Below, piece after piece: positions 1-64,000 of a DNA stretch of 64,000 nucleotides (position 1 is its first letter; every line of letters starts with the position of its first letter). This DNA comes from Nitrospirota bacterium. GTDB taxonomy: Bacteria > Nitrospirota > Thermodesulfovibrionia > UBA6902. The notes beneath the pieces are model-generated. The model had not been told where the DNA came from and searched no databases. It saw nothing but the letters and a program-made list of their open reading frames with translations. The DNA is taken from the NCBI GenBank assembly GCA_016214845.1, contig JACRMS010000028.1:80070-144069 (forward strand). Direction: 5' to 3'. A program made the translations under genes and the position numbers.

Positions 1-342
1 AATATTGGCGAAGACAGGGCCTTTTTTTGTTGTGAATGTCCCGTCTTTCGGATTATAAACAAGCGTGCCTACCAGGTCGGCGGGAAGAAGGTCGGGGGTA
101 AACTGGATCCGCTGAAATTTTGTCCTTATAGAGCCGGACAGAACTTTTACCGCGAGCGTCTTGGCAAGGCCGGGGACCCCTTCTATTAAAATATGGCCGT
201 TTGACAGGAGCGCGACAAGAAGTCTTTCGATGAGATACTTCTGTCCCACTATAGACTTTTCAAACTCCGAAATGAGGTTTTGCACAAATGCGCTCTCCTC
301 GCGCACCTTTTCGTTTAGCGCCGTTATTCCGCCGTCCATCAT
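1..342 (-). CDS. MoxR-family AAA+ ATPase, N-terminal part (gene runs off the window)
   Basis: On the minus strand from ATG 342 the frame is open to the window edge and gives about 114 residues. A Walker A motif GVPGLAKT lies at about residues 55-62 and is preceded by the helix and 'VGQ' segment typical of MoxR ATPases. The following part (EGVPGLAKTLAVK, then FTPDLLPADLVGT) is characteristic of the family. An AGGAGG lies about 8 bases upstream of the ATG and fixes the start. MoxR proteins act as chaperone-like ATPases, often with a VWA/DUF58 partner encoded downstream, which would be outside the window. Walker B and the sensor motifs are not visible. Confidence 0.85.
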   Translation of the reverse strand, partial: MMDGGITALNEKVREESAFVQNLISEFEKSIVGQKYLIERLLVALLSNGHILIEGVPGLAKTLAVKVLSGSIRTKFQRIQFTPDLLPADLVGTLVYNPKDGTFTTKKGPVFANI

Positions 343-542
343 AAAAACTGGCCTCCTTTAAATAGTTCTGATCAATCCATATAACTATAAAAGAAGCGGC
401 ACAATTCATTCAAGCATCCCGCATATTTACAAGCGCCTGAACAGGTGATAAGATTTCAGTAAGTAACCGGGAAAAGAGGGGACTGTCTTCAACTCAAACC
501 TCTTTCCCTGATAATTTTATTAAATGAGGGAGGCATTGAAAC

Positions 543-1610
543 ATGGGCTCAAAGGTTGAAAGTACAATCCTTGTTGTAGATGATGATTTACAAGTGCTTG
601 ACTCTGTCTCGCAGATACTTGCAGCGCAAAATTATTCGGTCATTTCATGCGAAACCGCGGAGGAGGCGCTGGATAAAATGTCGGAACATATCGATCTCGT
701 TCTGACTGATTTCAAGATGCCGGGAGTTTCAGGGATTGAACTGCTTGAAAGAATACATGACACTAATCCCCAGTTACCCGTGATCATGATGACCGCGTAT
801 GCCGATCTGAATGTATCAGTTGATGCGATCAGAAGAGGAGCTTTTGATTTTATTATAAAGCCCTATCATCCTGATTACCTTTTGTACTCTGTAAAAAAGG
901 CCGTCCAGCATCGTAATTTTCTGAAATTCAAGGACAACTACAAACTTTATCTTGAAGATATGGTCCGGCAGAGGACAAGAGAGCTGGAATTCATGATGGA
1001 GCAGTCGGAAACCCTCAGCAAGGACATTGTTATGCGTTTAACGACCGTGGCTGAATTCAGGGACACCGAGTCAGGCGCGCATGTGGCCAGGATGGGGATC
1101 CTTGCGGAAGTGCTTTCAGTTGCCCTTGGAATGCCCGGAGATTTTACCCACACGATAAAATTTTCAAGTCCTCTGCATGATATCGGCAAGATCGGAATAG
1201 CTGATAATATATTGTTAAAAAGAGGGCCCCTTACGCCTGACGAGTTTGAAATTATTAAAACGCATACCACTCATGGCAAAAAGATCCTGTCGGGTTCCTC
1301 GCACCCTGTTTTACAGACAGCGGAATCTATAGCCCTGACCCATCACGAGAGGTGGGACGGCACGGGATACCCGATCGGTTTAAAGGGCGAGGAGATCCCG
1401 CTTGAAGGCAGGATCGTATGTCTCGTGGACCATTACGATGCGTTAAGGAGCGAAAGGGCTTATAAGCCTTCCTTGGATCATCAACAAGCCGTCAGCATAA
1501 TAACAAAAGGAGACGGAAGGACAAAGCCAACTCATTTCGATCCTGATGTGTGGAACGCGTTTATTAAAATGTCTTCAAGATTTGAAGAAGTGTACCATTC
1601 AAACAGTTAG
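543..1610 (+). CDS. Response regulator with HD-GYP output domain (probable c-di-GMP phosphodiesterase)
   Basis: The 355-residue protein has an N-terminal receiver domain (about residues 8-120; acidic pocket VVDDD, phospho-acceptor Asp in [10 protein letters not shown] near 56, Lys in IIKPYHP). A short helical linker (about 130-155) leads to an HD-GYP domain with LHDIGKIGI (about 209-217) and [11 protein letters not shown] (about 266-276). HD-GYP domains hydrolyse cyclic di-GMP, so this is likely a two-component output enzyme (RpfG type). No histidine kinase lies next to it. A GGGAGG about 10 bases upstream supports the ATG. A second RpfG-type regulator lies at 48025-49047. Confidence 0.92.
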
Positions 1611-1688
1611 TAGGTCGAGGCAGCACCATCGCCCTGTGCGATCCATCCTGGATATACAAATCGCCCAATTTAAGCTACAATTTACACC

Positions 1689-2174
1689 ATGAAGCAGGAG
1701 ATCCGGGAAGCTGTTGAAAAAGTGCATGAGATTTTTTTCAGGAAAGGATGGACCCTTTCTGCGGCTGAGTCCTGCACCGGCGGATTCATCAGTCATTGTA
1801 TTACAAGCCTTCCTGGTGCAAGCGCTTTTTTCAAGGCCGGGATAGTCTCTTATTCAGATGATGCTAAAAGGACCTTCCTCGGCATCTCGCTCCAAACGAT
1901 CCTTGAGTCCGAAGTCGTCACTGAAAAGACGGCGCGGGAGATGGCGGAAAGTGTGCGCAGGATAGCCGCTTCTGATTTCTCCGTCTCCACCACAGGCAAC
2001 CTCGGCCCCGCCATGCTTGAAGGAAAAGACCGGGGGCTGATCTACATCGCCGCAAGCTGTAAAGAAGAAACCTTCTCGCGTGAACTGAGACTGAAGGGAG
2101 ACAGGCTGGAGAATATGGAAGAGACCACTCTGGAGGCGTTGAAGCTGCTGCTCAGGCTGACGGAGGCAATTTAA
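1689..2174 (+). CDS. CinA C-terminal family protein (nicotinamide-nucleotide amidohydrolase-like)
   Basis: This 161-residue protein is the stand-alone CinA C-terminal domain (PncC type). It opens with the signature LSAAESCTGGFIS, followed by LPGASAFFKAGIVSYS and the TGNLGP loop. The family deamidates NMN to nicotinate mononucleotide in the pyridine nucleotide salvage cycle. The neighbour ligA starts 20 bases downstream, and its NAD-dependent ligase releases NMN, so the pairing is metabolically sensible. The N-terminal MoCF-like domain of full CinA is absent. The ribosome-binding site is weak; the start is the first ATG upstream of the conserved region. Confidence 0.85.
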   Translation: MKQEIREAVEKVHEIFFRKGWTLSAAESCTGGFISHCITSLPGASAFFKAGIVSYSDDAKRTFLGISLQTILESEVVTEKTAREMAESVRRIAASDFSVSTTGNLGPAMLEGKDRGLIYIAASCKEETFSRELRLKGDRLENMEETTLEALKLLLRLTEAI

Positions 2175-2193
2175 TGCTACAATATTACCGCGA

Positions 2194-4215
2194 ATGGAAA
2201 CGATTCCGGCAAATATAAAACACGAAATAGAAAAGCTCGTCAAAGACCTCAACTACCACTGCTACCTCTACTACGTGCTTGATTCGCCTGCAATCTCCGA
2301 TGCGGAATACGATAAGCAGTACCGGCACCTGAAAGAGCTTGAGGAAAAATATAATTACGTTCTCCCTGATTCCCCCACCCAGCGTGTAGGCGCGCCGCCG
2401 CTTGACAGGTTTGAAAAGGTAAAACATACGGAGCCGATGCTGTCGCTCGACAATGCCTTTTCACATGATGAGGTGCGGGAGTTTGACGAGAGGGTCAAGA
2501 GATTTCTCAAGTCGGACAAAGAAATTGAATACACGGTCGAGCCGAAGTATGACGGGCTCGCTATGGAGCTGACATATAAAGACGGGATTTTATACAAGGC
2601 ATCAACAAGGGGCGATGGTTTTGAGGGAGAGGACGTTACGCAAAATATCAAGACTGTGAAGGCCGTGCCTCTGAAGATTGAAGAAGTTGAGGTCCCCGCT
2701 GAGATTGATATTCGCGGAGAGATATTTATGGACATTAAAGAATTTGAGGCGCTTAACAGGGAGAGGGAAAAAGTGGGCGAACCAGCATTTGCCAACCCGA
2801 GGAACGCCGCTGCCGGTTCCATCAGGCAGCTTGATTCTTCCATCACGGCAAAAAGGAAACTCCACCTCGCGTGTTACGGCATCGGGGCCGCAAAGGGGAT
2901 TGCTTTCAAAAGCCAGTGGGAGTTCATTAAATGGCTGGAGAAAGCACGTTTCCCGGTCCCGTCAATGATAAGGCTTGTAACTGGAGCAGATAAGGTCATA
3001 GAAGTTATCAGAGAGATCGAGGAGAAGAGAAGTACGTTTTCATTTGAAGCTGACGGCGCAGTGATAAAGGTCAATGACTTTGAATTGCAGAAGGCGCTCG
3101 GCATGAAAACAAGAGAGCCGCGATGGGCAACAGCTTACAAATTCCCGGCGCATCAGGGCATCACAAAGATAAATGAAATTATCGCAAGCGTGGGAAGGAC
3201 AGGGACAATTACACCTGTCGCGTTTCTTGAACCGGTCAGAATTGGCGGCGTCACCGTATCCCGTTCCACTCTTCATAACTGGGACGAGATCGAGAGAAAA
3301 GACATCCGGGTCGGCGATACCGTTGTAGTTGAACGCGCGGGTGATGTCATCCCTCACGTTGTCTCAGTGATACAGGAAAAACGGACAGGCAAAGAAAAAC
3401 ATTTCCCTCCGCCGCATAAATGTCCTGTATGCGGGTCCGCGGTTGAAAGGGATGAGGGAGGCGTGGCATTCCGCTGTATCGGATTGAATTGTACCGCTCA
3501 GGTCCAGCAGCGCATCGGACATTATGTATCAAGGGCCGCCATGGATATCGAGGGGCTTGGGGAAAAGAATGTCGAACTCCTCTATTCACAAGGCCTCATA
3601 AAACATTTCGTTGACATATACAGGTTGAAAAAAAAAGACGTACTTGAGCTTCCGAGGTTTGCGGAAAAATCCGCGCAGAACCTTATGGACGCAATTGAAA
3701 AGAGCAAGCACACAACGCTTGCGCGTTTTCTTTATTCGTTAGGCATTCTCCACGTCGGCGAGTACGCTGCGAAACTCCTTGCAAGGAATTTTGAGAACAT
3801 CGGGGATTTGTATCATGTAAAACCTGAAAGGATCGTGGAGATAAAGCAGATGGGGGAAAAGATAGCCGGTTCAATCGCGCTGTTCTTTGATGACCCTGAG
3901 AACCTCCATACTCTCAGGACGCTGCAATCTTTGGGGGTAACCATATCGAACCCGGATTTTTCAAAAGAGAAGGAAGCAAAGCGTCCCCTCGAAGGGCTTA
4001 CTTTTGTAATCACAGGCACATTGCCGAGGCCGCGAAATGAGGTTGAAGAACTCATTGAACAGAATGGCGGACACGCCTCCGGCTCGATTTCAAAAAGCAC
4101 GAATTATCTCGTGCTTGGTGAAGACCCCGGCTCGAAGTTCAAGAAGGCCCAATCCCTCGGCGTCAAGATAATTTCTTTTGACGAATTATTAAAGATAATT
4201 GAAGAGAGGTCTTAG
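2194..4215 (+). CDS. ligA: NAD-dependent DNA ligase LigA
   Basis: The 673-residue protein has the full LigA layout. The Ia domain (about 1-70) carries the conserved YYVLDSPAISDAEYD, where the NMN half of NAD binds. The adenylation domain has nucleotide-accepting Lys in EPKYDGLAMEL and the STRGDGFEGEDVT motif. OB fold, a four-Cys zinc finger (CPVCGSAVERDEG then CIGLNC, about 409-432), a helix-hairpin-helix region and a C-terminal BRCT domain (about 590-673) follow. It seals nicks in replication and repair. Length matches the family (about 670). It lies directly after the CinA-like gene and the next gene begins five bases after its stop. Confidence 0.97.
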   Translation: METIPANIKHEIEKLVKDLNYHCYLYYVLDSPAISDAEYDKQYRHLKELEEKYNYVLPDSPTQRVGAPPLDRFEKVKHTEPMLSLDNAFSHDEVREFDERVKRFLKSDKEIEYTVEPKYDGLAMELTYKDGILYKASTRGDGFEGEDVTQNIKTVKAVPLKIEEVEVPAEIDIRGEIFMDIKEFEALNREREKVGEPAFANPRNAAAGSIRQLDSSITAKRKLHLACYGIGAAKGIAFKSQWEFIKWLEKARFPVPSMIRLVTGADKVIEVIREIEEKRSTFSFEADGAVIKVNDFELQKALGMKTREPRWATAYKFPAHQGITKINEIIASVGRTGTITPVAFLEPVRIGGVTVSRSTLHNWDEIERKDIRVGDTVVVERAGDVIPHVVSVIQEKRTGKEKHFPPPHKCPVCGSAVERDEGGVAFRCIGLNCTAQVQQRIGHYVSRAAMDIEGLGEKNVELLYSQGLIKHFVDIYRLKKKDVLELPRFAEKSAQNLMDAIEKSKHTTLARFLYSLGILHVGEYAAKLLARNFENIGDLYHVKPERIVEIKQMGEKIAGSIALFFDDPENLHTLRTLQSLGVTISNPDFSKEKEAKRPLEGLTFVITGTLPRPRNEVEELIEQNGGHASGSISKSTNYLVLGEDPGSKFKKAQSLGVKIISFDELLKIIEERS

Positions 4216-4219
4216 AGAA

Positions 4220-5041
4220 ATGCTGAGAAGATACTCTCTTTACTTCATCCTGCTGACATTATGCGCCTGCTCCACTGTTCCTAAACATTTTGTGGCTGTT
4301 GACTCCGGGACTGATTTCCCTTTAGATGAAACCCTCAAACAGATCGAAGACCAGAGAGTCATATTTGTCGGAGAGCTTCACGCGGACAAAGCCAGCCAGG
4401 AAGTTGAGTTTCAAGTCATTAAGCACATTCATAACATGAGAAAGGACCTCTCGATAGCCGTAGAAATATTCCCAGCCTCCCGGCAGGATATACTTGATAG
4501 ATGGATCGGGGGTTATCTCGGTAAAAAAGATTTTGAGGATTTGTTCAGGAACACTGTGCGCCTGCCTTTTGATGCATATGAGGACATATTCGATTTTGCC
4601 AGGATAATGGGCATTCCAGTCATTGGCATCGATGCTGACAAGGCGCTAATTGCCAATGCATCAAAGAATGGCGTAAAGACCGTTCACCAGGAGCTCCTTC
4701 AAAAAATAAAATTCTCTGATTGCTCCGCAAATCCCGAATATGCCGGGGTACTGGGATATTTCAGGGAGCGGGAATACCACCAATCCGGGATGCCCTTTCT
4801 CTGCGACGGGCAGCGCCTGAGGGATGCGATCATGGCATTCAATATCTCAAAAATTCTTAATAAGGACGACAACTCCACGGTGGTGGTACTCACGGGAATG
4901 ATGCACGCGTCAAAGATCGCCGTTCCACACATGCTTCAAAAGCATGTGGAAGTCCCTTTTAAATCGCTCATGCCGGCCAAAATCCGGGACATGATAAACA
5001 GGGACCCTGATTCACAAGTCGCCGATTACATCTGGTATTAG
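4220..5041 (+). CDS. ChaN-like lipoprotein (haem-binding uptake, Tiki superfamily)
   Basis: The ATG at 4220 is chosen over a TTG at 4199 that overlaps ligA, because GAGAGG lies about 10 bases upstream and the protein then starts directly with a lipoprotein signal (LYFILLTLCAC, lipid-modified Cys about residue 17). The mature part contains VIFVGELHADKASQE, AVEIFPASRQ, DAYEDIFDFAR and TGMMHASKIAVP, the pattern of ChaN/Tiki-superfamily proteins, implicated in haem binding or as metal-dependent peptidases. It probably sits in the outer membrane or on a periplasmic face. The function is assigned at family level only. Confidence 0.8.
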   Translation: MLRRYSLYFILLTLCACSTVPKHFVAVDSGTDFPLDETLKQIEDQRVIFVGELHADKASQEVEFQVIKHIHNMRKDLSIAVEIFPASRQDILDRWIGGYLGKKDFEDLFRNTVRLPFDAYEDIFDFARIMGIPVIGIDADKALIANASKNGVKTVHQELLQKIKFSDCSANPEYAGVLGYFREREYHQSGMPFLCDGQRLRDAIMAFNISKILNKDDNSTVVVLTGMMHASKIAVPHMLQKHVEVPFKSLMPAKIRDMINRDPDSQVADYIWY

Positions 5042-5108
5042 CAAATCACGCAGCGAACATCACCTTCATGCTTTTGACTTTACAACCCTAAAAAATGTAT
5101 TTTATTAA

Positions 5109-5663
5109 ATGCCAGCTGAAAATTATAAGAAGTGGACAGTTGCCGTTGTCTTAATATTGATAATCGGCATGGTCATCTTTGCCGTTACCACATCAAACCA
5201 TAAGTCAGAAACACCCGCAGTTGACAGCGCGCAAAGAAAAACTGCTCCGTCCGGGCCGTTAACGGATTCAATGACGCAGCCTCCTGTGCAACTGGATAAA
5301 TTGCCTGAGGACCCGAAAGAACTTGCGCTGCTTGGCGACAAATATTTCGAAAGCGGCAGATATGATGTTGCTGTTCAAATTTACGAAAAGACCCTGCAAA
5401 AGAACCCTGACGATGTTGATACCTATAATGATATGGGCCTTGCCCTTCATTACCTGAAAAGGTCTAATGATGCGATAAATGCCTTAAAGAAAGGGACACA
5501 GATTGCGCCGTCCTATCAGAGGGTATGGTTGAGCCTCGGCTTTATCCTTATGTCAACGGGTAGAAATGATGAGGCAAAAACTGCTTTAAGAAAAGCTGCT
5601 GAGCTGAATCCCCAAACCGATATGGGACAGGAAGCTATGCGGATACTCGGCTCTCTGAAATAA
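5109..5663 (+). CDS. Membrane-anchored TPR protein
   Basis: This 184-residue protein has one N-terminal transmembrane helix (about 11-28, VAVVLILIIGMVIFAVT), a Pro/Ser-rich linker (about 30-70), and about three tetratricopeptide repeats (from about 75; LALLGDKYFESGRYDVAVQI, then NPDDVDTYNDMGLALHYL and a third copy). It is likely a periplasm-facing scaffold. It follows the ChaN-like lipoprotein by 67 bases in the same direction. No enzymatic domain is visible. Confidence 0.8.
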   Translation: MPAENYKKWTVAVVLILIIGMVIFAVTTSNHKSETPAVDSAQRKTAPSGPLTDSMTQPPVQLDKLPEDPKELALLGDKYFESGRYDVAVQIYEKTLQKNPDDVDTYNDMGLALHYLKRSNDAINALKKGTQIAPSYQRVWLSLGFILMSTGRNDEAKTALRKAAELNPQTDMGQEAMRILGSLK

Positions 5664-5679
5664 GCCGCTGAAAATTTTT

Positions 5680-5817
5680 CTATTTTTTTTCGTCCCCAGA
5701 AAGTGTTTCGTTGTAATACGTTGAATACTCCTTCAAATATTCAAGGAGATCCTCGGTGATCTCTATTCCGAGCTTCTTTAATTCGTCTATTACTTCACAA
5801 CTGTTCAGAGCGACCAT
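5680..5817 (-). CDS. Small acidic helical protein, 45 residues
   Basis: A 45-codon gene begins with MVALNSCEVIDELKKLG and ends in ETLSGDEKK. The frame extends 24 codons further upstream, but a strong site (CAGGAGGCGCAAA before ATG 5817) fixes this start. The protein is acidic and predicted to be mostly helical, with one Cys at position 7. It converges on the TPR gene with a 16-base gap. I do not recognise a family. The near-perfect ribosome-binding site is the main evidence that it is translated. Confidence 0.6.
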   Translation of the reverse strand: MVALNSCEVIDELKKLGIEITEDLLEYLKEYSTYYNETLSGDEKK

Positions 5818-6048
5818 TTTGCGCCTCCTGATATGAATATTGCAATTGCTATGCCAGAAAAAACATGTTGATTTTAAATATAACTGCAAGAAATTTCATT
5901 GCCTTAATGGACAAAATTTGGCACAAGCTGTAAAATTTTGCCATTACGGCGTTGCCGCTATGGTATTTATACCCAGTGAATGTGGTAAATATACAACAGC
6001 ATAATAAAGTTATTCCCAAAAAATTTTATCAGCGAGGTACATATCGAA

Positions 6049-7959
6049 ATGACAAAGACGAATCTTGAATTCAAGACAGAGGTCAAAGAGCTTCTTGACT
6101 TAATGATCCATTCCCTTTATTCCCACAAGGAGATATTCCTGAGGGAGCTTATCTCCAACGCGTCTGACGCGATTGACAGGGCGCGCTACGAGTCTCTGAC
6201 AAACAGCGGCATCATGGAAAACGATGCCGGATGGAAAATAAAAATTACGGCAGACAAAGCTGCCGGGACACTGACGGTGAGCGATAACGGCATCGGCATG
6301 ACAAAAGCAGAAATGATCACGGCGATTGGGACAATTGCCCACTCTGGGACCAGGGAATTTCTTGCCGCATTGAAGAGCAAGGAGGTAAAAGACAACCCTG
6401 AACTCATCGGACAGTTCGGCGTGGGATTCTATTCCGCATTCATGGTTGCTGATAAAGTCACTGTCATCTCAAGGAAGGCAGGCATTGACAGTAAAAGCGG
6501 TGTCATGTGGGAATCCGTTGCCGATGGGACCTTTACAATTGAAGATGTGGAGAAAGAGAAAAAAGGAACGGACGTCATCCTGCACCTCAAACAGGATGAA
6601 AAAAAATATCTTGATGAATGGGAGATAAGGGATGTCATCAGAAAATATTCAGACTACATTGAGCACCCCGTTGTCATGGACATCGAACGGGAAAAGGAAA
6701 GCGACCTGAAAAAAGGCGAGAAGGTCAAAGTCAGGGAAGAGGAGACTTTAAATTCAGGAAAGGCCATCTGGCTCAGAGACAAATCCTCTATCACTGAAGA
6801 CGAATACAATGAATTTTACAAACACGTCAGCCATGATTTTACAGACCCGGCAAAAGTAATTCACTTTAAGGCGGAAGGGACTTCTGAATTCAACGCGCTT
6901 CTTTATATCCCGTCAGTAATGCCGTTTAATATTTACTACAAAGACTACAAGATCGGCCCCGCCCTCTATGTAAAGAGGGTCCAGATAATGGACCACTGCG
7001 AGCAGCTGGTCCCGCTCTACCTGCGGTTTGTAAAGGGCGTGGTCGATTCATCGGACCTGCCGTTGAACGTATCAAGAGAAATGCTCCAGCATAACAGGCA
7101 GGTTGAGATTATAAACAAGAACATCACTAAAAAGGTGTTCGACACGCTTGCCGAGATGAAGAAGAATGAATATGAAAAGTACCTCACGTTCTTCAAAGAA
7201 TTCGGCAGGATTTTGAAGGAAGGCATCCATTATGACTTTTCAAGAAAGGAAGCCATCGCCGACCTGCTCCTGTTTCAGTCTACACAAAAACCCGCTGACA
7301 CGTACACAACACTTCAGGAATATATCGCGGGCATGAAAGAGGGGCAGGAAGATATTTTCTATATCACAGGTACCTCGCGTGACGAGGTTATGAAATCGCC
7401 GTACCTTGAGGCCTTCAATGCCAAAGGCTATGAAGTGCTCGTCATGCTTGAAGAGGTTGACGATATCATAATGAGCAACCTGCACGAGTATAAGGGCAAG
7501 AAGATAAAATCCGTCATCAAAGGCGACATCAAACTTGAGAAGTCCGACGAAAAAACAGAAGAGGCGAAAAAGAAATTCAGCGTGCTCCTTGAGCTTATCA
7601 AAAACCAGTTGAAGGACGAGGTGAAAGACGTCAGGCTCTCAGGCAGGTTGAAAGACACCGCCTGCTGTCTTGTTGCCGATGAAGAAGGCATGGCCCCCGA
7701 GGTGGAAAAACTTCTCAGGCAAATGGGGCAGACTGTCCCCGAAAGCAAGCGGATACTTGAGATCAACCCGTCGCATCCCCTATTCGAGGCGATGAACAAG
7801 TTATTTGAAAAAGACCAGAAGAGCGTTGCCCTCGAAGAATATATAAAACTCCTCTACGGCCAGGCGCTCCTGCTTGAAGGCTCAAAGCCCAAAGACCCGG
7901 CAGCTTTTGCAAGCGCAATTACAAGGCTGATGGTAAAAGACGCGGAGAGGGCTACTTAA
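6049..7959 (+). CDS. htpG: Chaperone HtpG (Hsp90)
   Basis: This 636-residue bacterial Hsp90 has the GHKL ATPase domain (LISNASDAIDRAR with the Mg-binding Asn, SDNGIGMT, GQFGVGFYSAFMVAD), the middle domain (LYVKRVQIMDHCEQLVP; GVVDSSDLPLNVSREMLQ with the catalytic-loop Arg) and the C-terminal dimerisation domain. It is a cytosolic ATP-dependent chaperone. The length matches E. coli HtpG (624). GAGGT lies about 10 bases before the ATG. No CIRCE element was found upstream. The 3' end overlaps convergent rlmB by 8 bases. Confidence 0.97.
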   Translation: MTKTNLEFKTEVKELLDLMIHSLYSHKEIFLRELISNASDAIDRARYESLTNSGIMENDAGWKIKITADKAAGTLTVSDNGIGMTKAEMITAIGTIAHSGTREFLAALKSKEVKDNPELIGQFGVGFYSAFMVADKVTVISRKAGIDSKSGVMWESVADGTFTIEDVEKEKKGTDVILHLKQDEKKYLDEWEIRDVIRKYSDYIEHPVVMDIEREKESDLKKGEKVKVREEETLNSGKAIWLRDKSSITEDEYNEFYKHVSHDFTDPAKVIHFKAEGTSEFNALLYIPSVMPFNIYYKDYKIGPALYVKRVQIMDHCEQLVPLYLRFVKGVVDSSDLPLNVSREMLQHNRQVEIINKNITKKVFDTLAEMKKNEYEKYLTFFKEFGRILKEGIHYDFSRKEAIADLLLFQSTQKPADTYTTLQEYIAGMKEGQEDIFYITGTSRDEVMKSPYLEAFNAKGYEVLVMLEEVDDIIMSNLHEYKGKKIKSVIKGDIKLEKSDEKTEEAKKKFSVLLELIKNQLKDEVKDVRLSGRLKDTACCLVADEEGMAPEVEKLLRQMGQTVPESKRILEINPSHPLFEAMNKLFEKDQKSVALEEYIKLLYGQALLLEGSKPKDPAAFASAITRLMVKDAERAT

Positions 7960-8683
7960 TCCTCTGCTTTGCTATCTCGTGGGCGAAGATCGCGCAGGAC
8001 ATGGCGACGTTGAATGAAAGCTGAGCGCCTCTCATCGGGAGTGTGATCTTCAGATCAAGGTGCTTCTGGATGCCATAGCGGAGGCCTGTCCCCTCCGAGC
8101 CTAATACCAGGCATATCGGAAACGGTAAAGAGACTCTATTGATGTCCTCTCCGCCTTCAACGACAGTGCCAACAGCCCAGTAGCCCGCCTTCTTTGCCTC
8201 TATAAGAGTTGTCGTAAGATTTGTCACCAAGGATACAGGGACGAAATTTTCACCGCCGGAGGCAACGTGTATGACTGTCTCGTTGACCTCGCAGGAGCTG
8301 TGCTGAGGGATGACAAGAGCGAACCCGCCGAAACACGCGGCAATCCTCATGATCGAACCTAAATTGTGAGGGTCGTTCAGACTGTCCAGAAATATAAATG
8401 ACAGACGTTCTTTTTCTGGGAGGCCCAATAATTTCTCAAAAGGAGTGTAGGCATATTTGTTTACCTCGGCGACAATGCCCTGCAGGCGATCTGCGCGTTT
8501 GATCTTAAGCAAATCTTTCTCAGTCACTTTAGTAACTGGAATGGCTTCACTTTTCATGAGCTTCATAATATGCGGGGCATCGAAATTGTCCTGCACGAAT
8601 ATTCTTCTTATGCTTTGAGGGTCGGCCTTCAGCCTCTCCCAGATTGAATTTTTCCCGTATAAATACATCCTGTTTTTAGTCAA
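7952..8683 (-). CDS. rlmB: 23S rRNA (guanosine-2'-O)-methyltransferase, RlmB/TrmH family
   Basis: This 243-residue SPOUT methyltransferase has an N-terminal substrate-binding domain (LYGKNSIWERL) and the three knot motifs: DSLNDPHNLGSIMRIA, CLVLGSEGTGLR and LPMRGAQLSFNVAMS. RlmB 2'-O-methylates G2251 of 23S rRNA. The start is taken as the TTG at 8683, because GGAGG lies 5 bases upstream; the ATG at 8668 has no such site. Other TrmH-family members (tRNA methylases) are possible, but the domain layout fits RlmB best. Confidence 0.88.
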   Translation of the reverse strand: MTKNRMYLYGKNSIWERLKADPQSIRRIFVQDNFDAPHIMKLMKSEAIPVTKVTEKDLLKIKRADRLQGIVAEVNKYAYTPFEKLLGLPEKERLSFIFLDSLNDPHNLGSIMRIAACFGGFALVIPQHSSCEVNETVIHVASGGENFVPVSLVTNLTTTLIEAKKAGYWAVGTVVEGGEDINRVSLPFPICLVLGSEGTGLRYGIQKHLDLKITLPMRGAQLSFNVAMSCAIFAHEIAKQRIK

Positions 8684-8865
8684 TGGGTCCTCCGGAAACT
8701 TGTTTTAAGAGCATTAAGCTTATCCAAATTAATGCAAAGTATTCAACTATGTCAAGGAAAGCAAGCCGGACACAGTTGTAAATTTCCTGATTTTTAGATT
8801 ATTGTTTATAATTGCTTTCATTAGATAAAACAGAAAGCATCGCATTTTTTAATTTTGACCAACCG

Positions 8866-8880
8866 TGATACAGTGTATCA
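8866..8880. promoter_or_regulatory. 15-bp perfect palindrome, possible operator
   Basis: TGATACAGTGTATCA is a perfect inverted repeat (6-base arms, 3-base centre) lying 30 bases before the radical SAM gene. A -35-like TTGACC (8855-8860) lies immediately upstream, so a bound protein would block the promoter region. No regulator can be named. Confidence 0.35.
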
Positions 8881-8909
8881 ACTATTAGCCCGGAGGCAAT
8901 TCATATAAG

Positions 8910-10385
8910 ATGAAAATAGCGTTGATTATTCCAAGGAACAGTTCCGCAGACGAAAAGAGTTTTTACGATCTGAAATTTGTTTCCGCGTTCCTGCTTTCAA
9001 AAAAAAGCTTTTCATATCTTCTGGCTGTTCCCACGCTAACTGCTTTAACTCCGCCTGAACACGAGGTAAGGGTCTTTGATGAAAACATAGAAGACATTGA
9101 TTATGACTGGGCGCCGGATTTAGCCGGGATAACTGTCAGGACAATGTTTGCTAACAGGGCTTACATCATATCCGAGAACTTCAGGAAAAGAGGCGTCAGG
9201 ACTGTGCTGGGAGGCATTCACCCGTCAATGTGCCCTGACGAGGCCCTCCAATACTGCGATACGGTAGTGATCGGAGAGGCTGAAGAGATCTGGCAAAAAC
9301 TTTTAGCGGATGCCAAGAATGGAAACCTGGAAAGAACATATAAAGCCGGCAGGACAGTTGATCTGACGGCCTTCCCTGTCCCGGACAGGTCAGCCCTTTC
9401 AGCAGACAGATATCTCGCCAATATTGTCCAGACGACAAAGGGGTGTCCCTTTCATTGCGAATTTTGCTCTGTTCATGCCTTTGACGGGCAGAGGATCAGA
9501 AACAAAACAATTGCACAGGTCATCGAGGAGATCAAGACGCTAAGCGGTCCGGTTGCAGGCTATAAGAAGAAGTCCATATTCTTTGCCGACGACAATATCA
9601 TCGCAAATAAGAAATTTGCAAGTGAACTGTTTACAGCCTTAAGACCGTACAAGCTCAACTGGTCGTGCCAGGCGTCAATTAATATTTCAAAAGAAGACGA
9701 GCTTCTTGCATTGATGAAAGAGAGCGGGTGCGGCGCGATACTGATCGGGCTTGAGTCCATATCTGAAAAAAACCTGTCCCGCATGGACAAGGGGATCAAC
9801 CGGAAGCATGATTTTGCGGAAGCGATAAAGAAGATACAGTCCTACGGGATACTGGTCCAGGGGTCTTTCATCCTGGGGTATGATTTTGATACCCTATCAT
9901 CTTTTGATGAGCTTATGGACTTTATCGACAGCTCAAGGTTGTTGATGCCGCTGATAAATATCCTCACGCCGTTTCCGGGCACAAAGCTGTTCAGCCGCCT
10001 TGAAAAAGAAGGAAGGATCATCCATAAGGACTGGAGCAAATACGACGCAAAGAACGTTGTTTTTTCCCCTTCCCTGCTGACGCCGGAAGAACTCTTAGAG
10101 GGACACCGGAGAGTGATAAGACACGTTTACTCATTTGATTCCATATATAACAAGTTGACGTATTACTGGGGCATCGATTTCTGGAAACATTCCAACGAGA
10201 AAGACCCTATAAAGTTTAAATACCGTCTTCTATTTGCCGTCAGGCTTTTCAGCTTGCTGTTTTCCCTCAACCTGAAAAGGTCCCGGTTTCTTCTCAGGAT
10301 ACTGCCGAAGGTTTTTCAAAAGCGGGTAAGGATATCAACGGTCCTGACATTAATGGCATACAATGACTATGCGTATACGTCATGA
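8910..10385 (+). CDS. B12-binding-domain radical SAM protein
   Basis: The 491-residue protein has an N-terminal cobalamin-binding-like Rossmann domain (about 1-150; GGIHPSMCPDEALQYC, VIGEAEEIW) and a radical SAM core with the cluster motif CPFHCEFC at about residues 180-187 in TKGCPFHCEFCSVHAF. The downstream IFFADDNIIANKKFA and GLESISEKNLSRMDKG fit the class B (P-methylase-like/BchE-like) family. The basic, hydrophobic C-terminus (about 400-491) resembles the DUF4070 extension of hopanoid- and lipid-related members (recalled, not searched). The substrate is unknown. GGAGG lies before the ATG. Confidence 0.85.
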   Translation: MKIALIIPRNSSADEKSFYDLKFVSAFLLSKKSFSYLLAVPTLTALTPPEHEVRVFDENIEDIDYDWAPDLAGITVRTMFANRAYIISENFRKRGVRTVLGGIHPSMCPDEALQYCDTVVIGEAEEIWQKLLADAKNGNLERTYKAGRTVDLTAFPVPDRSALSADRYLANIVQTTKGCPFHCEFCSVHAFDGQRIRNKTIAQVIEEIKTLSGPVAGYKKKSIFFADDNIIANKKFASELFTALRPYKLNWSCQASINISKEDELLALMKESGCGAILIGLESISEKNLSRMDKGINRKHDFAEAIKKIQSYGILVQGSFILGYDFDTLSSFDELMDFIDSSRLLMPLINILTPFPGTKLFSRLEKEGRIIHKDWSKYDAKNVVFSPSLLTPEELLEGHRRVIRHVYSFDSIYNKLTYYWGIDFWKHSNEKDPIKFKYRLLFAVRLFSLLFSLNLKRSRFLLRILPKVFQKRVRISTVLTLMAYNDYAYTS

Positions 10386-10516
10386 GGACAAGCAAATAAT
10401 AATACCTTGCATTAAGATCCCCTTCAGCTTATTGATTCAATTAAGTTGTGCTATCTTTTGCCGAAAAGTTAGATATAATGTACTATATTTATTTTTAAAA
10501 TTACGGGAGGGCTTTG

Positions 10517-12145
10517 ATGTCTCAAACTTTTAATAATGCCGCCTCATGCTGGAAGGCGATATTGGCCGATGCTTCAAAAAACAGGGGGCTGCTGCCGGTC
10601 ATTGAAAAATTCGCGCGTGAAAATACCGCCCCGACAAAGGTGGTATTCGGCACATCCGGCTGGAGGGGAGAGATAGGCACTGATTACACTTTCAATAATG
10701 TAAGGATCGTGACCTCAGCGATTATCAGGATGTTTAAAGAGAACGGGCCTTCTGTCATGCAGGCGATGGGGGTTGAGGGTTTTGAAGAGATTAAAAAGAA
10801 GGGCGTCATTGTTGGCCATGACAACAGGTTTCTTGGCAGGGATTTCGCGATGGAGGTCATCGGGCTTCTTCAAAAGGAAGGAATAAAAACCTGGTACGCC
10901 GGCGAGGCTGCCACGCCTGAATTTTCAGCGGGCATCGAGATGCTGAAGGCCGCGTGTTCGATCAACCTTACCCCTTCTCACAATCCGTCAAATTACGGCG
11001 GTTTTAAATTCAATCCCTCTGACGGAGGCCCGGCAGGCCCTGAGATCACGTCAAGGATCGAAGAGATCGCCAACAGTATGATGAACGAAGCGCCTGTGCT
11101 TAAAACAGTTCAGCCCCAGCAAATTGAGAAGATAGACCTCACGGACCTGTATATCAAATTCATATCAGAGAGGAAGACCCTCGACATTCAGAAGATACGG
11201 GATTTCGTGAAACAGGAAGACTGCGTCATCTGCGTTGACAACGTTCACGGCGCTACAAGGGGACGGATCCAGAGGATAATCGGGGACAGCGGTAAAATAA
11301 AATATCTGCGGACCGAGGACGATTATCTTTTCGGCGGTGTTGCACCTGAGCCTTCCGATAAAAACATGGCTGGGATTGAAAAAGTCATGAAGGAAAGTCC
11401 GGCAAAATTCAAACTCGGCGTCATTCTCGATCCCGACGGCGACCGGATACGCCATGCGGATGCGAAGATGAAGATCCCCATGAATTATTTCGGCGCTATG
11501 GCGCTGCATTTCCTCCACGTGCACAAAGGCTTTCCGGGCGTAGCGGTCAAGTCTGTGGGAACAAGCAATCTCGTCAACGCTGTTACAAAGAAGCTCGGCA
11601 TCCCGCTCAGGGAGACAAAGGTAGGATTTAAAAATTTCCGGCCGTACATGATCAAGAATGCTCCTGAGAGGGCGATTGTTGTCTTTGAGGAATCAGACGG
11701 TATTTCAGGATACAATCACACGCTGGAAAAGGACGCCCTGTTCGGCATCCTGCTCGCAATTGAAATGCTGGCCGTCACCGGAAAGAACCTGAGCGATTAT
11801 CTAAATGACATCATGGATGAATTCGGACACTACTATCCCGACCGTTCTGGAATTGAAGTTGACAGGGCCTTGGCCGGGGAACCGCTTCTGAAAAAACTCT
11901 CCGTGATCAGGGAACACTATAAAGAAGGAACAGCGGTTGATATAAACGGGACGCGGCGGACCGTTAAAGATGTCATAACCGTGGACGGCACCAAACTGGT
12001 CTTTGACGACGGCTCGTGGCTCATGATCCGTCCCTCAGGCACAGAGCCCAAGGTAAGATTCTATATTGAAGCCAGGACAGAGGATGGGAAGAAGGCCGTG
12101 TTCGCTACAGCGGAGAGAATGACCAGAAAGGCGATTGGAATTTAG
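10517..12145 (+). CDS. Phosphoglucomutase/phosphomannomutase
   Basis: This alpha-D-phosphohexomutase has all four signature loops: GTSGWRGEIG near the N-terminus, the phosphoserine loop TPSHNPSNYGG, the Mg-binding DPDGDRIRHA, the sugar-binding EESDGISG, and the C-terminal phosphate loop RPSGTEPKVRFY. It interconverts hexose 1- and 6-phosphates for glycogen or envelope polysaccharide synthesis; a glucan phosphorylase at 56263 would supply glucose 1-phosphate. The ATG at 10517 is preferred over a TTG one codon earlier because GGGAGG lies 6 bases upstream. Its stop overlaps the convergent next gene by 4 bases. Confidence 0.93.
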   Translation: MSQTFNNAASCWKAILADASKNRGLLPVIEKFARENTAPTKVVFGTSGWRGEIGTDYTFNNVRIVTSAIIRMFKENGPSVMQAMGVEGFEEIKKKGVIVGHDNRFLGRDFAMEVIGLLQKEGIKTWYAGEAATPEFSAGIEMLKAACSINLTPSHNPSNYGGFKFNPSDGGPAGPEITSRIEEIANSMMNEAPVLKTVQPQQIEKIDLTDLYIKFISERKTLDIQKIRDFVKQEDCVICVDNVHGATRGRIQRIIGDSGKIKYLRTEDDYLFGGVAPEPSDKNMAGIEKVMKESPAKFKLGVILDPDGDRIRHADAKMKIPMNYFGAMALHFLHVHKGFPGVAVKSVGTSNLVNAVTKKLGIPLRETKVGFKNFRPYMIKNAPERAIVVFEESDGISGYNHTLEKDALFGILLAIEMLAVTGKNLSDYLNDIMDEFGHYYPDRSGIEVDRALAGEPLLKKLSVIREHYKEGTAVDINGTRRTVKDVITVDGTKLVFDDGSWLMIRPSGTEPKVRFYIEARTEDGKKAVFATAERMTRKAIGI

Positions 12146-12720
12146 CCTGTCCCGCCGATAATATTATTGGCCTTGAGGGACCTGCTGTTTCTCAGGGATT
12201 CGAGGTAGGTCCTTACAAGTTCGATAATGGCCCGGTACTTCTGAAAGTTCATGGAGAGCTCCATGAACAGATCCTTGTGCATGAATTCAGATGCGATCCT
12301 GTATGAACGCTGGCCCTGCAGTATGTAGAGATCGGAAAGGCTTGAACCCGGCACAATAACACTGCCTAATAAAAGCTCCTTGCCTCTCCTGCCGGTCAGC
12401 GCAGTGGGAAACATGCCTAACATAAAAAGCGTATAATCGCCTATGTGTTTGTGGACCTCGAATTCGCGGTCAAAACTCTGCGCGTTCATAAGGACATCTC
12501 CCTCCGCAAGCATATCAGCCATATCTTCAACGATTCCACCCTCGGAGTCCCTGATCTTGTAGAAGCTGTCAAACAGAAGGAATTCACAAAGTATCTGCTC
12601 TTCAATGTAATACGCAACTTCAATCTTGTCCGTGGGATTTAATTCAAACCCGTACTCAAGGGCGTTCCTGAAGAGTTTTCTTAGCGGATGGTCAGCTTCA
12701 ATGTCAGGTCTTTTCAACAT
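12142..12720 (-). CDS. Conserved-looking hypothetical protein, 192 residues
   Basis: The translation is amphipathic and mostly helical. It has an acidic N-terminal half (ADMLAEGDVLMNAQSFD) and a more basic C-terminus. I do not recognise a domain, signal peptide or membrane segment. AGAGG lies 8 bases before ATG 12720, which supports that start over a TTG at 12726. It converges on the phosphohexomutase gene with a 4-base overlap. Codon use looks like that of the neighbouring genes, so it is probably a real gene of unknown function. Confidence 0.65.
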   Translation of the reverse strand: MLKRPDIEADHPLRKLFRNALEYGFELNPTDKIEVAYYIEEQILCEFLLFDSFYKIRDSEGGIVEDMADMLAEGDVLMNAQSFDREFEVHKHIGDYTLFMLGMFPTALTGRRGKELLLGSVIVPGSSLSDLYILQGQRSYRIASEFMHKDLFMELSMNFQKYRAIIELVRTYLESLRNSRSLKANNIIGGTG

Positions 12721-13040
12721 GATCAACCTCTGATTATCTTATCGTATTTCGATGTGAAAACTTGAGGGGGCCTGTTTATGTTTTATTACTCGATTCCGTC
12801 ATTCCGGCGGTCTCCCCGATTACTCCCTTCGAGGACATGCTTAAGCCGGAATCCAGTGCCCTATGACAAGACTCTGGATTCCCGCTCAACAGACCGCGGG
12901 AATGACAGACAAGAACAATAAGCAGAGCTTCGAGGAATTCTGTTGATTTAAATTTTTTATCCTCCGGTGTTAATTTTTTCACCGTATTAGCCGATATAAG
13001 AAAGGTGACGCATTGCCTTGCTTTATAAAAATTACATGAA
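12721..13040. other. 320-base intergenic region holding a dispersed repeat
   Basis: This gap between two divergent genes contains a hairpin repeat at 12798-12907 and an AT-rich stretch that could carry the promoter of the next operon. I see no convincing ORF, RNA gene or clear -10/-35 pair. Confidence 0.5.
12798..12907. repeat. Dispersed double-hairpin element, GTCATTCC...GGAATGAC family
   Basis: The element starts GTCATTCCGGC and ends GCGGGAATGAC. Inside, CCGGC...GCCGGAATCCAG forms one stem and CTGGATTCCCGC...GCGGGAATGAC a second. A shorter copy with the same ends lies at 50639-50698. It has no coding capacity, so it is a non-autonomous palindromic repeat. Confidence 0.7.
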
Positions 13041-14228
13041 ATGAAAGTTACCGAGGACATGCAAGGGAAAAAGACAGCCGATATATGGATAATTTCCGAG
13101 GGCAGAATTGCCAATCTGGACCTGAGCAATCTATGTAAAGAGCCTGTTTCAAAACTGGTCACGGAATACAAGATCTCAGAACTGGCAAGGTATTTACTCA
13201 ATCCGGGACAGGTAGCAATAGACGAAAAAGTTGTCGGCTGCAAGGTGCGTTACCGCAGCTCTTCATCCGGCAGTATAAAACGTCTGGTCAAGAAGATCCT
13301 GCCCGGAAAAAAGGCATCTCCCGACAGCGACATCCCCAATATAGAAGAGATCACGTCTAAGTCAAAGATCGGCACGCCTGCCTTTACGGATGAAGACCTC
13401 AACGCGCATTTCGTAAAGATCAGCGATTTACTCAGGCCCTATGACCCGGTCCAGAAAAAACTTGAAAAGCTGGACAGCGCGGCAATAGAGGATATAACAG
13501 CGATATGCGAGGACATCGGCGCCAACCGCTACCAGTTGAACCTGCAGGGGAACATAAATGACAAGATAAATTATATCAAACAGTCCATATCCAGGAAGGT
13601 CAGGGTCGTTCTCGGTAAAGTTTATCTGTCACGGGGATTATTTGAGATGAGGGGTTTTAATTTTCGTGCGTATAATACGCACAATTATTACCGCTTGATA
13701 AAGTTTGTACAAAATAACCGCCCCAGATACTGCGTGCTCGACGCCGGTTACAAGCTGGAGTACTGGGTCGAAGACAATTCACTTGTAAATTTCATGCATG
13801 TCTTTGAACAGTCCGTCAAAACAGATTCCAAGCTGCGGGAGGCCCTTGCGCTCTGCGTTAAAGGAGAGGCAAAGCCGCTGAAATTGTTTTTCTCTGAAAA
13901 GCTGGAACATGAATACTCCGAAAAACATCTCCCCATGACATACCGCAAAGTATTCGGCATGTATGACATCAAACAGGATGAGAAAGAGGCCATCGCAAAT
14001 ATCTTAAATAACCACCAGAGGGTGGTCTCGTTCAATTATGTGCCGCAGGACGGGACTGAAAAGCAAAAACTGTTCATAAACATCTCCGTGCTTCATGATA
14101 TGAAGGCGCTTGAATCAATAAAGAACAAACTGCCGCTTTTATACTCGGAGATAGACAAAAAAGCCCCGCCATCGGACGTGGGGAAGTTATACCTGCTGGA
14201 TTCTATGAGAGGGTTTCAATATGTATAG
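13041..14228 (+). CDS. Unknown protein coupled to the LonB-like protease
   Basis: This 395-residue soluble protein has no signal peptide or recognisable family. A basic Ser-rich segment (about 70-95; RSSSSGSIKRLVKK) separates an N-terminal part from a longer, mainly helical domain. It overlaps the Lon-type protease gene by 8 bases, so the two are translationally coupled and probably act together, perhaps as adaptor, regulator or substrate. The ribosome-binding site at ATG 13041 is poor; ATG 13059, preceded by GAGG, is an alternative start. Confidence 0.65.
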   Translation: MKVTEDMQGKKTADIWIISEGRIANLDLSNLCKEPVSKLVTEYKISELARYLLNPGQVAIDEKVVGCKVRYRSSSSGSIKRLVKKILPGKKASPDSDIPNIEEITSKSKIGTPAFTDEDLNAHFVKISDLLRPYDPVQKKLEKLDSAAIEDITAICEDIGANRYQLNLQGNINDKINYIKQSISRKVRVVLGKVYLSRGLFEMRGFNFRAYNTHNYYRLIKFVQNNRPRYCVLDAGYKLEYWVEDNSLVNFMHVFEQSVKTDSKLREALALCVKGEAKPLKLFFSEKLEHEYSEKHLPMTYRKVFGMYDIKQDEKEAIANILNNHQRVVSFNYVPQDGTEKQKLFINISVLHDMKALESIKNKLPLLYSEIDKKAPPSDVGKLYLLDSMRGFQYV

Positions 14229-16494
14229 CATTTACAGGGACGAGGATTACAAGTGGATAAAAGAGCTGATGTCATATCCCCGGACCCTTCAGCAGGACCT
14301 GAGTTCTTTTAAAGACACCTCCCAGGTCAAGATACCCGATGACCCAATCGAAAGAGTGGTCTTCCAGGACAAGGCAAAAAAAGCCATCAGGAAGATCGCG
14401 CAGAACAAGGGCCACCTGCTCCTGGTCGGAAAACCCGGCACAGGGAAGTCACTGCTGGCCGACCTGTTTAACAGTGTCATCGACAAATCACTGGGAGATT
14501 ACATCAGGCCGAAGGAATCAATTGTTGCATATCCCGGTAAAGACCAGAACCATATGCGCATCGCATACGCGGAGCCTGAAAAGGTGGAGAATTTCATCTC
14601 TATGGTGAACAACGCCATTGAGGACGCAAAAAACAGCTTTGAGGATTTCTCGCTCGAAAGTCAGATCAAGTCTGTCAGCAAGGTAAAAACAATACTGTTA
14701 TGGACCACAGGAGTGAGTGTCGTCGCGGGGATCTTTTTCCCTCCCGCGTTTGTCATAACCGGCATATCAGGGATAGGCGCCATATTCATGTTCATGCAGG
14801 AGAACAACCACAAAGTGCAGGAGAAGATACAGCAGGAAATGCAGCACGGTAAATCAGTGAACGCCAAGCATCTGACGGACATGGTACCGGAGATACTGCA
14901 TGACCCGAGGAAAGACACGAACCTCATGATAAGGATATCCGAGCCTAATTCAAAAAACATGAAGGGCGGTTTCAGGCATGACCCTTACCAGTCGGGCAAC
15001 CTGCACACGCCGATACACAAAAGGGCCTATATCGGGGCGCACGCAAAGGCGCCTATTATCTATATCGACGAGCTAAAGACACTGATAAAAGAAGGCTACA
15101 TGCCGGGCCTTCTTGAGATAATGCAGAACAAAAAATATATCCTCGAGGGGGGCAGCAACACAGGCAGCGGCGCCGCCGACAGGACGGAGAATTATCTGAG
15201 GGCCGACAACATTGTCATCGCCTGCTGCAATCACGACACATTGAAATATCTTCAGGAAGAAGGTGACGGGGCGTTCCTCAGCAGGATAGAGGACAAAGGC
15301 GAGATCATACACATGGAAAGCGCTGTCCCGGAAACAAGGGAGAACATTGCGCAGGTTGTGCAGTATATAAAACAGGAAATAGACAACCTCGGCAGGGAGT
15401 TTGAAAATACGTGGGGAGCTGTGATGGAAAAAGAAGGACACACCGGGGTAAGGAGAAGATGCGAGCAGATCTACGGAAAGAAACTGCCGCTTGATTACAA
15501 GCTGAAGGTGCGTGAGTTCACAAGTGATGCCGTTGCTGAGATCGTAAAGGAACTGCGGTGCAGGAGTTCCGACGGCAAATTAAGCTGCATATTAAGACCG
15601 GTCAACGGGATCATAAAGACAGCGGAGCTTGAGGCAATAAGCGGGAATTCGGACCTTGTGGAACCTCGTCATGTCAGGAGCGCTTTGGCTGAACACCTGA
15701 GTCTCGAGGGCGCAATTTCCAAAGAAATAACAGAACATAAAAAAGACCTGAAGAAATACATATCCTCCATGACGGATTCAATAGGTTATGTCGTAGGGCT
15801 TGCGGTGACTCATTCCGTTTCAAGCGGACAGATGTTCGGACAGCCGCTGCCTATTCATTGCCAGATCACTGTCGGCGGCTCAGACGTAATCACCGCGCCG
15901 GGAAAGCTTGGAGAAATTGCAAAGGCGGCGGCGGAAAATGTCAGGGCCTCGATTAAAAAATTACTTCGCCAGGTCGGGGCGCCTTATGCGGGGTATGAGA
16001 TGCATATCGAATACATTCAGGCTCACGGCGGGGTGGAAGGCGACAGCGCTTCTGTAGCAATGAACATCGGTTTGATATCGGATTACATACAACAGCCCGT
16101 AAGTCAGAAGTACGGCATAACAGGGTCCCTGACCGGCGAAATAATTTTGCCGGTGGGAGGAGTTACTGAAAAGGTAAGATCTATAATGGATATTGACCTC
16201 ACGATGGAAGGCGCGTGTATCCCGTGGCAGAACAAGCACGACATCGAGCCGCTGCTTATAAATATGGAGTTTGAATACATTCAGAACGAAGATGTGCCCG
16301 GCATCAGGATTTTCAGGACGGAAGACAAGAAGGACCCCTTTGATATCTTCTTCTGCAAAACTAAATATAATGCCTATAGAATTTTAATGGGGGTAAGCAA
16401 AGAAGAAGTCGAGGCCAGAATAACAGAGCGCAGCGAGAGAGACCTCGATTTCATAAAAAATACAAAAAATAAAAAAATTGAGAAAGAAAGTTAA
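14221..16494 (+). CDS. Membrane-anchored ATP-dependent protease, archaeal LonB-like
   Basis: This 757-residue AAA+ Lon-family protease has Walker A GKPGTGKS at residues 70-77. Two adjacent hydrophobic segments (about 160-195; TILLWTTGVSVVAGIFF, then FVITGISGIGAIFMFM) are inserted in the ATPase domain, as in archaeal LonB. Walker B is IIYIDELKTL, with an arginine-finger region LSRIEDKG. The C-terminal Lon protease domain has catalytic Ser in GVEGDSASVAMN and catalytic Lys in PVGGVTEKVRS. It lacks the N-terminal LAN domain of bacterial LonA. It should degrade misfolded or membrane proteins at the inner membrane. It is coupled to the unknown gene upstream. Confidence 0.88.
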   Translation: MYSIYRDEDYKWIKELMSYPRTLQQDLSSFKDTSQVKIPDDPIERVVFQDKAKKAIRKIAQNKGHLLLVGKPGTGKSLLADLFNSVIDKSLGDYIRPKESIVAYPGKDQNHMRIAYAEPEKVENFISMVNNAIEDAKNSFEDFSLESQIKSVSKVKTILLWTTGVSVVAGIFFPPAFVITGISGIGAIFMFMQENNHKVQEKIQQEMQHGKSVNAKHLTDMVPEILHDPRKDTNLMIRISEPNSKNMKGGFRHDPYQSGNLHTPIHKRAYIGAHAKAPIIYIDELKTLIKEGYMPGLLEIMQNKKYILEGGSNTGSGAADRTENYLRADNIVIACCNHDTLKYLQEEGDGAFLSRIEDKGEIIHMESAVPETRENIAQVVQYIKQEIDNLGREFENTWGAVMEKEGHTGVRRRCEQIYGKKLPLDYKLKVREFTSDAVAEIVKELRCRSSDGKLSCILRPVNGIIKTAELEAISGNSDLVEPRHVRSALAEHLSLEGAISKEITEHKKDLKKYISSMTDSIGYVVGLAVTHSVSSGQMFGQPLPIHCQITVGGSDVITAPGKLGEIAKAAAENVRASIKKLLRQVGAPYAGYEMHIEYIQAHGGVEGDSASVAMNIGLISDYIQQPVSQKYGITGSLTGEIILPVGGVTEKVRSIMDIDLTMEGACIPWQNKHDIEPLLINMEFEYIQNEDVPGIRIFRTEDKKDPFDIFFCKTKYNAYRILMGVSKEEVEARITERSERDLDFIKNTKNKKIEKES

Positions 16495-16497
16495 TTA

Positions 16498-17421
16498 TCA
16501 GCGTTCACAAACAAGCGACGCATACATTATCTTTGATTTTCCCTCAGCCTTCTTCGCAGTCATCTCAGCGCCCTTGGCAACTAATGCGCTTGCTGATTCA
16601 GTGTTATCATTAGCTGCCGCGTAAACAAGGGCCGTCCTGCCTTCTTTGTCTTTTGCGTTGACATTAGCGCCCTTGGCAATCAACGTATTCACTGTCTCTG
16701 TATAACCTCCGAATGACGCCGCCATTAAAGCTGTTTCTCCAAAGAGGTCTTTTCCGTTAACGTTAGCGCCTTTTGCAATCAGCGTATTAACTGTTTCTGT
16801 ACGGCCTCTCAGCGCCGCGTAAGTTAAAGCTGTTCTGCCCTTACAATTTTCAACATTGATGTCAGCGCCTTTGGAGATCAGGGTATTCACTACCCCGGTA
16901 TGGCCGGCTAATGCCGCAAGCATTAAAGGTGTTTCACCGTTAGTGTTCTTTGCATTGACATCAGCGCCTTTTGCGATCAGAGTTTTTACTATATCATTGT
17001 GGTTCCCGACAGCCGCTTCAATAAGGGCGGAACTTTTCTTATTGCTTTTCGCATTAATATCAGCACCGTTTGCTATCAATATGTTCACGATCTCAGTTTG
17101 CCCGGTAAATGCCGCAGCCATTAACGCCGTTTCTCCATTATCATTTTTGGCATTGACGTCCGCTCCTTTGGCAAGCAGAGTGTTTACTATTTTCGCATGT
17201 CCAATAAGTGAAGATGCCATCAAGGCTGTTTCTCCGTCAGAATCCTTTGAATTGACATCGGCGCCCTTTGCAAGCAGGGAATTTACCGTATCGGTAAGCC
17301 CCTCAAACGCCGCAGTCTTCAGATCTATGTTATTTTCTGCAAATGAAACAACAGGACTACCTGCCAGAGCTAATACAACCATACAGATTATTAGCACTAC
17401 GTTTCTGATCTGCTCCTTCAT
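16498..17421 (-). CDS. Exported ankyrin-repeat protein
   Basis: The start at ATG 17421 (AGAGAGG upstream) gives a clean signal peptide (NVVLIICMVVLALAGSPVV, cleavage near SFA-EN). The longer frame to 17511 lacks such support. About eight 33-residue ankyrin repeats follow, each with the core G.TALM.AA and a variant of NTLIAKGADVNAK. They occupy almost the whole mature protein, so it is a periplasmic or surface protein-binding scaffold. It is separated from the convergent Lon gene by three bases. The partner is unknown. Confidence 0.88.
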   Translation of the reverse strand: MKEQIRNVVLIICMVVLALAGSPVVSFAENNIDLKTAAFEGLTDTVNSLLAKGADVNSKDSDGETALMASSLIGHAKIVNTLLAKGADVNAKNDNGETALMAAAFTGQTEIVNILIANGADINAKSNKKSSALIEAAVGNHNDIVKTLIAKGADVNAKNTNGETPLMLAALAGHTGVVNTLISKGADINVENCKGRTALTYAALRGRTETVNTLIAKGANVNGKDLFGETALMAASFGGYTETVNTLIAKGANVNAKDKEGRTALVYAAANDNTESASALVAKGAEMTAKKAEGKSKIMYASLVCER

Positions 17422-17614
17422 AATAGCCTCTCTTTCTCCGTTTGATTTTAAACGGTTTCCTAATTTGGAATAGTCTATTTTATCATTAACCACATTAGCT
17501 TTGTAAAGCATTATTTAATATGATTAATATCATACCACAACAACTTATATTAATTTAGTTATAAGAACTGCAAATAATTTGCCAGAAAATATGTCTTTAG
17601 AAATCAAATAGTTC

Positions 17615-17670
17615 AAAAAAACAAAATCCAATTTACCTGCCACATTGGCAGGCACATTGCCATTCTGGCA
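17615..17670 (-). terminator. Double hairpin with T-tract after nagA
   Basis: On the minus strand, TGCCA-gaa-TGGCA and CCTGCCA-atg-TGGCAGG (perfect stems, 17658-17670 and 17636-17652) follow the nagA stop. A T-rich run comes about 9 bases later. It could be an intrinsic terminator of nagA, though the gap before the T-tract is longer than ideal. Confidence 0.4.
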
Positions 17671-17693
17671 CTCACCCGGGTTCATAAAAACAA

Positions 17694-18602
17694 TCATTTA
17701 ACCTGCAAATATCTTATCGGATTTTCCGAGACAGCCTTCATCACGACTTCCCTGTTTAACCCAATCTGTATTAACCTCTCTGATGATTCGTGAATTGTCA
17801 TGCAACCGCCGAGAAGCTTATTTTCGCAGTCCCGTATTCCTTGTGAACGGAATTTTAACTCCGCGTCTTTAATTGTGTCTGAGACAATGATGATCCTGTC
17901 CGGGTCCTTTATAGAGAAGATAAGTTCGATCATCTTCTGGTCAAGATGAAAAGGGTCTGCGATGACTTCGACGTAAATCTCCTTATTCATCAACCCGAAA
18001 CCGGCAATCCCCGGTTCTCTGTGATGAATTCCCCGCATTGCATTAAAGAGGTGAGTGATGCCTTTCGCGCCTGCGTTAAATCCGGCCTCTGCCTCGGAAT
18101 ATGTCGCGTCTGAATGTCCCATACTTACGATGATCCCCATTCCGGTTATCATCTTTATAATTCCCGAAGCCCCTTCAATCTCCGGCGCAACGGTCATTAT
18201 TTTCACAACGTCCTCGAATCCGTCAAGGAGTTTCCTCAGATTGTATTCAACCGGTTTTAGAAACGATTGCACATCAAGCGCGCCGCATTTGATCGGATTC
18301 AGAAAAGGCCCCTCAAGATGCATCCCGATTATTTTGGCCTGCAATTTATTCTCTTCGTCCTCCGTCTCCTGTCTACTATCTACTGACTTCTGTCTTCTGT
18401 CTTCTGTTTGTTTCTCCATTGCCTTTTTGATCGCAAGCATATTTTCACGCATTGCCTCAATCGTGGAAGGATAAACCGTAGGAATGATCTCTGAAACGCC
18501 GTGGCTGCCGTGTATTTTTGCAATCTGCAGAATGTCATCTTCTGAAGCAGTCCGCGTATCAAACCCGCCGATCCCGTGAGTGTGAATGTCGATCAATTTC
18601 AT
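17694..18602 (-). CDS. nagA: N-acetylglucosamine-6-phosphate deacetylase NagA (short form)
   Basis: The protein shows the amidohydrolase metal site DIHTHGIGG at the N-terminus, MHLEGPFLNP, SMGHSDATYSEA, THLFNAM and the catalytic Asp region IIIVSDT. NagA deacetylates GlcNAc-6-phosphate during amino-sugar and peptidoglycan recycling. At 302 residues it is shorter than the usual 380 or so, because the small beta-sandwich domain is reduced. Residues about 64-84 (KQTEDRRQKSVDSRQETEDE) are encoded by a 7-bp tandem repeat and look inserted. It is divergent from the DUF1460-ampG pair and near nagZ. Confidence 0.85.
   Translation of the reverse strand: MKLIDIHTHGIGGFDTRTASEDDILQIAKIHGSHGVSEIIPTVYPSTIEAMRENMLAIKKAMEKQTEDRRQKSVDSRQETEDEENKLQAKIIGMHLEGPFLNPIKCGALDVQSFLKPVEYNLRKLLDGFEDVVKIMTVAPEIEGASGIIKMITGMGIIVSMGHSDATYSEAEAGFNAGAKGITHLFNAMRGIHHREPGIAGFGLMNKEIYVEVIADPFHLDQKMIELIFSIKDPDRIIIVSDTIKDAELKFRSQGIRDCENKLLGGCMTIHESSERLIQIGLNREVVMKAVSENPIRYLQVK
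18357..18405. repeat. In-frame heptanucleotide tandem array within nagA
   Basis: Seven consecutive 7-base units (gtcctcc, gtctcct, gtctact, atctact, gacttct, gtcttct, gtcttct) lie inside nagA. They total 49 bases. The translation is a hydrophilic Arg/Glu/Gln-rich loop not expected in the family. Confidence 0.85.
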
Positions 18603-18675
18603 TGCGATATGATAGCACAGTCTGTTTTTGTATAGACACTGAATAAAGTGTTCATGTTAAAATGATGACGGCAAA

Positions 18676-19404
18676 ATGAGAGAGCGGATAATCCTGGGAA
18701 TATGGACGGAAGAACAATTAGACCGGCTGCTGAATGAATCTTCAGCGATCGACGATGTCGGCAAAAGAATAGAATTCCTCTCCGCGCAGTTCCTCGGTAT
18801 CGAATACAAAGAAGCGACGTTAATAGGGGATGTAAATACGCCAGAGGTCTTTGTAATCAATATCGAAGGAGTTGACTGCTTCACCTTTCTTGATTACATA
18901 GAGGCAATGAGGACCTCAAAAACATTCGCCGGATTCAAAGACACTCTTGGAAAAATAAGATACAGATCAGGAAAGATCTCCTATGAGGACAGGAACCACT
19001 TCTTCTCCGACTGGAGAGAATTCAATCCTGATCTGGTTGAGGACGTCACTGAAAAAACAGGCGCGGGAAAAAGCAGGCATATCACCAAAGCGCTGAACCA
19101 ACAAAATGACGGCACATATTATCTTCCGGGGATACCGATTAGAGAAAGAGAAATTGTTTATATTCCTTCGGAATCAGTGGATGATTTTATTGTCGGAAAT
19201 CTTGAGACAGGCGACTATATCGGAATATATTCAGAGAAACAGGGGCTGGATGTTTCACATGTGGGAATTATTATTAAGAGGGAAGCCGCTGCTTTTTTCC
19301 GGCATGCCTCTTCATCAACCAGGAACAGGAAAGTCGTTGATGAGGATTTCAGGAAATATATTTCAGGTAAACCGGGAATAGTTGTATTGAGGGCAAAGGG
19401 ATGA
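18676..19404 (+). CDS. DUF1460 N-acetylmuramoyl-L-alanine amidase-like protein
   Basis: This 242-residue protein has the NlpC/P60-like DUF1460 signature: catalytic Cys in EGVDCFTFLDYIEA, a conserved YRSGKISYEDRNHFFSDW segment, and the His motif LDVSHVGIII. Family members cleave muropeptides between MurNAc and L-Ala. No clear signal peptide is present, so it may act in the cytoplasm on imported anhydro-muropeptides. The ampG-like permease starts 22 bases downstream and nagA and nagZ flank the pair, which supports a role in peptidoglycan recycling. Confidence 0.82.
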   Translation: MRERIILGIWTEEQLDRLLNESSAIDDVGKRIEFLSAQFLGIEYKEATLIGDVNTPEVFVINIEGVDCFTFLDYIEAMRTSKTFAGFKDTLGKIRYRSGKISYEDRNHFFSDWREFNPDLVEDVTEKTGAGKSRHITKALNQQNDGTYYLPGIPIREREIVYIPSESVDDFIVGNLETGDYIGIYSEKQGLDVSHVGIIIKREAAAFFRHASSSTRNRKVVDEDFRKYISGKPGIVVLRAKG

Positions 19405-19426
19405 GGGGGATTTATTAAATTAATAA

Positions 19427-20647
19427 ATGCGTCATTCAATATTTAAAACCATCTTCAGCCGCCGGATGCTCGTCTGCTTCATCATGGGGTTTTCCTGCGG
19501 CCTGCCCCTTCTTCTGACAATAACAGTCTTACAGGCATGGATGAAGGAAGAAGGAGTTGACCTTACCGTGATTGGAATAATGTCTCTCGTTGGCCTGCCA
19601 TATACGGTGAAGTTCCTCTGGGCGCCTGTGATGGACAGGTTCACCCTGCCCTTTTTAGGACGCAGAAGGGGCTGGCTCCTGATCGCGCAGATTGCGTTGA
19701 TCTGTTCGATCATATGTCTTGGCCTTACCAGTCCCGGAAAGAATCCGTGGATGGTTGCCATTGCGGCGATGCTTGTGACATTCTTCAGCGCATCTCAGGA
19801 CATCGTTGTTGACGCCTACAGGCGGGAAGACCTTACGGATGCTGAATTGGGTTTGGGTTCTTCCCTGTATGTCAACGGTTATCGCGTCGGGATGCTGCTT
19901 GCCTCAGGGGGCGGGCTTATCATGGCGGACCACATGTCTTTTCAGATGGTCTATCTGATCATGGCCGCCTGTATGCTGCCCGGAGTTGCGGCAACTATGC
20001 TCACGCCTGAACCGGTGAATTCCGCCGGGACGCCAAAGAGCCTGAAAGACGCTGTGCTGCATCCGCTCATCGAATACTTTTCCAGGGAAGGCGCTCTCTG
20101 GATTCTCGTATTTATCCTCCTCTATAAAGTAGGCGATACCATGGCAAGCGCGATGACTATACCGTTCTATCTCGACATAGGATTTTCAAAAACAGAGATC
20201 GGCGCAATCGTCAAGATATTCGGTTTCTGGGCCACTATCATCGGCAGTCTGACAGGCGGCATAATGATGCTGCGTTTCGGCATCAACCGATCTCTCTGGA
20301 TATTCGGTTTTCTTCAGGCAATATCAACAGCCGGATTTGCCGTCCTCGGTCTTATCGGGCACAGCATCCCTGCCCTGTCCTGCGTAATTGCCTTTGAAAA
20401 CTTAAGCGGCGGCATGGGGACTGCCGCATATGCCGCATTTATGGCAAGCATTACGAACAAGAAATTTACCGCAACTCAATATGCACTTCTGAGCAGCCTC
20501 ATGGGAATTCCAAGGGTGATCGCGTCCGCGCCTACAGGCTATCTTGCGAAAAATATGGGCTGGGTCAGTTTTTTTGTCTTTTGCACTTTGATCGCAATTC
20601 CCGGGATGCTGCTTCTGATAAAAATTGCCCCGCCTTCAAAAAAATAA
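19427..20647 (+). CDS. AmpG-like MFS muropeptide permease
   Basis: This 406-residue major-facilitator protein has about 12 hydrophobic segments and the AmpG opening pattern (MGFSCGLPLLLTITVLQAWM; GLPYTVKFLWAPVMDRF; GRRRGWLL; FSASQDIVVDAYRRE). AmpG imports GlcNAc-anhydro-MurNAc peptides from the periplasm. Co-orientation with the DUF1460 amidase and convergence with nagZ place it in a recycling set. Specificity is inferred from sequence pattern and context. No strong ribosome-binding site lies close to ATG 19427. Confidence 0.85.
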   Translation: MRHSIFKTIFSRRMLVCFIMGFSCGLPLLLTITVLQAWMKEEGVDLTVIGIMSLVGLPYTVKFLWAPVMDRFTLPFLGRRRGWLLIAQIALICSIICLGLTSPGKNPWMVAIAAMLVTFFSASQDIVVDAYRREDLTDAELGLGSSLYVNGYRVGMLLASGGGLIMADHMSFQMVYLIMAACMLPGVAATMLTPEPVNSAGTPKSLKDAVLHPLIEYFSREGALWILVFILLYKVGDTMASAMTIPFYLDIGFSKTEIGAIVKIFGFWATIIGSLTGGIMMLRFGINRSLWIFGFLQAISTAGFAVLGLIGHSIPALSCVIAFENLSGGMGTAAYAAFMASITNKKFTATQYALLSSLMGIPRVIASAPTGYLAKNMGWVSFFVFCTLIAIPGMLLLIKIAPPSKK

Positions 20648-20653
20648 AAGCAA

Positions 20654-20674
20654 CTCTATGCCCTTTGCCCTATG
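20654..20674. repeat. Heptanucleotide array at the ampG/nagZ junction
   Basis: Three 7-base units (ctctatg, ccctttg, ccctatg) lie between the convergent genes and overlap the last bases of nagZ. The nagZ stop codon (20670-20672) falls inside the array. Confidence 0.6.
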
Positions 20675-22154
20675 CTAAATTCACCGGCAGTCTGCCCTGA
20701 AAATCCCTCTCGCCTTTCAAACACTTGATCAAAGAAAGCTGCGCCTGTGCGGTCGTATCGTATGCAGCTATAAGCGCACCGGCATCCGCGAAATGCCTGA
20801 GCACATAGGGACTGCCGAATGAGATGACAATCGAGCGCTGCGCCGTTTTCATAATTTGCCGTATGGCCTGCATCTCCTCATCTTTGATGCCTGAGCTTCC
20901 TCTCCATGCGGCAACGCTCGTGAAGATGGCAACGATGACTGGTCCCCTTTCGCGGTCAGGTTTTAAACCTGCCCCTACGGAGACATCGGGGATAAAATTT
21001 CTGAGCGGTGATGTTTTGTGTATGTCCTCATCTCCAGCAAATATGAGATTTACATCCTGAACGTCTTTGACCGGGAGCAAGCCCGGCGTATCTTTCACAA
21101 GTGTAATTGCTTTATCTGAGATCATCAAGGAAAGTTCAGCGTGCTTTTCATAATTTGGCAAGTGGGGACAAAGAGGGGTAATCTTCTTTTTAAAATTCAA
21201 TATCCTTTCGACAGCCGCATCTATCTTTGCCTCCGCAACTTCTCCGGCGCTCATGGCCTCTTTCAGCTCTTCAACAACCGCGTCCGCATTTACCGGGTGA
21301 AGGAGGATATCAACGCCCGCGTTCATACATTGGGCCGGGACGTCCTCTATTTCCTCCAGGGCGCTCATGTTCAATGCGTCAGTAAGAATAAGCCCTTCGT
21401 AGCCCAGTTCTTTTCTCAGCAGGTCTGTGATCACCTTTTCCGAAAGAGTGGCCGGCAGCGCATCAAATGCCGGAACGCTTAAGTGGGCGATCATGATGCT
21501 GCTTACCCCGGCTTTAACAGCCTCCCTGAAAGGGAACAAATCAACGTCCGTTAATTCCTTCAGCGACTTATGGATCACAGGGAGTTCGATATGAGAATCC
21601 ATTGACGTATCGCCGTGCCCGGGAAAATGTTTTGCGCAGCTTATCAGTCCGGCGGCTTCAAGCGTCCTGATATACATATTGCCGTACCACGAAACTTCTT
21701 CTGGATTGTCGGAAAAAGCCCTCGTGCAGATGATCGGATTATCAGGGTTCCTGTTCACGTCCAGGACCGGAATGAGCGGCATGTTGATCCCGATGTCACG
21801 CGCCTCATCAGCGATGGCGGAAATTGCGTCTTCAAGGACCTTCACGTCATCAGAGTTTTCCCTGTTGATCGCCGCAGCCACAGCCATCTGGCAGGGGAAA
21901 CGTGTTGCCCCGTTGACCTGCTGCCCCGCCCCGCGTTCTATATCAGATGCGATGAAAAGAGGTATCTCTGAAATGGACTGAAGCTCAGCGATAAAACTTT
22001 TCACCTCATCCTTTTTCCCGCCGAAAAGAATGAACCCGCCGATGCCTTTTTTAACAAATTCAACAACCCCCTCCCGGTACGCGTTTGAAGAGAGCTTGTC
22101 CCCGTCAAGCCTGTTAATGATGAGTTGGTAAAGTTTCTGTTCAAGGCTGAGCAT
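20670..22154 (-). CDS. nagZ: Beta-N-acetylhexosaminidase NagZ (GH3)
   Basis: The 494-residue GH3 enzyme has KHFPGHGDTSMDSHIELP (catalytic His/Asp loop), IMIAHLSVPAF and the nucleophile motif LILTDALNMSAL. It removes GlcNAc from anhydro-muropeptides; NagA then processes the recycled sugar after phosphorylation. It is longer than E. coli NagZ (341) because it keeps a C-terminal domain (about 350-494), as in many Gram-positive and environmental homologues. No signal peptide is visible, which fits cytoplasmic recycling. Confidence 0.9.
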   Translation of the reverse strand: MLSLEQKLYQLIINRLDGDKLSSNAYREGVVEFVKKGIGGFILFGGKKDEVKSFIAELQSISEIPLFIASDIERGAGQQVNGATRFPCQMAVAAAINRENSDDVKVLEDAISAIADEARDIGINMPLIPVLDVNRNPDNPIICTRAFSDNPEEVSWYGNMYIRTLEAAGLISCAKHFPGHGDTSMDSHIELPVIHKSLKELTDVDLFPFREAVKAGVSSIMIAHLSVPAFDALPATLSEKVITDLLRKELGYEGLILTDALNMSALEEIEDVPAQCMNAGVDILLHPVNADAVVEELKEAMSAGEVAEAKIDAAVERILNFKKKITPLCPHLPNYEKHAELSLMISDKAITLVKDTPGLLPVKDVQDVNLIFAGDEDIHKTSPLRNFIPDVSVGAGLKPDRERGPVIVAIFTSVAAWRGSSGIKDEEMQAIRQIMKTAQRSIVISFGSPYVLRHFADAGALIAAYDTTAQAQLSLIKCLKGERDFQGRLPVNLA

Positions 22155-22260
22155 AGGACATTATAAACTACCTTGCATGTAAACTTTAAGTGGATAGATG
22201 TCGGGGTCAGGGATATACGATAAGCCCGAACGCCCTAAAATCTTTGTCAAAGGTAAATTA

Positions 22261-22398
22261 TCAAACAATATACAAATGCTTTTTGAGGTTTTCAGATATA
22301 GGGATTTTCAATCCTCTTCTTTTGGACTTCAGCTTCTTCCTAATTGCAAGGAGCTTAGCCGCAGCTTCTCCCGGCTTAATTTTAAGAGGGCGTTTCAT
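22261..22398 (-). CDS. Small basic ORF, 45 residues (possible antitoxin-like or remnant)
   Basis: An ATG frame at 22398 gives a Lys/Arg-rich 45-residue peptide starting MKRPLKIKPGEAAAKLL. An AAGG lies about 10 bases upstream. The sequence looks like coding DNA (charged helix, few rare residues) but matches no family I can name. It lies between nagZ and the TIR gene, in the same direction as both. It may be a small DNA-binding or antitoxin-like protein, or a gene remnant. The rest of the 310-base gap shows nothing clear. Confidence 0.3.
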   Translation of the reverse strand: MKRPLKIKPGEAAAKLLAIRKKLKSKRRGLKIPISENLKKHLYIV

Positions 22399-22464
22399 TT
22401 TTTAAAACCTTCTTTTTAAATACAGATAGCAACGCTCGATTCAAGATACGGCCTCGAAAGTATC

Positions 22465-25400
22465 TCATGATTTAATAGCCTTCTCATATAAGGGCTTCAG
22501 ACTTTTATCTTTTGGATAATCAGTGATACCTTTCTTCAAGAGAATTATAGCTTCTTTACGTTGGCCAGTATCTATCATTAGTTCAGCACACAATTGATAC
22601 AATGAAACAATGTTTCCTAATTTAGGGCCATCAATTGCCTTTTTAAGAAGGTGAATCGCCTCCTGCTTGCGCCCTGCACTCGACATTAGTTTCGCACATG
22701 TTTGATATAGAATGACCATGCCGGACATTCCAGGCAATCCAATAGCCCTTTCAAGTAACTCAATGCCTTCATCAGGTCGTTTGGCTTTCGCCAGCAGTTT
22801 AGCACATTCTTGAAAGAGTATGGATTTGTTTGCTATCGCTGGTGCGTTGATACCTTTTTTCAAAATATTGATAGCATCTTCAAGACGGTCAGCTTTCACC
22901 ATTAGTTCTGAGCAAGAATGATAGAGTGCCCCCTGATTATTTACATTTTTATCTGCGATTCCTTTTTCTAAAAGTTCAATAGCATCGCCTAATTGACCTT
23001 GCCTGCCCATCAGATCGGAACACATTTGATATAATTGCCATTGGTCCTTCATTTGGGAGACTAACAACCCCCGCTTTAACACTCCAATAGCATCGTCAAG
23101 ATTTATAGAATGAAATAGAATCGTTGCGCAGGCGAGATAGAGAGCTGGTTCTGACATCATATGACGGTTAGCAATGGCGCTTTTGAGTAGCTTGACGCCA
23201 TCTTCCGCATTACCGGACTTTTCCATTAACTCGGCAAAGAAAAGGTAGAGTGGTACCGGGTCTTTAATAACTTTTGATACTATTCCACTCTCTATCAGTG
23301 TATTTGCTTCTTCGACGCGGTGATTCTTCACTAATAGCTCGGCACATAAACGGTAAAGTTTTATGGGATCTCTTACTTTTGGATTAGATAGACCTTCTTT
23401 GAGCAAGTGAATAGCTTCATCACTTTTCCCATCTTTCTCCATGAACTCCGCCATTAAAAGATATAAGGAATAAAGCTTAGTCATTCCTGGGATATCGATC
23501 CCCTTTTTAAGTAACGAAATTGCATCGTCTATGCGGTTTGTCTTTGCCATTAAGTTTGCACAGCGTTTATATAACGTCACAAGCTCCGGCATCCCAGGCG
23601 TATCGATACCTTTCTTTAAAATTCTTATTGCGTCAGGATATTTTTCTGCTTGTTCCATATATTCAGCACATTGACTAATAAGCGGTGCAAGGCAAGTAAC
23701 ACCAGGGGTATCAATACCTTTCTCAAGCACCTTGATTGCATCGTTTAGCTTATTGTCTTTTTCGAGTATTTGGGCGCTACGGAGATAGATCGAGAACGAG
23801 TTGCTCCCGGCACCCAAGTGTCTTAGCGCTTCAGCCTGAGTTTTAAGCATCGCATCTATCCCATTAAGAGCATATTCAAGATCAAGACGAAGTAGCCAAA
23901 CTGCGTAGTACGCGTGACGCCCGGTTGCCTTACGCACATGGTATAGAGCTTTTTGGAAATCATCGCCAATGTTTCGATGCTTCAAGCATAAAGCCAGGTG
24001 ATACTCCAATCCTTTTGGTCTTTGATCATCAGGCAGTGTCGATATTAAGGCTATACGTTCTTCTAATGTTTCAACGTTGTCAGGAACTTGGGACTGAGCA
24101 GGCTTCGTGATTTGTGACAGGGCAAACTTTGTGAGTTTTTCGCTGGCCAGATTGAGTTCAGTAATACGACCAGACTCAAAAAGATGATGACGCAGTTCCG
24201 CGTAAGAAGTAGTTAGCTTTTGAGTTCCTTTCATCTGAAGAGCCTTAAAATGTCTGAAGTGATAGTTCGCCGCAAGACTGTGAGCTTGTTTCCATTCATC
24301 TTTCTCAGTGCGTAGCCGCGAAACACTGATTTCTCGCGCCAGTGGATGCAGGGAGTCTCCGATCGTTGTATTCTCCAATAGAAATCGGTCAATTAGTTGT
24401 TTGCGAAGTGCTTGTGTGGTTTCCGTCCCATATGTAAATTCTGAAAGAGCCTCTTTTTTAAATGTTCGGCGGTGGACTGCCAGCGAACGCATAAATTTCA
24501 GCAAGGCTACTTCCATATAAGGAAGCGTGCGTTCAATTAGCTCATGCTCAAATTCCTCCACAAGGGCAGGATCAAGTGCTACATCACCCGGCCTAAAGAG
24601 ATCAGGAGCTAACGAAATCAAATCTTCAAGTGATTCACTCATGAGGCTCGCAACGAGTGTTTTCAATGCCCTTGGATTACCGCCTAAACGATGACCTATC
24701 TCTTTAAGTCTTTTGGTTGGAATCTTTGACGTTAGACCTTTTGATTTAAGAAGTTCTAAAAGAAAAAACTCGGCCTCTGGATCAGTAAGTCCTTTAAGCT
24801 CTTTAAATATACAGCTCTCACACCACCGAGCACTCTTGATAGATCGATTACTAATGAGCATCAGTCTGCCCGCAGTGCGATTTGAATTATTGAGTTTTTC
24901 TACCAGAACCTGCCAACTCTTTGGAGGAAATGTATCCGTATAAGCAAAAAGACGCTGAAACTCATCAAGGATGATCAATATCTGTTCACGGCGGAGAACT
25001 TTAAACAAAGCGTTGAATAGGTCGCCATTACCCCCCATATCAAGCTCATGCATCAAATCAGGAATACCTTCGCTATCCAGTGCAAACGCCAGATCAGTTA
25101 AAAGGTCTAATGAAGGGTTTGTTGACTCTGACTGGGGCTCAATTGGATCTAAACTCCGTCGTGACTTTACTGCTACAGCAAGGGCCAATTGAGTTTTTCC
25201 ACATCCAGGGAATCCTTCCAATATAGCAACTGCAGGACCACTTGACAGCCATTCAGTCACCAAATGATGTATGATTTCACGTCGCTTCTGGCCGTGAAAG
25301 TTGTCCGACAGTTGAATCTCTTTCTTAGCTTCCGTCTGTTGATGCATTCTTCCGCCCTGTGATTCGTCATCTGTTTTGTCTGCATCTGCCACGGCATCAT

Positions 25401-25887
25401 CTAATGTAATCGTCACTAATCCCGATTCGGGCAACGGCGGCTCTATCTTTGGTTTCTTGCGTTTTTGATCCACACCAGTAAGGAGCATTTCGATCAAGTG
25501 TTCTCGTCTTTCCTGTACATCTGAAGGCGGTGATTGTAGGAAATCAATATATACTATGGACTTAAAAAAACCTTTCAACTCACATTGGGCAACACGCACG
25601 GGAATCAGTAAACGCTTTTCTCCGGTAGGGTCTTTGGCAAAGGCTTGTGCCCATTCTGGCTGGGTGTAAATGGCTTTAAGAAAATGGGGAGATAATACCA
25701 TCACTGTGCGCTCACATATCTCAGCAGCACGTTGCATATTTAGTATGAAATTATTTCCCGGCCCCCAGTCCCATAATTGAATCTCGACGCTATAATCTGC
25801 ATCTTCCAGCTGCCAGGCGATCCACTCGGCCCACTGTTTATCGTGCTCGTTGTATATGACAAAAAAGTCTTTTCTTGTCTTGTTCAT
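22465..25887 (-). CDS. TIR - STAND NTPase - 36-residue repeat protein (putative defence)
   Basis: The 1140-residue protein has an N-terminal TIR domain (about 1-145; FFVIYNEHDKQWAEWIAWQL, WDWGPGNNF, MVLSPHFLKAIYTQPEWAQA with the likely catalytic Glu in PEW). A charged linker follows, then an NB-ARC-like NTPase with Walker A EGFPGCGKT (about 220-230) and Walker B ILIILDEFQRLF (about 303-314). The C-terminal third (about 705-1140) is about 12 helical repeats of 36 residues with core DAI.LLKKGID.PGM. TIR-STAND-repeat proteins are typical bacterial antiphage sensors that deplete NAD. It appears single-gene; no partner is next to it. Confidence 0.85.
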   Translation of the reverse strand: MNKTRKDFFVIYNEHDKQWAEWIAWQLEDADYSVEIQLWDWGPGNNFILNMQRAAEICERTVMVLSPHFLKAIYTQPEWAQAFAKDPTGEKRLLIPVRVAQCELKGFFKSIVYIDFLQSPPSDVQERREHLIEMLLTGVDQKRKKPKIEPPLPESGLVTITLDDAVADADKTDDESQGGRMHQQTEAKKEIQLSDNFHGQKRREIIHHLVTEWLSSGPAVAILEGFPGCGKTQLALAVAVKSRRSLDPIEPQSESTNPSLDLLTDLAFALDSEGIPDLMHELDMGGNGDLFNALFKVLRREQILIILDEFQRLFAYTDTFPPKSWQVLVEKLNNSNRTAGRLMLISNRSIKSARWCESCIFKELKGLTDPEAEFFLLELLKSKGLTSKIPTKRLKEIGHRLGGNPRALKTLVASLMSESLEDLISLAPDLFRPGDVALDPALVEEFEHELIERTLPYMEVALLKFMRSLAVHRRTFKKEALSEFTYGTETTQALRKQLIDRFLLENTTIGDSLHPLAREISVSRLRTEKDEWKQAHSLAANYHFRHFKALQMKGTQKLTTSYAELRHHLFESGRITELNLASEKLTKFALSQITKPAQSQVPDNVETLEERIALISTLPDDQRPKGLEYHLALCLKHRNIGDDFQKALYHVRKATGRHAYYAVWLLRLDLEYALNGIDAMLKTQAEALRHLGAGSNSFSIYLRSAQILEKDNKLNDAIKVLEKGIDTPGVTCLAPLISQCAEYMEQAEKYPDAIRILKKGIDTPGMPELVTLYKRCANLMAKTNRIDDAISLLKKGIDIPGMTKLYSLYLLMAEFMEKDGKSDEAIHLLKEGLSNPKVRDPIKLYRLCAELLVKNHRVEEANTLIESGIVSKVIKDPVPLYLFFAELMEKSGNAEDGVKLLKSAIANRHMMSEPALYLACATILFHSINLDDAIGVLKRGLLVSQMKDQWQLYQMCSDLMGRQGQLGDAIELLEKGIADKNVNNQGALYHSCSELMVKADRLEDAINILKKGINAPAIANKSILFQECAKLLAKAKRPDEGIELLERAIGLPGMSGMVILYQTCAKLMSSAGRKQEAIHLLKKAIDGPKLGNIVSLYQLCAELMIDTGQRKEAIILLKKGITDYPKDKSLKPLYEKAIKS

Positions 25888-26183
25888 CAGTAAACCTTTC
25901 CAGTCCCTATAAGGGAGGGATGCCTGAAACAGGATAAAATCTCGTTTTTTGCATTTTGCATATTATAGCTCATGGCAGTTACGAACATCCCAAACACCTT
26001 ACATGTCCCAGTCTTGACATCACTCCTTATTGCTGATAATTTATAAAACGAGCGGTAAGACCGATGCAGGCTGTTCGGGGTGTTCCCATCTTTATGTTGG
26101 CATGAGTCCCGGCGAAAGAAGTCTGTAAGGCGCGCTCAAAATTTCATCAAGATACAAAAACCACATTATCTACTCCGAAATCT
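25888..26183. other. Intergenic region upstream of the TIR gene
   Basis: This 296-base gap holds the presumed TIR-gene promoter and the end of the GGDEF gene. A GGAAAGG sits about 8-14 bases before the TIR-gene ATG. I see no RNA gene or clear repeat. Confidence 0.4.
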
Positions 26184-27611
26184 CTATTCCTCGATTTTAC
26201 ACACCCGGTTGTTGCCGAGGCTTTTGGCGGTGTACAGGGCCTTGTCCGCCTTTGCGATAAAATCCTCAACGGTTTTGACTTTATCATCGTAGCGGCAGAT
26301 GCCGAGGCTGATGGTGAAATTTATGACCTGGTTTTTTTTGTTGGGGATATCGGCCTTTTCGATCTTTCTGCGGATCCGCTCCGCCACCTTTGCGCCGGTG
26401 TCCATGTCCGTCTCGGTCAGCAGGATGATGAACTCGTCGCCGCCGAATCTTCCGGCGACATCGGTGTCTCTGAGGGCTTCCCTTATGACATCCGCGGTAG
26501 TTTGAACGATCTTGTCGCCAGCGATATGACCATATGAGTCGTTGATCTTTTTGAAGTTATCAATGTCGAACATTATCATGGTAAGGGGGTTCCCGTATCT
26601 TTTGGCCCTCTTCATTTCTTCTTTGATCCTTTTGTCCAGATACTGTCTGTTTAATAATCCGGTAAGCCCGTCGATCTGCGACTTTTGTTCAAGCTCTTTC
26701 AGCAGTCTTTCGCGCTCTTCCTCAGCCTGTCTTCTCTGCGAGATGTCGCGGTAGATTATCAGGACATATTTTTTGTCCCCTGCTTTCATGAGCGAGGCGC
26801 TTGCCTCTACGGGGAAGACCGTGCCGTCCTTCTTTTTGTGCGTGGCCTCGACCCTTAAATTCTCTCCATCGAGTATCCGCTTTATGCGTCTCAGTGCCTT
26901 TGAAGCTGATTCCTGCGTATCATTGAGGTCAGTGATCGACAGCCGGCGCAATTCTTTCCCGGAATAACCGTGCATCTCGCACGCGGCCTGGTTGGCGGAA
27001 AGTATCCTGCCCGCCTCTTCGCCCTCCGCCTCGACAATATAGATGGCATCGCAGGAGTGTTCAAACAGGGAGCGGTAGCGCGTCTCGCTCCCGCGCAATG
27101 CCTCTTCCATCTCCATGCGTTCGGTAATGTCCCTGCACGATTCGATTATATAAACTATATTGCCTGAGTTGTCCAGTATGGGCGCCGCCACAATATCAAC
27201 ATATCTTTTGCCGCCGTTGCCGTCGGTATGCACGCGTGTCATGTTGACCTGGGATTTCTTCTTTAACATCTTCTTCAATTGGCAGGTGTTCTTTTGCCTG
27301 GGGCACGGCATCTTGCAGAGGCGCGTAACATCGTAACAGTGAAGGTCCTCTTTTACCGGGTCAATCCCGCCGGCCTTCTCTCTCAATTTTTTGTTCGCGA
27401 GCACAACATGGAACCCGGTATCTATAACAATCATGGGGTCTCCGATATTGTCGATCACGGTCTGGAGATATTCACGCGAAGTCTCAAGGATGTCTCTCCT
27501 GCGGATGCTTTCTTCCTGGTAAAGCTGAAGGGACATTTCCAGTTCCTGAATGCGTTTTTGCAGACGTTCGATTGTGCCGTCAGTATGTGTGTAGTTGTCC
27601 GCGCTTTTCAT
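26184..27611 (-). CDS. Diguanylate cyclase with two PAS domains
   Basis: The 475-residue protein begins with a coiled coil (about 8-45), then PAS 1 (about 45-170), PAS 2 (about 170-290) and a GGDEF domain (about 305-475). The active site is RFGGDEFIILL, preceded by MIMFDIDNFKKINDSYGH, so it should make cyclic di-GMP. PAS 1 contains a Cys-rich insert (HCYDVTRLCKMPCPRQKNTC), a pattern seen in some PAS sensors and compatible with metal or redox sensing. No receiver or membrane segment is present. It starts 24 bases after comM and is probably cotranscribed with it. Confidence 0.9.
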   Translation of the reverse strand: MKSADNYTHTDGTIERLQKRIQELEMSLQLYQEESIRRRDILETSREYLQTVIDNIGDPMIVIDTGFHVVLANKKLREKAGGIDPVKEDLHCYDVTRLCKMPCPRQKNTCQLKKMLKKKSQVNMTRVHTDGNGGKRYVDIVAAPILDNSGNIVYIIESCRDITERMEMEEALRGSETRYRSLFEHSCDAIYIVEAEGEEAGRILSANQAACEMHGYSGKELRRLSITDLNDTQESASKALRRIKRILDGENLRVEATHKKKDGTVFPVEASASLMKAGDKKYVLIIYRDISQRRQAEEERERLLKELEQKSQIDGLTGLLNRQYLDKRIKEEMKRAKRYGNPLTMIMFDIDNFKKINDSYGHIAGDKIVQTTADVIREALRDTDVAGRFGGDEFIILLTETDMDTGAKVAERIRRKIEKADIPNKKNQVINFTISLGICRYDDKVKTVEDFIAKADKALYTAKSLGNNRVCKIEE

Positions 27612-27634
27612 AAGTTTTTCCTGTGCCCCGGGGA

Positions 27635-29167
27635 TTAAGCTATTCCCCTGTCAAGCGTCCTGTACTGGATGGCCTCAGAGATATGCTCCGCCTGTATCTG
27701 CTCTGATTCAGCAAGGTCGGCAATGGTCCTGCTGACCTTGAGTATCCTTGTATACGCCCTGGCGGACAGGCCGAGCTTGTGCATGGCTGCCTCGATTATA
27801 TTTTGCGCGTCCCGGTTGAGATTGCAGTATTTCTTCATATGTTTTGAGCGCATTTTGGAGTTTGAATATATACTGTCCTTCCTGAATCTTTCAACCTGCA
27901 GATGTTTGGCATCCTGTATCTTGCGCCGGATGGACTGCGAGGTCTCGCCGCAATATTCATTTGAAAGGTCCTTGTACGGCACGGCAGGGACTTCCACATG
28001 AATGTCTATCCTGTCCAGAAGCGGCCCTGATACACGCTGCCTGTAACGGTGTATCTGCGAAGGAGAGCACGTGCATTGGTGCCGTGAATCGCCCATGTAT
28101 CCGCAGGGGCACGGGTTCATCGCGCACACAAGCATTATCGATGCGGGGTAGGTGATTGAACTGAGCGCCCTTGAGATTGTCACCGTGGCGTCTTCAAGCG
28201 GCTGACGCAGGACCTCAAGGACGTTTCTTTTAAACTCCGGCAGCTCGTCAAGAAACAGGAGGCCGTTGTGGGCAAGGCTCACTTCACCGGGCTTTGGGAA
28301 CTGGCCGCCGCCGACCATTGCCACGTCAGAGAGAGTATGGTGTGGAGAACGGAACGGCCGCGTGGCAAGAAGCGGCTGCCCGGGCTTGAGGATGCCGACT
28401 ACGCTGTGGATCCTTGTGGTCTGCAGGGCCTCTTCAAAGGTCATGTCTGGCAGTATTGTCGGTATCCTTTTGGCAAGCATCGTCTTGCCGGAGCCGGGCG
28501 GACCGATCATCAGCAGGTTATGCGAGCCAGCGGCTGCCACTTCAAGCGCGCGCTTGACATGCTCCTGGCCTTTCACGTCGGAGAAGTCATCGTGGTACAC
28601 CGAGTTTTCTTTTATGACGGAAGATATATCAATATACGCCGGCTGTTTATCTTTTATCCCTGTGAAAAATTCTATAAGCTCAGGCAGGCCCTTGAAGCCG
28701 TAGACAGGGATCCCGTTTACAACAGAGGCCTCATTCGCATTTTCTTCGGGCAGGACCAGGCCCCTGAATTGGTCTTCCCTCGCCTTGATCGCCATTGACA
28801 GCGCGCCTTTGACCGGCTTTATCCTCCCGTCAAGAGACAGTTCTCCTGAGATAAGATAGCCGTTGACAGCGTCCGGCCCGATAATGCCCTCGGACACGAG
28901 TATCCCTATGGCAATAGGCAGGTCAAACGCGGAGCCTTCCTTTTTCAGATCAGCAGGCGCGAGATTGACCGTTATCTGTTTCAGGGGAAAATTAAAGCCG
29001 GTATTCTTGAGCGCGCCCCTTACCCTCTCTTTGCTTTCTTTAACAGCGGCGTCAGGCAGCCCTACTGTTGAGAAATGGGGAAGCCCTTTTGAAGTGATAT
29101 CCACTTCAACCTCTATGATATGTGCGTCAATGCCGATTAATGTAGCGCTTAGAATTTTTGAAAGCAT
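27635..29167 (-). CDS. comM: YifB/ComM family Mg-chelatase-like AAA+ ATPase
   Basis: This 510-residue protein has an N-terminal Lon-like domain (STVGLPDAAVKESKERVRGA), the AAA+ core with Walker A GPPGSGKTMLAKR and Walker B NGLLFLDELPEF, and a C-terminal four-Cys-like segment (MNPCPCGYMGDS, QCTCSP). ComM is a hexameric helicase that promotes branch migration during natural transformation and recombination. Length matches E. coli YifB (506). A G-rich ribosome-binding site precedes ATG 29167. The GGDEF gene follows closely downstream. Confidence 0.93.
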   Translation of the reverse strand: MLSKILSATLIGIDAHIIEVEVDITSKGLPHFSTVGLPDAAVKESKERVRGALKNTGFNFPLKQITVNLAPADLKKEGSAFDLPIAIGILVSEGIIGPDAVNGYLISGELSLDGRIKPVKGALSMAIKAREDQFRGLVLPEENANEASVVNGIPVYGFKGLPELIEFFTGIKDKQPAYIDISSVIKENSVYHDDFSDVKGQEHVKRALEVAAAGSHNLLMIGPPGSGKTMLAKRIPTILPDMTFEEALQTTRIHSVVGILKPGQPLLATRPFRSPHHTLSDVAMVGGGQFPKPGEVSLAHNGLLFLDELPEFKRNVLEVLRQPLEDATVTISRALSSITYPASIMLVCAMNPCPCGYMGDSRHQCTCSPSQIHRYRQRVSGPLLDRIDIHVEVPAVPYKDLSNEYCGETSQSIRRKIQDAKHLQVERFRKDSIYSNSKMRSKHMKKYCNLNRDAQNIIEAAMHKLGLSARAYTRILKVSRTIADLAESEQIQAEHISEAIQYRTLDRGIA

Positions 29168-29238
29168 GTCCCCCCGCTGTGGAATTTTGAACTGTTAACG
29201 GTAAGAATATAACATAAATGGACAAAAAGTTGGAGGGC

Positions 29239-29274
29239 AAAAAAACAAACCGGATGAGGCCTGGCCCCATCCGG
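29239..29274 (-). terminator. Intrinsic terminator after the YVTN gene
   Basis: Read on the minus strand, CCGGATG (29274-29268) pairs with CATCCGG (29256-29250) across a G/C-rich loop. TTTGTTTTTTT follows at once. This is a textbook rho-independent terminator for the propeller gene and separates it from comM. Confidence 0.8.
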
Positions 29275-29309
29275 CGATGATTGATTATAGTTCTTCTCTG
29301 TCTGAAAAG

Positions 29310-29330
29310 ATGCTGAAACAAGTTCAGCAT
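29310..29330. repeat. Hairpin repeat ATGCTGAA-acaag-TTCAGCAT
   Basis: A perfect 8-base stem with a 5-base loop. A related element lies at 52921-52981, so this belongs to a dispersed hairpin family. Confidence 0.6.
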
Positions 29331-29351
29331 GACATTGTCAATTACCTGGGC

Positions 29352-30347
29352 TTAATAAACCGCTATGCCCCAGGGAGAACCTGAATATGTGCTCTCAGTT
29401 GTCGGGGCCAGCTTGATCGTGCCCACAATTTTATTGTTCGTTGTATCAATGACCGTAACAGAAACATCAGCATGATTTGCCACATAGAGCCTGTTGCTTT
29501 CAGGATCGACCGCAACGCCTATCGGCTCTTTGCCGACACTGATGGTCTCGATCACTTTATCGGTATTGGTGTCGATTACCGACACTTTATTTTCTTCCCT
29601 TGTCGTCACATAAGCCCTGTTCTTTGCGCTGTCAACGGCGATATACCATGCTGCCTTTCCAACCGGTATTGCGCCGACCTCTTTATTGCTGACGGCATCT
29701 ATGACTGTGACCTGTCCTTTGCCGTGAATGGCGATATAGACCTTCTTTTTCTCAGGATGAACAGCAACCCCAAGCGGCGTGTCCACAACCTTGATGGAGC
29801 TTATCACTTTCTGGTCCGCAGTATTTAAGACCGAAACAGTCCAGTCGCCTGAATTGCTTATATAGATCTTCTTGTCCAGCATCTTCATATCAAAAGGGCC
29901 CACTCCAACCTCGATCTTGCCTGTGACCTTGTTCGTCTTCAGGTCAATGACGGAGAGCGTCTTGTTCACGTTCTTCCCGTTGACCATATGCTCAGTGTCC
30001 GCGGCGTATCCGATTCCCGCTGCGGTGTCCAACACCATACTCATGGGGCCTATGCCGACCTTTATCTTTGCCACTTCGGAGTAGCTCGTTGTATCTATCA
30101 CGGAGACTGAGCTGTCTCCTTCATTGGAATTGACAACATAAAGCCTGTTGGCAGCCGTGTCGGCCACGATGCTTGCGGGCCAGACGCCGACCCTGAAGGT
30201 CATAACAACCTCATTTTTTGCGGGATCGATTACCGCGACAGTGTTATTCCCGGCATTAGCAACATATACCCTCTTTGCCCCGGCATGGGCGTTATAAACG
30301 TACAATGATAACAGCAGCGCCAGTGATAAAATAATTTTTGTTTTCAC
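29352..30347 (-). CDS. Exported YVTN beta-propeller protein
   Basis: This 331-residue protein has a signal peptide (IILSLALLLSLYVYNAHA, cleavage near residue 22) followed by seven repeats of about 42 residues with core VYVAN.G..TVSVIDT..NKV. This is the YVTN-type seven-bladed beta-propeller. Such proteins are periplasmic or surface-exposed; the ligand is unknown. The gene is monocistronic, with a terminator at 29239-29274. It is divergent from xseA across a 160-base promoter region. Confidence 0.88.
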   Translation of the reverse strand: MKTKIILSLALLLSLYVYNAHAGAKRVYVANAGNNTVAVIDPAKNEVVMTFRVGVWPASIVADTAANRLYVVNSNEGDSSVSVIDTTSYSEVAKIKVGIGPMSMVLDTAAGIGYAADTEHMVNGKNVNKTLSVIDLKTNKVTGKIEVGVGPFDMKMLDKKIYISNSGDWTVSVLNTADQKVISSIKVVDTPLGVAVHPEKKKVYIAIHGKGQVTVIDAVSNKEVGAIPVGKAAWYIAVDSAKNRAYVTTREENKVSVIDTNTDKVIETISVGKEPIGVAVDPESNRLYVANHADVSVTVIDTTNNKIVGTIKLAPTTESTYSGSPWGIAVY

Positions 30348-30507
30348 GTTTCCCTCCTGTTTGGAAAATTAAATGATATGATGTTATATATTCTTGCAAA
30401 AAAAATGTCAAATGCTTCGGCCCGGCATCTCTTCTCTCATCCAATTTCGATTAACGCTTCTAATGTGCTAACCTATACCGGAGTAAATTTTTGAAGAGAA
30501 AAATAAT

Positions 30508-31749
30508 ATGACCGACGTCTTGTCCCTATACGAACTCAACCGGCTTATCAGGTCTGTCCTTGAGGCTTCATTCCCTGACACGTTCCTTGTGACCGCGGAG
30601 ATAGCCTCCTGCGATGTGAAAAACCACTGCTATCTCACCCTCGTTGATAAGGACAAGGAAACCATCAGGGCTGAGATGAAGGCGGTGATATGGGCTGATA
30701 AATATAAAAAACTTGCCTCAGTATTCAGGGAAGCCACAGGGGCTGACCTTGCAAAAGGGATCAAAATACTTTTTGAGGCGTCCATAAGTTTTCATGAAAG
30801 ATACGGCCTCAAGCTCAATATCGTTAACATTGACCCCTCTTACACTATCGGGGAGCTTGCTGTCAGAAGAAAAGAGATCCTGGAGCGGCTCGTCAAAGAA
30901 GGGATCAAGGACAGGAACAAAGAGCTCGAATTCCCTCTCGTGCCGCAGAAGATCGGGATCATCTCATCCGCGACCGCGGCGGGTTATGAAGACCTGATGA
31001 CCCACTTGATAAACAACTCTTACGGATATAAATTCACCTGCAAATTATACGAGGCCCTGATGCAGGGAGACAGGTCGGAGCAGTCAGTTGTAAGCGCCTT
31101 CGATAAATGCATGACTGACGCGTCTGATCTTGATGTCGTTGTGATCGTCAGGGGCGGCGGCGGACAGGCAGACCTCCAGTGCTTTGACAGCTATGAGATC
31201 GCAAAGGCAATCGCCTTCCTGCCTGTCCCGGTAATTTCAGGCATAGGACATGAACGGGACATCACTGTAGTTGATGAGGTGTCAAACATGCGCGCCAAGA
31301 CACCGACCGCGGTTGCGGACCTGATAATTACACGGGTGAAAGATTTTGAAGACAGGCTCGATTTATTAAAGTATAATTTAGTACATGGGACTCAACGGCT
31401 CACTTCCGATGAGCGGGAGCGGATTTCCGCCCTTGCAAAGAACCTCGAGGCCGCCGTCAGAAAAGAGCAGCTTGATAACGCGTACAGGCTGAGTGTTTTC
31501 ATAAAAGGACTTAAATATTCCCTTAAACTGATACAATCTGAAAAAGAGAGGCTCCGCTCCAGGGAGAACAATGTCAATCATCTCAACCCGGCGAACGTGC
31601 TCAAGAGAGGCTACAGCATCACGTACAACAACGGCAAGGCCGTCAAATCCGCCTCCGATGCAGAGGCTGGAGACACGCTGCGGACCGTTCTGCACAAGGG
31701 AGAATTGATGAGTAAAGTGGAAAAGAAAAAAACATCAAAAACAAACTAA
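30508..31749 (+). CDS. xseA: Exodeoxyribonuclease VII large subunit
   Basis: The 413-residue protein has an N-terminal OB domain (YELNRLIRSVLEASFPDTFLV...AEIASC) and the catalytic core with IGIISSATAAGYEDL, VIVRGGGGQADLQCFD and GIGHERDITVVDEVSN. With XseB it degrades single-stranded DNA to oligonucleotides. E. coli XseA is 456 residues, so it is slightly short at the coiled-coil region. A 136-base palindromic repeat separates it from xseB. Confidence 0.95.
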   Translation: MTDVLSLYELNRLIRSVLEASFPDTFLVTAEIASCDVKNHCYLTLVDKDKETIRAEMKAVIWADKYKKLASVFREATGADLAKGIKILFEASISFHERYGLKLNIVNIDPSYTIGELAVRRKEILERLVKEGIKDRNKELEFPLVPQKIGIISSATAAGYEDLMTHLINNSYGYKFTCKLYEALMQGDRSEQSVVSAFDKCMTDASDLDVVVIVRGGGGQADLQCFDSYEIAKAIAFLPVPVISGIGHERDITVVDEVSNMRAKTPTAVADLIITRVKDFEDRLDLLKYNLVHGTQRLTSDERERISALAKNLEAAVRKEQLDNAYRLSVFIKGLKYSLKLIQSEKERLRSRENNVNHLNPANVLKRGYSITYNNGKAVKSASDAEAGDTLRTVLHKGELMSKVEKKKTSKTN

Positions 31750-31755
31750 GAATAT

Positions 31756-31891
31756 ACCACGGAGACACAGAGACACGGAGAAGAAATCCACAGATTTCAC
31801 AGATGACACAGATTAAGAATAAGCTTCCTAATAAATCTGTGAGAATCTGTGTAATCTGTGGACGAATATCAGTCTCTGTGTCTCTGTGGTT
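31756..31891. repeat. 136-base imperfect inverted repeat between xseA and xseB
   Basis: The left arm (ACCACGGAGACACAGAGACA..., CACAGATTTCACAGATGACA) matches the reverse complement of the right arm (AATCTGTG repeated three times, then CTCTGTGTCTCTGTGGT). It can fold into one long hairpin. Related elements with CCACAGAG/CTCTGTGG ends occur at 56002-56145, 58020-58053 and 59090-59152. It interrupts what would normally be a tightly spaced xseAB pair. Confidence 0.8.
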
Positions 31892-31917
31892 AAAAACGAG
31901 CTAATGAGGAGATGATC

Positions 31918-32130
31918 ATGAATGATACACCGGGTTACAAAGAAGCTATGGAGGAGATCGAATTAATTGTAGGGGAAATTGAAAACGAGTCCGTAGACAT
32001 TGACGCGCTGGCTGAAAAGGTCACAAGGGCGGCCTATCTTATCAAGTACTGCAAGACAAAACTCAGGGCCACGGACAATGAGGTAAAAAAGGTCTTAAAA
32101 GAATTTGAAAAAGGAAATGATGAGGCCTAA
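31918..32130 (+). CDS. xseB: Exodeoxyribonuclease VII small subunit
   Basis: The 70-residue coiled protein has the XseB pattern YKEAMEEIELIVGEIENES, DIDALAEKVTRAA and KYCKTKLRATDNEV. Several small subunits bind the XseA coiled coil. ATG 31918 is preferred over 31912 because GAGGAG lies 6 bases upstream of it and directly abuts the earlier ATG. Confidence 0.88.
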   Translation: MNDTPGYKEAMEEIELIVGEIENESVDIDALAEKVTRAAYLIKYCKTKLRATDNEVKKVLKEFEKGNDEA

Positions 32131-32189
32131 AAATGAATTCCTTTCATCTCGCGTCCCATCCCCTTCTATGCACTTCGCAATGACAGCGG

Positions 32190-33209
32190 TTACTTCTGTC
32201 CCCAGCGCGCCCCTACTATTACCTCTTCACTGCCTGTCACGATAATTGCGGAAGATGTTGTCGGCTGGACTGAAACAATTTGTATCTTTCCGGTTGATCT
32301 TTCTACAGGCACGTCTGCAAGTGTTGAAAAGACGTCCCCTGTTTCAAGGCCGTCATTTCGACCTTTATCAAGAAAGACAATGGCGCCCTCCCCTGACATT
32401 TGAGTGTTTGAAAAAGATTCAACCACGTAACCTTTTATATCCGGGGTCCTGACGAGGCTGGGGACAAGGGGCGGCTCCATCTCCTGGTAAGGCAGCAGCC
32501 CGTCGCTTATCTGGATATCTTCAAAAGACTCTGTTATCTTTGCCTTTGACAGCCCGTTATCAGCCCCTGTAACTTCTACAATGCCGGTCACCCTTATCTG
32601 ATGTCCTAACTTTTTATGCGTTACGGGATGATGGACTATTTTTACGTCCCTGATCGTGAAAAACTTGTTTTCAGGACCTGCGTTCTTATTAAATTTAAGG
32701 TAAACAAAATCACCTCTTCCCAGCAGGGTGCGGTTTGTAGGCGAAGAAACTATCTTACCGATACCGGGGAACTCATCCGCTATCCAGCCGCTTGATATAT
32801 AGAGATTTTTATTGACTATATATTTCTTGCCTGCTTCTGCAAGAGATTCAAATTTAGATGCGGCCTCAGCCGCAACTACCGGTTTAGTGACTGGTTTAAA
32901 AAACGTCCTGGCCGCGGCCTGGGTTTCTTTCTTTTCTTCAGGCGCAAGGGGCTTTGTTTCCTGCATTAATTTTTCTCTTGACGGGATTACAATCTTTTCG
33001 CCGGGATGAATAAGGTCCGGATTGCTTATATGAGGGTTAACGCTCCAGATCTTGGGCCAGAGAAAATTGTCCTGCAGCTTACTGCCGGAAATGCCCCAGA
33101 GAGTATCATTGTCCTGGACTGTGTATTCCTCGGATGAAGCATCCTGAGCATGAGCGTAAGCGGCACAAAACAACAGAGAAATGACGAAGACAAAAAGAAT
33201 CCTTTTCAT
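32190..33209 (-). CDS. Exported LysM-domain protein
   Basis: ATG 33209 is chosen because GAAGGAG lies 8 bases upstream and a signal peptide starts at once (ILFVFVISLLFCAAYAHAQ). One LysM domain follows (about 27-75; YTVQDNDTLWGISGSKL, HPGEKIVIPS), which binds peptidoglycan. The rest (about 130-339) is a beta-rich region with no named domain, including repeated VVGxxDG-like turns and VIVGARWGQ near the end. It is probably a periplasmic cell-wall-binding protein. The family pattern (LysM plus this C-terminus) is common in Deltaproteobacteria and Nitrospirota genomes (recalled). Confidence 0.85.
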   Translation of the reverse strand: MKRILFVFVISLLFCAAYAHAQDASSEEYTVQDNDTLWGISGSKLQDNFLWPKIWSVNPHISNPDLIHPGEKIVIPSREKLMQETKPLAPEEKKETQAAARTFFKPVTKPVVAAEAASKFESLAEAGKKYIVNKNLYISSGWIADEFPGIGKIVSSPTNRTLLGRGDFVYLKFNKNAGPENKFFTIRDVKIVHHPVTHKKLGHQIRVTGIVEVTGADNGLSKAKITESFEDIQISDGLLPYQEMEPPLVPSLVRTPDIKGYVVESFSNTQMSGEGAIVFLDKGRNDGLETGDVFSTLADVPVERSTGKIQIVSVQPTTSSAIIVTGSEEVIVGARWGQK

Positions 33210-33319
33210 ATAATTTCTCCTTCTAAACACAATATCTGTAAACCACACACCTTACAATATCGAAGTACGGCGCTTGTGTCAAGTTTAACATGCCTGCAAG
33301 TTTTTCCATGTAATTTATA

Positions 33320-34510
33320 TCACGTTGTGTAATGCGCATTGATCTCAATATACTTCTTCGTTAAATCGCAAGTAAGGACGTTAGCGCTTTTAGTCCCCGA
33401 CCTTAAATTAATAGTGATAGTTATTTCTTTACGTGCAAGCAGGTTCCGCGCAATTGCCTCTTTTCCTGTGCCAACGCCCCCGCTTACCAGTTTGATTTTA
33501 TCAAGGTAAATATCCAGTTTGGTCTCGTCCACCTTTGCCCCTGAGTAACCGGCTGCAGCTATTATCCTCCCCCAGTTCGGGTCCCTGCCGTAAATCGCGG
33601 TCTTTACAAGCATCGAATCAGCCACTGCCCTGGCAACCTTCTCCGCATCCCCCTCTGTGCCTGCTCCCTTGACAGCGATCTCAACAAGCTTTGTTGCGCC
33701 TTCTCCGTCCTGGACTATCATTTTTGAAAGTTCGTATGTCACCTCGTCCAATGCGTTCGCGAATTTTCGGTACAGGGGCGAATTTTTTGTGATCGGTGCA
33801 TTTTTCAGCAAACCGTTTGCCATAACCATCGCAGTATCATTTGTGCTCATGTCATTATCAATCCTGATCCTGTTGAATGACTTCTGCGCCGCATCTCTCA
33901 GCGCTGAATCAAGGGCCTGAGGTTTTATCGCAATGTCTGTCATTATGAAACACAGCATAGTGGCCATGTTCGGGCAGATCATCCCGGCCCCCTTTGCAAT
34001 GCCTGCTATAGTCCCTGTTTTACCGCCGATGCGTATTTTTCTTGACGATAATTTTGCGAAAGTGTCGGTCGTCATTATTGCTGATGCAACCTGGTCTAAT
34101 GATGAAGGGGAGAGGCTTCTGACCAATTCAGGTACCGCCTTCTTTATCTTTTCTATTGGAAGCGGCCTGCCTATCACGCCGGTAGAGGATGCGTAGACAA
34201 GCGCGGATGAAATTCCGAGTTCCTTTGCAAGACTGTCAATCGTAGCTTTAGCATCTTTGATTCCACGGTTTCCTGTGCAGGCATTTGCGTTGCCGCTGTT
34301 AACGATGATTGCCTGTCCTTTTTGGGAGGCAATATGTTTTATGGCGAGCTTCACTGGAGCGGCTTTTATTTTATTGGCTGTAAACACACCCGCCGTCACT
34401 GCCGGTGCTTCTGAAAATATCAGGGCAAGGTCATTTGCAGAGGATTTTTTTATTCCTGCCGATATGCCTGCGAATCTGAATCCCGGGATTAGAACTGGAG
34501 CTTGTCTCAT
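33320..34510 (-). CDS. argJ: Bifunctional ornithine acetyltransferase/N-acetylglutamate synthase ArgJ
   Basis: The 396-residue protein has IVNSGNANACTGNRG and YASSTGVIGRPLP, and the self-cleavage region around KGAGMICPNMATMLCF, where the Thr/Met junction of the precursor is normally processed into alpha and beta chains. It ends in the conserved CDLTKKYIEINAHYTT. ArgJ makes ornithine and regenerates N-acetylglutamate in the cyclic arginine pathway. Its ATG overlaps the argC stop by one base (TGATG), showing translational coupling. Confidence 0.95.
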   Translation of the reverse strand: MRQAPVLIPGFRFAGISAGIKKSSANDLALIFSEAPAVTAGVFTANKIKAAPVKLAIKHIASQKGQAIIVNSGNANACTGNRGIKDAKATIDSLAKELGISSALVYASSTGVIGRPLPIEKIKKAVPELVRSLSPSSLDQVASAIMTTDTFAKLSSRKIRIGGKTGTIAGIAKGAGMICPNMATMLCFIMTDIAIKPQALDSALRDAAQKSFNRIRIDNDMSTNDTAMVMANGLLKNAPITKNSPLYRKFANALDEVTYELSKMIVQDGEGATKLVEIAVKGAGTEGDAEKVARAVADSMLVKTAIYGRDPNWGRIIAAAGYSGAKVDETKLDIYLDKIKLVSGGVGTGKEAIARNLLARKEITITINLRSGTKSANVLTCDLTKKYIEINAHYTT

Positions 34511-35547
34511 CAGGGAGACGGCGGGGACGCCATCAGTCCTGCGGTTTCATCAAAGCCATACATAATATTCATATTCTGCACCGCGGCTCCTGAGGCACCT
34601 TTTAAAAGGTTGTCAATTGCGCTTACTACTATCAAGGATTGTGTCCGTTTATCGTGAAACACGGACAAGTCACAGAAGTTGGTCCCCTTTACGGCCTTTG
34701 TAGTGGGATATACCCCGTTATTCAAGACCCTGACAAACGGCTCGTCTTTATAAAATTCATTGTAGATCTTCTGCACTCCCGACAGGTTTACTTTCTTTTT
34801 GAGGCGTAAATAGATAGTGCTTAGGATGCCTCGGTCTATCGGCATGAGGTGAGGCGTAAAGATTATCTTTATTTTCTTCTTCGAGACAGCGCTTAATTCC
34901 TGCTCTATTTCCGGGGTGTGGCGATGAGATGTAACCGCATAAGCCTTTACCGATTCGTTTACTTCGCAGAACATAAGCGGCTGCGCGGGGCTTCTACCGG
35001 CGCCGGAGGTCCCGGATTTTGAGTCAACGATAACTGAATCAGAGTCTATAAAATCTTTGCCGATCACCGGAGCAAGCCCGAGTATGGCGCTCGTTGGATA
35101 GCAGCCGGGGTTGGCAATAATTGAGGCCTTTTTGATTTGCTTCCTGTAAATTTCAGGGAGTCCGTAAACCGCCTTTTTTAATAGGCCCGGGAAATTATGA
35201 GAGGTGTTATACCAGTCCTGATACACCTTAATATTTTTTATCCTGTAGTCGGCGGAAAAATCCACCACCTTCTTTCCGGCTTTATGAAGAGCGGCAACCG
35301 CCTCCTGCGAGGTCTTGTGCGGCAGGCAGAGAAAAAAAAGGTCCGCCTTCTCCTTCAGGATTTTTAAGTCAAGAGGTTCAAACTTTAAATCGGTGTTTCT
35401 TAGGTGGAGGAATGAATCGGCTATTTTTGTCCCGGCTGAACGCTCTGAAGTAACTGCCGTTACTTCAACGTGCGGATGGCTGAGGAGCAATCTCAGGAGT
35501 TCCGAACCTGCATATCCGCTCCCTCCCAATATGGCAACTTTTAACAT
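34510..35547 (-). CDS. argC: N-acetyl-gamma-glutamyl-phosphate reductase ArgC
   Basis: The 345-residue protein starts MLKVAILGGSGYAGSELLRL (NADP site) and contains the catalytic Cys in IIANPGCYPTSAILGLAP and the family His/Gly motif GTSGAGRSP. It reduces N-acetylglutamyl phosphate to the semialdehyde. A longer frame to 35646 exists, but its extra 33 codons are mostly the heptanucleotide array and overlap rpsI, so ATG 35547 is the likely start. It is coupled to argJ downstream. Confidence 0.93.
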   Translation of the reverse strand: MLKVAILGGSGYAGSELLRLLLSHPHVEVTAVTSERSAGTKIADSFLHLRNTDLKFEPLDLKILKEKADLFFLCLPHKTSQEAVAALHKAGKKVVDFSADYRIKNIKVYQDWYNTSHNFPGLLKKAVYGLPEIYRKQIKKASIIANPGCYPTSAILGLAPVIGKDFIDSDSVIVDSKSGTSGAGRSPAQPLMFCEVNESVKAYAVTSHRHTPEIEQELSAVSKKKIKIIFTPHLMPIDRGILSTIYLRLKKKVNLSGVQKIYNEFYKDEPFVRVLNNGVYPTTKAVKGTNFCDLSVFHDKRTQSLIVVSAIDNLLKGASGAAVQNMNIMYGFDETAGLMASPPSP

Positions 35548-35552
35548 GTCTG

Positions 35553-35580
35553 GGTTCTGTGCTCTGCGTTCTTTGTTCTG
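35553..35580. repeat. Heptanucleotide array in the rpsI-argC gap
   Basis: Four 7-base units (ggttctg, tgctctg, cgttctt, tgttctg) lie between the rpsI stop and the argC start. They fall in the leader where argC's ribosome-binding site would sit. Confidence 0.6.
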
Positions 35581-35584
35581 AAAA

Positions 35585-35977
35585 TTATCTCTTAGAGAAC
35601 TGGAAGCGTGCTCTTGCACCCTTTTGACCGTATTTCTTTCTTTCAACAGCCCTGGGATCTCTTGTCAGAAGGCCTTCTTTTTTAAGTTTTCCCCTGAAAT
35701 CTGAATTGAGCAGCGTAAGTGCCCTTGATATGCCGTGCCTTATCGCTAAAGCCTGTCCGCTTACACCGCCGCCGTTAACCCTTATAGTGATATCATACTT
35801 GCCGACAACCCCGACAATGTTCAACGGCTGCTGTATTATCATCTTCATTGTTTCGTAAGGAAAATAATCATTGAGCGGTTTTTTATTTACGGTAATATTC
35901 CCCGGTCCGGGCTTAATGAATACCTGGGCGATTGATGTCTTTCTTCTGCCGGTTGCGTTATATTGTATTTCCGCCAT
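35585..35977 (-). CDS. rpsI: 30S ribosomal protein S9
   Basis: The 130-residue protein has [13 protein letters not shown] at the start, [21 protein letters not shown] in the core (VNGGG...RHGI) and the conserved basic C-terminal tail [11 protein letters not shown] that reaches the decoding site. It follows rplM with the usual order and an 18-base gap. Its length is standard. Confidence 0.98.
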
Positions 35978-35996
35978 CTCTTTTTAACTCCTTATG

Positions 35997-36428
35997 TTAA
36001 TTTAATGTTAATGCCTCAGGTTTTTGTGCCTGATGAGTATGTTCAGCCCCGCCGAATACCTTCAGCTTTGTAAGCTGCTGCCTTCCGAGCCTGTTTTTGG
36101 GAAGCATCCCTTTTACCGCTTCCATAACTATCCGTTCTGGAGAATCCTTCATGATTTCCTTAGCGGTCTTCATCTTTATTCCCCCCGGATAACCGGAATG
36201 ATGGTAGTATGCCTTTTTTTCAAGCTTGTTGCCTGTAAAACGGATCTTGGCTGCATTTACAACAATAACAAAGTCACCGGTATCTGCGTGAGGCGTAAAG
36301 ATAGGTTTGTTCTTGCCTCTCAGTATGGCCGCTACCCTTGCTGCAAGCCTTCCAACAACCATGCCATCAGCATCAACAAGATGCCATTTTCTTACAACGT
36401 CTGTATTCTTTGCAAATAAAGTCTTCAT
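35997..36428 (-). CDS. rplM: 50S ribosomal protein L13
   Basis: The 143-residue protein has the L13 pattern [47 protein letters not shown] and [11 protein letters not shown]. It is an early-assembly large-subunit protein. A GTGAGGT site lies 5 bases upstream, and a good promoter lies at 36473-36502. It heads the rplM-rpsI-argC-argJ group. Confidence 0.98.
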
Positions 36429-36472
36429 TTTACCTCACAAAAATGCGTAATTTTGACGACATTAAACATAAC

Positions 36473-36502
36473 ATGATAATTGATTATGTTTTTAATTGTC
36501 AA
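36473..36502 (-). promoter_or_regulatory. Sigma-70-type promoter for rplM
   Basis: On the minus strand, TTGACA (36502-36497) and TATCAT (36478-36473) are 18 bases apart and end 44 bases before the rplM ATG. The sequence is AT-rich. This is the clearest promoter seen in the window. Confidence 0.7.
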
Positions 36503-36564
36503 TATGTTGAATTAAAAAATGTTTTTTGTCAGCTTCGGATAAAAACGGTAAGTGACGGGAAGCC

Positions 36565-36732
36565 CTATACCCTGTCACATGAACGGTTAGTCAGTTTTTC
36601 CCAGGTGCCGGCGTCCATTTCATTTATATATTCTTCTATCGAAAAGTTTTTGCCGCATTCCATGCAGCGCAGTTGTACGGACTTTCAGCCTACTTTCAAA
36701 TTGAGTTTGCCGTTACATTCTTTACATTTCAT
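36565..36732 (-). CDS. Putative dual-CxxC small selenoprotein with in-frame UGA (Sec) codon
   Basis: Starting at ATG 36732 the frame reads MKCKECNGKLNLKVG, then TGA at codon 16 (36687-36685), then KSVQLRCMECGKNFSIEEY and on to RSCDRV at a TAG (36567-36565). The product is 55 residues if the UGA is read. CKEC (3-6) and CMEC (23-26) form a zinc-ribbon-like pair, and the UGA sits between them. As I recall it, a family labelled 'dual CXXC motif small (seleno)protein' has Sec or Cys at this place. A strong site (AGGTGGAG, 8 bases upstream) precedes the ATG. Just after the UGA, CCGUA can pair with UGCGG around an inner UGC/GCA stem, a possible SECIS. Alternative: a pseudogene with a nonsense mutation. 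Confidence 0.6.
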
Positions 36733-37127
36733 GTCTCTTCTCCACCTTTGAAATTTGTCAGCCTTAAAAAATCACTACTTAATAATAATATAATCATTCC
36801 ATAAAAGTGAAGTTATTTTCCACAGTTAACAAAAAACAGGCTGTTCTCAATTTTGTTCCTTTCCTGAACATATTGCAATATTTTTTCTTGATTTTTCTCT
36901 AACCAATCTGTTAAAAAGAATAACATCTGTATTTTTTTTTACACGGTAGCTTTACAATTTTATATTTTCTTTAATACTATTCAGATCGCTAATAAATTTA
37001 TAAAAGAGAGATCCCTATTGGTTGCAAAAGAACATCTCCTTAACAAATTAAACTTGGCGCTATTTAATTATCTTCTTGACCTCCAGGCTTCTAATCTTCG
37101 TATATTGTTGCTATCAGAGAGATGACA
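36733..37127. other. AT-rich intergenic region before the KS cluster
   Basis: This 395-base gap separates two divergent transcription units and must hold their promoters. A weak pair TTGACC/TATATT with a 19-base spacer lies about 25-50 bases before the FabG-like gene. I see no ORF or RNA gene. A single DnaA-box-like TTTTCCACA is not meaningful alone. Confidence 0.4.
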
Positions 37128-37868
37128 ATGAAAAACAAAACGGTCCTTATCAGCGGCGCAACAAGGGGTATAGGCAGGGCCATAGCGGTTGAATTGGCGG
37201 GGGAAGGCGCTAATATCAGTTTTAATTTTCTGAAAAGCGGCAGAGAGGCTGCTGAACTGGAAAATGAGATAAAAAACCTGGGCGTCAACGCTAAGTCATT
37301 TCAGGCTGATATAAAAGATTTTCAAGCGGTGAGGTCATGGGTTGATCAAACAAAAGAACTGTTCGGCAGGATCGACATTGTGATTAACAATGCCGGTGTA
37401 ATTAAAGACAAGGCGCTTGCCCTGATGGAATCTGATGATTGGCGGGAAGTGCTCAATACTAATTTGGAAGGGACGTTCAACCTTACGCGGGCCGCAATCG
37501 TGACACTGATGAAACAGAAAAGCGGCGTTATAATTAACATCACATCAGTAAGCGGTATTGTGGGCCTGCCAAGGCAAACCAATTACTCGGCATCCAAGGC
37601 CGGGGTAATCGGCTTTACAAAATCTCTTGCAAAAGAGGTCGCCCCTTACAATATCAGGGTCAACGCAGTTGCTCCCGGTTTTGTCGAAACAGATATGCTT
37701 AAAGTTCTCACAGAGGAATATAAGGACCAGATATTAAAACAAATACCATTAAGCAGACTGGGCAAGCCTCAGGAAGTGGCAAAGATGGTTAAATTCTTGG
37801 TAAGCGATAACGCCGCATATATAACAGGCCAGACAATAGCCATAGACGGCGGAATGAGCATGGTGTAG
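37128..37868 (+). CDS. FabG-like 3-oxoacyl-ACP reductase (ketoreductase)
   Basis: The short-chain dehydrogenase of 246 residues has the cofactor motif SGATRGIGRAIA, the NNAG motif (VINNAGV) and the catalytic triad ITSVSG...YSASKAG (Ser, Tyr, Lys). It ends in GQTIAIDGGMSMV. It reduces 3-ketoacyl-ACP. ATG 37128 has GAGAG at 6-7 bases and is preferred over ATG 37122. It opens a run of seven close or overlapping genes that together make a type II fatty-acid/polyketide assembly unit. Confidence 0.92.
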   Translation: MKNKTVLISGATRGIGRAIAVELAGEGANISFNFLKSGREAAELENEIKNLGVNAKSFQADIKDFQAVRSWVDQTKELFGRIDIVINNAGVIKDKALALMESDDWREVLNTNLEGTFNLTRAAIVTLMKQKSGVIINITSVSGIVGLPRQTNYSASKAGVIGFTKSLAKEVAPYNIRVNAVAPGFVETDMLKVLTEEYKDQILKQIPLSRLGKPQEVAKMVKFLVSDNAAYITGQTIAIDGGMSMV

Positions 37869-37871
37869 GAA

Positions 37872-39104
37872 ATGCAAAAAAGGCGGATCGTGATAACGGG
37901 GTTAGGTGTAATCGCCCCTAACGGCATCGGCAAAGAAGATTTCTGGTCGGCTTTAAAAGAAGGCCGTTCAGGCATCAGGCCTATCAGCAGATTTGATACC
38001 GGAGGGTTCAAGTGTAAATTGGGCGGTGAGATCAACAATTTTAAACCCACATATTTTTTAGGATACAAGGGATTGAAAAACCTTGACAGGACTTCAAGGC
38101 TGTTATGCTCCGCCGCAAAATTGGCAATGGAAGACTCCGGATTAAAAATCAACTATGACAATACGGATGATTTCGGTGTCTGCACCGGGACCACTTTATC
38201 CTCTCTCTGGAACTTTGCCGAATTTGACAAGGAGGCCATACAGGACGGTCCCCTCTTTACAAATGTCGCGCTCTTCCCCGGCACTGTAATAAACGCCGCT
38301 TCAAGCCAGGTCTCGATCAGGTTTAATATCCAGGGATTCAACACAACCGTCTCAACCGGCTTCAGCTCAAGTTTAGACGCGTTAAGATATGCTGTGGATT
38401 TTATCAGGCTCGGACGTATCAAGGCGGTCCTGGTGGGAGGCGTAGAAAGCCTTTCCCTGGCAAATTTCCTCGGATTTTACCGTCTGGGTTTTTTTGCGGG
38501 CATAAAAGGAGAGGAAGTGTCCTGCCCGTTTGATAAAAGAAGGAACGGGATCATATTAGGCGAAGGCGCTTCCGTCATTGTGGTAGAAGACGAAGAGCAT
38601 GCTCAAAAAAGAAAGGCAGCTATTTATGCAGAGATTAAAGGCATGGGTAATTGCTTTAGCGCATACAAGATGGGGAAATATGAGCCGGAAGCAAAGGGAT
38701 TAAAAGAAAGCATGAAAAAGGCCGTCGGCAATTCGGGACTGAACTTTACCGATATTGATTATATAAGCGCATCGGCCAATTCAGTGCCTGAACAGGACCG
38801 GTTGGAGACAAAGGCGGTAAAAGATGTTTTCGGCAAATCTGCTTACAATGTCCCCACGACTTCCATCAAATCAATGACAGGGGAGACCTTCAGCGCGAGC
38901 GGACTGCTTCAGGTCGCAGCTTCAATGGGAAGCATCGTTAATGGTTTTGTCCCGCCTACGATCAACTACAAAGTGAGAGACAATGATTGCGACCTTGATT
39001 ATGTTGCGAACAAATCACGGACAGCGAGGGTGAACAACGTGTTAATTAATAATTTCGGGCCTGGCGGGAGCAATGCATCTGTAATTATATCCAGATACCA
39101 ATAG
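37872..39104 (+). CDS. Ketosynthase-like protein without catalytic residues (chain-length-factor-like, KS-beta)
   Basis: The 410-residue FabF-fold protein aligns end to end with ketosynthases but has lost the triad. Where active KS has TACA, it has STGFSS (Cys replaced by Phe). The AHGTGT motif reads SASANSV (His lost), and KSMLGHT reads KSMTGETF (His to Glu). This matches the KS-beta/chain-length factor concept of type II polyketide synthases, where a dead KS partners an active one. It starts three bases after the FabG-like gene and is followed by the ACP. It probably pairs with the active KS at 39783-41006. Confidence 0.85.
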   Translation: MQKRRIVITGLGVIAPNGIGKEDFWSALKEGRSGIRPISRFDTGGFKCKLGGEINNFKPTYFLGYKGLKNLDRTSRLLCSAAKLAMEDSGLKINYDNTDDFGVCTGTTLSSLWNFAEFDKEAIQDGPLFTNVALFPGTVINAASSQVSIRFNIQGFNTTVSTGFSSSLDALRYAVDFIRLGRIKAVLVGGVESLSLANFLGFYRLGFFAGIKGEEVSCPFDKRRNGIILGEGASVIVVEDEEHAQKRKAAIYAEIKGMGNCFSAYKMGKYEPEAKGLKESMKKAVGNSGLNFTDIDYISASANSVPEQDRLETKAVKDVFGKSAYNVPTTSIKSMTGETFSASGLLQVAASMGSIVNGFVPPTINYKVRDNDCDLDYVANKSRTARVNNVLINNFGPGGSNASVIISRYQ

Positions 39105-39112
39105 GAGGTTAA

Positions 39113-39352
39113 ATGTCAAACAACTACGAAGAAGAGATCAGGCAATTAGTCTCGGATATTACCGAGGTCCCGGCGGGAAAGCTTACAGCCGATGCGGACT
39201 TTTTTAAGGACTTGAATATTGACTCCTTAAAGGCAATCGAGATAGTCGCTGCATTTGAAAAGAAGTACCGTGTCATTATCCCTGAACAGGACATTCCGAA
39301 GATAAGAAATCTCAGGCAGATAGTTGAATATACCAAACAACTTAAAAAATGA
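39113..39352 (+). CDS. Acyl carrier protein
   Basis: This 79-residue ACP carries the phosphopantetheine Ser in the motif LNIDSLKAIEIV (about residue 39). It is acidic and four-helical. AGGAGG lies just upstream of ATG 39113. It overlaps the dehydratase gene by 4 bases (ATGA-type junction). As a cluster-specific ACP it likely carries the growing acyl chain for the neighbouring KS pair. Confidence 0.93.
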   Translation: MSNNYEEEIRQLVSDITEVPAGKLTADADFFKDLNIDSLKAIEIVAAFEKKYRVIIPEQDIPKIRNLRQIVEYTKQLKK

Positions 39353-39786
39353 AATGGGATTTAGAAAAAATTAAATCCGTCCTGCCGCAGCGGGAGCCGT
39401 TTATTTTCATTGATGAGGTAATCGATATTGAAGGCACGGAAAAAGTTGTGGCAACCAAATACGTCAAAGGCACGGAGGGCTTTTTTGAAGGGCATTTCCC
39501 CGGCAAACCCATTATGCCAGGGGTCTTAATTATAGAAGCAATGGCACAGGCCTCAATAATTCTTTATTATCTATGTAAACCAGAGATAGCCAAGACAAAA
39601 CCAGATTATTATTTAGGTAAAGTAAAGGCTGAATTCTTTGCGCCGGTACTCCCTGGTGATAGGCTTATATTAGAGGCTATCAATGTAAAAATTATAAGTG
39701 AAGCCGGAGTGGTTGATACTTTAGCTCGAGTTGGTGATAAGATTGTGGCTAAAGCAAACCTTGTGATTAGCATTCAGAGAAGATGA
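39349..39786 (+). CDS. FabZ-like 3-hydroxyacyl-ACP dehydratase
   Basis: This 145-residue hot-dog-fold protein contains the FabZ helix motif GHFPGKPIMPGVLIIEAMAQ with catalytic His and Glu, and starts with LPQREPFIFIDEV. It removes water from 3-hydroxyacyl-ACP to give trans-2-enoyl-ACP. It overlaps both neighbours by 4 bases. Without an enoyl reductase gene in the cluster, repeated action would leave conjugated double bases in the chain, that is, a polyene-type product (inference). Its second half is more AT-rich than the flanks. Confidence 0.9.
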   Translation: MKWDLEKIKSVLPQREPFIFIDEVIDIEGTEKVVATKYVKGTEGFFEGHFPGKPIMPGVLIIEAMAQASIILYYLCKPEIAKTKPDYYLGKVKAEFFAPVLPGDRLILEAINVKIISEAGVVDTLARVGDKIVAKANLVISIQRR

Positions 39787-41006
39787 ATAACAGGAGGGTC
39801 GTAGTCACCGGACTGGGTGTAGTTTCATCCGTAGGCATCGGCAAAGATGCGTTCTGGAACGCCATACTAAACGGCAAATCCGGCATAGGCAAGGTTTCTT
39901 CATTTGACACCGGCAATCACAGGTGCCACAATGCCGGAGAGATAAAGAACTTCGTCCCTGAAGAGTTCATCGCCAGGAGAAAAGTCAAATTCTTCGGACG
40001 CACTTCTCAATTGGCAATAGCCGCAACCGCTTTGGCTTTTAATGACGCGAAACTGCCGCTCAAATATATTGATAAAAAAAGGACGGGTGTATTTATCGGG
40101 ACCACAATGGGGGAAAAGCCGCTGGAGGAAGCCATTGATTCATGGTTCATGGAAGGAGCGGACAAAATCAGCAGGGCCAAGATATTGCAGGCTTCGGCCA
40201 ATAACATATCCGCCAATATCGGCATTTACTTTAAACTCGAAGGGCCGAATTATCTCATCCCCACTGCCTGCGCTGCCGGAAACTACGCGATAGGCTACGG
40301 GGCTGATCTAATACGCAGAGGAGACCTGGACTGCGCGATAGCGGGAGGCGCGGACGCGTTCTCCAAACTCGCGTTCACCGGATTTCAGCGCGTATACGCG
40401 ATGTCTCCTGAGAAATGCCAGCCGTTTGATAAAAACAGAAAAGGTATGCTTGTCGGCGAAGGCGCCGGTATCCTTGTCCTTGAATCTTTAGAGTCTGCAT
40501 TAAAAAGAGACGCGGACATCTATGCGGAGATCCTCGGCTACGGACTTAGCTGCGACGCTTTCCATATGACGGCATCCGATTCTGACGGGATAGAGAAGGT
40601 CATGCTTAAGGCATTAAAAGACGCGGACATCGGCAAAGAAGAAGTTGATTATATAAGCGCGCACGGGACAGGCACGCAGGGCAACGACAGGATCGAATGC
40701 GCCGCGATCAGAAAGGTTTTCAAAGAGCAATATAAAACAATCCCTGTCAGTTCAATTAAGTCCATGCTGGGTCATACGATGGGCGCTGCCTCGGCAATCG
40801 AGGCGTTAACATGCTGCCTTATTGTTAAAGAAGATATTATCCCGCCGACAATGAATTTTGAGACGCCTGATCCGAAATGTGACATTGACTGTGTCCCTAA
40901 CAGGGCAAGGAGAAGGAGAGTCAACATTGCCCTGAACAACGGCTTTGCCTTCGGCGGAAATAATTCCTGTTTGGTGATTAAAAAAATGGAGCGAATAAAT
41001 GTCTGA
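39783..41006 (+). CDS. Beta-ketoacyl-ACP synthase (active FabF-type KS)
   Basis: The 407-residue KS keeps the catalytic set: Cys in IPTACAAGNYAIG, His in ISAHGTGTQGND and His in IKSMLGHTMGAAS, with NNGFAFGGNN near the C-terminus. It performs decarboxylative Claisen condensation. It overlaps fabZ-like and the oxidoreductase gene. It is the natural active partner of the dead KS at 37872. GC is near the genome average, unlike the next two genes. Confidence 0.93.
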   Translation: MNNRRVVVTGLGVVSSVGIGKDAFWNAILNGKSGIGKVSSFDTGNHRCHNAGEIKNFVPEEFIARRKVKFFGRTSQLAIAATALAFNDAKLPLKYIDKKRTGVFIGTTMGEKPLEEAIDSWFMEGADKISRAKILQASANNISANIGIYFKLEGPNYLIPTACAAGNYAIGYGADLIRRGDLDCAIAGGADAFSKLAFTGFQRVYAMSPEKCQPFDKNRKGMLVGEGAGILVLESLESALKRDADIYAEILGYGLSCDAFHMTASDSDGIEKVMLKALKDADIGKEEVDYISAHGTGTQGNDRIECAAIRKVFKEQYKTIPVSSIKSMLGHTMGAASAIEALTCCLIVKEDIIPPTMNFETPDPKCDIDCVPNRARRRRVNIALNNGFAFGGNNSCLVIKKMERINV

Positions 41007-42477
41007 AAAATATGATGTCATTATAATTGGTGCAGGCATAGGGGGGTTAACAGCCGCAGCTATCTTAGCAAGAAATGGCAAAAAGGTATTAGTATCAGAG
41101 AAAAATCCCGTACCAGGAGGATATGCGGTCAATTTTTGTAGAGGAGAATTTGAATTCGATGTATCTTTACATCTAATAAATAACTTAGATCGTAAGGGAG
41201 GAATTTCTTATAGTATTTTAGAAGAATGCGGCATTAAAGATAAATTACAAATGCTGTCTCCCAAATATTTATACCGTTCTATTTTCCCTGATTTCGATAT
41301 CCGTGTTCCTCAGTGCAATCCCAAATCGTACATAAAAATCTTAATAAGCCGATTCCCAAAAGAGAAAGAAGGTATTGAAAAATTATGCGAAGTTATGTCA
41401 AGCATTTTCTATAAAGTCGAAGGGTTACAAGGAACGAAAATCTCTACCGCTGATTTTGTATCATATCTATATACCACCTCTCAAGATATGTTAGACAAGT
41501 TTATAGAAGATGAAAAATTAAAAGCTCTAATTTTACAATTGTGGCCATATTACGGGTCTCCGCCAACAAAATTGTCTGCGTTTTATTTTTGTTATCCTTG
41601 GCATGATTACACCTACATAGGAGGATTTTATCCTGCCGGAGGCGGCAAAACCATCTCCAGTGCATTAGTGGAAGTTATTAAAAAGAATAACGGTGCAATA
41701 AAACTTAACAGTAAAGTGGAGCGTATTCTAATAAAAGATAATATCTCCTATGGGATTGAAAACAGTCAAGGCGATGTTATCCAGGGTAAAAGAATTATCT
41801 CTAACATCGATGCCCTATCCACATTTCATAATTTAGTCGGCAATAAACACGTTTCAGCAGACTTTATAAAAAAAATAGATGGAATGCAACCGTCGTTATC
41901 TGCCTTTGTCGTATATTTAGGATTGAATGAACATTTTAAAAAAGTCAATAAAGAAGATTATATAATATTCATTAATTCATCATACAAAACAGATACACAA
42001 TTTATTTCTTTTATAGAAAATGACGCCAATAATGTGCCCCTTAGCCTAACACTTTATTCAAACCTTCCGAGCAATATGGCTACAGGAGGGAATAAATATG
42101 TAATGACTATTATGACATTAGCCGGATATGATTTCTGGAAAAATATGTCACTGGAAGAATATAAAAAGCATAAGAACAAATTTGCATCCATTTTAATTAA
42201 AAGAGCAGAAGAATTTATTCCTAATCTCTCTGCGTACATAGAAAGAATTGAGACAGCATCACCGCTTACTATGGAAAGATATACAGGTAGTTATAAGGGA
42301 GCAATATATGGGTGGAGTCAACTTGTTTCACAAAGCGGGTCAAACCGTCTTAAACAGAACACGCCCATTGACCATTTGTATCTATCAGGCGCCTGGACGC
42401 AACCAGGTAGCGGCATTAAAGGCGTGATGCGTTCTGGAATGAATACAGCTCATAGAATTTTAAAGGAGACCAAATAA
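40999..42477 (+). CDS. CrtI/retinol-saturase-like FAD-dependent oxidoreductase
   Basis: This 492-residue protein starts with the dinucleotide-binding motif VIIIGAGIGGLTAAAILARN, then VLVSEKNPVPGGYAVNF, and ends with the FAD motif YLSGAWTQPGSGIKGVMRSG. This is the phytoene desaturase/retinol saturase family. Within a fatty-acid-like cluster it may desaturate, saturate or isomerise an acyl polyene, as proposed for ladderane loci of anammox bacteria (recalled analogy). Its DNA is strikingly AT-rich (about one third GC by eye), suggesting acquisition from another source. Confidence 0.88.
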   Translation: MSEKYDVIIIGAGIGGLTAAAILARNGKKVLVSEKNPVPGGYAVNFCRGEFEFDVSLHLINNLDRKGGISYSILEECGIKDKLQMLSPKYLYRSIFPDFDIRVPQCNPKSYIKILISRFPKEKEGIEKLCEVMSSIFYKVEGLQGTKISTADFVSYLYTTSQDMLDKFIEDEKLKALILQLWPYYGSPPTKLSAFYFCYPWHDYTYIGGFYPAGGGKTISSALVEVIKKNNGAIKLNSKVERILIKDNISYGIENSQGDVIQGKRIISNIDALSTFHNLVGNKHVSADFIKKIDGMQPSLSAFVVYLGLNEHFKKVNKEDYIIFINSSYKTDTQFISFIENDANNVPLSLTLYSNLPSNMATGGNKYVMTIMTLAGYDFWKNMSLEEYKKHKNKFASILIKRAEEFIPNLSAYIERIETASPLTMERYTGSYKGAIYGWSQLVSQSGSNRLKQNTPIDHLYLSGAWTQPGSGIKGVMRSGMNTAHRILKETK

Positions 42478-43785
42478 ATGTCCCGAAAGGGGAGAGTCGT
42501 CATAACCGGAATTGGGCCTTTTTCGTCAATAGGTTTTGGAAAAGAGCAAACATGGCAGTCACTTATTAAAGGCAAAACCGGACTAACAAAAGAGGACTAT
42601 TTCGTTAACGGAGAAAAGGTGGGCAGCTACTATCAGCATAAAATAACAGGCTTTGATATAAATACATTTGGCATAGATAAAGATATGTTAGAAGATATTA
42701 GAAACTGGAAAGGTCAGGGAGAAGCGCTTGACCTATTTTACTTGATGGCAGGGGTAAAGCTTGCTTTGGATGACAGTGGATTAGAATATACATCAAAAGA
42801 TAATAACAGCAGAGTGGGATTGGTTTTAACACATGAACATCCCGGATCAGACCAATTTTATGAGGATATAATTAATGAATCTTACGAACTATCTCAACAA
42901 AATAAATCAAAGAGAGACTATTTTAATACTATCAGTGCAAGGTTTCTAAAAAGAGGTTATGAACTTCAAACATTTATGTTTCTTTTTCATATTGCAAAGA
43001 CCTTTAATATCCATGGATACTCATTGTTTCTGAATAATGCTTGTGCTTCCGGTTTATATGCAATTGAAGCAGCTTCAGACATTATCAAGAGTGGTAAATG
43101 TGATAAAGTAATTGTCGCAGCGGCAGACCACGGAAGCATGTTTAAGTATCTCTGGTTTAAAGAAATGGGAATGTACCCTAAGGATGGTAAAATAAAACCT
43201 TTTGATAAAAATCGAGATGGCTTTATTGCCGGAGATGGTGGCGCCGGAATCGTTTTAGAACATTTAGACTCTGCCTTAAAAAGAAAGGCGCACATTTATG
43301 CTGAATATATAGGCGGTGGATTTTCCTTAGAGGGTTGGAAAGTAACTATTCCAGATATGTCAAACACTTCTTATGAAATTGCAATATTAGATGCCATAAG
43401 AACAAGTAAAATCAGAAAAGAAAAAATAGATTTAATAATGCCACATGGCGTTGGGACAAAGGTTACTGATGCTTATGAAGCTAAAGCAATAGAAGCTATT
43501 TTTGGCAAGAATCCTAAAAAACCATTAATTTCAGCGGTCAAGCCATATATTGGTCATAACTTAGGAGGGACAGCACTATTGGAAACTACCATCCTATTAA
43601 TGACGTTAGAGAATAATGTGGTGCTTCCTACTTTAAATAATATTGAGGTTGATACAAGTTTAAGCATTAATTTAGTAAAGAAAAAAAAGATGACAAAACT
43701 AAGGACCGTGATGAAAACAGCATGTGGATTTGCCGGATATAACGCAGCTTGTATTTTCAGGAAAATACGGGAAGCTCGCTTATGA
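42478..43785 (+). CDS. Second, divergent beta-ketoacyl synthase
   Basis: This 435-residue KS has an intact triad: Cys in LNNACASGLYAIEAA, His in MPHGVGTKVTD and His in KPYIGHNLGGTAL. Its N-terminal third departs from the FabF pattern (ENFHEHPGSDQFYED-like acidic region), so it may accept an unusual primer or act as starter or terminator KS. The ATG follows the previous stop directly. It is AT-rich like the preceding gene. The histidine kinase gene overlaps its stop. Confidence 0.88.
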   Translation: MSRKGRVVITGIGPFSSIGFGKEQTWQSLIKGKTGLTKEDYFVNGEKVGSYYQHKITGFDINTFGIDKDMLEDIRNWKGQGEALDLFYLMAGVKLALDDSGLEYTSKDNNSRVGLVLTHEHPGSDQFYEDIINESYELSQQNKSKRDYFNTISARFLKRGYELQTFMFLFHIAKTFNIHGYSLFLNNACASGLYAIEAASDIIKSGKCDKVIVAAADHGSMFKYLWFKEMGMYPKDGKIKPFDKNRDGFIAGDGGAGIVLEHLDSALKRKAHIYAEYIGGGFSLEGWKVTIPDMSNTSYEIAILDAIRTSKIRKEKIDLIMPHGVGTKVTDAYEAKAIEAIFGKNPKKPLISAVKPYIGHNLGGTALLETTILLMTLENNVVLPTLNNIEVDTSLSINLVKKKKMTKLRTVMKTACGFAGYNAACIFRKIREARL

Positions 43786-45902
43786 TTTTAAATTTTTTCA
43801 CAACTTCAGGACTTCTGTTAGGAATTACCTGTTCAGTTCTAACTGGTATTCTTCTAATTTACGGGAGGAGCAAGCTCCATCGTCTTTGGACATTATTTAA
43901 TATATTATCAGCAATCTGGGGATTTTCAATTTTCAATATCGGCATAGCTGCTAATGAAAATCAAGCTCTGCTCGCCTGGAAATTTGCAAATGCCGGCGGA
44001 GGTATTCTTGCACCGCTTCTCCTGCATATTGTATATATTTTCTGTGGCAATCAAAAAAGGCATTTAGTTGTCTTTGCTTATATTCAGGTAGTTGTTTTTA
44101 TAATTCTTGATATTCTTAATTTTGCCACATATCGCTTAAGGTATCTTTTTGACTCATTTTATTATTTGGAGCCAACCGGGATTGTGCTACCACTTTTTTT
44201 AAGTTTCTGGGCGGGAATAGTTAGCTATGGACTTTATAAATTAATCGAATTCTATCACAGATCTAAAGGATTTAAACGTAGTCAAGCATTATATTTTTTA
44301 ATAAGCATGCTTTTCGGATTTATTGGTGGCGGCACACATCTTCTTACAGTGTTTGTCCCATTAGTGTTTGGTATTAATATCTATCCGTTTGGTCAGATAG
44401 GCATAGCATTTTATGCATTAATCGCAACCTACGCCATTCTACGCTACAGGCTGCTGGACATTTCTTTAGTATTTAAGAAGACCGCTGCCTACTCGCTCTC
44501 CGCCGGACTTCTCACGGGTTTATTTGTCGTGCTCGTTCTTACAGCGACCAACCTGCTTGCAGCCTTCGCAGATGTAAGCTCTCTCAAGATCAGCATCTTT
44601 GCCTCTATTGTAATAGCCCTGCTCTTTAACCCTTTAAGAAATAGAATTCAGAAACTGATCGATAAGATGTTCTACAAAAAGTCATATGATTATTTCGCCA
44701 CGGTGCGGAATGTCAGTCACGAGCTTGCCACCACATTTGAATGCAAAAAAATATACGATCTTGTCGGAGGCACGATTTATTCCGCATTGGGGATAAAAAA
44801 CCTTTCAATACTGGCTGCCGTTCACGGCGGGGCCTATGATGTTGTTTATTATTCTTCACCCAAAAAGGACAAGGCCAGAAAAAAACCCGATCTTGAGAAA
44901 GAAGAAGAAATTAAAATAAACAGATATTCCGGGCTCGTTAAATTTTTCAGGACATCTGACGATATCCTGATAAAAGAGGAGTTGGCGGCATATGAAAAAA
45001 ATCATGGGATAGACGTGATAGAGCGCGTTAGAAAAGACCTCGACACACTGCACGGCGACGCCGCGGTCCCGGTATTTGTTGATCACAGGCTGGCGCTCCT
45101 GGTAATACTCGGGACGAAACTGTCAGGCGATATGTTTACCAATGAAGATATAGACTTACTGAAGACGATCTCCAACCAGACCGCGATCGCGCTTAAGAAC
45201 GCCAGGCTTTATCAGGACAAGGTCAACTCCGCGAGGCTCGCGTCAATAGGCATGATGTCAGCAACCTTTGCCCATGAAATACGCAATCCCCTGACATCAC
45301 TCAAGACCTTCGCGCAGTTAATGCCGGAGAAATATAACGACACCGAGTTCAGGGACACCTTCTCGAAAATCGTTGTCGGTGAGATTGAAAAAATTGACGG
45401 CCTCATAAGCGACCTGCTCGATTTTTCATCCCGGAAAAAATCCACCCGCATGAACAACTTCGATCTCGCGGAACTTGTAGATGAGGTGGTTGAATATGTA
45501 AAGGGCAAACTTGATTTTGAAAAGTCAAAGATCGTTATTGAAAAAAATTATAATGGAAATGCGATCAACATGTCTGGAGACCCCGTAAAGCTGAAGCAGG
45601 CCTTCGGCAATATAATATTGAACGGCTGCCAGGCCATGCACGGCGAAGGGGTGCTCCGGGTTGATATAAAAAACGGCAGCAGATTTATTGACGTAACAGT
45701 CGAAGACACAGGCGAAGGCATACATTCGGAAGACCTCCCAAAGATATTCGACCCTTTTGTAACAACAAAGGAAATGGGAGTCGGCCTGGGGCTTGCGATC
45801 AGCAAGAGGATCGTCGAAGACCATAACGGTAAAATACATGTCAAAAGCCAGCTGGCAAAAGGCACCGCCTTTACTATTTCGCTGCCTGTACAGAATGAGT
45901 GA
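43782..45902 (+). CDS. Membrane sensor histidine kinase (7TM-GAF-HisKA-HATPase)
   Basis: ATG 43782 overlaps the KS stop (ATGA) and is preferred to the TTG at 43749. About 706 residues: several N-terminal transmembrane helices (about 1-290), a GAF-like domain (about 310-470), HisKA with AHEIRNPLTSLKTFAQ, and HATPase with DTGEGI and GVGLGLAISKRIVEDH. The layout resembles the PrsK kinase of PEP-CTERM/exopolysaccharide systems (recalled). The first ~220 codons are AT-rich like the KS cluster, and the rest matches the genome average, so the composition break lies inside the gene near 44,440. Confidence 0.9.
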   Translation: MILNFFTTSGLLLGITCSVLTGILLIYGRSKLHRLWTLFNILSAIWGFSIFNIGIAANENQALLAWKFANAGGGILAPLLLHIVYIFCGNQKRHLVVFAYIQVVVFIILDILNFATYRLRYLFDSFYYLEPTGIVLPLFLSFWAGIVSYGLYKLIEFYHRSKGFKRSQALYFLISMLFGFIGGGTHLLTVFVPLVFGINIYPFGQIGIAFYALIATYAILRYRLLDISLVFKKTAAYSLSAGLLTGLFVVLVLTATNLLAAFADVSSLKISIFASIVIALLFNPLRNRIQKLIDKMFYKKSYDYFATVRNVSHELATTFECKKIYDLVGGTIYSALGIKNLSILAAVHGGAYDVVYYSSPKKDKARKKPDLEKEEEIKINRYSGLVKFFRTSDDILIKEELAAYEKNHGIDVIERVRKDLDTLHGDAAVPVFVDHRLALLVILGTKLSGDMFTNEDIDLLKTISNQTAIALKNARLYQDKVNSARLASIGMMSATFAHEIRNPLTSLKTFAQLMPEKYNDTEFRDTFSKIVVGEIEKIDGLISDLLDFSSRKKSTRMNNFDLAELVDEVVEYVKGKLDFEKSKIVIEKNYNGNAINMSGDPVKLKQAFGNIILNGCQAMHGEGVLRVDIKNGSRFIDVTVEDTGEGIHSEDLPKIFDPFVTTKEMGVGLGLAISKRIVEDHNGKIHVKSQLAKGTAFTISLPVQNE

Positions 45903-45992
45903 ATAATGTATAATAATAAATCTTAAATATTTCGATATTCATCTGCGGTACCGGTTATTAATTTTTTAAAACGCCTGGAAGGCGGAGAACAG

Positions 45993-48035
45993 ATGGAACT
46001 TCTTGCACTATTAAGCGGCAGAGACGCTTTTGTTATACCTCAGGTAAAGAATGCTTTAAAACAGTACACTGTTTATCCCCTGAAAACCGTGGAGGAGCTT
46101 GAGGACCTGTACGGCAATATACCCCTCAATCTGCTTCTTATCGACACGGTCTCTCACAAGCTGTCCGCCCTTGGGGAATTCTTAGGCAAACTTGACAATG
46201 ACAGGGTAGTGCTTATCGCGCATGAAAAATTTGACAAGTACACAAAGGAGCAGCTCCCGCGCAGTGTATTTGACTCCCTTGATGACGGCTCAATAAGAAC
46301 CGAACTTCCCGCAATAGTTGAACGGGCGCTGGAAAGACAGAGATTCCGGAACGAACTGGGTCTATTAAAACAATCATCAAGGGACATAGTCTCTCCGGCG
46401 CAGATGCAGGTCTGTAACAGGCAGGAACCGGAGGTGTTTTCCGGCCGTTATGATCCGGTCCCAAGCGGGAGGTATGTCCACGAAAAAGTCATTGTCAATT
46501 TCGCCAAGATGCTGACGGCAAGCTTTGACATGCGAAAGCTCTTTAACCACTTTATTGATTCCGTCATGGAGATCGCGCGTGTAAGCAAGATGTCCATCAT
46601 GCTCAAAGACAAGGATGTATTTCATGTCAAAACACATTACGGGCTTGACCCTTATCTGGCCGACAACCTGCAGCTCAGAAAAGACAGCGCGCTCGCGTCC
46701 TGGCTTGCAAAGACCGGAAGGATAATGAGCAAGCCGGCCAATTTTTTTGATTCGGAGTCGGTCAACGTCAAAAGCGACATGGAAATCCTGCAGTGCTCCG
46801 TTTCTTTTCCCATGATCCACAAAGGGAAATTAATAGGGATCTTCAATATCGACAACAAAATTACCGAGGAGCCCTTTTACAGGGAAGAACTGGAAATAAT
46901 TTACGTGCTGTGCAATTATCTCGCAGCCGCCATCAAAGACATCGACCTTTATCACCACATGTGGTATCAGAAGGAATTCACCAATAATATAATTTCGAGC
47001 ATGAGCAGCGGCATGATCGCAATTGATAAGGACGAAAAGATCACCGTTTTCAATCAACAGGCCGCCGATATCCTCGGCCTCCATCCTTCGGACGTGATAG
47101 CCAGGGACCTGAGGGCCCTGCCCTCGCCGCTTGGGGATATCCTGTATGAAACATTGTCCGGAGGAAAAACGTACAGGCGTTATGAGGCGGTCATCAATCC
47201 CGCAAGGATCCCTGTCGGGATAAACAGCTACAGGCTCATGGACGAACAGCAAAATCCCGTCGGGGCCGGAATTGTATTTTCCGACCTCTCAGATTCCAAG
47301 AAATTAGAGGAGCAGAAAAGCCGGGCTGACAAGCTCAAGGCGGTCAATGACCTCATAGCAAAGATAGCCCATGAAGTCAGAAACCCCCTGACCTCGATAC
47401 AGACATATACACAACTGCTCAATGAAAAGCATGAAGATGATGAACTGCATAACTTTTATGTCTCTTCCGTAAGCCAGTCGATCAACCGGCTGGACAAGTT
47501 AATTGATAAACTTATAACCTTCTCGAACACGCAGGATTACAACCTTAAAAAGGAAGACATAAACGACCTTATCAATGACGCCGCCGATCTTATTCTCAGG
47601 AGCCTGCCTCCGACACATAAGATCTCCAAGAACCTGACTGATAAAGTTTTTTACATAAATGCCGATAAAAGACAGTTAGTAAAGGCGATTTATTACATTG
47701 TGCAGAGTATTATTGACAAAACGCCGGATGGAGCGCTGATCATGATCAATGCCCGCATCATAATGCAGGATTCCTTCTCCGCTGAGATAACTATAATGTA
47801 TGAAGGAGACAAGCTCCTCGAAGAAGAACAGAACTTATCAAAACCGCTGTTCGACATTGATAACCTCGATACAGAGCTGAATGTGCCGATAAGCCGCAAG
47901 ATCATCGACGGCCATGCCGGAAGCCTCGATATAAAGAGCAAGGAAGGGATGAATACCTTTATCATTTCATTGCCGGTCCTGGACAGGAGAGGCTCTGCTG
48001 TTTCATTTAAAGGAGGTTATGTTAATGAACAATAG
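45993..48035 (+). CDS. Histidine kinase-like protein with degenerate ATPase domain
   Basis: The 680-residue protein has a receiver-like N-terminal domain (about 1-115, no clear phospho-Asp), a GAF domain (about 160-320; SASFDMRKLFNHFIDSVM-like), a PAS domain (about 330-440) and HisKA with IAHEVRNPLTSIQTYTQLL. The HATPase-like C-terminus lacks the canonical Asn of the N box (YYIVQSII instead of LLNLLNNA) and the DxGxG box (MYEGDKLLEEE), so ATP binding is doubtful. It may act as an adaptor or regulator of the preceding kinase. GGAG lies 6 bases before the ATG. Confidence 0.82.
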   Translation: MELLALLSGRDAFVIPQVKNALKQYTVYPLKTVEELEDLYGNIPLNLLLIDTVSHKLSALGEFLGKLDNDRVVLIAHEKFDKYTKEQLPRSVFDSLDDGSIRTELPAIVERALERQRFRNELGLLKQSSRDIVSPAQMQVCNRQEPEVFSGRYDPVPSGRYVHEKVIVNFAKMLTASFDMRKLFNHFIDSVMEIARVSKMSIMLKDKDVFHVKTHYGLDPYLADNLQLRKDSALASWLAKTGRIMSKPANFFDSESVNVKSDMEILQCSVSFPMIHKGKLIGIFNIDNKITEEPFYREELEIIYVLCNYLAAAIKDIDLYHHMWYQKEFTNNIISSMSSGMIAIDKDEKITVFNQQAADILGLHPSDVIARDLRALPSPLGDILYETLSGGKTYRRYEAVINPARIPVGINSYRLMDEQQNPVGAGIVFSDLSDSKKLEEQKSRADKLKAVNDLIAKIAHEVRNPLTSIQTYTQLLNEKHEDDELHNFYVSSVSQSINRLDKLIDKLITFSNTQDYNLKKEDINDLINDAADLILRSLPPTHKISKNLTDKVFYINADKRQLVKAIYYIVQSIIDKTPDGALIMINARIIMQDSFSAEITIMYEGDKLLEEEQNLSKPLFDIDNLDTELNVPISRKIIDGHAGSLDIKSKEGMNTFIISLPVLDRRGSAVSFKGGYVNEQ

Positions 48036-49047
48036 CGAAAGGATCCTTGTCATTGACGACGAACTTGCCCCGAGAGAATCAATTCGGATGGTCCTTAAGG
48101 ACAGGTACTCTGTATCCACCGCCTCGGGGGCGATTGAGGGATTAAGCATGATGACGGAAAATTCCGTCGACCTCGTCGTGATGGATATAAAGATGCCGAA
48201 GATGGACGGCATAACCGCATTGCAGGAGATAAAGAAAAAACATCCTGACACCGAGGTGATCCTGCTGACGGCATATGCCAGCCTTGAAACAGCAAGGGAC
48301 GCCATACGCTTCGGCGCCTTTGATTACCTGTTAAAGCCGTTTGACAAGGATGATATCCTGATGGTCGTTGAGAAAGGGCTGACTAAAAAGCGTTCAAGCA
48401 CGGGGTTGAAGATGGAACGAGACATATTATTGGACAGGGCCTCATATCTTGAACAGCAGATAAGCGAAGCGCGGACCAATATCATGATGTGTTATGAAGG
48501 CACCGTCAATGCCCTGATCCTTACAATAGACGCCAAAGACCACTACACCTACAACCACTCAAACCGCGTCGCAAAACTGTCATCCGAGATGGCTGAAGTG
48601 CTGGGCGTGCCGAAGAAGACAATAAAAGAAATAGAACATGCCGCCTGCATCCACGACATCGGCAAGATCGGCATTGACGAAAACATCCTCAAGAAAAACG
48701 GCCGGCTGACAAGTGATGAGTATACGGAAATGAAAAAACATCCGGGCATTGGAGTCAGGATCGTGCAATCCGTTCCTTTCCTTGAAGATGCGATCCCGGT
48801 CATTCATTATCATCATGAACGGTATGACGGAAAAGGATATCCTGAGGGGATAAAGGGAGAAAATATACCTCTGGCTGCGAGGATAGTAAATGTCGCCGAT
48901 GCTATTGACGCGATGATGCGGGCAAGGCCTTACAGGGCCGCTCTTACAGTGGAAAATGTGATGAGTGAGCTGACGAATAACTCCGGGACACAGTTTGATC
49001 CCGCCATAGCTGAAATCATATTAAACGGCAGTGTCCCGCTTCTTTAG
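48025..49047 (+). CDS. Response regulator with HD-GYP domain
   Basis: ATG 48025 has AGGAGG 8 bases upstream and overlaps the previous gene by 11 bases; ATG 48019 is too close to the site. The 340-residue protein has a receiver domain (ILVIDDE, phospho-Asp in LVVMDIKMPKMDG) and an HD-GYP domain with [10 protein letters not shown] and HHERYDGKGYP. It should hydrolyse cyclic di-GMP. Coupling to the kinase-like genes suggests it is their output. Confidence 0.92.
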   Translation: MNNSERILVIDDELAPRESIRMVLKDRYSVSTASGAIEGLSMMTENSVDLVVMDIKMPKMDGITALQEIKKKHPDTEVILLTAYASLETARDAIRFGAFDYLLKPFDKDDILMVVEKGLTKKRSSTGLKMERDILLDRASYLEQQISEARTNIMMCYEGTVNALILTIDAKDHYTYNHSNRVAKLSSEMAEVLGVPKKTIKEIEHAACIHDIGKIGIDENILKKNGRLTSDEYTEMKKHPGIGVRIVQSVPFLEDAIPVIHYHHERYDGKGYPEGIKGENIPLAARIVNVADAIDAMMRARPYRAALTVENVMSELTNNSGTQFDPAIAEIILNGSVPLL

Positions 49048-49074
49048 AGCTTGAACTTAAGCGTGAAGTCCTGA

Positions 49075-49500
49075 TTAATTAAAAACCGATTCCCAGGATT
49101 CTTTTCCTTCCCTGACGCAGAAATTACCGGGCGACCCGTTTCTGAGCGCTTCCTCTACCATATTCATAAGTCTCTTATGGTCAAAGGGCTTCATGATAAA
49201 ACCGAACGCTCCGAGGTTTATGCCTTTTCTTATTGTTTCAAGGGTCGCAAATGCAGTCACAAATATTACCCCGATTCCGGGATGCCTTGTTTTCATCTCC
49301 TGCAATGCGGTTATGCCGTCCATCTTCGGCATATTAATATCAAGCAGGACCAGGTCAACGGAATTATTGGCCAGATAATCAAAGGCCTCTTCAGCCCCGC
49401 CGGCTGTTGCAACGGAGTACTTGTCTTTCAGGATATAACCGAGGATCTCTCTTAACGCAAACTCGTCATCGACGATAAGTATTTTTGCTTTTTTCTCCAT
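49075..49500 (-). CDS. Single-domain response regulator
   Basis: This 141-residue receiver protein has ILIVDDEFALREIL, phospho-Asp in LVLLDINMPKMDG and Lys in IMKPFDHKRL, with a short C-terminal tail and no output domain. It converges on the HD-GYP gene and is probably part of the same signalling group, acting as a phosphate relay or by protein binding. Confidence 0.88.
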   Translation of the reverse strand: MEKKAKILIVDDEFALREILGYILKDKYSVATAGGAEEAFDYLANNSVDLVLLDINMPKMDGITALQEMKTRHPGIGVIFVTAFATLETIRKGINLGAFGFIMKPFDHKRLMNMVEEALRNGSPGNFCVREGKESWESVFN

Positions 49501-49615
49501 ACCATGTCCCTCTCAATATTTAATAATCTTTTATAAAGGCTACGTCTTAGTTACTTAACTCTAACATGTTTCAAACCCGGTGTCACCTGTCCTTTCGTAC
49601 AGGTACCCCTGATGT

Positions 49616-50419
49616 TTATTTCAGCCCAAGGACATCCTGCATATCATAAAGACCGGGCGTTTGCTTGTATACCCACAGGGCGGCTTTCAACGCTCCTCTG
49701 GCAAAAGTGTCCCTGCTGGAGGCTTTGTGCGTGATCTCGATCCTTTCACCAAGCGTGCCGAAAATGACAGTATGTTCGCCGACAATATCGCCTGCCCTGA
49801 CCGTCTGAATGCCGATCTCTTTTTTTGTCCTCTCACCTATTAAACCATGCCTTGCGTATACTGCCGACTCCTCCAGGTTTCTGTCAAGCGCGGACGCGAT
49901 TACCTGGGCCATCTTAATTGCCGTGCCGGATGGGGCGTCTTTTTTCATCCTGTGATGGGCCTCAACGATCTCAACATCATAGTCATCGCCGGTGACTTTT
50001 GCAATGTCCGCCAGGACCTTCAGAAGGAGGTTCACCCCGACGCTCATGTTCGGGGCGAGAACGCACGGGACTTTCTGTGCGTATAAACTTACAAAGTCTA
50101 ATTCATCCCTGCTGAAGCCCGTTGTGCCTATGACTACAGGCACCGGTCTGTCCGAGAGAGACTTCAGGCATTCTATTGTTGCAGATGTGGAAGAAAAATC
50201 CACAAGCACGTCAGCCTTCCCTGTGATATTCTTTACGCTGTCGGTGATCTTAATTCCGGAAGCACCAATGCCGATGACCTCCCCGATATCTCTTCCGAGG
50301 TCTTTATGCTTTTTATTCTCTAAAGCGCCTGAGATCTTTATGTCCTTGAAATCTCCTGATAGCGCGATAATGCGGCTGCCCATTCTCCCGGCAGCGCCTG
50401 ATACGATCATGTTAATCAT
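49616..50419 (-). CDS. dapB: 4-hydroxy-tetrahydrodipicolinate reductase DapB
   Basis: ATG 50419 (GGAG 7 bases upstream) starts at [17 protein letters not shown], the nucleotide site. The longer frame would run through yacG. The catalytic loop [16 protein letters not shown] is intact, as is [10 protein letters not shown]. DapB reduces the cyclic intermediate in the lysine/diaminopimelate pathway. It overlaps yacG by 8 bases and lies downstream of dapF and lysA, so it is part of a lysine/cell-wall operon. Confidence 0.95.
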
Positions 50420-50600
50420 TTCCGTTCTCCTTTTCCGAAGGTGTCTGCCCTGCCTCATCGCTGAGCCTGCCCTCAATCCTGTATTCGTCCGAGGCCCAGG
50501 CCCCAAGGTCAATAAGCTTGCACCTCTCAGAACAAAAAGGCCTGAAAGGGTTATCCTGCCATTCAGTCCATTTTTTACAGGTGGGACACTTTATTTTCAT
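50412..50600 (-). CDS. yacG: YacG-like DNA gyrase inhibitor/zinc protein
   Basis: The 62-residue protein has the four-Cys zinc site [10 protein letters not shown]...[12 protein letters not shown] followed by WASDEYRI, the YacG signature. In E. coli YacG binds GyrB and inhibits gyrase. It overlaps dapB by 8 bases, so the two are coupled. Confidence 0.85.
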
Positions 50601-50638
50601 ATTGTTTCCGTTAGTTACTGAAAGGTTACCCTATTTCT

Positions 50639-50698
50639 GTCATTCCGACTTGTTCGGAATCGATCTTCGAGAAGGATTCCCGACAAGCGGGAATGACA
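50639..50698. repeat. Dispersed double-hairpin element, short GTCATTCC copy
   Basis: GTCATTCCGACTTGTTCGGAATC and GGATTCCCGACAAGCGGGAATGAC-type arms form two hairpins between yacG and dapF. It shares ends with the element at 12798-12907. Confidence 0.7.
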
Positions 50699-50717
50699 AC
50701 GATTCAACTGAGATCTT

Positions 50718-51646
<929 letters not shown>

Positions 51647-51650
<4 letters not shown>

Positions 51651-52906
51651 TTTAAATACTCCGGCATCTTTATCTCCTTTATTAAATCCTTGTACGTCTC
51701 TCTTTCACGGACAACAAAAAACTTATTTCCTTTCACCAGCACTTCAGCGGCGCGTCGCCTGCCATTGTAGTTTGAGCTCATGGAAAAACCGTACGCCCCG
51801 GCACTCATGATCGCAAGCAAATCCCCATCGCGGGGATCGTTGATCCTTCTTCCCTTCGCAAAGAAGTCGCCTGACTCGCATATCGGGCCGACCACGTCAA
51901 CAAGCGTGAGCGGACGGTCATTCTTTGCCACGTGCTGAATGTGATGGTAAGCATCATACAGGCTCGGCCTTATCAGGTCGTTCATTCCGGCGTCAACGAT
52001 CACGAATTCCTTCTTGTGATGTTTTTTCAGATAAAGGACCTTTGTAACAAGGATCCCGGCGTTCCCGACGATAGACCTGCCCGGTTCAAGGATCAATGTA
52101 AAGTCGTGCAGCTTTATCAGCGGCAGTATCGCCTTTGCCAGGTCCTTAGGCTGGGGCAAGTCCTCTTCCATGTTGTAAGGAATTCCAAGACCGCCGCCCA
52201 TGTCAAGGTATTTAATTTCTATTCCCCGTGTTTTCAACTCCTGCGCAAGCGACAGGACCTTTTTTAACGCGTCAACAAAAGGGGTAATCCTGGTTATCTG
52301 GGAGCCTATGTGCTTGTGTATCCCGATGACCTTTATGTTCCTGAGCTTGGCTGCCAAAGTGTAATATTCAACCGCCTTCTGGATCGGGATGCCGAACTTG
52401 TGCTTCTTCAATCCCGTTGAAATATACGGATGCGTGGACGCGCTTATGTCGGGATTGACTCTCAGCGCTATCGGCGCCTTCACCCTGAGTTTCCCCGCGA
52501 TCCTGTCAATGGCTGTCAGCTCGTCGGAGGATTCTATATTGAACATGAGGATGCCGGATTTAAGGGCGAACGCTATTTCCTCCTCGGTCTTGCCGACTCC
52601 GGCATAAACAATTTTTTGGGCGGGGACCCCGGCTTTCAAGGCAAAGAAGAGCTCGCCGCCTGAGACGACGTCCGCGCCGCTTCCTGCTTTTGCGAGAAGC
52701 CTTAACACTGCAAGGTTTGAATTCGCCTTCAGCGCAAAGCATGTTATATTGGGATAACCGTCAAATGCCTCTTCATAAGCCTTGTAATGGTTAACAAGGG
52801 TATCGTGACTATAGATGTAAACAGGCGAGCCTGTAGCTTCAACTATCTTCCTCACAGGAACGTTCTCCGCGTACAGCTCGGACCTTTTGTAATTAAAATA
52901 ATTCAT
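51647..52906 (-). CDS. lysA: Diaminopimelate decarboxylase LysA
   Basis: The 419-residue PLP enzyme has the cofactor Lys in CFALKANSNLAVLRLL, the GGELFFALKAGVP loop, HKHIGSQI, EPGRSIVGNAGIL and GPICESGDFFAKGR with the active-site Cys. It converts meso-diaminopimelate to lysine. It heads a lysA-dapF-(repeat)-yacG-dapB group with ATGA overlap to dapF. Confidence 0.96.
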
Positions 52907-52920
52907 AATTGTTCAATCTG

Positions 52921-52981
52921 TCATGCTGAATTTATTTCAGCATCTCTTGTTAGACCCTGAAACAAGTTCAGGGGTGGCATC
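52921..52981. repeat. Dispersed hairpin element, TCATGCTGAA family
   Basis: ATGCTGAA-ttta-TTTCAGCAT and CCTGAA-acaag-TTCAGG form two adjacent stems upstream of lysA, near tilS. A related single stem lies at 29310-29330. Confidence 0.65.
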
Positions 52982-53023
52982 CTTTATATCTTAATGTCAC
53001 TTTGAGTTATAATTAATCTGCTT

Positions 53024-54472
53024 ATGGAACTCCTGAAAAAAGTAAAAGAGACAATCAGCAAATACTCAATGCTTTCAGAAGGTGATTGCGTCCTTATCGG
53101 GCTTTCCGGAGGTCCTGACTCAGTATGCCTTGCCGTTATTTTAGACAAACTAAAAAAGGATTTCAATCTCTCTCTTTCCGCGGTCTATATAGACCATGGT
53201 TTGAGGCCTGATGAGGTTGAGGCTGAGAAGGCGTTTTGCAGGGAATTTTGCGATGGCCTCGGTATCAATTTCTTCTGCAAATCAGTTGATGTGAAGAGTC
53301 ACATAAGTGATATGGGGCTGAGCAAACAGGAGGCCGCGAGAGAACTTCGTTATAAAATATTCGATGAGATCTCAGGAAAGATAAACGCGGCGAAGATCGC
53401 CCTCGGCCACAATGCGGACGATCAGGCAGAGACCCTTTTAATGACGCTCCTGCGTGGCGCAGGGACAAAGGGATTGGCAGGGATCCCGCCGGTGAGAAAT
53501 ATCGCGTTGAGCGTTCAGCGTTCAGCGTTAGGCGTTAAAAAAAATGTATTAATAATCAGGCCGCTGATCGAGATAGAACGTAAGGACATTGAAGAATTTT
53601 TTAATTCTGGCCCGTCACCCGTCACCCGTTACCCGTCACCGTCTTTCATGATCGACTCCTCCAACCTCAGGAAAGATTATTTCAGGAACTTGATAAGGCT
53701 CACTGTTATACCTGAACTCAAGAAAAAAAACCCGTCGCTTGTGCAGAACATCTGCAGGACCATGGACATCCTGCGCGAGGAAGACAGCTACCTTGAGATC
53801 ATCGTTACAAAAACGCTTATGAAATTAATAACCAACAAAACCGCCGACACTATAGAACTCTTTCTCGTCCCCCTTGAGACCCTGGAAAAACCGATACTGC
53901 GCCGAGTGCTGAGAAGGGCAATTGATGCTACAGAAGGCCTGAGAGGTATCAGTTTTGTACATATTGAGGACATCATCAACCTCATAAAAAAAGGAGCATC
54001 CGGAGACAGGATCTACCTGCCGAAAGACATCAGGGTGATCAAGTCGTATGCCACGTTAAAACTGACATCAGCGCCGCCTGTTAAAATAAATACTCACAGC
54101 CTCGATGTCCCCGGAGAGCTTGCGTTGAAAGAGGCAGGGGTTGTGATCAAGTCTTCTTTGACGGACAGCGTGGAAGGTTACGGAGACGGAAAATCAAATA
54201 TTGTTTTCGACGCGGACAAAATTAACTTACCGCTGACTGTAAGACACAGGAAGGAAGGCGACTGTTTCTATCCCGCCGGATTCGGGAAAAGAAAAAAGCT
54301 CCAGGATTTTTTCGTGGATGAGAAGATACCGAGAGATAAAAGGGACAGCATTCCAATTGTCCTGTCGGGAAATGATATTGTGTTTGTTGCGGGATACCGG
54401 GCGGACGAGAGGTTCAAGGTCACGGAGAAGACAGAAAAATTTTTAAGGCTTATAATATCAAGGATGAAATAA
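53024..54472 (+). CDS. tilS: tRNA(Ile)-lysidine synthetase TilS with two repeat insertions
   Basis: The 482-residue protein has the PP-loop GLSGGPDSVCLAVIL, ALGHNADDQAETLLM and LLRGAGTKGLAGIPP, plus the C-terminal TilS domains (RHRKEGDCFYPAGFGKRKKL). It modifies C34 of the AUA-reading tRNA-Ile. Two 7-bp arrays encode residues about 161-172 (VQRSALGVK) and 196-205 (GPSPVTRYPS). Both are in frame and near the catalytic domain boundary. Confidence 0.95.
   Translation: MELLKKVKETISKYSMLSEGDCVLIGLSGGPDSVCLAVILDKLKKDFNLSLSAVYIDHGLRPDEVEAEKAFCREFCDGLGINFFCKSVDVKSHISDMGLSKQEAARELRYKIFDEISGKINAAKIALGHNADDQAETLLMTLLRGAGTKGLAGIPPVRNIALSVQRSALGVKKNVLIIRPLIEIERKDIEEFFNSGPSPVTRYPSPSFMIDSSNLRKDYFRNLIRLTVIPELKKKNPSLVQNICRTMDILREEDSYLEIIVTKTLMKLITNKTADTIELFLVPLETLEKPILRRVLRRAIDATEGLRGISFVHIEDIINLIKKGASGDRIYLPKDIRVIKSYATLKLTSAPPVKINTHSLDVPGELALKEAGVVIKSSLTDSVEGYGDGKSNIVFDADKINLPLTVRHRKEGDCFYPAGFGKRKKLQDFFVDEKIPRDKRDSIPIVLSGNDIVFVAGYRADERFKVTEKTEKFLRLIISRMK
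53504..53538. repeat. Heptanucleotide array 1 inside tilS
   Basis: Five 7-base units (gcgttga, gcgttca, gcgttca, gcgttag, gcgttaa) in register inside the tilS frame. Confidence 0.8.
53611..53638. repeat. Heptanucleotide array 2 inside tilS
   Basis: Four 7-base units (cccgtca, cccgtca, cccgtta, cccgtca) in register inside the tilS frame. It lies 72 bases after array 1 but has a different unit. Confidence 0.8.
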
Positions 54473-54480
54473 TAGTCCAC

Positions 54481-54557
54481 AAAATCCCCCTTTATCCCCC
54501 TTTTACAAAGGGGGACTTAAACCCCCTCTTTGGCAAAGAGGGGTTAGGGGAGATTTT
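54481..54557. repeat. Double-hairpin CCCCCTTT/AAAGGGGG element before gltX
   Basis: TATCCCCCTTTT-acAAAGGGGGA and CCCCTCTTTGgcAAAGAGGGG form two stems, flanked by AAAATCCCC and GGGGAGATTTT. It lies between tilS and gltX and could terminate or stabilise transcripts. This type of element is widely scattered in bacterial genomes. Confidence 0.7.
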
Positions 54558-54584
54558 ACAAAACAACTAATTCAGGAGGTTCTT

Positions 54585-55991
54585 TTGACAGAGAAAGTTA
54601 GGGTACGGTTTGCGCCGAGTCCAACCGGATTCCTTCACATCGGAGGAGCGAGGACGGCGCTTTTTAACTGGCTTTACGCAAGACATAATGGCGGCACTTT
54701 TATATTAAGGATTGAAGATACCGACAGGACGCGTTCCACTGATGAATACATCGAGGCGATCATTGAAGGGATGAAATGGCTCGGCCTCGACTGGGACGAG
54801 GGACCGTTCAGGCAGACCGACAGATTTGACGTCTATAAAAATTACATTGAAAGACTTGTGCGGGAAGGCAAGGCGTATTATTGCTACTGTTCAGCGGAGG
54901 ACCTTGAAGAAAGGCGCAAGCTGGCAATGGCCCTGGGCAAGACACCGAAGTATGACGGAAGATGCAGGAACCTGAAAGGGCCTGTTCCGGGTGAAATCCC
55001 CGCTGTCAGATTCAAGATGCCGCAGGAAGGGCATACCATTGTTGACGATCTGATAAGGGGAACAGTAGAGTTTGAGAACACGCAGCTCGACGACCTCATC
55101 ATCATGCGGTCTGACGGCACGCCGACTTATAATTTCACGGTTGTAGTTGATGACGTGGACATGAAGATCACTCACGTTATAAGGGGCGACGACCATTTAA
55201 ACAACACCCCAAAACAGATACACATTTACAGGGCGCTGGGCTACAAGACCCCGTTGTTCGCCCACCTGCCGATGATCCTGGGCTCCGACAAGACCCGCCT
55301 TTCAAAGAGGCACGGCGCGACATCCGTTATTGCGTATTATGAAATGGGATACCTGCCCGACGCGCTTGTGAATTATCTTGTGAGGCTCGGCTGGTCACAT
55401 GGGGACAAAGAGGTTTTTACGCGGGAGGAACTTACAGAATATTTCTCCTTTGAGAATGTCGGCAAGGCGGCAGCGGTCTTCAATCCCGAAAAACTCCTCT
55501 GGCTGAACAGCCAGTATATTATCCATACACCAACTGAAAAACTTGCCGGACTTGTCATCCCGTTCCTTGTTAAAGAAAACATCATAAGTGAAGATCAGGG
55601 CCCTGATAAAGAATGGCTCTGCAAAGCGATTGATACTTTAAAGGCGCGCTCAAAGACCCTGGTGGAGCTTGCAAATTCCCTGCGCTACTATATCGCCGAA
55701 GAAGTCACATTCAATGAAAAGGCAAAAGAGAAATTCCTGAATGAAAAAAGCCGTGAGTTATTGGCTGAATTAAAAAGCGGCCTCGAATCAGCCCCCGAAT
55801 TTTCACACCAGGAACTCGAAAAGATATTCAAGGAGATTGTGGAGAAACACGGCGTCAAGCTCAAAGACCTCGCCCAGCCCGTCCGCGTTGCATTAACGGG
55901 CGGCACGGAAAGCCCCGGCATATTTGAAGTGCTTGATGTAATCGGCAAAGAAAAGACGATTAGAAGATTGGAAAAGGCAATAAAGGGGTAA
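54585..55991 (+). CDS. gltX: Glutamyl-tRNA synthetase
   Basis: The 468-residue class I synthetase has the HIGH motif in SPTGFLHIGGARTALFNW, the zinc/insert region CYCSAEDLEERRKL...CR, DDHLNNTPKQIHIYRALGY, and the KMSKS motif KTRLSKRHGATSV. It charges tRNA-Glu, and may also charge tRNA-Gln if the organism uses the GatCAB route. TTG 54585 is the start: AGGAGG lies 5 bases upstream. Confidence 0.95.
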   Translation: MTEKVRVRFAPSPTGFLHIGGARTALFNWLYARHNGGTFILRIEDTDRTRSTDEYIEAIIEGMKWLGLDWDEGPFRQTDRFDVYKNYIERLVREGKAYYCYCSAEDLEERRKLAMALGKTPKYDGRCRNLKGPVPGEIPAVRFKMPQEGHTIVDDLIRGTVEFENTQLDDLIIMRSDGTPTYNFTVVVDDVDMKITHVIRGDDHLNNTPKQIHIYRALGYKTPLFAHLPMILGSDKTRLSKRHGATSVIAYYEMGYLPDALVNYLVRLGWSHGDKEVFTREELTEYFSFENVGKAAAVFNPEKLLWLNSQYIIHTPTEKLAGLVIPFLVKENIISEDQGPDKEWLCKAIDTLKARSKTLVELANSLRYYIAEEVTFNEKAKEKFLNEKSRELLAELKSGLESAPEFSHQELEKIFKEIVEKHGVKLKDLAQPVRVALTGGTESPGIFEVLDVIGKEKTIRRLEKAIKG

Positions 55992-56001
55992 GCTGTCAAA
56001 A

Positions 56002-56145
56002 ACCACAGAGTGCACAGAGATTATTTTATTAAGTCAGTCCACAGATTGCTCAGATTGCCACAGATTTTTTATAAAAGATTTTTGTGTTCTTTGATTTGTA
56101 TAATCTGCGAAACCTGCGGACAAAATTATTTTTCTCCTCTGTGGT
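56002..56145. repeat. Dispersed CCACAGAG/CTCTGTGG inverted-repeat element
   Basis: ACCACAGAGTGCACAGAG at the left end and CTCTGTGGT at the right are inverted, with internal CACAGATT and AATCTGCG segments. It resembles the element between xseA and xseB and fills much of the 271-base gltX-glgP gap. Nothing else is seen in that gap. Confidence 0.65.
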
Positions 56146-56262
56146 CTAAAGAAGCCTCAGGATAATGCCGAAATAGTGTCAGACACGTTTAACAAAGACA
56201 GGAGAGAAAACAGATTTGTTCAGACTTAATTCAATGAACGAAATCTGATATAATTATTTACC

Positions 56263-57975
56263 ATGGCAATTTTAGATAAATACATTACTGAACCAAAGAT
56301 CGCATACTTTTCAATGGAGATCGGGCTGATGGACGAGATCCCAACCTACTCGGGCGGCCTCGGCGTTCTTGCCGGCGACACAGTGAAGTCCGCCGCGGAT
56401 TTGAATCTGCCTTTCGTGCCGGTCACGCTCATCAGCAGAAAGGGATACTTCTACCAGGAGATCGACGCCCAGGGACATCAGATAGAGCACCCCGCAGTAT
56501 GGGACCCTGAAAAAATGCTGAAAAAGACCTCCGTCAAAGTCAACCTTACGCTTGAAGGCAGGAACGTCGCTATCCAGTCATGGGTGTACATAGTCCAGAG
56601 TCCAAGGGGAAGCAGCGTCCCGGTGATCTATCTTGACACCGACCTGCCCGAAAATCATCCGGATGACAGGACGTTGACAGACCACCTCTACGGCGGCGGA
56701 GACGATTACAGGCTGAAGCAGGAGGCGATCCTCGGCATCGGCGGGGTGCGGATGCTCCGTAAGCTCGGTTTCAGGATAAAGAAATATCATATGAACGAAG
56801 GACATGCAGCTTTCTTGACACTTGAGCTGCTGCATAAATTTAAAAAAGATATTGAGGCCGTCTGGGACGAATCCCAGATATGGGACACTGAATCCGTAAA
56901 AGACCTGTGCGTGTTCACCACACACACCCCTGTTGAAGCGGGTCACGACAAATTCTCCTATGAACTTTACAACAAAGTGTTCGGAGACTATTTCCCTGAA
57001 AAGATCCTGAAACGGTTGGCCGGGGACAGCAAGATCAACATGACCCTCCTCGGTTTCAACCTGAGCAAGTACGTCAACGGTGTGGCGAAGAAGCACGGTG
57101 AAGTGTCTCAATCAATGTTCCCGGGTTATATCATCAATGCAATAACAAACGGCGTGCACTCTTACACATGGACCTGTGAGAGCATGAAAAAGGTCTTTGA
57201 TAAATATCTCCTCGGCTGGGCCAACGAGCCTGAGATTTTCGTAAGAGTTGGAGCGATCCCAGACGAGGAACTCTGGGCGGCACATATGGAGGCAAAGAAA
57301 AAGCTGATCTACTATGTCAACTCACTGTCGGATGCGGGAATGGACCCTGAAACCCTGACAATAGGTTTTGCAAGAAGGGCCACTGCTTACAAAAGGGCGG
57401 ACCTTTTATTCACCGACATAAAGAGGCTTGAAAAGATCGGAAACGGCAAGATCCAGATTATTTACGCCGGCAAGGCCCATCCGAAAGATACCGTCGGCAA
57501 ACAGTTGATCGAAAAAATATTCGCCTACAAACAGGAGTTGAAGGGAAAGATCAAGATAGCCTTTATTCAAAATTACAATATGGAAGTTGCATTAAAGCTC
57601 GTCTCCGGCGTGGATATCTGGCTGAATACGCCGCTGCGCCCGCTCGAAGCCTCAGGAACAAGCGGGATGAAGGCCGCGCACAACGGAGTAATGAACTTCA
57701 GCGTGCTTGACGGCTGGTGGATCGAAGGGCATATAGAGGGTTTTACAGGATGGTCGATCGGCCCTGCCCCGACTGAGATAAGGCCCGACAACAATATGAA
57801 TAAAATTGACGCCGAAGACCTCTATCACAAACTTGGCGATATAATAATTCCCCTTTACTATAATGACCGCAAGACCTGGATAAGGATGATGCAGAACGCC
57901 ATCGGCAAGAACGCCTACTATTTCAACAGCCACAGAATGATGCGCCGGTACGTAACCGAAGCGTATATCAGGTAA
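56263..57975 (+). CDS. glgP: Alpha-glucan phosphorylase (short GlgP family)
   Basis: The 570-residue enzyme has FSMEIGLMDEIPTYSGGLGV at the N-terminus, MNEGHAAFLTLELL, and the PLP-binding Lys in EASGTSGMKAAHNGV. It releases glucose 1-phosphate from glycogen or maltodextrin. It belongs to the shorter family rather than the 800-residue glycogen phosphorylase. The phosphohexomutase at 10517 would channel its product. Confidence 0.92.
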   Translation: MAILDKYITEPKIAYFSMEIGLMDEIPTYSGGLGVLAGDTVKSAADLNLPFVPVTLISRKGYFYQEIDAQGHQIEHPAVWDPEKMLKKTSVKVNLTLEGRNVAIQSWVYIVQSPRGSSVPVIYLDTDLPENHPDDRTLTDHLYGGGDDYRLKQEAILGIGGVRMLRKLGFRIKKYHMNEGHAAFLTLELLHKFKKDIEAVWDESQIWDTESVKDLCVFTTHTPVEAGHDKFSYELYNKVFGDYFPEKILKRLAGDSKINMTLLGFNLSKYVNGVAKKHGEVSQSMFPGYIINAITNGVHSYTWTCESMKKVFDKYLLGWANEPEIFVRVGAIPDEELWAAHMEAKKKLIYYVNSLSDAGMDPETLTIGFARRATAYKRADLLFTDIKRLEKIGNGKIQIIYAGKAHPKDTVGKQLIEKIFAYKQELKGKIKIAFIQNYNMEVALKLVSGVDIWLNTPLRPLEASGTSGMKAAHNGVMNFSVLDGWWIEGHIEGFTGWSIGPAPTEIRPDNNMNKIDAEDLYHKLGDIIIPLYYNDRKTWIRMMQNAIGKNAYYFNSHRMMRRYVTEAYIR

Positions 57976-58019
57976 AAAATATAGAAGCGGATTTTTTATG
58001 AATTACAAGAAACTCTTTT

Positions 58020-58053
58020 CTTTTATCTGCGGTTATCTGCGTTGATCTGTGGC
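58020..58053. repeat. Partial dispersed element (ATCTGCGG/ATCTGTGG)
   Basis: TTATCTGCGGTTATCTGCG followed by TTGATCTGTGGCG is a fragment of the CTCTGTGG-family repeat in the short gap between glgP and purC. Confidence 0.5.
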
Positions 58054-58064
58054 GAAATACTAAC

Positions 58065-58943
58065 TCACTCCGTTAATATACTGAGTATCTCCTGATATCT
58101 TTCAGAAGTCTTCTTCAATATATCTTCAGGCAGTTCCGGCCCCGGCGGGGTCTGGTCCCAGTCCAGCGTAAGCAAATAATCCCTGACGATCTGCTTGTCA
58201 AAACTGTCCTGGCTTCTGCCGGGTGCGTAGTCCTTTATACCCCAGAAGCGGGAGGAGTCAGGCGTGAGCAGTTCGTCTATGAGGATTACTTCGTTGTTGT
58301 AAATGCCGAACTCCATCTTCGTGTCGGCAATGATTATTCCTTTTTTCTCCGCGTAATCCCTCGCCCTCCCGTAAACCTTCAGTGTCAGGGTCTTTAATTT
58401 TGAAGCAGTATCACCGCCGATTATTTCTTTAACTTCGTCAAACGAGATATTTATATCATGCCCTGCGTCAGCCTTTGTGCTCGGGGTAAAAATGGGCTGC
58501 TCGATCTTTGAAGATTCGCTCATACCGGCAGGGAGTTTTATCCCGCAGACTGTGCCGTCCTTCTGATACGACTTCCAGCCGCTTCCTGAAAGATAGCCCC
58601 GGACTATGCACTCAACAGGCACGACCTTTGCCTTTTTTACAAGCAGGCTCCTGCCTTCAAGGATGTCCTTGTACTTCTGAAGGTCCTGGGGGAAGTCTTT
58701 CACATCAGTTGCGACAATGTGGTTTTTGACAATGTCCTCCATCATCTTAAACCAGAACACGGAGATTGCGGTGAGGACCTTCCCTTTGCCGGGAATGCCG
58801 TTTGGCAGCACAACGTCGAAGGCCGAGACCCTGTCCGTCACCACAAGCAGGAGGTGCTCTCCGAGGTCGTAAATGTCCCTCACCTTCCCGCGCCTGGGGA
58901 CGCCGATGTCGGGCATCTCTGTTTTTAAAACGATGTCTTTCAT
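58065..58943 (-). CDS. purC: Phosphoribosylaminoimidazole-succinocarboxamide synthase PurC
   Basis: The 292-residue protein has [46 protein letters not shown] and [14 protein letters not shown]. It makes SAICAR in purine synthesis. It is the longer, yeast-like PurC form (about 290-305) rather than the 237-residue E. coli form. It converges on glgP. Confidence 0.95.
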
Positions 58944-59089
58944 AAGAATGAAAAATAATACACTATCAGGGGGATTTTTATCAAAGTAATTCCCATATGC
59001 TAAAATATTCCGTTAACAAAAAAATGGACCGCTGAAAGGACAGAAGACTAACGCAGATTTTTTAATAACTAATTGGTTCTCTATTATTT

Positions 59090-59152
59090 TCAATCTGTGC
59101 AATCTGCGAAATCTGCGGACAAACTTATTCTCTGTGTCCTCTGTGGTTAAAT
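59090..59152. repeat. Half element of the CTCTGTGG repeat family
   Basis: CAATCTGTGCAATCTGCGAA, ATCTGCGGACAAA and CTCTGTGTCCTCTGTGGTT match the right arm of the elements at 31756-31891 and 56002-56145. Only a short left arm is recognisable near 59041. It ends 16 bases before proA. Confidence 0.6.
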
Positions 59153-59168
59153 TGCATAGGAGGCAATC

Positions 59169-60425
59169 ATGGACATAAAATCATTCGTTCTGAAAAAGGC
59201 AAAGGAAGCAAAAGAAGGCGCGCGGGCGATCGCGAAGATCTCGTCCGAGCGGAAGAACGCTGCCCTGATAAAAATGGCTGAAGCCCTGAAAAAGAAGACA
59301 AAGGAGCTTCAGAGGGAAAATAAAAAAGACCTTGTTGCCGCTCAGAAGAAAGGGCTGTCAAAGGCAATGATCGACAGGCTCACCCTGACCACTCAGAGAA
59401 TAGACGATATGGCAAAGGGGTTGATCGAGATCGCCGCCCTGCCCGACCCTGTCGGCGAGATAATCAAAATGTGGAGGCGGCCTAACGGCATGGAGGTCGG
59501 CAGGATGCGCGTGCCTATCGGGACCATTGCAATAATCTATGAATCAAGGCCGAACGTGACAGCAGACGCAACAGGATTGTGTTTAAAAGCGGGAAACGCA
59601 GTGATACTTCGCGGAGGTTCAGAGGCGATAAATTCCAACCTGGCGATTGTGAATATTTTAAGGGGCGTTTTGAAATCCGGGGGCATTCACGAAGGAGTGG
59701 TGACCTTTATCAATATCCCCGACAGGGAAGCGGTGATGGAGATGCTGAAGCTCGAAGGGACCATCGACCTCGTCATTCCTCGCGGCGGTGAAGGGCTTAT
59801 CAGGGCGGTCACGGAAAATTCGCGCATACCCGTGCTCAAGCATTATAAAGGCGTATGCCACGTGTTTGTTGACCGTGATGCCGATTTTAAAATGGCTGAG
59901 GACATTTGCTTTAACGCAAAGGTGCAGCGTCCCGGGACATGCAATGCCATGGAAACCATGCTCGTTGATGGAAAGATCGCAAGGAAATTTCTGCCGGCGG
60001 CGATCAAGAGATTCAAAGACGCCGGTGTCTTGCTTAAAGGCTGTCCTGCGACACTTAAAATTGATAAGTCTCTTGAGGCGGCCAAAGAGGAAGACTTCCA
60101 CGCTGAATATCTCGACAAGATCTTAAACATTAAAATAGTCAAAGACGTGGACGACGCAATGGAGCACATTGCAAAATACAGCTCCGCGCATACGGATTCA
60201 ATCGTCACAAAAGATTACGGCAAGGCCATGAGATTTCTCCGCGAGGTGGATTCCGCCTCAGTATTTGTGAATGCGTCAACGAGATTGAGCGACGGGTTCC
60301 AGTTCGGTCTCGGGGCAGAGATGGGCATCTCAACCGACAAGATACACGCCCGTGGCCCCATGGGACTTGAGGAGCTTACCTGCACAAAATTCATTGTCTT
60401 CGGCAGCGGACAGTTGAGGGTGTGA
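59169..60425 (+). CDS. proA: Gamma-glutamyl phosphate reductase ProA
   Basis: The 418-residue aldehyde-dehydrogenase-fold enzyme has RVPIGTIAIIYESRPNVT, the catalytic Cys in VQRPGTCNAMETML, and the C-terminal FQFGLGAEMGIST...RGPMGLEELT. It reduces glutamyl 5-phosphate in proline synthesis. ProB is not adjacent. AGGAGG lies 5 bases before ATG 59169. Confidence 0.96.
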   Translation: MDIKSFVLKKAKEAKEGARAIAKISSERKNAALIKMAEALKKKTKELQRENKKDLVAAQKKGLSKAMIDRLTLTTQRIDDMAKGLIEIAALPDPVGEIIKMWRRPNGMEVGRMRVPIGTIAIIYESRPNVTADATGLCLKAGNAVILRGGSEAINSNLAIVNILRGVLKSGGIHEGVVTFINIPDREAVMEMLKLEGTIDLVIPRGGEGLIRAVTENSRIPVLKHYKGVCHVFVDRDADFKMAEDICFNAKVQRPGTCNAMETMLVDGKIARKFLPAAIKRFKDAGVLLKGCPATLKIDKSLEAAKEEDFHAEYLDKILNIKIVKDVDDAMEHIAKYSSAHTDSIVTKDYGKAMRFLREVDSASVFVNASTRLSDGFQFGLGAEMGISTDKIHARGPMGLEELTCTKFIVFGSGQLRV

Positions 60426-60522
60426 TACTTGAGAAGTGCAAAAGAGCAGAAGTGCGGAAGTACAAAAGTAAAAAACAAGCACAACACTTAATGCCTTAGG
60501 ATATCAAGGCGCAAAGATCACC

Positions 60523-60555
60523 AGCATGACGGATCTTAAAAAAATCCGTCATGCT
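60523..60555. terminator. Perfect 12-bp inverted repeat between convergent genes
   Basis: AGCATGACGGAT (60523-60534) and ATCCGTCATGCT (60544-60555) are perfect inverted repeats around cttaaaaaa. The repeat abuts the multicopper-oxidase stop codon and lies 97 bases after proA, so it may terminate the oxidase transcript or be a dispersed hairpin. Confidence 0.55.
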
Positions 60556-61656
60556 TCATACGACTGTAATTAATGTGCGGGCTATTGCATATCTCTCTCC
60601 TGTGATCCAGTCAAGGAACTCCACCTGGGCAGGGTAAACTCCTGCTGCCGCGGGTCTTATGATAAGGTCCCAGCGCCGCGCCGAGGTGAGGCTGAAGGGT
60701 GTCCCTGAAGGTATGCTGAAGGGGAATGAGTACTTTCCTGAAGGCGGCACGCCAAGGGCGCGGCCGTCCATGGCGATCACGTCCGCATCGATACCAAGGG
60801 TGAAGCGCTGAACAGTATATCCCGCGTTGACGACACGAAGAAGAATGGTCTCACCAACTTGCGCGTTGATCGCCACACGGGGGTCGGTTATGGGAGTGGA
60901 ATCATCTTTACGCACTGCGCCAGTAATCACGAATACAGTCGGCCTGAAATCGTGCAGGATGCCGTCACTGGTGAAGGTGTCTGCATTATTGGGGTCAGCC
61001 CCGCAGTGGGACATGAATGCGTTATGCTGCAGGTCATGCCATCTGGGATCTATCTCGTCCGCGGCCCAGAGCGCTTCCACATCGTACTGCATCACATGGT
61101 CAGGAGGGTTAAAGGCAGCGACAAAACCTGCGCCCTGCGGAGGGTCTACGATGAGCGGGCCGTACATTCCCAGTTCGACATGAAGTGTCGTATTCTTGTG
61201 GCAGTGGTAAAAGTAAGTCCCCGCATGTCTCGGCTGCCACTGATAAGTATAGGCGCCAAGTTCAAAGGAATCCTTTCCCACTCCGTCATTCATCGGCGTC
61301 GGCTCGATCCCGTGATGGTGAATTGTATGTCCGGCCTGGCCTCCGTCGACAACAGTGTGGACGATCTGGCCCTGGACCACGCGGATAAGCGGCGCGGGAA
61401 ACTGCTCAGGCAGACGGTCCGAAGGCGCGTTGTCCGCGATCACCTGCATCTGGACTTTGTCAGTGCCGTCAGGCAGGGGTACCGGAAGATTGAGGTCAAG
61501 ACCCACCATTAACTTCCTGTAAAATGTTACATCGGGCGTCAGCCTGTCAGGCGTGTCGGGGTTTTCTTTGGGAGGGCAGATGAATTTATTGAACTCCGCT
61601 GCTTCCATGGGATCATCGGTATTTATATGCTCACGACTGATTATTTTGATAGCCAT
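60556..61656 (-). CDS. Multicopper oxidase-family protein B (N-terminal copper motifs only)
   Basis: This 366-residue cupredoxin-type protein has HTIHHHGIEPTP (about 111-122) and a type-1-like site YFYHCHKNTTLHVELGM (about 150-166; Cys, His, Met pattern). The C-terminal half is a cupredoxin fold without copper ligands. No signal peptide is visible, so export may depend on its neighbour. It lies 15 bases after protein A in the same direction and probably forms one complex with it. The substrate (metal, nitrite or phenolic) cannot be told. Confidence 0.75.
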   Translation of the reverse strand: MAIKIISREHINTDDPMEAAEFNKFICPPKENPDTPDRLTPDVTFYRKLMVGLDLNLPVPLPDGTDKVQMQVIADNAPSDRLPEQFPAPLIRVVQGQIVHTVVDGGQAGHTIHHHGIEPTPMNDGVGKDSFELGAYTYQWQPRHAGTYFYHCHKNTTLHVELGMYGPLIVDPPQGAGFVAAFNPPDHVMQYDVEALWAADEIDPRWHDLQHNAFMSHCGADPNNADTFTSDGILHDFRPTVFVITGAVRKDDSTPITDPRVAINAQVGETILLRVVNAGYTVQRFTLGIDADVIAMDGRALGVPPSGKYSFPFSIPSGTPFSLTSARRWDLIIRPAAAGVYPAQVEFLDWITGERYAIARTLITVV

Positions 61657-61671
61657 CTTATGTTCTCCTCT

Positions 61672-62811
61672 CTACTGAAATAGCTCTCCGTCCACGTCTC
61701 CTGTAAATGTCAGATGCGTCACCAGCCCCAGCGGATAATTGCCTCCGGCAGCGGTTTGAGACATCTCCATATGGCAGTGCATAGGGTAATTGAGCGGCGA
61801 CTGCGGGACGTCACCGAAGGAAAGCGTCAACTCTTCGGCGGCGTCAAGTCTCAAAAGCTGCCGGGGATTGTCGGGATGCACAGCGGGAATATCAGGCGGC
61901 CGCTGAAACGGGATGAGCAGGTCCACCCGGTCGAGCGGAGACACGGTGAACGTATCCAGTGATAATACATTGTCCTGCACCACATTGTTCACCGAAAGCA
62001 CATAGAAATGATTGGCGTGCAGGTGCGGCGAATGAGTGGCCATGCCGGAATTCACAATGCGTATCAGCTCAGGCTGTCCCACAAGTCCTGACGGAGCGGT
62101 ATCTTTGTCGTGGGATGAAAAAAAGCCGCTCCTTCCATTGATGGTAAAATAACGGGGCAGAAAATTATTACTGAAAGCTGCAGGGTCTATAGCCCGGCCT
62201 TCCTCCGCCATAGCGTTCCAGCTCGGGTCGATGCTGTGCAAGACCCATATCAATATACGTGCGGGGTCCCATGGTTGACCGGGAAACTCATCGGTAGTTC
62301 CAAGGTCTGCAAAGAGGCTTGCAACCTTTGCAGTCGGAGAAGTGTAAGGTGTCCCGGTACTCGTCTCCGGAATCACTTCCATCACCCCGTGCAGGCCCAA
62401 TACCCTGTTCACCGGCGCATTCAGCGGATCAAAGTATAAGTAAGTCCCGGCTGCCGGTGCGACAAAGCTCACGACCTTTGTCTTGCCGGGCCGGATCACC
62501 CCGCTGTCCACCACGCCCGGAATAGCAAAGGCGTGGTCCTCGTTCAGCAAGTTGGTCAGGGTGAGGTATACCGTCTCTCCCTCTTCAGCTACCAATACCG
62601 GCCCTGGGAACCGGGGCCCGGTCAGCGGGTCTTCAAAAAGCCACATGTAGACAGGCTGGGTATCGACCATCCCGACGAGCGCTTCACTGAAATTCAGCGT
62701 GGCATCTAAGCCCCTGTAGCTCGATGACCTCGATGAACACCCTATCAGGGACTTCATTGAAAGAGCAGCAATCCCTACGGCGCTGCACTTGAGAAAATCA
62801 CGGCGGTCCAT
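61672..62811 (-). CDS. Multicopper oxidase-family protein A, Tat-exported (C-terminal copper motifs only)
   Basis: The 379-residue protein starts with a Tat signal (MDRRDFLKCSAVGIAALS) and a Cys at GCSS that could be a lipobox. The first cupredoxin domain lacks the usual copper His (HAFAIPG, GTYLYFDP). The C-terminal domain has HSPHLHANHF (HxxHxH) and YPMHCHMEMSQ (HCH, with a downstream Met/Leu). So it carries only the second pair of motifs. With protein B downstream it could make a complete copper set across two chains. Confidence 0.75.
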   Translation of the reverse strand: MDRRDFLKCSAVGIAALSMKSLIGCSSRSSSYRGLDATLNFSEALVGMVDTQPVYMWLFEDPLTGPRFPGPVLVAEEGETVYLTLTNLLNEDHAFAIPGVVDSGVIRPGKTKVVSFVAPAAGTYLYFDPLNAPVNRVLGLHGVMEVIPETSTGTPYTSPTAKVASLFADLGTTDEFPGQPWDPARILIWVLHSIDPSWNAMAEEGRAIDPAAFSNNFLPRYFTINGRSGFFSSHDKDTAPSGLVGQPELIRIVNSGMATHSPHLHANHFYVLSVNNVVQDNVLSLDTFTVSPLDRVDLLIPFQRPPDIPAVHPDNPRQLLRLDAAEELTLSFGDVPQSPLNYPMHCHMEMSQTAAGGNYPLGLVTHLTFTGDVDGELFQ

Positions 62812-62939
62812 CTAATCCTCCCCGGCCATTTAGAAGTTTAGGTCTCAGGTTACGCAGAACTTCCTCTAATGGCCGTTCTTAATAATTTCCCCTACATCTT
62901 ACTTTTACATACTATTATTTTAACGTTACCATAAATTCA

Positions 62940-63122
62940 TTACTTGTCAAGATTTGCTGCGCAATCCGTGCAGAAGTTCAGAAGTAAGCACAGTTCAACT
63001 TCATTTTTGTAGAAAGTTAAGAATTTGCTTGCCCAATGAGCGTAGAATGTTATATACTTTTCACTGACAAGGCTGTTTGAAAGAAGAAAGCTCTTAAACT
63101 CAGGTAATTTGTTACTGTTCAT
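62940..63122 (-). pseudogene. Tyrosine recombinase/integrase N-terminal fragment
   Basis: ATG 63122 (GAGGGG 6 bases upstream) gives MNSNKLPEFKSFLLSNSL, then SEKYITFYAHWASKFLTFYK, the SAM-like core-binding start of phage/integron integrases. The similarity stops at about residue 42 and the frame ends after 60 codons with unrelated residues. The catalytic Arg/His/Tyr domain is missing, so the gene is truncated, probably by deletion. It is divergent from the AbiU2-like gene. Confidence 0.65.
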
Positions 63123-63250
63123 GTTGTCCCCTCAATTTGTAAGAATAGTCGGATTTTACGAACTTCGCAAAATCCGTGTAATACTATAAATTACGAACAT
63201 TCGTTTTTCAAGTTTCATTTTATATTAAACAGATGAAATTCCAAGTGTGC

Positions 63251-63284
63251 GGTTATTTCAAATAACTTTAAGTAAGAAATAACC
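63251..63284. repeat. 9-bp inverted repeat GGTTATTTC / GAAATAACC
   Basis: Perfect 9-base arms with a 16-base centre that itself starts AAATAAC, so GTTATTT-c-AAATAAC also pairs. It lies between the integrase fragment and the AbiU2-like gene, where an attI site or a cassette promoter would be expected. Function unproven. Confidence 0.4.
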
Positions 63285-63345
63285 ACAAACAGCTATTCAT
63301 AATATTTATAAAGAACTTTTTGACGATAAAGAAGCTCATATTCTT

Positions 63346-63876
63346 ATGGAAAGAACAGCGAGCTCTTTTTTCATTGATCTTAACAAGATTTTACTTGACT
63401 ATACTCTACTGGAGTTTGCAAAGATTACCGATCCAGCTATAACTAAGGGGCAAGAGAATTTCACGATAGAGAATCTTATCGAAAGCATTGATTGGCCTCA
63501 AGGCGTCCAGCAGACCTTAAGCTCATTGAATGATAAAGCGAGGGCCTTTAGAAGTCATATTATAAAGGCAAGGCATAAATTGCTTGCTCACTATGATAAG
63601 GATATATTTCTAAATGATACAATTTTAGGAGAATTCCCAGCAGGAGAAGATGAGATATTCCTTAAGATTTTAGAAGAAATTTGTGACATCGTACATACCG
63701 CCTGTTTTGGCTCGATCTTTGGAAGTATATCTGTAGCGATGCATGGTGATGTGCAAGATTTAAAGAAAACTCTTGAAAGGGCATTGGCATTTGATAGGTT
63801 ATTTTCAGAGAGCACTGGCAATGAAAAAGGAAAATTGCTTTCCTATCTGATATCAACAAAAAACAAGACAATATAG
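63346..63876 (+). CDS. AbiU2-like / HEPN-type protein, possible cassette gene
   Basis: This 176-residue protein resembles AbiU2-domain proteins, with ILLDYTLLEFAKITDP, NFTIENLIE and ARHKLLAHYDKD, an R-x5-H pattern like HEPN RNase centres. AbiU2 is linked to phage abortive infection. Homologous-looking sequence (TAIHNIYKELFDDKEAHIL) continues upstream of ATG 63346 in the same frame to a stop at 63280-63282, with no usual start codon, so the N-terminus may be truncated or use a rare start. There is no good ribosome-binding site. It reads away from the integrase fragment. Confidence 0.6.
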   Translation: MERTASSFFIDLNKILLDYTLLEFAKITDPAITKGQENFTIENLIESIDWPQGVQQTLSSLNDKARAFRSHIIKARHKLLAHYDKDIFLNDTILGEFPAGEDEIFLKILEEICDIVHTACFGSIFGSISVAMHGDVQDLKKTLERALAFDRLFSESTGNEKGKLLSYLISTKNKTI

Positions 63877-63897
63877 GAAGCCATAAAAAAATAAAAT

Positions 63898-63995
63898 TGA
63901 TAACAAGTCATTGGAGCGAACGAGTGCCACAGGACATTTTTTGAGGTAGCATTGTTATGAGGAGTGCAAATCGGTTTGGAGGCTTGTTGTTATCA
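63898..63995 (+). repeat. Integron attC-like element (candidate)
   Basis: A 98-base element begins TGATAACAAGTCATTGGAGC and ends CTTGTTGTTATCA. TGATAACAA and TTGTTATCA are perfect 9-base inverted ends. The left end (TAACAAGTCATTGGAGCGAACG) resembles the start of known attC sites; the inner arms pair poorly and the right core is not a canonical GTTRRRY. It directly follows the AbiU2-like gene, as an attC would. Alternative: an unrelated terminator or repeat. Confidence 0.35.
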
Positions 63996-64000
63996 TTCAG

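Follow-up and report, generated by a model that had tools for sequence, protein, structure and literature searches.

In this study, we analysed a 64,000-nucleotide stretch of the Nitrospirota contig JACRMS010000028.1 (the window) and a small minus-strand gene within it that, from sequence comparison, very probably encodes a selenoprotein of 55 residues belonging to the NF041197 / OS_HP3 family. Support comes from its reading frame, its family membership, the exchange of selenocysteine (Sec) and cysteine at one position among its relatives, constraint on both the protein and the RNA, and the presence of the Sec machinery in the same genome, and from these we infer that Sec is inserted at codon 16. 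The family has already been named and catalogued, and the gene described here is a further member of it. What our analyses appear to add is the near-universal presence of the family in one class, a fixed SECIS with frozen codons, and the existence of Cys forms, including some in genomes from which the Sec machinery has apparently disappeared.

Reading frame and family membership

When its in-frame UGA is read as Sec, the gene (Table 1) translates as MKCKECNGKLNLKVGUKSVQLRCMECGKNFSIEEYINEMDAGTWEKLTNRSCDRV, whereas termination at the UGA cuts the frame into pieces of 15 and 39 codons. The table-11 list of ORFs of at least 80 aa holds nothing at this position on the minus strand, as is expected of a frame split at its UGA. 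The initial annotation had described, without naming a strand, a frame of 55 codons that has a ribosome-binding site, a TGA at codon 16 and a proper stop, hidden from ordinary ORF listing and with CxxC pairs flanking the UGA; all of this was borne out, with the pairs being C3xxC6 and C23xxC26 on either side of U16. The same annotation had pointed to a family labelled dual CXXC motif small (seleno)protein, which is NF041197 and whose curated cut-off the protein exceeds.

Table 1. Features of the selenoprotein gene and its downstream neighbour, in window coordinates.
Feature	Position	Strand	Details and basis
rplM (ribosomal protein L13)	35997..36428	-	Next downstream gene; named by sequence and by its neighbour rpsI
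Predicted selenoprotein gene (NF041197, OS_HP3 family)	36565..36732	-	55 codons, ATG start, TAG stop; frame, family match, homologues, invariant Cys
TAG stop codon	36567-36565	-	Sequence
bSECIS-type hairpin	36652..36668	-	GCUGCAU-GGA-AUGCGGC; 7-bp stem, loop GGA at 36661-36659
Codon 16, an in-frame UGA interpreted as selenocysteine	36687-36685	-	Cys codon in 6 homologues
ATG start codon	36732-36730	-	Sequence
Ribosome-binding site AGGTGGAG	36747-36740	-	Ends 7 nt upstream of the ATG

The Sec-containing translation matched NF041197 with a score of 65.1 bits and an E-value of 4.6e-18 over the whole of the profile (1-53/53), for which the curated equivalog cut-off is 40 bits, and all 64 of the aligned relatives matched the same model. 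A Pfam scan of the protein gave no match over cut-off. A 2026 review (PMC13188914) records a Sec form for this family, under the name "Dual CXXC motif small protein (hypothetical protein OS_HP3)", and an earlier review credits OS_HP3 to the 2007 study of Zhang and Gladyshev on an Olavius algarvensis symbiont (PMC9312934; attribution also in PMC2398784). The protein studied here resembles that family in its full-length match, in having Sec between two CxxC motifs, and in the occurrence of both Sec and Cys forms. It differs in its motif, which is VGU as opposed to the RxU of the review, and in its host, which belongs to the Thermodesulfovibrionia (Nitrospirota), whereas the first report concerned a deltaproteobacterium. 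The FmdB-family zinc ribbon (TIGR02605) is likewise a small dual-CxxC ribbon, and its model gave a weak match in 2 of the 64 members, but this is far under family level, and the reported Sec forms of FmdB (CxxU) have Sec at a CxxC position and not between the pairs. In the deep-Sep benchmark, NF041197 / OS_HP3 was the one known selenoprotein family that was missed (PMC12013277), and our results confirm a gene from this family that is invisible in an ordinary ORF listing.

The family is close to universal in the class Thermodesulfovibrionia. Of 101 close relatives, 82 have a member, and among the matches listed each contains exactly one in-frame TGA. Across the phylum, members were identified in 152 of the 396 genomes sampled. 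Most of the named genomes nearby belong to the Nitrospirota, Thermodesulfovibrionia. The family was not found in 19 of the 101 close relatives, 17 of which have selA. We read 73 distinct genes over their full length: 67 have TGA at codon 16 and six have a Cys codon, with nothing else at that position. Homologues have U or C at codon 16 and run on beyond it, contrary to the outcome that the initial annotation had considered, of homologues ending at the UGA.

An alignment of 64 sequences has C3, C6, residue 16, C23 and C26 invariant and Y35, E38, D40, W44, R50 and R54 nearly so, and C52 is present in 58 of the 67 UGA forms. The dN/dS downstream of the UGA was ~0.13, or 0.10 outside the hairpin (indicative figures, as they derive from close pairs that are pooled and related), and the sequence 3' of the UGA is under purifying selection. 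This ratio, the invariant Cys residues, the family match and the recurrence of the same TGA-containing frame in relatives together mean that the observation is not due to chance. TGA also serves as the terminal stop codon of 27 of the 73 family genes, and Sec decoding must therefore be context-dependent.

A SECIS-type hairpin downstream of the UGA

The window hairpin begins 16 nt past the UGA, with 23 nt separating the UGA from the loop (a GG-containing loop at +24), and has an energy of -7.6 kcal/mol; it conforms in loop, stem, spacing and energy to the bacterial SECIS rules as quoted in PMC13188914. When the hairpin that best fits these rules is taken from each gene, the loop starts at +23 or +24 in 66 of the 67 UGA forms, and -7.5 kcal/mol is reached by 49 of the 67, versus only one of the six Cys forms. 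The strong signal for a SECIS comes from comparison between genes. Synonymous variation is frozen solely in codons 22-24 and 26-27, while the same residues vary freely in their codons elsewhere in the gene. Arg22 is CGC in 52 of 52 cases (p 1e-34 versus Arg elsewhere), Thr24 is ACG in 15 of 15, Gly27 is GGC in 44 of 50, and TGC is used at C23 and at C26 in 65 of 67 sequences each. In addition, the closing pair +23/+27 covaries, C at +23 being accompanied by G at +27 in 14 of 16 sequences and T at +23 by G at +27 in only 5 of 46 (Fisher p 4e-8 without correction for relatedness).

Hairpins were weaker on average after shuffling of synonymous codons, with a p of 0.11 for the window and of 0.05 or below for 28 of the 67 UGA forms, this being a weak test for a single sequence. 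For the window sequence folded alone, the minimum-energy fold differs from the hairpin, which is present in the centroid, and there was no excess stability relative to shuffles (z -0.51); an Rfam scan of the gene gave nothing above the gathering score. The stem that had been proposed in the initial annotation, CCGUA/UGCGG, is not the conserved one, which is GCUGCAU/AUGCGGC. The 5' arm of the former falls in codons 18-19, and it was rejected as the SECIS stem because those codons vary freely at synonymous sites.

In the mechanism we propose, SelB with Sec-tRNA(Sec) would bind the hairpin 3' of the UGA, the UGA at codon 16 would be decoded as Sec, and the ribosome would then terminate at the TAG. 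A SECIS at a fixed position in a near-universal family provides a clean model for Sec insertion.

Selenocysteine machinery and apparent loss of selenocysteine use

Of selA, selB, selC and selD, whose absence had been put forward in the initial annotation as grounds for abandoning its reading, all were found over cut-off in the same genome: selA with 624 bits, selB with 359 bits, tRNA-Sec with 73.2 bits and selD with 330 bits. The genes for SelA, SelB and tRNA-Sec share a 12-kb region of contig C14, and selD is located apart from them. The latter gene (L012:1486-2430, which corresponds to G000:C18:6917-7831) has an in-frame UGA of its own near its start, in the sequence GGUAAKLG, which is taken to encode the active-site Sec. 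Two tRNA-Sec genes over cut-off were observed in each of the genomes G215 and G091, and in G215 selB also occurs in two full-length copies (on C20 and C27), one of which adjoins a tRNA-Sec.

Across the phylum sample, 141 genomes have both the family and selA, 11 the family only, 33 selA only and 211 neither (Fisher p 4e-60, uncorrected for phylogeny). The 11 genomes with the family only comprise three with Cys forms (G234, G283 and G285) and eight MAGs with UGA forms. Among the three of the latter that were followed up, selB is present in G002 and tRNA-Sec in G091, and missing contigs or incomplete assembly thus likely explains the absence of selA in those two; neither selB nor tRNA-Sec was over cut-off in G011. 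The Cys-form genome G285 has, at C105:4711-5259 and C97:8709-9711, fragments of selA, which adjoin a tRNA-Sec, and of selB, and its use of Sec was apparently lost recently. G234 has no selA and no selB match over cut-off, and the Sec machinery appears to have been lost in both this genome and G285, with its selA/selB relics. Neither selA nor selB was over cut-off in G283, although both genes are present in two other species of the same genus. The other three Cys-form genomes retain selA and selB. The family also represents a clean model for the replacement of Sec by Cys as selenium use is lost.

These results bear on two readings of the UGA that do not involve Sec. If it were a real stop, the gene would be a 15-residue peptide or a pseudogene and its downstream conservation would reflect descent only, a view with which the use of TGA as a genuine stop in these genomes, family genes included, is compatible. 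However, strong purifying selection and an invariant Cys pair lie beyond the UGA, Cys is the exact replacement at the same column in six genomes, and the sequence is kept across ~150 genomes, so that we consider a real stop to be highly improbable. We give equally little credence to the UGA being read by general reassignment or near-cognate suppression, for example as Trp, and not by the Sec system. Such decoding would account for the open frame and nothing more, whereas UGA still terminates genes, members of this family among them, the homologous residue in the examined loci is Cys and never Trp, the Sec machinery co-occurs with the family, and the UGA forms have a SECIS-like constraint on their RNA.

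Predicted fold, gene neighbourhood and possible function

An AlphaFold model of modest confidence (pLDDT 70, pTM 0.44) has strands at residues 9-14, 19-23 and 29-31, followed by helices at 32-36 and 41-48. The best Foldseek matches to this model, none of them significant, included the zinc-ribbon domains of RNA polymerase subunits, topoisomerase I and ATCase. A sequence search of solved structures gave weak matches to zinc fingers and ribbons and nothing stronger, and weak profile similarity to S27e, HypA, IF-2 beta and FmdB-type ribbons was seen among family members. The most likely functional reading, in which we have about even confidence, is that of a predicted zinc ribbon with a redox-active Sec. 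In this reading, a single zinc would be held by C3, C6, C23 and C26 in a ribbon-like fold. Sec16 would lie in the loop that joins the two knuckles and serve as the redox or metal-reactive residue, and C52, which is mostly conserved, may perhaps be its partner.

It is also possible, although we incline against it, that the selenoprotein has a role other than redox, either in structural metal binding, with Sec or Cys at position 16 as an extra ligand, or in binding to nucleic acids or the ribosome. The zinc-ribbon character of the protein, its weak similarity to the ribbons listed above and the non-significant fold matches to RNA polymerase subunit and ATCase zinc domains would all accord with such a role. 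However, the four invariant Cys residues are already enough for zinc. Sec is an expensive residue which, in selenoproteins that have been characterised, is located mostly at redox or metal-reactive sites, and we retain the redox-active Sec as the preferred reading.

No neighbour is common to all 46 loci that were compared. The gene neighbours rplM/rpsI in 10 of these, and in the window's own lineage it precedes rplM–rpsI–argC–argJ. A CxxCxxCC (PF03692) gene is directly downstream in eight of the 46 loci, representing four families (L077, L082, L084, L091, L098, L102, L104 and L105), a second Cys-cluster gene, without a Pfam match, is upstream on the opposite strand in seven (L048, L082, L084, L098, L099, L104 and L105), and NYN_YacP is downstream in seven. 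The Cys-cluster neighbours are a hint as to function and no proof of it. A more ambitious proposal, which we regard as speculative and rather unlikely, is that the protein is a one-per-genome core selenoprotein of the Thermodesulfovibrionia whose Sec, between the zinc-ribbon knuckles, would act as a redox or soft-metal switch, linked functionally with the adjacent CxxCxxCC-type metal-binding proteins of several families.

Elsewhere in the window, positions 37122-43785 of the plus strand contain a fabG-like reductase, three ketosynthase-like genes, a FabZ-like dehydratase and an FAD oxidoreductase, a cluster that resembles, on visual inspection of the translations, a small locus of the polyketide or aryl-polyene type.
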